The notes beneath the pieces are model-generated. The model saw only the letters and a program-made list of their open reading frames with translations. It was not told where the DNA came from and did no database searches. The translations under genes and the position numbers were made by a program. A stretch of 20,798 bases of DNA from a virus. Of the stretch, positions 1 through 20,798 are shown piece after piece. The stretch spans positions 1 to 20,798 of the IMG/VR virus record IMGVR_UViG_3300047444_000288; one strand, 5' to 3'. Positions within the stretch are counted from its first letter, which is position 1. Every line of letters begins with the position of its first letter.

Positions 1-88
1 CACCTTGCTGGCCCGGTACGTTGAATGAACCAACATTCTGTGCATTGACAGCCGAAGGGTTATAGCCAGGAGGGGGTGTAAAGAGCAT
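1..88 (-). CDS. Unidentified phage protein, N-terminal part only
   Basis: An ATG at 88 opens a frame that runs off the left edge of the window with 29 codons visible. The protein begins MLFTPPPGYNPSAVNA and is rich in Pro, Asn and Gly, with no recognisable domain in the part present. It starts 2 nt after the TGA of the GNAT-like gene, the same tight packing seen between its neighbours, so it is probably the next gene of the late operon. Function unknown. The position after the nozzle would suit another virion or internal protein, but that is inference. Confidence 0.55.
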   Translation of the reverse strand, partial: MLFTPPPGYNPSAVNAQNVGSFNVPGQQG

Positions 89-90
89 GA

Positions 91-549
91 TCAACCCTGT
101 TTCTGTTCCGGCTTGGGTGTCTCCAAGCGGGCAAGCTTCTCAATTTGTTCCCTGAACAACACAAGGCGCACACCAGTATTACGTGAACAATCACGGGGGC
201 CGTAGAAACAACGCTGCACCCCTTCAAGCCGCCAACCAAAACGCTGCAATGCCCTGATTAAACGTCTATGCTTCTTTGACGTTATCACAGTACCACGGGA
301 TACATTAAACTGAGATAGTGCCACACGGGCGATCATCCTAACCATGCCCGGTGATAGTGTCCACGGTCCATAATAACTCAATTCTATGTTTGATCCATTA
401 TAATTTTGCAGAAGGATACCACCTACCAGTGTTCCATCCTTTTCAACTATGCCCAATGCCCGGTTAACCGGTATTGGAAACAGCTTGAAGGTAGAATAGA
501 CCCAAGCAGCAACCCTGGCATCATCATCAATAACAAGGCCGTAGCTCAT
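91..549 (-). CDS. GNAT-fold acetyltransferase-like phage protein
   Basis: This 152-aa protein resembles the GNAT-fold proteins often found among late genes of podoviruses. An N-terminal strand region (NRALGIVEKDGTLVGGILL, about residues 29-47) corresponds to the GNAT beta hairpin. A middle segment ends in a run of helices, and RALQRFGWRLEGV (about residues 99-111) matches the family's conserved 'GFxxEG' turn. The classic acetyl-CoA pyrophosphate loop (Q/RxxGxG/A) is not evident, so catalytic activity is uncertain. The C-terminal tail is charged (KLARLETPKPEQKQG). Its ATG directly follows the TAA of the preceding gene (TAAATG), which implies coupled translation. What it might acetylate is unknown. 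The fold assignment is by recognition, not by search. Confidence 0.65.
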   Translation of the reverse strand: MSYGLVIDDDARVAAWVYSTFKLFPIPVNRALGIVEKDGTLVGGILLQNYNGSNIELSYYGPWTLSPGMVRMIARVALSQFNVSRGTVITSKKHRRLIRALQRFGWRLEGVQRCFYGPRDCSRNTGVRLVLFREQIEKLARLETPKPEQKQG

Positions 550-819
550 TTACTGCCCCAACTGGTCGAGTCCTGCATTTGGCGGGACGCCGGTCATTAG
601 GGCTTGCATGGCATTGGGGTCCATCCCCTGCATTGCTTGTTGCCCCATCAAGTTAGCATTTTGACCCATTCCCATCATACCCTGCTGGTTTCCAAGTGAG
701 CCAGCTAACATAGTAGGGTCCACCTGACCTATGGGCGGTGGTCCCATCTCAGGGGCTTGCCCCTGCCGTGCCTGCAACGCCTGCATCATCATTTGTACTT
801 GTGGGTCTTGGGGGTCCAT
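550..819 (-). CDS. Small Met/Gln-rich hypothetical protein
   Basis: An 89-aa protein of extreme composition, dominated by Met, Gln, Gly, Pro and Asn, with near-repeats such as QGMMGMGQNANLMGQQAMQGM. No domain is recognisable and it is probably largely disordered. A GGAAGG-type ribosome site lies about 9 nt before the ATG at 819. It sits between another low-complexity protein and the GNAT-like gene, all head-to-tail behind the nozzle gene. Candidate roles are an internal, ejected or assembly protein, but nothing in the sequence proves one. It is called a gene because it exactly fills the gap between its neighbours, abuts the next ATG, and has a ribosome site. Confidence 0.6.
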   Translation of the reverse strand: MDPQDPQVQMMMQALQARQGQAPEMGPPPIGQVDPTMLAGSLGNQQGMMGMGQNANLMGQQAMQGMDPNAMQALMTGVPPNAGLDQLGQ

Positions 820-834
820 TAGAGTTATCCTTCC

Positions 835-1254
835 TTAGAATGGCCGTGTAAGTGGCATGCCAGCTAGTGGGTGTGGTGGGCCGGGTTGACGTAACGCTTG
901 CAGCATTCTTAATTGTGCCTCAGCAACTTCTGGCCCAGGTTGGGCATGTAACTGTGTCAATGCTGATACCGGTGCCCGCTGTATTGTCTGTGCCGGTTGG
1001 AATTGAAGCAGTGGCCTATGCTCTGGTAATTGCATTGGTGTCAACTTCTTGGCAGTTATTGGAAGTTCACCAGAAGCAGTTACTGCGATGTGAGGCATTG
1101 TTATTTCTGGCGTGGCTTCTTCAGCAGGTGGTGTGGCAGGCTTGGCCAACGCCTGAATTACTTGTAATTGCTCTGGCGTAAAAATGGGCTGCTGCGCTTG
1201 TGGAACTGGCACTGGTGCCGGTGTCGGAGGAGGGGCTGCTTGATTATCAGCCAT
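835..1254 (-). CDS. Pro/Ala/Gln-rich hypothetical protein
   Basis: A 139-aa protein with a long disordered-looking N-terminus (ADNQAAPPPTPAPVPVPQ), a short helix-prone piece (FTPEQLQVIQALAK) and a second one near the end (VAEAQLRMLQALRQ). No known domain was recognised. The ATG at 1254 is preferred over the TTG one codon upstream, because it shares one base with the nozzle stop (TGATG), a standard coupling arrangement. Together with the next, Met/Gln-rich gene it forms a pair of low-complexity proteins just behind the nozzle. In podoviruses such positions can hold internal virion proteins, but that is inference only. Confidence 0.6.
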   Translation of the reverse strand: MADNQAAPPPTPAPVPVPQAQQPIFTPEQLQVIQALAKPATPPAEEATPEITMPHIAVTASGELPITAKKLTPMQLPEHRPLLQFQPAQTIQRAPVSALTQLHAQPGPEVAEAQLRMLQALRQPGPPHPLAGMPLTRPF

Positions 1255-2921
1255 CAAACGAAACCTCCCATTTCTAAAATGACGTTGAAGGCGTTTACCT
1301 GTAAGGTCAACGGGACGCTTGCAACTTGGCCTATGTCAAATTCAGCCGTATCAAAAGTGCCCACATCAAATTCACCAATGTTGGTCAACGCACCACTAGT
1401 GGCAATATTGACACTCAAGTGAACGGCCAGGGCGTGTCCTAATGCCTCAGTACTGAGCCACGGATTGTTTATCAGTGAACCAGCAGGCCACAATGAAACG
1501 TCCCAGATACCAACATCCCATAAAGCACCACCAACAAAGATACTTACCGGTGCCGTTTGCGAGGCAATAATGAAGTCTTCGTCAACACTTATTGTTGGAG
1601 TTATATTACCGCTGCTGACCATGAGTGGTTGCACCATGGTCATGCGTTTTAAGCGGCCAGGATCATCAAAATAGTTAAAGGCACACTGCATATCGGCAGG
1701 GATTGTTTTGTTCAAATCAAGGCTGCCTTTGTACCCTTGATTGACAGACCCGGTATTGTCTCCAAAATACAGGTTGTCATTGTAGATTTCAAAACAGTTG
1801 GCATTCCATCCGGTAAACTGACACCACGCACCCGTAAGGGTGTTCATTACAAATTGAACCTGCTGAGTGTTCTCACTGAGTGGCACATTCAAGATGGCCA
1901 ACTGTTGGGACGGGTAAGTCAAAAACTGCCAACCAAAATTCTTGTTGTACATGGACCCAGCTTGGGCCATGGCGTTTTGAATACGAGCCGTAAGGGCAAC
2001 TGAACGGTCGGCGCTTGGGTCAAACGGTAGTGCCGTACTGATAGGGATGATCCCCTGCTGAGTAATCAACCCAAGATCTGAGCCAACCCGCGTTATGCAA
2101 CGCCGTGAAATAGGTGGCGCTAAATCAAAGGTACCAACCAACCCCCAGGCAGACGCGTTGGTAGGGTCAGTACCAGCATAGATAGATACCTGTCCTTGTG
2201 AAGATAGAAAAACAGTGTAGTCCTGTGGGCCGCTGCCGCCGTCAATGGTCCAATCACCTATAGCTACAAGGTAGCCGCCTTTGTTCCAACTAGCACCAAG
2301 GTCCAGCGTGCCAGCAATAGCCCCTGAAGTGGCATCCACCGGCATGTAGGCAGAGACAGTGGAACCATTAGCTGAACCATCCGTAAGTACATACCATAAT
2401 CGGCGCTTCTGTGCCGATATGTTGATAATAGCAGTTGTACTCAGGCCGTTGGGCAATCCTGTTATAGATGGTGCTGTCCAAGTTGTTCCATCAAACATTC
2501 TAAGTGTATCAATGCCATTGCAACATTGGATTACCGTGGCATTGAGTGATGGCGTGAAGTTTGTGTACTGCCATCTGGATGATGCTAAGCCAGTAACAAC
2601 TGGTGTGGCCGTACCAATAGTTGAAACATCATAAATCTTGCCACCACTTGCGGCAAACATCGTTTGCCCGCCTTCAGCCCGTCTTACCATCAATGTTTCA
2701 ACTGGGACAACACCACTGGTAGTAGCCCAATTGATATATCCATCTCTTAATTCTACCCAGCCTGGGCGCGGTACCCAATTGGTCAGGATGGGTGCCCGCT
2801 TTGGGTCCATCGACGCCAGGGGTGAGATGGCATCCCATCCCTCAGTGGGTGCTGGAACCACCTTGGTTATCGTATCCGGCGCGGGATATGGAGCCTTTGC
2901 TATGGACTGTATCTTACGCAT
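1254..2921 (-). CDS. Tail nozzle / packaged-DNA stabilisation protein, P22 gp10-like
   Basis: A 555-aa protein that resembles the podovirus tail-nozzle family (P22 gp10, T7 gp12-like), the multi-bladed beta protein that closes the tail after packaging. Visible family traits are an N-terminal part with NWVPRPGWVELRDGY (about residues 48-62), successive beta-blade segments such as RMFDGTTW and MFAASGGKIYDVS, and the C-terminal WDVGIWDVSLW followed by FDVGTFDTAEFDIG. The length fits the family. A ribosome site (TAGGAA, 7 nt spacing) before the ATG at 2921 lies in the last codons of the HNH gene upstream. Its first 15 codons are a recoded copy of a stub at 3545-3501, so the current start appears to have been supplied by the HNH insertion. 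The upstream adaptor gene (7139-8098) is the expected neck partner. Confidence 0.75.
   Translation of the reverse strand: MRKIQSIAKAPYPAPDTITKVVPAPTEGWDAISPLASMDPKRAPILTNWVPRPGWVELRDGYINWATTSGVVPVETLMVRRAEGGQTMFAASGGKIYDVSTIGTATPVVTGLASSRWQYTNFTPSLNATVIQCCNGIDTLRMFDGTTWTAPSITGLPNGLSTTAIINISAQKRRLWYVLTDGSANGSTVSAYMPVDATSGAIAGTLDLGASWNKGGYLVAIGDWTIDGGSGPQDYTVFLSSQGQVSIYAGTDPTNASAWGLVGTFDLAPPISRRCITRVGSDLGLITQQGIIPISTALPFDPSADRSVALTARIQNAMAQAGSMYNKNFGWQFLTYPSQQLAILNVPLSENTQQVQFVMNTLTGAWCQFTGWNANCFEIYNDNLYFGDNTGSVNQGYKGSLDLNKTIPADMQCAFNYFDDPGRLKRMTMVQPLMVSSGNITPTISVDEDFIIASQTAPVSIFVGGALWDVGIWDVSLWPAGSLINNPWLSTEALGHALAVHLSVNIATSGALTNIGEFDVGTFDTAEFDIGQVASVPLTLQVNAFNVILEMGGFV
2877..2921 (-). repeat. 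Recoded copy B of the nozzle gene start
   Basis: These are the first 15 codons of the functional nozzle gene. Compared with 3501-3545 they encode 14 identical residues (MRKIQS-I/L-AKAPYPAP). Only three codons are identical in DNA (1, 6 and 14), eleven differ synonymously and one changes Leu to Ile. After codon 15 the two copies lose similarity. The pattern indicates either a start copied from a diverged relative or selection to keep the protein while altering the DNA site. Confidence 0.85.
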
Positions 2922-2923
2922 TC

Positions 2924-3436
2924 TTATTTCCTAGCAAATTCCCCAAAATATTTTTGCTCAGCACACTTACGCGCAGCAACTGCGGCCTCAAATGATTTGT
3001 ATATCCCAAGATATACCTCTTTGTAATTAACCATTATTCTTGCTGAGTACCCATATTTGCTTTTTCTGACACCAGTAGCTCCAGAAGTGTTGCTTTTCTT
3101 TAGACCAAGGTTCTTACCGTTTTGCGGGTGTGTTGCCTCACGCAAATTATCAAATTTGTTATTCCACCCATCACCATCAATATGATCTATTTCTACCTCA
3201 GGCCATTTACCAGTTACCCACAACCAAATTATTCTATGTGCCAAGTAGCGTCTATAATTTATGCTCACACTCACACGTCTGTATTTCTTAATTTTAGTTA
3301 CATGCTTGCACCCAGCAATATCACCAGGGTGCTTCCTATAACGCTCGACCTTCCATATCAAGTCACCAGTTTTCTCATTGTAGTCAAATAAATGTCTAAC
3401 TTCCTTAGAAGTTAAGTCACAAGTTCTGTCCAACAT
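2924..3436 (-). CDS. HNH homing endonuclease with C-terminal AP2 domain
   Basis: A 170-aa free-standing endonuclease of a type common in phages. The HNH core spans about residues 64-100: AHRIIWLWVTGKWP, then EIDHIDGDGWNNKFDNLR, which carries the D-H and N/N residues of the beta-beta-alpha-metal site. The C-terminal AP2-type DNA-binding domain spans about residues 118-168 (SGATGVRKSKYGYSAR, VYLGIYKSFEAAVAAR). Such enzymes nick or cut an unoccupied allele and spread by repair. The ATG at 3436 is chosen because no in-frame ATG, GTG or TTG lies between it and the upstream TAG; a GGGG ribosome site is 6 nt away. The gene ends 2 nt before the nozzle ATG and lies between a truncated and a complete copy of the nozzle start. 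Confidence 0.9.
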   Translation of the reverse strand: MLDRTCDLTSKEVRHLFDYNEKTGDLIWKVERYRKHPGDIAGCKHVTKIKKYRRVSVSINYRRYLAHRIIWLWVTGKWPEVEIDHIDGDGWNNKFDNLREATHPQNGKNLGLKKSNTSGATGVRKSKYGYSARIMVNYKEVYLGIYKSFEAAVAARKCAEQKYFGEFARK

Positions 3437-3482
3437 TTTATACCCCTGTTCACCAGGCCAAGGGTTAGTGTTACCAAACTTC

Positions 3483-3545
3483 TTACCTCCTGTCTATAGC
3501 AGGCGCTGGGTAAGGCGCTTTAGCTAGGGATTGAATTTTTCTCAT
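3483..3545 (-). pseudogene. Truncated original start of the nozzle gene (copy A)
   Basis: An ATG at 3545 overlaps the TGA of the 207-aa tail gene as ATGA, the coupling used elsewhere in this operon. It opens a 20-codon frame MRKIQSLAKAPYPAPAIDRR ending in TAA. The first 15 residues match the nozzle protein's start except for one Leu/Ile change, and similarity stops there. This is best read as the native nozzle start, now severed from the rest of the gene by the HNH insertion. The last sense codons contain a perfect AGGAGG 49 nt before the HNH ATG, too far to serve it directly. The stub may still be translated by coupling. Confidence 0.75.
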
Positions 3546-4165
3546 ATGGTTATTGGCGGGCGTGGGGCATTGTTCATATCTTTGTCGCGATAGTAATAGT
3601 AGATACCACCTTTGCTATCAGTGTACCAGCCATTGATTATCCACTGTCCGGTTCCTGGTGGGGGTGGTGGGATGTTAAAAGCAGTGCAGGAATCACTAGC
3701 GTTACATGGTTCAAATATAAGGGCTTTTAGATTTGGGCTAACAACAATTGCGGATTCTATATCTACTGCATTGGCTTTTTCAGTAATACCAACTACACTA
3801 TCTGATATCCAAACTTCTTTACCAATTTGGGTTGTAAATAATCGACTTGGATCATTTAACCAATTCTCTAAACCAATTTGTGTGACCAGTAACTTACTGG
3901 GGTCTTGGGTCCAGGCCTCCTTGCCAACCTGAGTGACCCTTACATTACCGTGGGCACTTACCCAGTTCTCATTACCTATCTGGGTTACTTGAAGCGGTGG
4001 GTAAGAAGCTGTGGCAGTATCGGTAGCATTAGCCGTCTCTTGAATGTCTCCATACGGCCCAGTGCCTAACCAAGTCTCATTTCCTATCTGGGTAACACCT
4101 AGAGGAAAATGAGGATAACTAGTGACCCATACTTCTTTCCCTATTTGAGTGACTAAAGAGGACAT
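3542..4165 (-). CDS. Tail-surface protein with VTQIGxExW repeats
   Basis: A 207-aa protein with six copies of a 9-residue motif V-T-Q-[IV]-G-x-E-x-W, beginning at residues 5, 24, 60, 77, 94 and 111. The last four are spaced exactly 17 residues apart. A second motif, E-x-[AC]-[ND]-A-x-D with A four residues further on, occurs at residues 43, 129 and 152, and also opens the 193-aa protein encoded at 5220-5801. Similar short repeats occur in phage tail or fibre-associated proteins and suggest a repeating beta structure. The C-terminus has a separate aromatic module (WIINGWYTDSKGGIYYYYRD). The start is 3 nt after the upstream stop and no clear ribosome site is seen, so translation is probably coupled. 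Exact role unknown; a minor tail or appendage protein is the best guess. Confidence 0.7.
   Translation of the reverse strand: MSSLVTQIGKEVWVTSYPHFPLGVTQIGNETWLGTGPYGDIQETANATDTATASYPPLQVTQIGNENWVSAHGNVRVTQVGKEAWTQDPSKLLVTQIGLENWLNDPSRLFTTQIGKEVWISDSVVGITEKANAVDIESAIVVSPNLKALIFEPCNASDSCTAFNIPPPPPGTGQWIINGWYTDSKGGIYYYYRDKDMNNAPRPPITI
3809..4153 (-). repeat. Six coding repeats of the VTQIGxExW motif
   Basis: Six in-frame motif copies (residues 5-119 of the 207-aa protein). The first two intervals are 19 and 36 residues and the remaining three are 17. The DNA of the copies is related but not identical (for example CAAATTGG and CAGATAGG variants), so this is an old protein repeat rather than a recent DNA duplication. 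Confidence 0.8.
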
Positions 4166-4168
4166 AGA

Positions 4169-5212
4169 TCATAATACGTCATTTGGCCCAATTTGCAGAG
4201 CATTAACCCCAGGAATTGTCCAGGCAATACTGGTGTTTGGATCAACAGTGTTGACCATCTGTATCCAAGTGTAGTTACTGGCCATAGCCGTCGTTGGGGA
4301 TGAAAGCACAGTGCTAGAAGATTTTATATTGAAACAAATACTATGTGGCCCGGTGTCATCCATCCTGCTATACATCTTCGTTTGCACAGCAATGATGTTG
4401 AATGGAACCACGGTCAGGGTTTGGCAACCATAGTAATCCTGATTGCCTGGGGTGTTGGTGAAGACGTAAGATGTATCACCATTTGCTATAAGCTCATTGA
4501 CCTGACTGAAATTGGTTCCGGCAGATTTTGGGGTCCATGTAATTGTTTGATCACTATTTGGCATCAACTGCAGTGAACGCACATCACCCTGCCACGTATT
4601 GGGTGAAACCCCTTGATCATTAAACAGATAAAAATCATCAAAGAAAACACCATTAGCTCCAGTCAATGATGTGAAATTAAAAATATTGACAAAATTATTT
4701 GTTGATCCGTTTCTTGTATTCAATCCTGTTGCAGTCCAATTATTTGTTGGGTTTCCGTCAACTCTCATTTCAACACTGCCCACAGTATTATCAATAACAA
4801 TCTTAAATTGCAGATGATGCCAAACAGTGTTATTTAAGAAAATTTGAGGAGAGGTTGCTAAAGCTGCCCCGTTAATGGCCCCAGCAGTAACAACAACAGT
4901 TCCATTAAAAAGAATTGCTATTGCAAGTTGATTGTTTGCCCCATCAAGAAGCTGAAATCCAGCCATTGGAGAAAGGCTGCCCGGTACAATAACTGCATTC
5001 GGTTTTGCAGCCATATTGGCATAAATAGTTGTGCTGTTTGTAAAGGATGTAGTTTTAGCAGTTGAACCATTGCTAGGTACAATAGATTGCCCTACACCAA
5101 AACGGCTAGTGCCACCTGGGTTTACACTAGAAACTGTCCACGATAAGCCACCAGCCACCATATCAGAAGCGTTTGCATAAAAATCAAACCCATCGCCAAG
5201 AAGCCATGCCAT
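4169..5212 (-). CDS. Tail protein with concanavalin A-like (LamG-type) lectin domain
   Basis: A 347-aa protein starting MAWLLGDGFDFY, a start typical of phage lectin-like tail proteins. A LamG/ConA-type beta sandwich is suggested at about residues 60-200. WHHLQFKIVID (from residue 131) is followed by the paired strand ending in VDG (about 152), then FFDDFYLFN (about 190-198), the family's usual 'DDFxL' strand. Such domains bind sugars, so a role in host-surface recognition is likely. The ATG at 5212 is preferred over one at 5236, because GAGG overlapping the previous stop (TGAGG) sits 5 nt before it. The earlier start would overlap the upstream gene by 17 nt. The C-terminal 150 residues are beta-rich with no clear family. 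Confidence 0.7.
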   Translation of the reverse strand: MAWLLGDGFDFYANASDMVAGGLSWTVSSVNPGGTSRFGVGQSIVPSNGSTAKTTSFTNSTTIYANMAAKPNAVIVPGSLSPMAGFQLLDGANNQLAIAILFNGTVVVTAGAINGAALATSPQIFLNNTVWHHLQFKIVIDNTVGSVEMRVDGNPTNNWTATGLNTRNGSTNNFVNIFNFTSLTGANGVFFDDFYLFNDQGVSPNTWQGDVRSLQLMPNSDQTITWTPKSAGTNFSQVNELIANGDTSYVFTNTPGNQDYYGCQTLTVVPFNIIAVQTKMYSRMDDTGPHSICFNIKSSSTVLSSPTTAMASNYTWIQMVNTVDPNTSIAWTIPGVNALQIGPNDVL

Positions 5213-5219
5213 GTCAGCC

Positions 5220-5801
5220 TCACAGAGCCGTTGCATATTGGATGTTTAGGGAATTGCCATTGTTGACTGACTGAGCGCCGTTTGTAAAAAGACCGGCTGA
5301 GTAAAGGATACCACCAGTATTATCTATGGTGTTCACTGCACCTGAACCATATACAAGGAAACATCCATTAACAACACCAGTACCTGTGATACCAAATGCA
5401 ACTAAGCTAGATGATTTAGAACCACCGGCAGCAGCCGTCCACGATACGGTAGGGCGGGGTGATGTATAAGTTGGTGCATGAGCATTACCAGCTTCCAACC
5501 AGCCAGCATGGCTACTCATAGTGTCATTAACTGACACGCCAGTAAAAGAAACAGATGAAATTAGGCCCATGTACGGGCCAGTTATCGTGTAAGCAACACC
5601 AGCCAAGTAAGTATCAAGGGCAAGGTTCTTACCTACAACGGTAACTACGTTGTCAGCCTCAGCTACCCAAAGGATTTTTCCATCCTTATCAAGGCAAGTA
5701 ACGGTGTACCGCCCAACAGCGTGACAGGCTTCAACGTATGCCCCCCTGGCGGTAACAAATGCCGCACAAGTGTCAACAGCATCGGCTTTTTCAATTGGCA
5801 T
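5220..5801 (-). CDS. Phage tail-associated protein, conserved family of unknown function
   Basis: A 193-aa protein. The segment from about residue 57 (GKNLALDTYLAG, TGPYMGLISSVS, SSHAGWLEAG, GCFLVYGSGAVNTIDNTGG) matches a family I recognise from many phage tail regions, but no biochemical function is established to my knowledge. The N-terminus carries the motif EKADAVDTCAAF, also present in the 207-aa repeat protein two genes downstream, which ties the two to the same structure. The ATG at 5801 comes 12 nt after the stop of the 58-aa gene; no good ribosome site is visible. The stop is followed directly by the ribosome site and ATG of the lectin-like gene. Confidence 0.7.
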   Translation of the reverse strand: MPIEKADAVDTCAAFVTARGAYVEACHAVGRYTVTCLDKDGKILWVAEADNVVTVVGKNLALDTYLAGVAYTITGPYMGLISSVSFTGVSVNDTMSSHAGWLEAGNAHAPTYTSPRPTVSWTAAAGGSKSSSLVAFGITGTGVVNGCFLVYGSGAVNTIDNTGGILYSAGLFTNGAQSVNNGNSLNIQYATAL

Positions 5802-5813
5802 TTTAATGTGTCA

Positions 5814-5990
5814 TTAAGAGGGAAGTGGGTCTACTCTAGTATTCCTATAAGAATACTGTGGCTGATCATCACGTCTTACACGAACATGATCAATCCATAA
5901 TTCATTTGGTTCTGGAACTGGTGTAGGTAAAGGCAGTGCATCGGGTAATTTAACAGGCTCGTTCTTAGCCTTAGCTTTTTCAGTGGTCAT
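5814..5990 (-). CDS. Small 58-aa proline-rich hypothetical protein
   Basis: An ATG at 5990 shares one base with the TAA of the double-HNH gene (TAATG) and opens a 58-codon frame ending at 5814. The protein begins MTTEKAKAKNEPVKLPD, continues with a proline run (ALPLPTPVPEPNELW) and ends in a basic, Tyr-containing part (VRVRRDDQPQYSYRN). It fills an otherwise empty 190-nt interval exactly, and the coupled start supports it being real. It resembles the small spacer proteins commonly found after head-tail adaptor genes. Function unknown. Confidence 0.6.
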   Translation of the reverse strand: MTTEKAKAKNEPVKLPDALPLPTPVPEPNELWIDHVRVRRDDQPQYSYRNTRVDPLPS

Positions 5991-7087
5991 TAGGTTACCA
6001 GTTCCCCAGCACCGCCTTTATGACGGCCCGGTTTGCTTTCAATAGTTGGAATAGATTCGTCCACATGCTTCCATGTAATGCCTTTAACCGCACAAACTAT
6101 GCAATACGTGGCAACTCCATATTTGTTGGCAAGAAAGCGCCAGCTTGCCCCCTTTTGACGTAACTGCCGCGCTTCACGTACTTTAGCCTCAGTCAACTTT
6201 GATTGTGGCCTATCTTCACCACGGTTTATCCTACCACGTTTGACACAATCATCAGAATTTTGCTTATAGGTACCAATAATCAAGTGCTTAGGATTTACAC
6301 ACAAAGGATTGTCACAAGTGTGCCTTATAACCATCTTTGGTTCAGTTATTGGGCCATTGTGAATGATCCATGAAGCACGTGAGGCCGTCATTGGCCGTGG
6401 GTTAAGTTCCTTTGACTTGAAGACACCATAACCTGTTTTATCCCAAGTCCGCCCAGTCCAATTCCAGCAACCAGTAACTTTATCCTTCTTAAAGCACCCG
6501 TAGAAGCGTTCTCGTGGCGATTGGTATTTCTTCTTTTTATAACCAAGCTGCCTACCTATGCGGGCAATACGCTTCTCAATGGCTCTGCTTATATCCTCCT
6601 CAGTGTGAACACGTGGGCCAAAAGCTTGTGCCCTAGCTTCTTCATACGCCTTAGCCGCAAGTTCTGGCGTAGCATAATCACCAAGGTGATAGCGAATACC
6701 CTGTATTGCTATCCTTGCCCTGAAAAGCTTCCCATGCTTTCTTACACCGAGAAAACCAAGCCTGTTATTCAATCTGACTGTAGTGTTGTGTTGGTTACCA
6801 GAGTCATCATTGAGCCGTAAATTGTCCCACCTGTTGTCAGATCTATCAAGGTTCTTGTGGTCAACAATGGTGTTTGGCCAAGCGTGGGTTACATAAAACC
6901 AAGCAAGCCGGTTCTCAGAATACTCTTTGTCATTGATGGTGATGTACCTATACCCATGGTGTTCATACCCGGCACGGTCACCAACCTTGACCTTTTTGCT
7001 CTTGACTACCTTCCAGGTGAACCAACCAGTTTCCTTATTGTAGTCTAGGCGTTCACACAATTCCTTATGGCTAACATTTTCTTGCAT
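5990..7087 (-). CDS. Double HNH homing endonuclease (HNH-AP2 fused to HNH-HTH)
   Basis: A 365-aa protein that joins two complete homing-endonuclease modules. The first (about 1-160) has an HNH core with AWFYVTHAWP and VDHKNLDRSDNRWDNLR, then an AP2-type domain (GFLGVRKHGKLFRARI, YATPELAAKAYEEAR). The second (about 190-290) is an HNH_3-like domain with GCWNWTGR, IRHTCDNPLCVNPKHL and DDCVKRGR. A C-terminal helix-turn-helix follows (about 297-342: KLTEAKVREARQLRQKG, FLANKYGVATYCIV). Typical phage HNH proteins of either type are about half this length. A clear ribosome site (AGGAG, 6 nt) precedes the ATG at 7087. It sits between the adaptor and a small gene, does not break either, and probably spreads by homing into that junction. 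Confidence 0.9.
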   Translation of the reverse strand: MQENVSHKELCERLDYNKETGWFTWKVVKSKKVKVGDRAGYEHHGYRYITINDKEYSENRLAWFYVTHAWPNTIVDHKNLDRSDNRWDNLRLNDDSGNQHNTTVRLNNRLGFLGVRKHGKLFRARIAIQGIRYHLGDYATPELAAKAYEEARAQAFGPRVHTEEDISRAIEKRIARIGRQLGYKKKKYQSPRERFYGCFKKDKVTGCWNWTGRTWDKTGYGVFKSKELNPRPMTASRASWIIHNGPITEPKMVIRHTCDNPLCVNPKHLIIGTYKQNSDDCVKRGRINRGEDRPQSKLTEAKVREARQLRQKGASWRFLANKYGVATYCIVCAVKGITWKHVDESIPTIESKPGRHKGGAGELVT

Positions 7088-7138
7088 TGCTGACTCCTGT
7101 TAGTTTGCAGGGTCAGCATACACAAAATTAAACTGGGG

Positions 7139-8098
7139 TCAAGCATTGTTCGGGCCCACGGGGCCAGGAAAAAAGCCATCTTGCGTATTCGATGGTGAGA
7201 TGAAGATGGGGTTCACTCTCTTCACCAAGTTCAGCGTCGGCGCACCACCATCACGAGCCACCAATCGGTCCACATAATCAACCCACCGATTCTGCATTGA
7301 CTGATAATTAAAACCCTTCCTCTCCCAAAACATCCACTCAATACCAAGGATGATGGCTTGATCATCAAGCAACACCTGATCGTCATCATTCGTAAAGTAC
7401 TGAGCAAAAGCAGTGTCAGAACCGTTAACCATGACAGCCGCCGTACTGAGGTACTCAAACACAAGCTGCAGGGGTGAGGTAATTTCAGCCGGTTGAGGCC
7501 AGATACGGAACTGACTTGACAATGGCCCCACTTTACGGAAGTGCCTACGCGGGCCAGTAACCACAATACCTGACCGGTGCCACTGATCCATCTGCGGGCT
7601 ATCAGGCCCCAGCAGTTCCCACCGGTTTGTTCTATCCCACATAGTCCGGTTGTTGAACCAATCAAACCCCTCCGGCATGGGGTAAGTATCCCTTGAAAAA
7701 GTAAGTGTCATGCCGGTGGTTGCAGCACCTGTTACTTCCATGGACAAAGTCACTTGATTGAGTGAGTCCACTGAAATAACACGGGCCGCTGTGGGGATAC
7801 CAAAACCACTACACATATAGAAGTTAGCCTCAATACCGGTTGTACTTGGGATGCCGGTTATGACTGGTGAGTTCTGAGTAGTGTTTCCAACAGTGACAAT
7901 GGGCACACTCACAACCAAGTCATACTCAAACTGCATTGCAGTCCATCTGTTCCTGCGCCGCAGTTCGTCCAATACCCTATTGGCCAGATAGTACATCTGT
8001 GTGGTGGTAGCGTCTTGGTTTAGAACCACAGCCGCAGCTTGCGGCAGCCCAAGTTCTGCTTGGGCCGCCTGCACCATCTGAAGGAGGGTAAGGGACAT
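7139..8098 (-). CDS. Head-tail adaptor protein, P22 gp4-like / T7 gp11-like
   Basis: A 319-aa protein of the family that forms the ring between portal and tail nozzle in podoviruses. Recognisable features are the helical N-terminus (TLLQMVQAAQAELGLP, then QMYYLANRVLDELRRRNRW). The middle has FDWFNNRTMWDRTNRWELLG, and near residue 190 a strand pair RHFRKVG ... FRIWPQP. LVFEYLS follows, then an acidic stretch with DDDQVLLDDQAIILGIEWMFW and a C-terminal helix. The order N-terminal helix, 'WDRTNR', 'FEYLS', 'LGxxWxxxxxKG' is the signature I use. An earlier-frame reading at 7231-7665 is only a shadow. The gene starts 18 nt after the 124-aa gene and ends 51 nt before the double HNH gene. Confidence 0.75.
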   Translation of the reverse strand: MSLTLLQMVQAAQAELGLPQAAAVVLNQDATTTQMYYLANRVLDELRRRNRWTAMQFEYDLVVSVPIVTVGNTTQNSPVITGIPSTTGIEANFYMCSGFGIPTAARVISVDSLNQVTLSMEVTGAATTGMTLTFSRDTYPMPEGFDWFNNRTMWDRTNRWELLGPDSPQMDQWHRSGIVVTGPRRHFRKVGPLSSQFRIWPQPAEITSPLQLVFEYLSTAAVMVNGSDTAFAQYFTNDDDQVLLDDQAIILGIEWMFWERKGFNYQSMQNRWVDYVDRLVARDGGAPTLNLVKRVNPIFISPSNTQDGFFPGPVGPNNA

Positions 8099-8116
8099 TT
8101 CAGTGACCCCGTTAGA

Positions 8117-8491
8117 TTACGCGGTCAGGTTAGCTGCCCAGTAGCCGTTGCCACTCAGCACTTTGTACTTGATAAGGTACGCAGACTTATTCTGAGCCAA
8201 CGTAAACGTCCCATCAGTCGTACCATTGAGACGATCACTGGTTGGCACATAAATTACTGCACCAGTGCTTTGTGCATTGAACATAAACACGGGGCTTCCA
8301 ACATGCACAGTAGCCTGCAGCACCGCCCCAGTTTGGCTGGACGATGGAACCAACTCAACGTTCTTGGTTAGGATCTTCGCCGCAGTTCCCTGCGTCGTGC
8401 CTAGGCACCCTAAAGAACTGAAGTTGTTCCCTACCGCAGCCGCCAGGATTGGCGACATTCCAAGACCAGTCAGGTCATCACTAGTCGGCAT
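8117..8491 (-). CDS. Small phage structural protein of conserved family
   Basis: A 124-aa protein starting MPTSDDLTGLGMSPILAAAVG, a start I recognise from a family of small phage proteins located near adaptor genes. After it comes a beta domain with GTTQGTAAKI, GAVLQATVHVGSPVFMFNAQ and VIYVPTSDRLNGTTDG, where 'xVYPxxxxxINGT' is the usual pattern. A strong ribosome site (AAGGAG, 7 nt) precedes the ATG at 8491. It lies partly in the loop of a small hairpin and may be modestly controlled by folding. It may be a minor head or neck protein; that is inference from position. Confidence 0.65.
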   Translation of the reverse strand: MPTSDDLTGLGMSPILAAAVGNNFSSLGCLGTTQGTAAKILTKNVELVPSSSQTGAVLQATVHVGSPVFMFNAQSTGAVIYVPTSDRLNGTTDGTFTLAQNKSAYLIKYKVLSGNGYWAANLTA

Positions 8492-8493
8492 TG

Positions 8494-8512
8494 TTTCTCT
8501 CCTTCAGAGAAA
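8494..8512 (-). promoter_or_regulatory. Hairpin overlapping the ribosome site of the 124-aa gene
   Basis: The minus-strand RNA can fold UUUCUCU-GAAGG-AGAGAAA, a perfect 7-bp stem with a 5-nt loop. The ribosome site AAGGAG is partly in the loop and partly in the 3' arm. It begins 5 nt after the stop of the upstream gene. There is no T-tract, so it is unlikely to terminate. It may tune initiation or mark an RNA-processing site. The stem is A/U-rich and weak. Confidence 0.3.
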
Positions 8513-8517
8513 TGTGG

Positions 8518-9303
8518 TTAAGCTTGAATACGCGCACGCGCACGCTTCTTGGGCGCAGCCCTGGCAATGTCACCAGTGGCATGCGTAGCGTTGATTTGAG
8601 CCGTTTGGGCGTCAAAGGCAGGGGCCATTTGCTTGGGCGCACCAGCGGGGTACTGTGGGCGGCCCTGCTGCCCTGCAATAAGCTGCTGCACCTGTGCCAA
8701 GCCCACGCTGTTGATACTGGCCTCACGCAAACGCTCAACCTCAGATTTGAGGCTGTCAACCATTTGGGTGAGGGTGCGGATCTGACTATCCCGCTCGTCC
8801 AGTTCATGGCGCAATTGGCTGGCCTTCACACCCTTGTTTGCCGCCTGAATGTATTTCTGGGCGTCGTTGGAATAACGCTGGGCACCCATGCCAATACTAT
8901 CAATGGCTGGGCCTGACAGTTCAGCACACTGTTCTACAGTGTACACGCCATTGGCCCGCAGCGTGGCACCAACTGATGGATGATCTGGGTAAAGCAGATC
9001 AATTGGGGTTCCATCAGGGACCTGCTCCTTGTTCTGCTGAAACTGCGCCCACTGCATTGCATATTTTTTCGGGTCTTCAGCAGTAACAGGACGATCCACA
9101 ATATTCAGGCGCTCACCGGGCGGGTGGATACGCACGTAAGGGATGTCCTCATAAACCGGCCTGCCAGCCTCATTTGATTTGGCCGGGTTATGCCGTGGCT
9201 TGGTGTAAAACATCACCACCAAGTTCTTGTCGGTACCATATTGAACGGTCCCCACATTGCCGTTCCAGTTGATTCCTGTCGGTGAGGCAAAACCATCGTC
9301 CAT
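8518..9303 (-). CDS. Conserved phage virion-region protein with coiled coil
   Basis: A 261-aa protein of a family I recognise from head regions of tailed phages, without an assigned biochemical role. The N-terminal 110 residues hold the conserved core: NLVVMFYTKPRHNPAKS, YEDIPYVRIHPPGERLNIVD, then DGTPIDLLYPDHP. Residues about 115-140 (LRANGVYTVEQCAELSGPA) look like a helix-hairpin-helix. Residues about 163-196 form a heptad-like coiled coil (LRHELDERDSQIRTLTQMVD). The C-terminus is Gln/Ala-rich and ends in a basic tail (KKRARARIQA). A good ribosome site (AAAGGAG, 7 nt) precedes the ATG at 9303. A scaffold-like or internal head role is possible. It restarts the structural genes after the enzyme cassette. 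Confidence 0.6.
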   Translation of the reverse strand: MDDGFASPTGINWNGNVGTVQYGTDKNLVVMFYTKPRHNPAKSNEAGRPVYEDIPYVRIHPPGERLNIVDRPVTAEDPKKYAMQWAQFQQNKEQVPDGTPIDLLYPDHPSVGATLRANGVYTVEQCAELSGPAIDSIGMGAQRYSNDAQKYIQAANKGVKASQLRHELDERDSQIRTLTQMVDSLKSEVERLREASINSVGLAQVQQLIAGQQGRPQYPAGAPKQMAPAFDAQTAQINATHATGDIARAAPKKRARARIQA

Positions 9304-9331
9304 AACACAACTCCTTTAACTGGGTTAAACT

Positions 9332-10738
9332 TTATGCAGCCTTCTGTTTTCGTCCCTGCATCTGTGCTCGCAGCAATGAGGCTGCTTCTATCATCATTGG
9401 TTCCCAAGCATTTGGGGCAGGTTGGGTAAACTGCCGTAAGGTGGGGTACCAAGGGCTGTCCTGACGCCTACCCAGCCAACGCCAGCAGCCGCACCAACGG
9501 CTAAGCAACCACGTAGGCTTACCCAAAGCCCCCGCCACATGCACCACAGCGGTATCAACACTGATCACAAGGTCTAGGCACTCAATCAGTGCCGCCGTAT
9601 CATAGAAGTCGTCTAGTTCCTCGGTCCAATCACCAATGGTCATGCCCGTGGGTGGCTTCTCAATCTGATCCCTTGGCATGCCCTTTTGCAGTGATACCCA
9701 ACTCACCCCCGGTATTTTAGCTAGTGGGCCAAACGATGCTAGGGTCGTTGAGCGCATTCTATCCACTGCATCAGCCTGTGGCCGCCCCGGCCTGCTCATA
9801 CCAGCCCAGCAAACGCCAACCAGCATTCCTGGCGGCAGTTTCTTAAGGCGCTCCCGCCACAACCCTACCCGGTAAGGTTCAGCTTTCAAGTATGGGCCAT
9901 TCCAAGGAATAGTGTCAACCGTGGTACCAAAAATACGCGGCAGTGACATTACCGGGATCATATAGTCAATCTCAGCACACGGCACCAGATCACCAAAGGT
10001 CAGCACACGATCAATATTGGCTAACGTCTGCATAAGACGTACTAGCGGCTGCCGCACCTCAATGAAAACAGTACCACCAAACTTTTCCTTGATCATGGAA
10101 GCGTAGCGCATGAAATGCAGTGAGTCCCCATGACCCTGCTCACCGTAGACCAGCAGCGTTTTTCCTTCCAGGCTACTTCCATCCCACTGGGCAATAGGCA
10201 AGCCACGTTCAACCAGTTGATCTGACTTCCATCGCCACTCAAACTCGTCCCAGCCTTCCTTATAGTTCCCCATCTCCAGTTCAGCAAAGGCCCGGTTAAG
10301 GTGGGCATCTATATAATTGGGGTCCAGTTCAGTTGCTCTCCTGTACGAAGGAAGCGCCTCAGCAAGCCTGCCCTTCCATTTCATGGCATTGCCCAAATTC
10401 ATATGGGCGTGTGGCAGCTTTGGATTAAGCTCCAGTGACTTGTGATAGCAAGCTACGGCCTTCTCAGTTTGATCATATTCAGTGTAGGCCGCCCCCAAGT
10501 TCATATGATACTCAGCCGATTTTGGCTCCAGTTCAATTGCCTTCTCAAGGTTCAGCACTGCGTCGAACGGGTGACCCAATTGCATCAAGGCCAGCGCCCT
10601 GTTGTTCCAAGCCAATCCTACCTTGTTATTCTCAGTAAGAATTTGGGTGAACTTTTGAACCGACTCGGCAGGCCTCCCTGTATTCAAAAGATTGACGGCA
10701 TGATCACATTCCTGAATTAACCTCTCACTCAGCAGCAT
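9332..10738 (-). CDS. TPR-repeat glycosyltransferase (GT9/GT41-like fusion)
   Basis: A 468-aa protein with two parts. Residues about 5-170 are tetratricopeptide repeats with the 34-residue W/A-G-Y/F-A-P spacing (AWNNRALALMQLGHPFDAV, YHMNLGAAYTEYDQTEKAV, AHMNLGNAMKWKGRLAEAL). Residues about 190-455 are a GT-B glycosyltransferase fold: YGEQGHGDSLHFMRYA as the first loop, GVCWAGMSRPGRP, the PGVSWVSLQKG strand, then DLVISVDTAVVHVAGALGKP. The last is the heptosyltransferase-like nucleotide-sugar site, followed by WYPTLRQFTQP. Such fusions are frequent in phages and bacteria and are thought to transfer sugars onto proteins or glycans. The ATG at 10738 is preferred over the GTG before it. It overlaps the upstream gene by 14 nt, with GGGGAG about 10 nt upstream. 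Last gene of the enzyme cassette. Confidence 0.85.
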   Translation of the reverse strand: MLLSERLIQECDHAVNLLNTGRPAESVQKFTQILTENNKVGLAWNNRALALMQLGHPFDAVLNLEKAIELEPKSAEYHMNLGAAYTEYDQTEKAVACYHKSLELNPKLPHAHMNLGNAMKWKGRLAEALPSYRRATELDPNYIDAHLNRAFAELEMGNYKEGWDEFEWRWKSDQLVERGLPIAQWDGSSLEGKTLLVYGEQGHGDSLHFMRYASMIKEKFGGTVFIEVRQPLVRLMQTLANIDRVLTFGDLVPCAEIDYMIPVMSLPRIFGTTVDTIPWNGPYLKAEPYRVGLWRERLKKLPPGMLVGVCWAGMSRPGRPQADAVDRMRSTTLASFGPLAKIPGVSWVSLQKGMPRDQIEKPPTGMTIGDWTEELDDFYDTAALIECLDLVISVDTAVVHVAGALGKPTWLLSRWCGCWRWLGRRQDSPWYPTLRQFTQPAPNAWEPMMIEAASLLRAQMQGRKQKAA

Positions 10739-11486
10739 CACACATAGTCTCCCCTGTTGGCATTTCCACTGACCTATGCACCCCTGAAAGTGTTTTTACC
10801 CACAGGGATCTACCTATTATATCAAGTTCATCAAGTGCACCTGATTTCTGAACGTGCGGATCACGACGGGCAATGTTCATGCGCTCAGCCATCTTATCAG
10901 GTGACAGCACGAATGGCCAGTTGAACATGCCGTGAAAACCAAAATGCCTGCTTTCTATTGATGGCCGTGACCGTTCAAAAGAAAAGTCAATGGCAACGCT
11001 TTCAGGTGCCCATTTGAATTGTGGCAGCTTGGTTCGGTAACCCCGGCACAACACCTGATCCTCTGGCATCTTGAGCGGAAACTCTTGCTCATGCTCAGCT
11101 ATGAATTTCAACAAAGCAACTGACCTTAGATTGAACCCACTGTTCCCCACGTTCATATTATCGTTGTACCACCACGGGGCACCCACATAGTCGTATCTTA
11201 AAAATTCATCCCTCCACATTCCTGGGTCAATTATCCAGCTATCATATTGAACAAAGAGAATGTGACTGGTTTTGATATAGTAGGGCATCTTATAAGTTGT
11301 GAAACGTGCCGCTTCATCAACATTCTTAAATTTTACCGGAACAGTTTCCCTTCCTAAATCCTTATCCGTGAATAACTTTACATCCCCAAATTTGGCGTGT
11401 TTCAAACAGTCATCAACTGCCATCAGGGTTAGGTCGTGACAGACTGTGAAGGCACAAACCAAAGTAACGTCAGATAAATTTAACAT
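10725..11486 (-). CDS. DUF5672-family glycosyltransferase-like protein
   Basis: A 253-aa protein matching the DUF5672 family, a GT-A-like fold linked to surface glycan synthesis. Key segments: LVCAFTVCHDLTLMAVDDCL near the start; KMPYYIKTSHILFVQYDSWI (about 66-85), whose Q-x-D replaces a DxD-type site; YDYVGAPWWYNDNMNVGNSGFN (about 98-119), the family's 'DYIGAPW...GNGGFSLR' block; and MPEDQVLC (about 140-147), the acceptor-side acidic pair. Family knowledge supports sugar transfer; the donor and acceptor are unknown. The ATG at 11486 is preferred over a TTG at 11513 because AAAGGG lies 11 nt before it; it overlaps the previous gene by 17 nt. Base composition is AT-rich, like its two upstream neighbours. 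Confidence 0.75.
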   Translation of the reverse strand: MLNLSDVTLVCAFTVCHDLTLMAVDDCLKHAKFGDVKLFTDKDLGRETVPVKFKNVDEAARFTTYKMPYYIKTSHILFVQYDSWIIDPGMWRDEFLRYDYVGAPWWYNDNMNVGNSGFNLRSVALLKFIAEHEQEFPLKMPEDQVLCRGYRTKLPQFKWAPESVAIDFSFERSRPSIESRHFGFHGMFNWPFVLSPDKMAERMNIARRDPHVQKSGALDELDIIGRSLWVKTLSGVHRSVEMPTGETMCDAAE

Positions 11487-12255
11487 ACAACTCTGTACCC
11501 TTTCTTCCTTCAATATCTGCCATCAGTTCTTGGCACACCTGCACACCAGTACGGACTTCATAATCTGAAGTCAAATCCCGGTAGCGAATGGTTGTCATTA
11601 CACCTGCTTTAACATAGGGGTCAATAAACTTGCTATCCCTGAAATCGTCCTTGTAGTCGCCAATCCATACAACAGTTTGAATGTGCAGCATAGCACTCAT
11701 TGTTTTGAACGCACTATCGCTGCCAATGAACATTGAACACTCAGCAACCCTCGATAGGCTTACCGTAACATCAGCATCAACAAATTTTAGATACTCACTT
11801 TCAAATTCACGCCAAGCTGGCACAAGGGCATCAAATTCAGACGCAGTTCCAAAAACCAAGATATTATGCCACTTGTTTGCAGCTATGAGTGAGTTAAGTA
11901 CCGTTATTGGCAGTGCCTTCGACGGGAAGCCAAACCGTTTCTCAACACTGATTGAATAATTAGAACCACCAAGGTGAACACCAAGCACCGGGCGTCCGTT
12001 TGTGAATATGGGGGGTTGCTTAACAAATGGGTTCTTTCTAAAGAACCTTTGACGCGGGCAATTATCAACACTTGTCAGCTTGCCCAATGATACCTCTTCA
12101 ACCGTTAACCCAACAGCAACAAAAAATTCTTGTACATTGTCACAATGAGATGCAACAAGATACCGATTGTTTGGGTGGGTCAGCATGAACGGTAGGCATT
12201 GCAGAAAATCTCCGATACCACCCTTAACAGCAATGGACTTAGGTGTGTTGCTCAT
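11470..12255 (-). CDS. Heptosyltransferase-like glycosyltransferase (GT9-type)
   Basis: A 261-aa protein shorter than typical GT9 heptosyltransferases (about 320-350 aa) but with their landmarks. GGIGDFLQCLPFMLTH (residues 12-27) is the N-terminal acceptor-side glycine loop. VLGVHLGGSNYS (90-101) and NILVFGTASEFDAL (131-144) are strands of the second Rossmann half. SMFIGSDSAFKTMSAML (174-190) matches the 'GxDSgxxHlA' donor-binding helix, with the usual His replaced. The N-terminal half is compact, so an acceptor subdomain may be reduced. The ATG overlaps the radical SAM stop as ATGA, giving firm translational coupling. Donor sugar unknown; the context of methyltransferases and other glycosyltransferases suggests a shared glycan. 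Confidence 0.75.
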   Translation of the reverse strand: MSNTPKSIAVKGGIGDFLQCLPFMLTHPNNRYLVASHCDNVQEFFVAVGLTVEEVSLGKLTSVDNCPRQRFFRKNPFVKQPPIFTNGRPVLGVHLGGSNYSISVEKRFGFPSKALPITVLNSLIAANKWHNILVFGTASEFDALVPAWREFESEYLKFVDADVTVSLSRVAECSMFIGSDSAFKTMSAMLHIQTVVWIGDYKDDFRDSKFIDPYVKAGVMTTIRYRDLTSDYEVRTGVQVCQELMADIEGRKGTELYVKFI

Positions 12256-13277
12256 GCGGCAACCAAGCTTTCAGTGAACTTTTCTAATAGTGCCTCACGG
12301 TAGGGGTCAATGTTGTCCGGTTGGCAATTACTCAACTGCCCACAACTGCCACACACTTGATTTTGCTTCCGCTCACCGCGCAGGTGTTGCATCCGCAACG
12401 TATTCATCAGGTCTGAATTCCAAATTGATTTCATAGATTGTTTACGCACATCACCAATAACAAGTTTGCGGCCCCAATCTATGAAACAAGCGCTAACCAG
12501 TCCGTCAGCGTTGACTGAGTAGCCATAAAAAATGTAGGGGCAGACTGTAGCATCTTTGTTGATTGGCTGGCCGTATAACCCCTTGGTAATTTTCCAGCCA
12601 GTCTTTTCCTCACCATCAAACTCTGGCCAGCATGGTGAAAAGTTTTCAATGAAAATGCGGTCACAATAGTCACCAAAGGTATCCAAAAATTTCTGCCTCT
12701 GATCCTCTGTGAGAATTTCGTTTATTGTCTTAATGACAATCTCACAGCTTCCTTTGTTCGCATGAACCCACTTCACATTTTTAACCATCCGAGTAAAGTC
12801 AAACTTTACCCCTGTAACCTTGTTGCGCTCCTCGTCAACCATACCATCAACTGAAATGTTGATGCGATCAATGCCCGCCTCAAGTACCGGGCCAATACGT
12901 TCAGGGTCTATCAACGAACCATTGGTTGTAGTGTCAACTACCTGAACGGCCTTTGATTGCTTGGCATAGGCAACCATATCAGCTAGGCGCTTATTCAAGA
13001 ATGGCTCTCCATCCTTGTAGAGGCGCAGTACCTTTATAGGCTTGTCAAACTCTACTAGATCATCAACAATCTTCTGGAAAACATCAAATTGCATCAGACC
13101 CTGGAAGCGCCCTGTTTTGGCAATCATGTCACGGTGGCCAGTTGGGCAGAATGTGCATTTGAAATTGCACGCACTGGCCGGGTCAACAAAGATGACATAA
13201 GGCGTAGTTAACGGGATAACCGCTTCAAGGGTGGGACGGTTATCAAGGTTGATACGCGGTTTGAGGGCGGCTTTCAT
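12252..13277 (-). CDS. Radical SAM enzyme with SPASM-like C-terminal domain
   Basis: A 341-aa protein with the radical SAM cluster motif C37-NFK-C41-TF-C44, binding the 4Fe-4S cluster that cleaves S-adenosylmethionine. A 'GGEP'-like SAM contact follows (KDGEPFLN, 88-95), then TTTNGSL (116-122) and INISVDG (139-145), both standard barrel strands. The C-terminal region holds five cysteines (C246, C264, C309, C312, C318) in VCPYIFYGYSVNADG, ACFIDWG and CGSCGQLSNC. This is a SPASM/twitch-type auxiliary cluster site. SPASM enzymes modify peptides, sugars or other small substrates; which one cannot be told here. Between glycosyltransferases and methyltransferases, sugar modification or a virion-protein modification are the main options. 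The domain call is solid. Confidence 0.9.
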   Translation of the reverse strand: MKAALKPRINLDNRPTLEAVIPLTTPYVIFVDPASACNFKCTFCPTGHRDMIAKTGRFQGLMQFDVFQKIVDDLVEFDKPIKVLRLYKDGEPFLNKRLADMVAYAKQSKAVQVVDTTTNGSLIDPERIGPVLEAGIDRINISVDGMVDEERNKVTGVKFDFTRMVKNVKWVHANKGSCEIVIKTINEILTEDQRQKFLDTFGDYCDRIFIENFSPCWPEFDGEEKTGWKITKGLYGQPINKDATVCPYIFYGYSVNADGLVSACFIDWGRKLVIGDVRKQSMKSIWNSDLMNTLRMQHLRGERKQNQVCGSCGQLSNCQPDNIDPYREALLEKFTESLVAA

Positions 13278-13289
13278 TTAGAAGTACAC

Positions 13290-13982
13290 CTACTTTTCCA
13301 TTATATAATAATACTGACCAAGGGTGCTATTGAATGGCTCAATTTTTGATGACACCTGCGCTGAAAATTCATCCGCTGCCCTACGCACTCCAGGGAAACC
13401 TTCATAATCATCACCAAACAGCACACCACCTTCTTTTACCAGGGGCCAGTAATTCTCCAAATCCTGTTTGGTGTCATAGTAATCATGAGAACCATCAATG
13501 TAAACTGCGTCAGCTTTTACACCCCATGTTCTAAGTAAAGCCGCCGCAACGTTCGAAGTAATTGGCATTGGCACAATGATATTCTGCTTGCCACTATGAA
13601 TAACATTGGATAAAAACTGATAGTAAACTTTCGGGTATCCATTCTTACGGTACATATCTGGGAACTGATACATTTCATAGGAACCAAGCCACGTATCAAT
13701 ACACACTATGGCTCCACCCTCAGCAACATAATTAGTCATCTTTATGGCACTAGCCCCCTTCCAACTGCCAACTTCAATAATCAACGACGGCCGTTGATGC
13801 TGATTTACGAAGACATGTTCAAAAATCTGATTACTTATTTCCGGTATGCCATTTGACCAGCTTGTATCAAGTGGGAATTCTGGTTCATACCCAACAAAAG
13901 GATCAACACCACAGAAGGCTTTGCGTAAGTCTACAATAGAAATCTGATTGGGGGCACTGACAGGAGAAACAGAAGAATACAT
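13290..13982 (-). CDS. Class I SAM methyltransferase (Methyltransf_24 type)
   Basis: A 230-aa methyltransferase. LIIEVGSWKGASAIKM (about 67-82) is the SAM-binding motif I. IVCIDTWLGSYEMYQF (about 92-107) carries the acidic ribose-contact residue and a lid. ADAVYIDGSHDYYDTKQDLE (about 157-176) is the Methyltransf_24 'DxxxIDGxHxYxxxxxD' block with metal- and substrate-site residues. GGVLFGDDYEGFPGV (about 185-199) is the following strand and acidic pair. The family methylates sugars or small molecules on oxygen, often in surface-glycan or antibiotic clusters. The ATG at 13982 is preferred over the GTG before it, because it shares a base with the FkbM stop (TGATG). The substrate is inferred to be a sugar from its neighbours. 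Confidence 0.85.
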   Translation of the reverse strand: MYSSVSPVSAPNQISIVDLRKAFCGVDPFVGYEPEFPLDTSWSNGIPEISNQIFEHVFVNQHQRPSLIIEVGSWKGASAIKMTNYVAEGGAIVCIDTWLGSYEMYQFPDMYRKNGYPKVYYQFLSNVIHSGKQNIIVPMPITSNVAAALLRTWGVKADAVYIDGSHDYYDTKQDLENYWPLVKEGGVLFGDDYEGFPGVRRAADEFSAQVSSKIEPFNSTLGQYYYIMEK

Positions 13983-15082
13983 CACTTAACCCTCTCATTC
14001 GGTATGGCATAAAGCACAGCGTTTGAGCCACACCAACAATGCAAGCGTAGCAAAAACTTGTAGTCTTCCAACAAGGTCATCAACCAAAAGGGTGTCTGCC
14101 ATAAACCATCAGCATTGTGACAAACGGCTATTGCGAGAATGGGGCGCTTATCCAGTAAGATACGCTTAGTCCCCTTCAAAGCAGGTAGTTCAGCCCCCTC
14201 AAGATGCATCTTAATAAAGGTAGCCGGTAAGTGGTAGTTATCAAGTGTGTGCGTAGCAATGTAATCATTCCCAGTATTTGAAATCTGTGAAGCAAGCCCA
14301 AGGCCGGAGTGAAACTTCGCCACACCTAACTTTTCATGCAAAGCATAAGGGATGATCTCAATGCGCGTGTTCTGTGGCACCCTTTTACGCAAGACCCGCC
14401 TGTTGTTCAGGTCAGGCTCATAGGCAGCAATCAGATCAAACTTGCCACCTGTGATCTTGATAAATTCTAGCGCTACATCACCGTAGCAGGCACCAGCGTC
14501 AACAAAGATTTCATGCTCATGCAGTACCTTGGTTACTTCTGGTATGAAATATTGCTGAGCCTTGGGCACCAACGGTGCGGTTTCAAATGACCATTCCTGA
14601 CGCAGCCGCCGCCATGCAATAAATTGAAGATGGTGGGCGCGGGAGGTATCATCAGCCCAAGTTGTCAGAACTTTGTTGATCTTCTCCTTGTCATTGTCAG
14701 TCAGATGATCAGCAAACCATCCATTAGCTAATGGATGTAAATGTTTGAAGTTCTCAGTAAAATCATAAAAGGGTAGGATTGTTTTGAAACCACGTCCTAA
14801 CAGTGCTTGCTCAATTGGAACATAGGGGGCCGTCACAACACACACTGCAATGCAACTATCAGGGTCTGCTTCCTCGTCGTACTCAATGGCCTGTGCAGAG
14901 CGGTGCCCTATGAATTTCAGATACCCCTGTGCCATTTCCCCAAGTTTTCCCCTGCCGTAAAGCACCAGGGGCGCGTCAGTTAAGGGTGAAGGGCAGCACG
15001 TATCAGTTGCCAGTTTTTCCAACAAGGCTGACGCCACTGCAGGGCTTGGTGACTCCTTAAATGTTTTAGCTATATGAGGCAC
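13982..15082 (-). CDS. FkbM-family methyltransferase
   Basis: A 366-aa protein. The C-terminal half is a FkbM (Methyltransf_21) domain: IFVDAGACYGDVALEFIK (192-209, SAM motif I), AAYEPDLNN (219-227, acidic ribose contact), IKMHLEGAELPALKG (290-304, the family's 'IKxDxEGxExxxLKG'), and RPILAIAVCHN (313-323). The N-terminal part (about 36-115) has a Rossmann-like start LVLYGRGKLGEMAQGYL, as seen in longer FkbM proteins. FkbM enzymes O-methylate sugars and polyketides. The start is GTG at 15082 because an in-frame TAA lies four codons upstream; no strong ribosome site is visible. It follows a terminator-like hairpin, so expression may depend on read-through. First gene of the enzyme cassette. 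Confidence 0.85.
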   Translation of the reverse strand: MPHIAKTFKESPSPAVASALLEKLATDTCCPSPLTDAPLVLYGRGKLGEMAQGYLKFIGHRSAQAIEYDEEADPDSCIAVCVVTAPYVPIEQALLGRGFKTILPFYDFTENFKHLHPLANGWFADHLTDNDKEKINKVLTTWADDTSRAHHLQFIAWRRLRQEWSFETAPLVPKAQQYFIPEVTKVLHEHEIFVDAGACYGDVALEFIKITGGKFDLIAAYEPDLNNRRVLRKRVPQNTRIEIIPYALHEKLGVAKFHSGLGLASQISNTGNDYIATHTLDNYHLPATFIKMHLEGAELPALKGTKRILLDKRPILAIAVCHNADGLWQTPFWLMTLLEDYKFLLRLHCWCGSNAVLYAIPNERVK

Positions 15083-15095
15083 GAAGTCACTTTAC

Positions 15096-15134
15096 TTAAA
15101 GAACTCCTGTGCCAGCAATGGCCAGCACAGGAGT
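15096..15134 (-). terminator. Terminator-like hairpin after the decoration-like gene
   Basis: A perfect 10-bp inverted repeat ACTCCTGTGC / GCACAGGAGT (15134-15125 and 15112-15103 on the transcribed strand) encloses a 12-nt loop, followed by TTCTTTAA. It begins 10 nt after the stop of the 192-aa gene. The stem is strong but the T-tract is short and interrupted, so partial termination is likelier than a full stop. That would lower expression of the enzyme cassette relative to the structural gene. Confidence 0.6.
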
Positions 15135-15143
15135 ACTGTATCA

Positions 15144-15722
15144 TTACGAGGTAGCACCCACAACCGGGTAGTTCAGGACGGCCGCGTTCGGGCCAGCCGC
15201 AGAGCCGTTTGCACCAGTGATGACAATACCGTTGACTTGGTACGTCGTATTGGTGCCACCGCCCGTGCTGGTCAGGACGCCGCCAAGCGTTGCGCTGCTA
15301 TGAAGCTGTGAAAGCTTAACAGCAGTAGCCAACGTCTTGACGTTCTGGGCATTGCCAGCACGCTGAACCCAGAAGTAGCAACCCTTTTGGGTACCAGACG
15401 GGGCAGGCACAACAAGGCTGCCCTGACTGCCACCAACGACGCCCACCAGCAAGCCAGTCGCATTGGTAGCTGCCGTAACAGAGGCACCACCAATAAGCGC
15501 AACTGACCATGAGCCGGGGGTTTGAGCAATGATCACCACACTACCGGCAGCAAGCGTGATGCTGGCGGTGCAGTAAACAAACTCAGAACCATCCGTGCCC
15601 CAGGCAAGCTCACCTGGGAGGAACGGCGGGTTGGGGTACTCAGGCGTAGACGTGTCCAGGATGAACACCGAATTTATGTCGATGCCCTCCTGTGTAGTGG
15701 TACTATAAATTGCAGCGGCCAT
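15144..15722 (-). CDS. Capsid decoration-like structural protein
   Basis: A 192-aa protein whose layout matches a family of phage head-decoration or head-associated proteins. LPGELAWGTDGSEFVYCTAS (about 35-54) corresponds to 'LGTxxxGxDGxEYVYVxAS'. It is followed by a hydrophobic strand AAGSVVIIAQT, a middle strand LLVGVVGGSQG, and KGCYFWVQRAGNAQNV ('GxYxWVQxxG'). The end holds GIVITGANGSAAGPNAAVLNYPVV-type sequence with the final 'xxYPxV'. It has its own 233-nt leader, the best ribosome site in the window (AAAGGAGG, 6 nt spacing) and a hairpin behind it, which point to high expression. GC content is clearly higher than in the fibre gene before it. Family placement is by pattern recognition; another abundant virion protein is possible. 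Confidence 0.6.
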   Translation of the reverse strand: MAAAIYSTTTQEGIDINSVFILDTSTPEYPNPPFLPGELAWGTDGSEFVYCTASITLAAGSVVIIAQTPGSWSVALIGGASVTAATNATGLLVGVVGGSQGSLVVPAPSGTQKGCYFWVQRAGNAQNVKTLATAVKLSQLHSSATLGGVLTSTGGGTNTTYQVNGIVITGANGSAAGPNAAVLNYPVVGATS

Positions 15723-15955
15723 GATTGGCCTCCTTTGTGTTACAGGGTTTTAGTTCAGAGGCTCGATGGATTGGTTTCCAATGGCCATAGGGTACGCGCA
15801 CAATACCGGAATTGGTTTTCCGGTCAGTTAAATTCTTGGGTCAGATACCGCGCCTGTGCAACATGACGCAAACAGAAAATGCCGCAACGCACTCATTTAT
15901 TAAGGCGTAAACACATAAGTCCCAAGATATGCCGACCACATATCGTTGCCCATAT
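15723..15955 (-). other. Gene-poor leader between fibre and decoration-like genes
   Basis: This 233-nt interval is the longest without a confident gene. It contains a 17-codon ORF at 15953-15900 (MGNDMWSAYLGTYVFTP), which begins 2 nt after the fibre stop. A 22-codon ORF follows at about 15896-15828 (MSALRHFLFASCCTGA...). A perfect 7-bp hairpin ACCGGAA-TTGGTT-TTCCGGT lies at 15805-15824 with no T-tract on either side. A poor sigma-70-like match (TTGGGA, 17 nt, TAATAA) lies at 15925-15897. None is strong enough to call, but an independent leader or promoter for the next gene is plausible. Confidence 0.35.
15729..15736 (-). promoter_or_regulatory. Strong Shine-Dalgarno of the decoration-like gene
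   Basis: The transcribed strand reads AAAGGAGG, a near-perfect match to the 16S rRNA tail, 6 nt before the ATG at 15722. It is the strongest ribosome site seen before any gene in the window and fits a highly produced virion protein. Confidence 0.75.
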
Positions 15956-18889
15956 TTATGAATTAAAATTTTCTAATGCAACAAGACTTTGAAATGACGA
16001 ATAAGTATAAAGATCTCCAGTAGCCAATGACCAAATAGGGCTGTAAAGGCTATTTGAGTTTCCTATATCAAGAAACCAACCTGGAATTGCCGTATTGCCC
16101 AAGCCATATTTTAAATTATTCAAGTATAGACATACGGCGTTCCTAAAATAATCGCTATTTTTGAATCCAGACAGCAAATTTGAAATCTTGGATGATGCTG
16201 TCGAATTTAAATAAAACGCAGAAGAAGGAAGTCCATACGCATTACTGCCAATAGCCCCGTAGTCCAATCCGAGTTGAATTGCTTGAGTTGCCGTCATCGC
16301 AATGGCGTCATAGGCCGCCTCATAAACAATAAACGGTAGCCCAAGCGACCCAAAAGTCGATGTGAGGGATGGATAAATGACCGCAGAATACTGATTAAGG
16401 CTTATGCCATTCGTCTGCGCTCCAGTTCCATCATCTCTGGTTCCAGAAATAACATCGTTCAGCATCCATTGTAATGCCTTGACCGTATTTCCCGCCGCGT
16501 AATCATCTGCGGCTGTAACAAGTCCAGCATTAACACCGGGAACTACTCTGGTTGCCGATCCTCCACTTATGTAACTAGTAAGCGCACTAAAGTCCGATGT
16601 ATAGACCGTTGTTACAGTATGAATGCCAGATTGTGATCCTGTTGTGTTTATGGCAGTTCCGTTTGCCGTCGTTGCAAACTGACATGTAGAACCAGATTGA
16701 TTTACTACAAAATATGTTGTTCCTGCTGTGATTCCTATCGGTAAAGCGCCGCTTGTCGAAAATACAATCATATCGCCATTTGCAAGTGCGCTGCTAGTTG
16801 TGACAATGCCCGGATTTGTAATTGTTATTGTAGATGTTTCATAAACAGCCCTAACAACATTGGTTAGTTGGAATGTATCTGTTGTCTTGTTTGCAACGGT
16901 TCCATATACGCCATTTAATTGTGTAGTACCAGTTATGCTGGATAATTTTACCCTATCCCCATTCGAGTAACCATGCGCGGTTGCGGTAATGACACCAGGA
17001 TTAACAGTAGTAATTCCAGATATGGTCTTGGCCGCCTGCAAGGTTATGTAGCTTGTGGGCGCACCCGGAAGCCCTGGAAGATTTGGACCTTCAAAATAAT
17101 TGCCAGAATGATACGCCTTCATAAAATCTAACGGTCGATTTGGAGAGATTGTCCAGTTTGTAGCAATAGCATTGCTTGAAAAAGACAAAGTTGTCGAACT
17201 AACAGTCTGTGAATTATTCACTGTCCAAGAAGTGCCAGAGCCAGACAAAATTCTCGTATTTGTTGCTACTCCGGTTCCAGTTACCAGTTGTCCGGCCTGT
17301 ATTCCAGTTCCGCTGGAAACTGTCAGTGTAGTTCCAGAAATTGATCCGGTAGTTGATGCACTAGACGCGCCAAGAGTGTAATACCCATTTAAATCCAGCG
17401 TAAGTTCAGGACCCTTCATCGTCCAGTCTCGAAAGTCAGTATATGAAGAAGCCGCAATAAATATCCCCATAGATGGCATCAAAGTTGACGCGGCGGCGGG
17501 CCAATTGGCGGAGATTTGGCCTATTAAACTTCTGAACTTGTACGCCATCATATCTGATTTAGATTGAAAATTAGGGTTTGGAAATCCAATCGCAGCACCC
17601 TCTCCAATTCCCCAATTATGTTGCGCACCCGTGTATTCAAATTCATTGCTATATTCTACATATGTTTTTAAGTCTGAGTTCATCGTGTTGGAAAGCACAT
17701 TGCCAAACGATACTGCCGACGCCACATCATAAAGTGCCGGAATATGAAACCATCCGTCACAATTGACCGCATTGCATAATTGAGCTTGAACCGAAAGAGG
17801 GACTGATGTTGCAAGGCCACCGCCAAAATATAGCCAGCAATCCATTTTAAGATCGTAGCTAAATGTATAGATGGAATTGAGAGCGAGAGAACCAACCGAT
17901 AGATTACTCGCTTGCAAGTCCAGATATTTTATCGCTTTAGCGCCTCGACTTGCCCCGCCAGGACCATGAACATCCAATGTTGGAGTAGCACTTGTGTTAG
18001 TGATTCCAATTTTCCCTATAAATAATTCGCCATCTGTAAGAGTGTTTGGAGTATCGGATGTGGCGACGCCAACATAAGAAACACCATCGGTGCTGTAGAT
18101 AACATTTGGCCCACCTCCTAGGGAGGTACTGTCGCCAGCGGCAGCGGATGGAGGGTAATAGGGGTTTACATAAGTCATACAATCAACGGGAGGATCGTAT
18201 TGGAATCGAGAATGATTGCATGAGTTGTTATACGTTCCAGACCACAATAAAAATCTTAATATCTTGGGATTTATCTTTTTCAACCACGTTATGTAGTCTG
18301 GATTAAAAATTTGTGTCCCTGTTAATGTCAGACAAGACGCCATACTTGAAACCTGGTCTGAACGACATATTGCAATGTTGCTTATATTTGAAATATTGGC
18401 ACCAGCCAAAAATATCAATTGACCAATTGCGCTTCCTGTTCCGCCCGCTGGCGGCGTTAATTCTACCATTCCATCTGTGCCAATCAAATTTACCCCGCCA
18501 GCCCCAGACGGGGAAGTTACAAAACTATTCTGTCCCTGCTGAATTGTCGTTCCAACTCCACAATTCAACCATACCCCAGGTGTACCGGTGGCATACCCGC
18601 CTGACGATCCGGTAACGGTCCCAAAATTTCCTGTCCATGCGATATAGTATGATCCACTATACTGCGTAGTACTAGGAGCACTTGGATTGCAAATCAGATT
18701 TTGCGACGGAGGGGAACTTATCGGATAGTTATTGACATTAAAATTAAATTGATAGGCGTATGTTCCTGAAGCATTGCGAAATGCTCCTGCTGATTTCAAA
18801 AAATTTTTGAATGGATATGTCTGGTATCCAGGCGGAGAAATGTTTAATACTGAATTTCCAACCCCTCTGCCGCCACTGAACATTGCCAT
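15956..18889 (-). CDS. Tail fibre/tailspike with split glycoside-hydrolase-like barrel
   Basis: A 977-aa protein. Residues about 195-490 resemble a bacterial TIM-barrel family related to clan GH-A hydrolases: ILRFLLWSGTYNNS (about 210-223), GWFHIPALYDVASAV (379-393), then TYVEYSNEFEYTGAQHNWG (409-427), where N415-E416 sits as a clan GH-A acid/base. A candidate nucleophile, E857, lies in LPFIVYEAAYDA. Between them are three fibre modules: a beta repeat at about 511-575 (TTGSISGTTLTVSSGTGIQ), an E1_FCCH-like domain at about 622-676 (PGVITATAHGYSNGDRV, TQLNGVYGTVANKTTDTFQL), and a related one at about 690-760 (LPIGITAGTTYFVVNQ). It probably binds or degrades a host-surface polysaccharide. AT-rich compared with neighbours. 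The ATG at 18889 is 3 nt after the previous stop; an in-frame ATG two codons later is possible. Confidence 0.75.
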   Translation of the reverse strand: MAMFSGGRGVGNSVLNISPPGYQTYPFKNFLKSAGAFRNASGTYAYQFNFNVNNYPISSPPSQNLICNPSAPSTTQYSGSYYIAWTGNFGTVTGSSGGYATGTPGVWLNCGVGTTIQQGQNSFVTSPSGAGGVNLIGTDGMVELTPPAGGTGSAIGQLIFLAGANISNISNIAICRSDQVSSMASCLTLTGTQIFNPDYITWLKKINPKILRFLLWSGTYNNSCNHSRFQYDPPVDCMTYVNPYYPPSAAAGDSTSLGGGPNVIYSTDGVSYVGVATSDTPNTLTDGELFIGKIGITNTSATPTLDVHGPGGASRGAKAIKYLDLQASNLSVGSLALNSIYTFSYDLKMDCWLYFGGGLATSVPLSVQAQLCNAVNCDGWFHIPALYDVASAVSFGNVLSNTMNSDLKTYVEYSNEFEYTGAQHNWGIGEGAAIGFPNPNFQSKSDMMAYKFRSLIGQISANWPAAASTLMPSMGIFIAASSYTDFRDWTMKGPELTLDLNGYYTLGASSASTTGSISGTTLTVSSGTGIQAGQLVTGTGVATNTRILSGSGTSWTVNNSQTVSSTTLSFSSNAIATNWTISPNRPLDFMKAYHSGNYFEGPNLPGLPGAPTSYITLQAAKTISGITTVNPGVITATAHGYSNGDRVKLSSITGTTQLNGVYGTVANKTTDTFQLTNVVRAVYETSTITITNPGIVTTSSALANGDMIVFSTSGALPIGITAGTTYFVVNQSGSTCQFATTANGTAINTTGSQSGIHTVTTVYTSDFSALTSYISGGSATRVVPGVNAGLVTAADDYAAGNTVKALQWMLNDVISGTRDDGTGAQTNGISLNQYSAVIYPSLTSTFGSLGLPFIVYEAAYDAIAMTATQAIQLGLDYGAIGSNAYGLPSSAFYLNSTASSKISNLLSGFKNSDYFRNAVCLYLNNLKYGLGNTAIPGWFLDIGNSNSLYSPIWSLATGDLYTYSSFQSLVALENFNS

Positions 18890-18892
18890 ATT

Positions 18893-19609
18893 TCATGGCC
18901 CATAAGGAAGGTATATGCTTGTCAACTGAGCAGAACCGCTATTAAAAACCAACCCAACGGTACTTGCTCCTGCCGAATCACCAGTTGAGTGTCCAGCACT
19001 ATATGCCTCATTCGTCCCCCCGGTTAGGGCAACAGTATCAACATCCTTGGTAAGACCAGTTGCCGTTGTTGATGTGGGAGTTGTTACGGCATTAGCAATG
19101 CCAACAGTAGCTCCACCGGCAAACTTAGTTACCGACACCGTTGCATTTGATGTTGATCCAACTCCCGTTCCAGTCTGATTTCTGGAAAGCAACTGCCATA
19201 CTGTTAGAGAGGAATATAATATTGTGCTGCTAGAAGCCAACGTGAATGTGATTGTGTCTGTTGTAGCAGTTGTAGCCGCTCTATAAATAAATGCGTCTGT
19301 ATGATTACCAATAGCATTATAAGTATGTGCATCAAGTGTTGCTGTTATCGAGCCAGTAGAAAGAACTAAACTTACAGGAGGATCGATCGCTGTTCCGCCA
19401 GATTGTCTTGCAACGATACCAAGTATAACTTCCTTAAAGGCCGAAGTATCTGACCCAAGACTTACGCCTGTATATGTAAGAACATTATTTGAATTGGTCG
19501 ATGCAGCTATAGCATTCCCGATGTATGTCAAAGCAAATGTCGGCGCACTACCTTTGACGGTCTGTGCAGCAGAATTAAGAAATCTTGCCGGATGTCTGTG
19601 CGGAAACAT
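18893..19609 (-). CDS. Beta-rich tail-associated protein, unknown function
   Basis: A 238-aa protein rich in Thr, Ser, Ala and Gly. It contains a beta-sandwich pattern often seen in phage tail or appendage proteins: LTYTGVSLGSDTSAFKEVIL with GIVARQSGG, then DAFIYRAATTATTDTITFTL and a closing strand LYSSLTVWQLL. After about residue 145 it becomes a Thr/Ala/Gly-rich repeat-like region ending in AQLTSIYLPYGP. The ATG shares one base with the upstream TGA (TGATG) and no ribosome site is visible, so it is translated by coupling. It sits just before the large fibre gene and may be a fibre-associated or virion-surface protein. No enzyme motif was seen. Confidence 0.6.
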   Translation of the reverse strand: MFPHRHPARFLNSAAQTVKGSAPTFALTYIGNAIAASTNSNNVLTYTGVSLGSDTSAFKEVILGIVARQSGGTAIDPPVSLVLSTGSITATLDAHTYNAIGNHTDAFIYRAATTATTDTITFTLASSSTILYSSLTVWQLLSRNQTGTGVGSTSNATVSVTKFAGGATVGIANAVTTPTSTTATGLTKDVDTVALTGGTNEAYSAGHSTGDSAGASTVGLVFNSGSAQLTSIYLPYGP

Positions 19610-20376
19610 CAGGAGAACTTACCAACCGCGAGAACTGACACATTCGCTCCTGTCGTAATGTACCAACCGCCAGCAACGCGGCTGACCGCGCCTACCGGGA
19701 TAGTGAAAGGAGTAAGCGTCAATAGGGCCGTGGTTCCACCCCCGGGATATGCAACAACTGTAGTTGGTCCTGAAGTTCCGTCTAGGATAGTAACAACGCC
19801 CGGAGCCGTAGTAGCAGGAATCACAATCACATAATCTAAATAATCACCAACCGCCCCTGTAGAAGATTTGATTGACGCCGCCGTTTGACTTGCCGCCACC
19901 GTGACATAGTAGCCAGTCGAAAACTTTGACATCGCCGTGGAAACAACACCATCTGTTGCGATGGTGACTGGCATTGAGTTTGCCATTGAATTCGTACCGA
20001 GAGCGTATGCCGTCCCGCCTACGGACGATACATCATGTCGCTGGGCACCAGCAGTTGTTAGTGAAACCGGACTTGTTTGTGCATTCGTATAACTTGGAGC
20101 AGCAGTCGTAACAGCCCCCATGACCATCGAGCCGGTCTGTCCTGAGGTTGTAGATCCTTGGGCTAGGCCAGTAGCAGCATCTACTACAGCATGAAGATTG
20201 GTACCCGTAGGTTGGATGACGGTGAGAGTATTGACCGGGCCTGAACCATCACCCTCGCTCAATACCTGTCCAAACGAATATGGCCCCGTCCCTGCCCCGC
20301 TTTCATCCCATACCCGCATGGTGCGTGAGGTTCCACCACCGTCCAATATCGCTAAGGTAGTCCATGCGCCAGCCAT
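19609..20376 (-). CDS. Tail-associated hypothetical protein
   Basis: A 255-aa protein. The N-terminus (MAGAWTTLAILDGGGTSRTM) and the C-terminal block (about 175-255: GAVGDYLDYVIVIPATTAPG, VVTILDGTSGPTTVVAYPGG, GWYITTGANVSVLAVGKF) recur, in my recollection, in hypothetical proteins of phage tail regions. The C-terminal block reads as a small beta-sandwich that may cap a fibre or bind a surface. The middle is Thr/Ser/Ala-rich. A good ribosome site (AGGAG, 7 nt) overlaps the stop of the upstream gene and supports the ATG at 20376. Function unknown. Confidence 0.6.
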   Translation of the reverse strand: MAGAWTTLAILDGGGTSRTMRVWDESGAGTGPYSFGQVLSEGDGSGPVNTLTVIQPTGTNLHAVVDAATGLAQGSTTSGQTGSMVMGAVTTAAPSYTNAQTSPVSLTTAGAQRHDVSSVGGTAYALGTNSMANSMPVTIATDGVVSTAMSKFSTGYYVTVAASQTAASIKSSTGAVGDYLDYVIVIPATTAPGVVTILDGTSGPTTVVAYPGGGTTALLTLTPFTIPVGAVSRVAGGWYITTGANVSVLAVGKFS

Positions 20377-20386
20377 CTGTAGTCTC

Positions 20387-20798
20387 CTAGACTATTGGAA
20401 GATACATTGAATTGCGATCACCACTGCCAGCACCACCTGTATCATTGAACTTTAATGCTTGAGTGAAACCAGCCGCTGAAATCGTAATTGTAAATGGTGA
20501 ACTATTATCAGCAATACTGTTAACATCAGTGACAGTTAACACTATCCCAGCAAACGTACCGGCAGCAGATGGAGTTCCACTAATAATCCCAGTACCTGTA
20601 TTAAGGGATAGACCAGTTGGCAATGTACCTGAACTTATAGAATAGACATAAGGAGCTGTGCCACCAGATGCTGACGGTGTTGCCCCAGTGTAAGGTGTAC
20701 CTTGAGTGCCACTAGTTACAGGGGTGTAACTAAGCGTTGTCTTTGTTGCTGAAACACCAGCGCTTGTTGCAGTAGAATTTCCAGAAGCATTCGTACCT
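20387..20798 (-). CDS. Tail-fibre protein with Ig-like He_PIG domain, 5' part missing
   Basis: The reading frame is open from the right edge (first full codon at 20797) to a TAG at 20389-20387, giving 136 codons, so the true start lies outside the window. The TTG at 20623 inside it is not a start: the domain begins upstream. The visible protein has LSYTPVTSGTQGTPYTG, then GGTAPYVYSISSGTLPTGLS and TGIISGTPSAAGTFAG. This is the classic He_PIG (putative Ig) pattern 'G..PY.y....LP.GL.l....G.isGTPt.aGt'. A short C-terminal tail (ALKFNDTGGAGSGDRN) follows. He_PIG domains are adhesive modules in bacterial surface and phage tail proteins. Confidence 0.75.
   Translation of the reverse strand, partial: GTNASGNSTATSAGVSATKTTLSYTPVTSGTQGTPYTGATPSASGGTAPYVYSISSGTLPTGLSLNTGTGIISGTPSAAGTFAGIVLTVTDVNSIADNSSPFTITISAAGFTQALKFNDTGGAGSGDRNSMYLPIV

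Follow-up and report, generated by a model that had tools for sequence, protein, structure and literature searches.

In a Glomus species, the genes atp6, atp9, cox2, and nad3 each possess an inserted C-terminal end, an endonuclease open reading frame, and a displaced native end (PMC3630166). Identity between the two ends of Glomus atp6 amounts to 63.5% at the DNA level and 91% at the protein level, and a displaced and replaced gene end was first described in the atp6 gene of Allomyces (PMC3630166). In phages, homing endonucleases cut or nick an allele that lacks them, after which repair copies the endonuclease gene and its flanks, a process known as co-conversion (PMC2988022). HNH genes have also split genes of T4-like phages, namely mobE in nrdA and mobA in gene 60 (PMC2988022). 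Nuclease genes also occur at boundaries of genetic exchange, where they form HEG-islands (PMC10448857). Here, we describe a phage locus in which an HNH gene lies between two versions of the start of a tail nozzle gene, and a second phage contig that carries the corresponding arrangement at the end of a gene.

The stretch of DNA analysed, referred to below as the window, is the entire IMG/VR record IMGVR_UViG_3300047444_000288, a single assembled contig of 20,798 bases. On its minus strand, an upstream gene (4165-3542) is followed by a 20-codon stub that we call copy A (3545-3483), by an HNH gene of 170 amino acids (3436-2924), and by a complete nozzle gene of 555 amino acids (2921-1254), whose first 15 codons (2921-2877) constitute copy B. 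The upstream gene encodes approximately six repeats of a VTQIGxExW motif, and a search of IMG/VR found no relatives of it. A second and longer HNH gene (5990-7087; 365 amino acids, with two HNH-like halves) lies directly behind the adaptor gene. Within the phage structural cluster, the region 9332-15082 contains, by Pfam, TPR/heptosyltransferase-like, DUF5672, radical SAM/SPASM, and FkbM-type and other methyltransferase genes; similar genes are present upstream of the nozzle gene of one relative (L015).

The nozzle gene matches phrog_5107 (2e-94), and an AlphaFold model of its product (mean pLDDT 83) has its best PDB matches in tail proteins of Pa223, VP1, P22 gp10, SU10, and T7. As judged from this predicted fold, which resembles P22 gp10 and T7 tail structures (T7 gp12), the downstream gene is that of a podophage nozzle, in agreement with the call that had been made from the DNA sequence. 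In PHROGs, phrog_5107 is labelled 'amidase' and placed in the lysis category; the predicted structure is that of a podophage tail nozzle, and the label looks wrong.

The HNH gene encodes a putative homing-type endonuclease by its profile matches to Pfam HNH_3 (1e-14; 54 bits against a cut-off of 24.8) and to phrog_99 (3e-60). Residues D84, H85, N93, N97, and N109 of the putative HNH endonuclease are conserved in an alignment of seven sequences, and a search of the PDB with the protein sequence returned no match. Most nozzle relatives possess no HNH gene at this position, which is the distribution expected of the gene for a free-standing homing endonuclease, absent from otherwise similar loci. 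The spacer of 46 bases between the stop codon of the stub and the start of the HNH gene (3437-3482, minus strand) matched no RNA family, and no relative was found. A peptide in frame ahead of the HNH start, TGGKKFGNTNPWPGEQGYK, had no meaningful match, and the idea that it is what is left of a former insertion site was dropped.

Copy A begins with the sequence ATGAGAAAAATTCAATCCCTAGCTAAAGCGCCTTACCCAGCGCCT and encodes the peptide MRKIQSLAKAPYPAPAIDRR followed by a stop codon, and its start codon overlaps the stop codon of the upstream gene as ATGA. Copy B, which begins at 2921 with the sequence MRKIQSIAKAPYPAPDTITK, has no such coupling. Over the first 15 codons (3545-3501 in A and 2921-2877 in B), 14 residues and 32 of 45 bases are identical. 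Three of the 15 codons are exactly alike (ATG, TCC, and GCG), and 11 of the 14 shared residues are encoded by different, synonymous codons; the homology stops after codon 15, at 3501. The resemblance of the two copies is far above chance. A scored against B gives 75, whereas mismatched pairings of translated flanks across HNH genes, taken as the null, reach 43 at the 95% point and never exceed 72. Chance peptides resembling the nozzle start, sought ahead of the nozzle genes of more than 40 relatives over distances of at most 2.5 kb (a few on contigs with little upstream sequence), score no higher than 29. The original prediction, that the nozzle start is present on either side of the HNH gene, once as a coupled but truncated copy and once leading into the complete gene, is borne out by these results.

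It had also been proposed that copy B is a synonymously recoded start. A comparison of all nozzle pairs led us to reject any special recoding, as the difference between A and B is ordinary for two alleles. Nozzle genes of 55-70% protein identity use the same codon at identical residues in 37% of cases on average, and pairs at 75-80% identity do so in 44%; the sharing of 2 of 13 codons between A and B has a binomial P of 0.09 against the background of 0.37. The nozzles of two independent phages (L032 and L035), which are 73% identical, have all of their first 15 residues in common with 4 of 14 codons alike, and in another pair (L052 and L076) 12 of 15 residues but 1 of 11 codons are shared. Since codon sharing between A and B lies within the range of independent nozzle alleles, divergence by descent is enough to account for it. 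The two copies look like alleles of one gene from sister lineages, each under protein-level selection, and their divergence could nevertheless protect against cutting.

Several features bear on which of the two starts is the resident one. A four-base ATGA or GTGA overlap with the preceding gene is present in 22 of approximately 42 distinct nozzle relatives, and in copy A but not in copy B. The second codon is AGA or AGG in 33 of 41 distinct starts; it is AGA in A and CGT in B. The occurrence of the family-typical overlap and ATG-AGA start at A, and not at B, favours A as the resident start and B as the incoming one. The best reading of copy A is that it once began a different nozzle allele and has been displaced. 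Over the whole segment, 27 of 41 relatives are nearer in DNA to A and 10 are nearer to B, but the preference largely disappears if codons 1-3 are left out (19 nearer to A and 17 nearer to B).

With the closest relative (L003), identity is 81% for the adaptor and 69% for the nozzle, a gap that hints at a replaced nozzle but lies within the scatter (z = -1.6). A DNA pattern search of IMG/VR found no complete A-like nozzle, no nozzle relative was confirmed in the GTDB species genomes, and no sister that is close to the window and lacks the HNH gene was found. Comparison of the nozzle with those of four relatives (L003, L008, L007, and L004) revealed no step in regional identity or codon sharing that would place a right-hand breakpoint. 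As no close sister is known and the best nozzle identity is 69%, the replacement could extend over most of that gene rather than a short start alone. Of the proposal that an HNH unit entered the 5' end of the gene together with a replacement start, the layout is retained, with a resident-like stub and a complete copy B behind the HNH gene; the imported piece may have been longer than a short start.

A survey for duplicated gene ends covered the flanks of approximately 120 further HNH_3 genes, of which IMG/VR contigs contributed 50 and 18 cultured phages contributed 70. The survey was built on HNH_3 searches and compared the flanks of HNH genes only; broad HNH motif patterns matched few contigs. 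A match in one contig (L116) was discarded as arginine-rich low-complexity sequence. A duplicated gene end across an HNH gene was found for one of these approximately 120 genes, and the footprint is rare. This case, contig L077 (IMGVR_UViG_3300032083_000138, reverse-strand positions 1-1058), carries a terminase-like gene, so named from a weak terminase match. The gene terminates in an attached end, SSHPADSFRYLAVGYRERGSWKSGAIKRGLKGIA followed by a stop codon; next comes an HNH gene that matches HNH_3 and phrog_99, and then a displaced end, SSHPADSFRYLAVGYRERNSWKGGAIKRNIQGIA, likewise followed by a stop codon.

For L077, HNH-less sisters are available. Up to a sharp breakpoint, L077 is identical to each of the sisters L140 and L146 at 209 of 215 bases (97%). 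Beyond it, the attached end matches L140 at 79 and L146 at 74 of 121 bases (61-65%), and the displaced end matches both at 90 of 102 bases (88%). A contig of a different sublineage (L150) gives 90 of 121 bases for the attached end and 67 of 102 for the displaced end, and the attached end appears somewhat closer to that sublineage. The comparison with L140 and L146 indicates that L077 has exchanged its native 3' end for a foreign one of synonymously diverged DNA, and that the HNH gene separates this attached end from the displaced native end. The displaced end groups with endonuclease-free sisters and the attached end with another lineage, clearly the grouping by which the fungal mobile open reading frames are defined. 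In contig L148, downstream of 2501-2836, an HNH gene lies directly behind the same terminase-like gene, without a stub. L077 and L148 have the spacer GCGGATAGGGTAGCTCCTGAA in common, which is possibly a conserved part of the mobile unit. In its sequence organization, the window mirrors L077 at the 5' end of a gene. The original idea of interruption combined with replacement is therefore seen in phages in its 3' form, where sisters are known, and is inferred for the 5' form in the window.

We favour homing-associated replacement of a gene end, with the native end left behind as a stub, and assign this reading a probability of roughly 0.7. A free-standing HNH homing-type gene would have entered beside the nozzle gene along with nozzle DNA of another allele. 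Repair of a break near codons 15-20 of the resident nozzle gene would have used as template a donor whose HNH gene stands directly before the nozzle start. That order of genes, with no stub, is present in L018 and, at a contig end, in L017. This donor would have contributed the HNH gene, a working start, and some further length of the nozzle gene, and resident codons 1 to 15-18 would have remained as the stub, with the upstream coupling intact. More generally, a break just inside the gene next to the HNH gene would cause the carrier's version of that part of the gene to be copied in, and non-homologous joining on one side would leave the recipient's own gene end as a stub. The DNA difference between A and B would reflect long-diverged alleles under protein constraint, and it would help to keep the enzyme off its own carrier, since the enzyme presumably attacks the carrier's diverged allele poorly. 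For the window, we infer cleavage by the HNH enzyme, the position of the cut, the layout of the donor, and the direction of the exchange, with A resident and B incoming.

The principal alternative is illegitimate recombination, in which a block comprising the HNH gene and the nozzle gene was joined behind the first resident nozzle codons, the HNH gene being a passenger and its enzyme uninvolved. The layout by itself is silent on the action of the enzyme, phage genomes are mosaic, and a block of this kind could simply be moved, as an HNH gene lies directly before a nozzle start without a stub in two other contigs (L018, 4404-4922; L017, 1-549, at the contig end). Against this, the two ends in L077, which came from a survey confined to the flanks of HNH genes, likewise have an HNH_3/phrog_99 gene precisely between them, and known homing genes make exchanges of this type (PMC3630166, PMC2988022). 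We regard the passenger explanation as rather improbable. The HNH genes of L017 and L018 belong to different HNH subfamilies. Their position directly ahead of the nozzle gene implies that HNH genes have settled at this site more than once, and the nozzle start seems to attract them repeatedly.

The remaining alternatives are much less probable. If the stub were a functional small gene or a leader peptide, it might serve, for example, in translational coupling for the HNH gene, and it is indeed an intact reading frame of 20 codons with an ATGA coupling. Its sequence, however, is that of a nozzle start, and neither the stub nor a similar small open reading frame is present ahead of the nozzle in any of more than 40 relatives, so that we give this explanation very little weight. 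An equally slight probability is given to a chimera assembled from two phage strains of the metagenome. The junction is carried by one contig only, but chimerism is unlikely: the start regions have no exact match longer than 10 bases and no direct repeat within positions 1-8000 exceeds 13 bases, whereas common assembly joins need longer matches. In addition, L077, a second phage, has a layout of this kind, with 9 bases as the longest shared run. That the HNH gene resides in a spliced element, a group I intron or similar with copy A as first exon, is most improbable of all and was rejected: phage introns often house HNH genes, but there is no Rfam match at gathering score around this gene, only 46 bases on one flank and 2 on the other lie outside its reading frame, and copy B already makes the nozzle gene complete.

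If the replacement of a gene end by homing is correct, the window and L077 provide a sequence-level footprint, at both gene ends, of homing in which essential structural genes of one phage receive the alleles of another. Likely HNH cut sites are indicated around codons 15-20 of allele A of the nozzle gene and within approximately 24 bases of the L077 terminase-like gene. Gene trees would be affected as well, since the ends of a single phage gene may differ in history. We tentatively extend these observations to a broader possibility, about which we have more doubt than confidence: that phage HNH homing genes travel with replacement ends, 5' or 3' of essential genes, with synonymous divergence conferring immunity on the carrier and the native stub left in place. 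Such units would be for phages what the mobile open reading frames are for fungal mitochondria, with a 5' form for which no earlier example was found.

A search of the open-access literature, with most subscription journals outside its range, turned up no phage in which a displaced gene-end stub next to a homing gene had been described before. What appears to be new here is the phage 5'-end version of a replacement gene end, together with its 3'-end companion, L077. Among known systems, HEG-islands resemble the window in that HNH genes bracket structural genes (PMC10448857), and the two HNH genes of the window bracket a small gene block in an HEG-island-like manner; HEG-islands concern whole cargo genes, whereas the window concerns duplicated gene ends. 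As in T4 mobA/gene 60 and Aeh1 mobE/nrdA, an endonuclease gene has apparently entered a coding region. Those genes stay split, with T4 bypassing within gene 60, whereas the nozzle gene of the window is whole, having the start of another allele (PMC2988022, PMC5009743). The free-standing enzymes of T4-like phages (SegG, MobE, and others), considered together with marker exclusion, likewise have their genes beside the presumed target, and co-conversion of flanks is established for them; in the passages of PMC2988022 consulted, a displaced gene-end stub is not described for these enzymes. The closest likeness, as the original prediction had suggested, is to the fungal mobile open reading frames, in which an endonuclease gene also lies between two versions of a gene end that are close in protein and diverged in DNA (PMC3630166). 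The fungal examples involve 3' ends, LAGLIDADG or GIY-YIG enzymes, and mitochondria, whereas the window involves a 5' end, an HNH_3 enzyme, and a phage, and L077 supplies the phage version at a 3' end.
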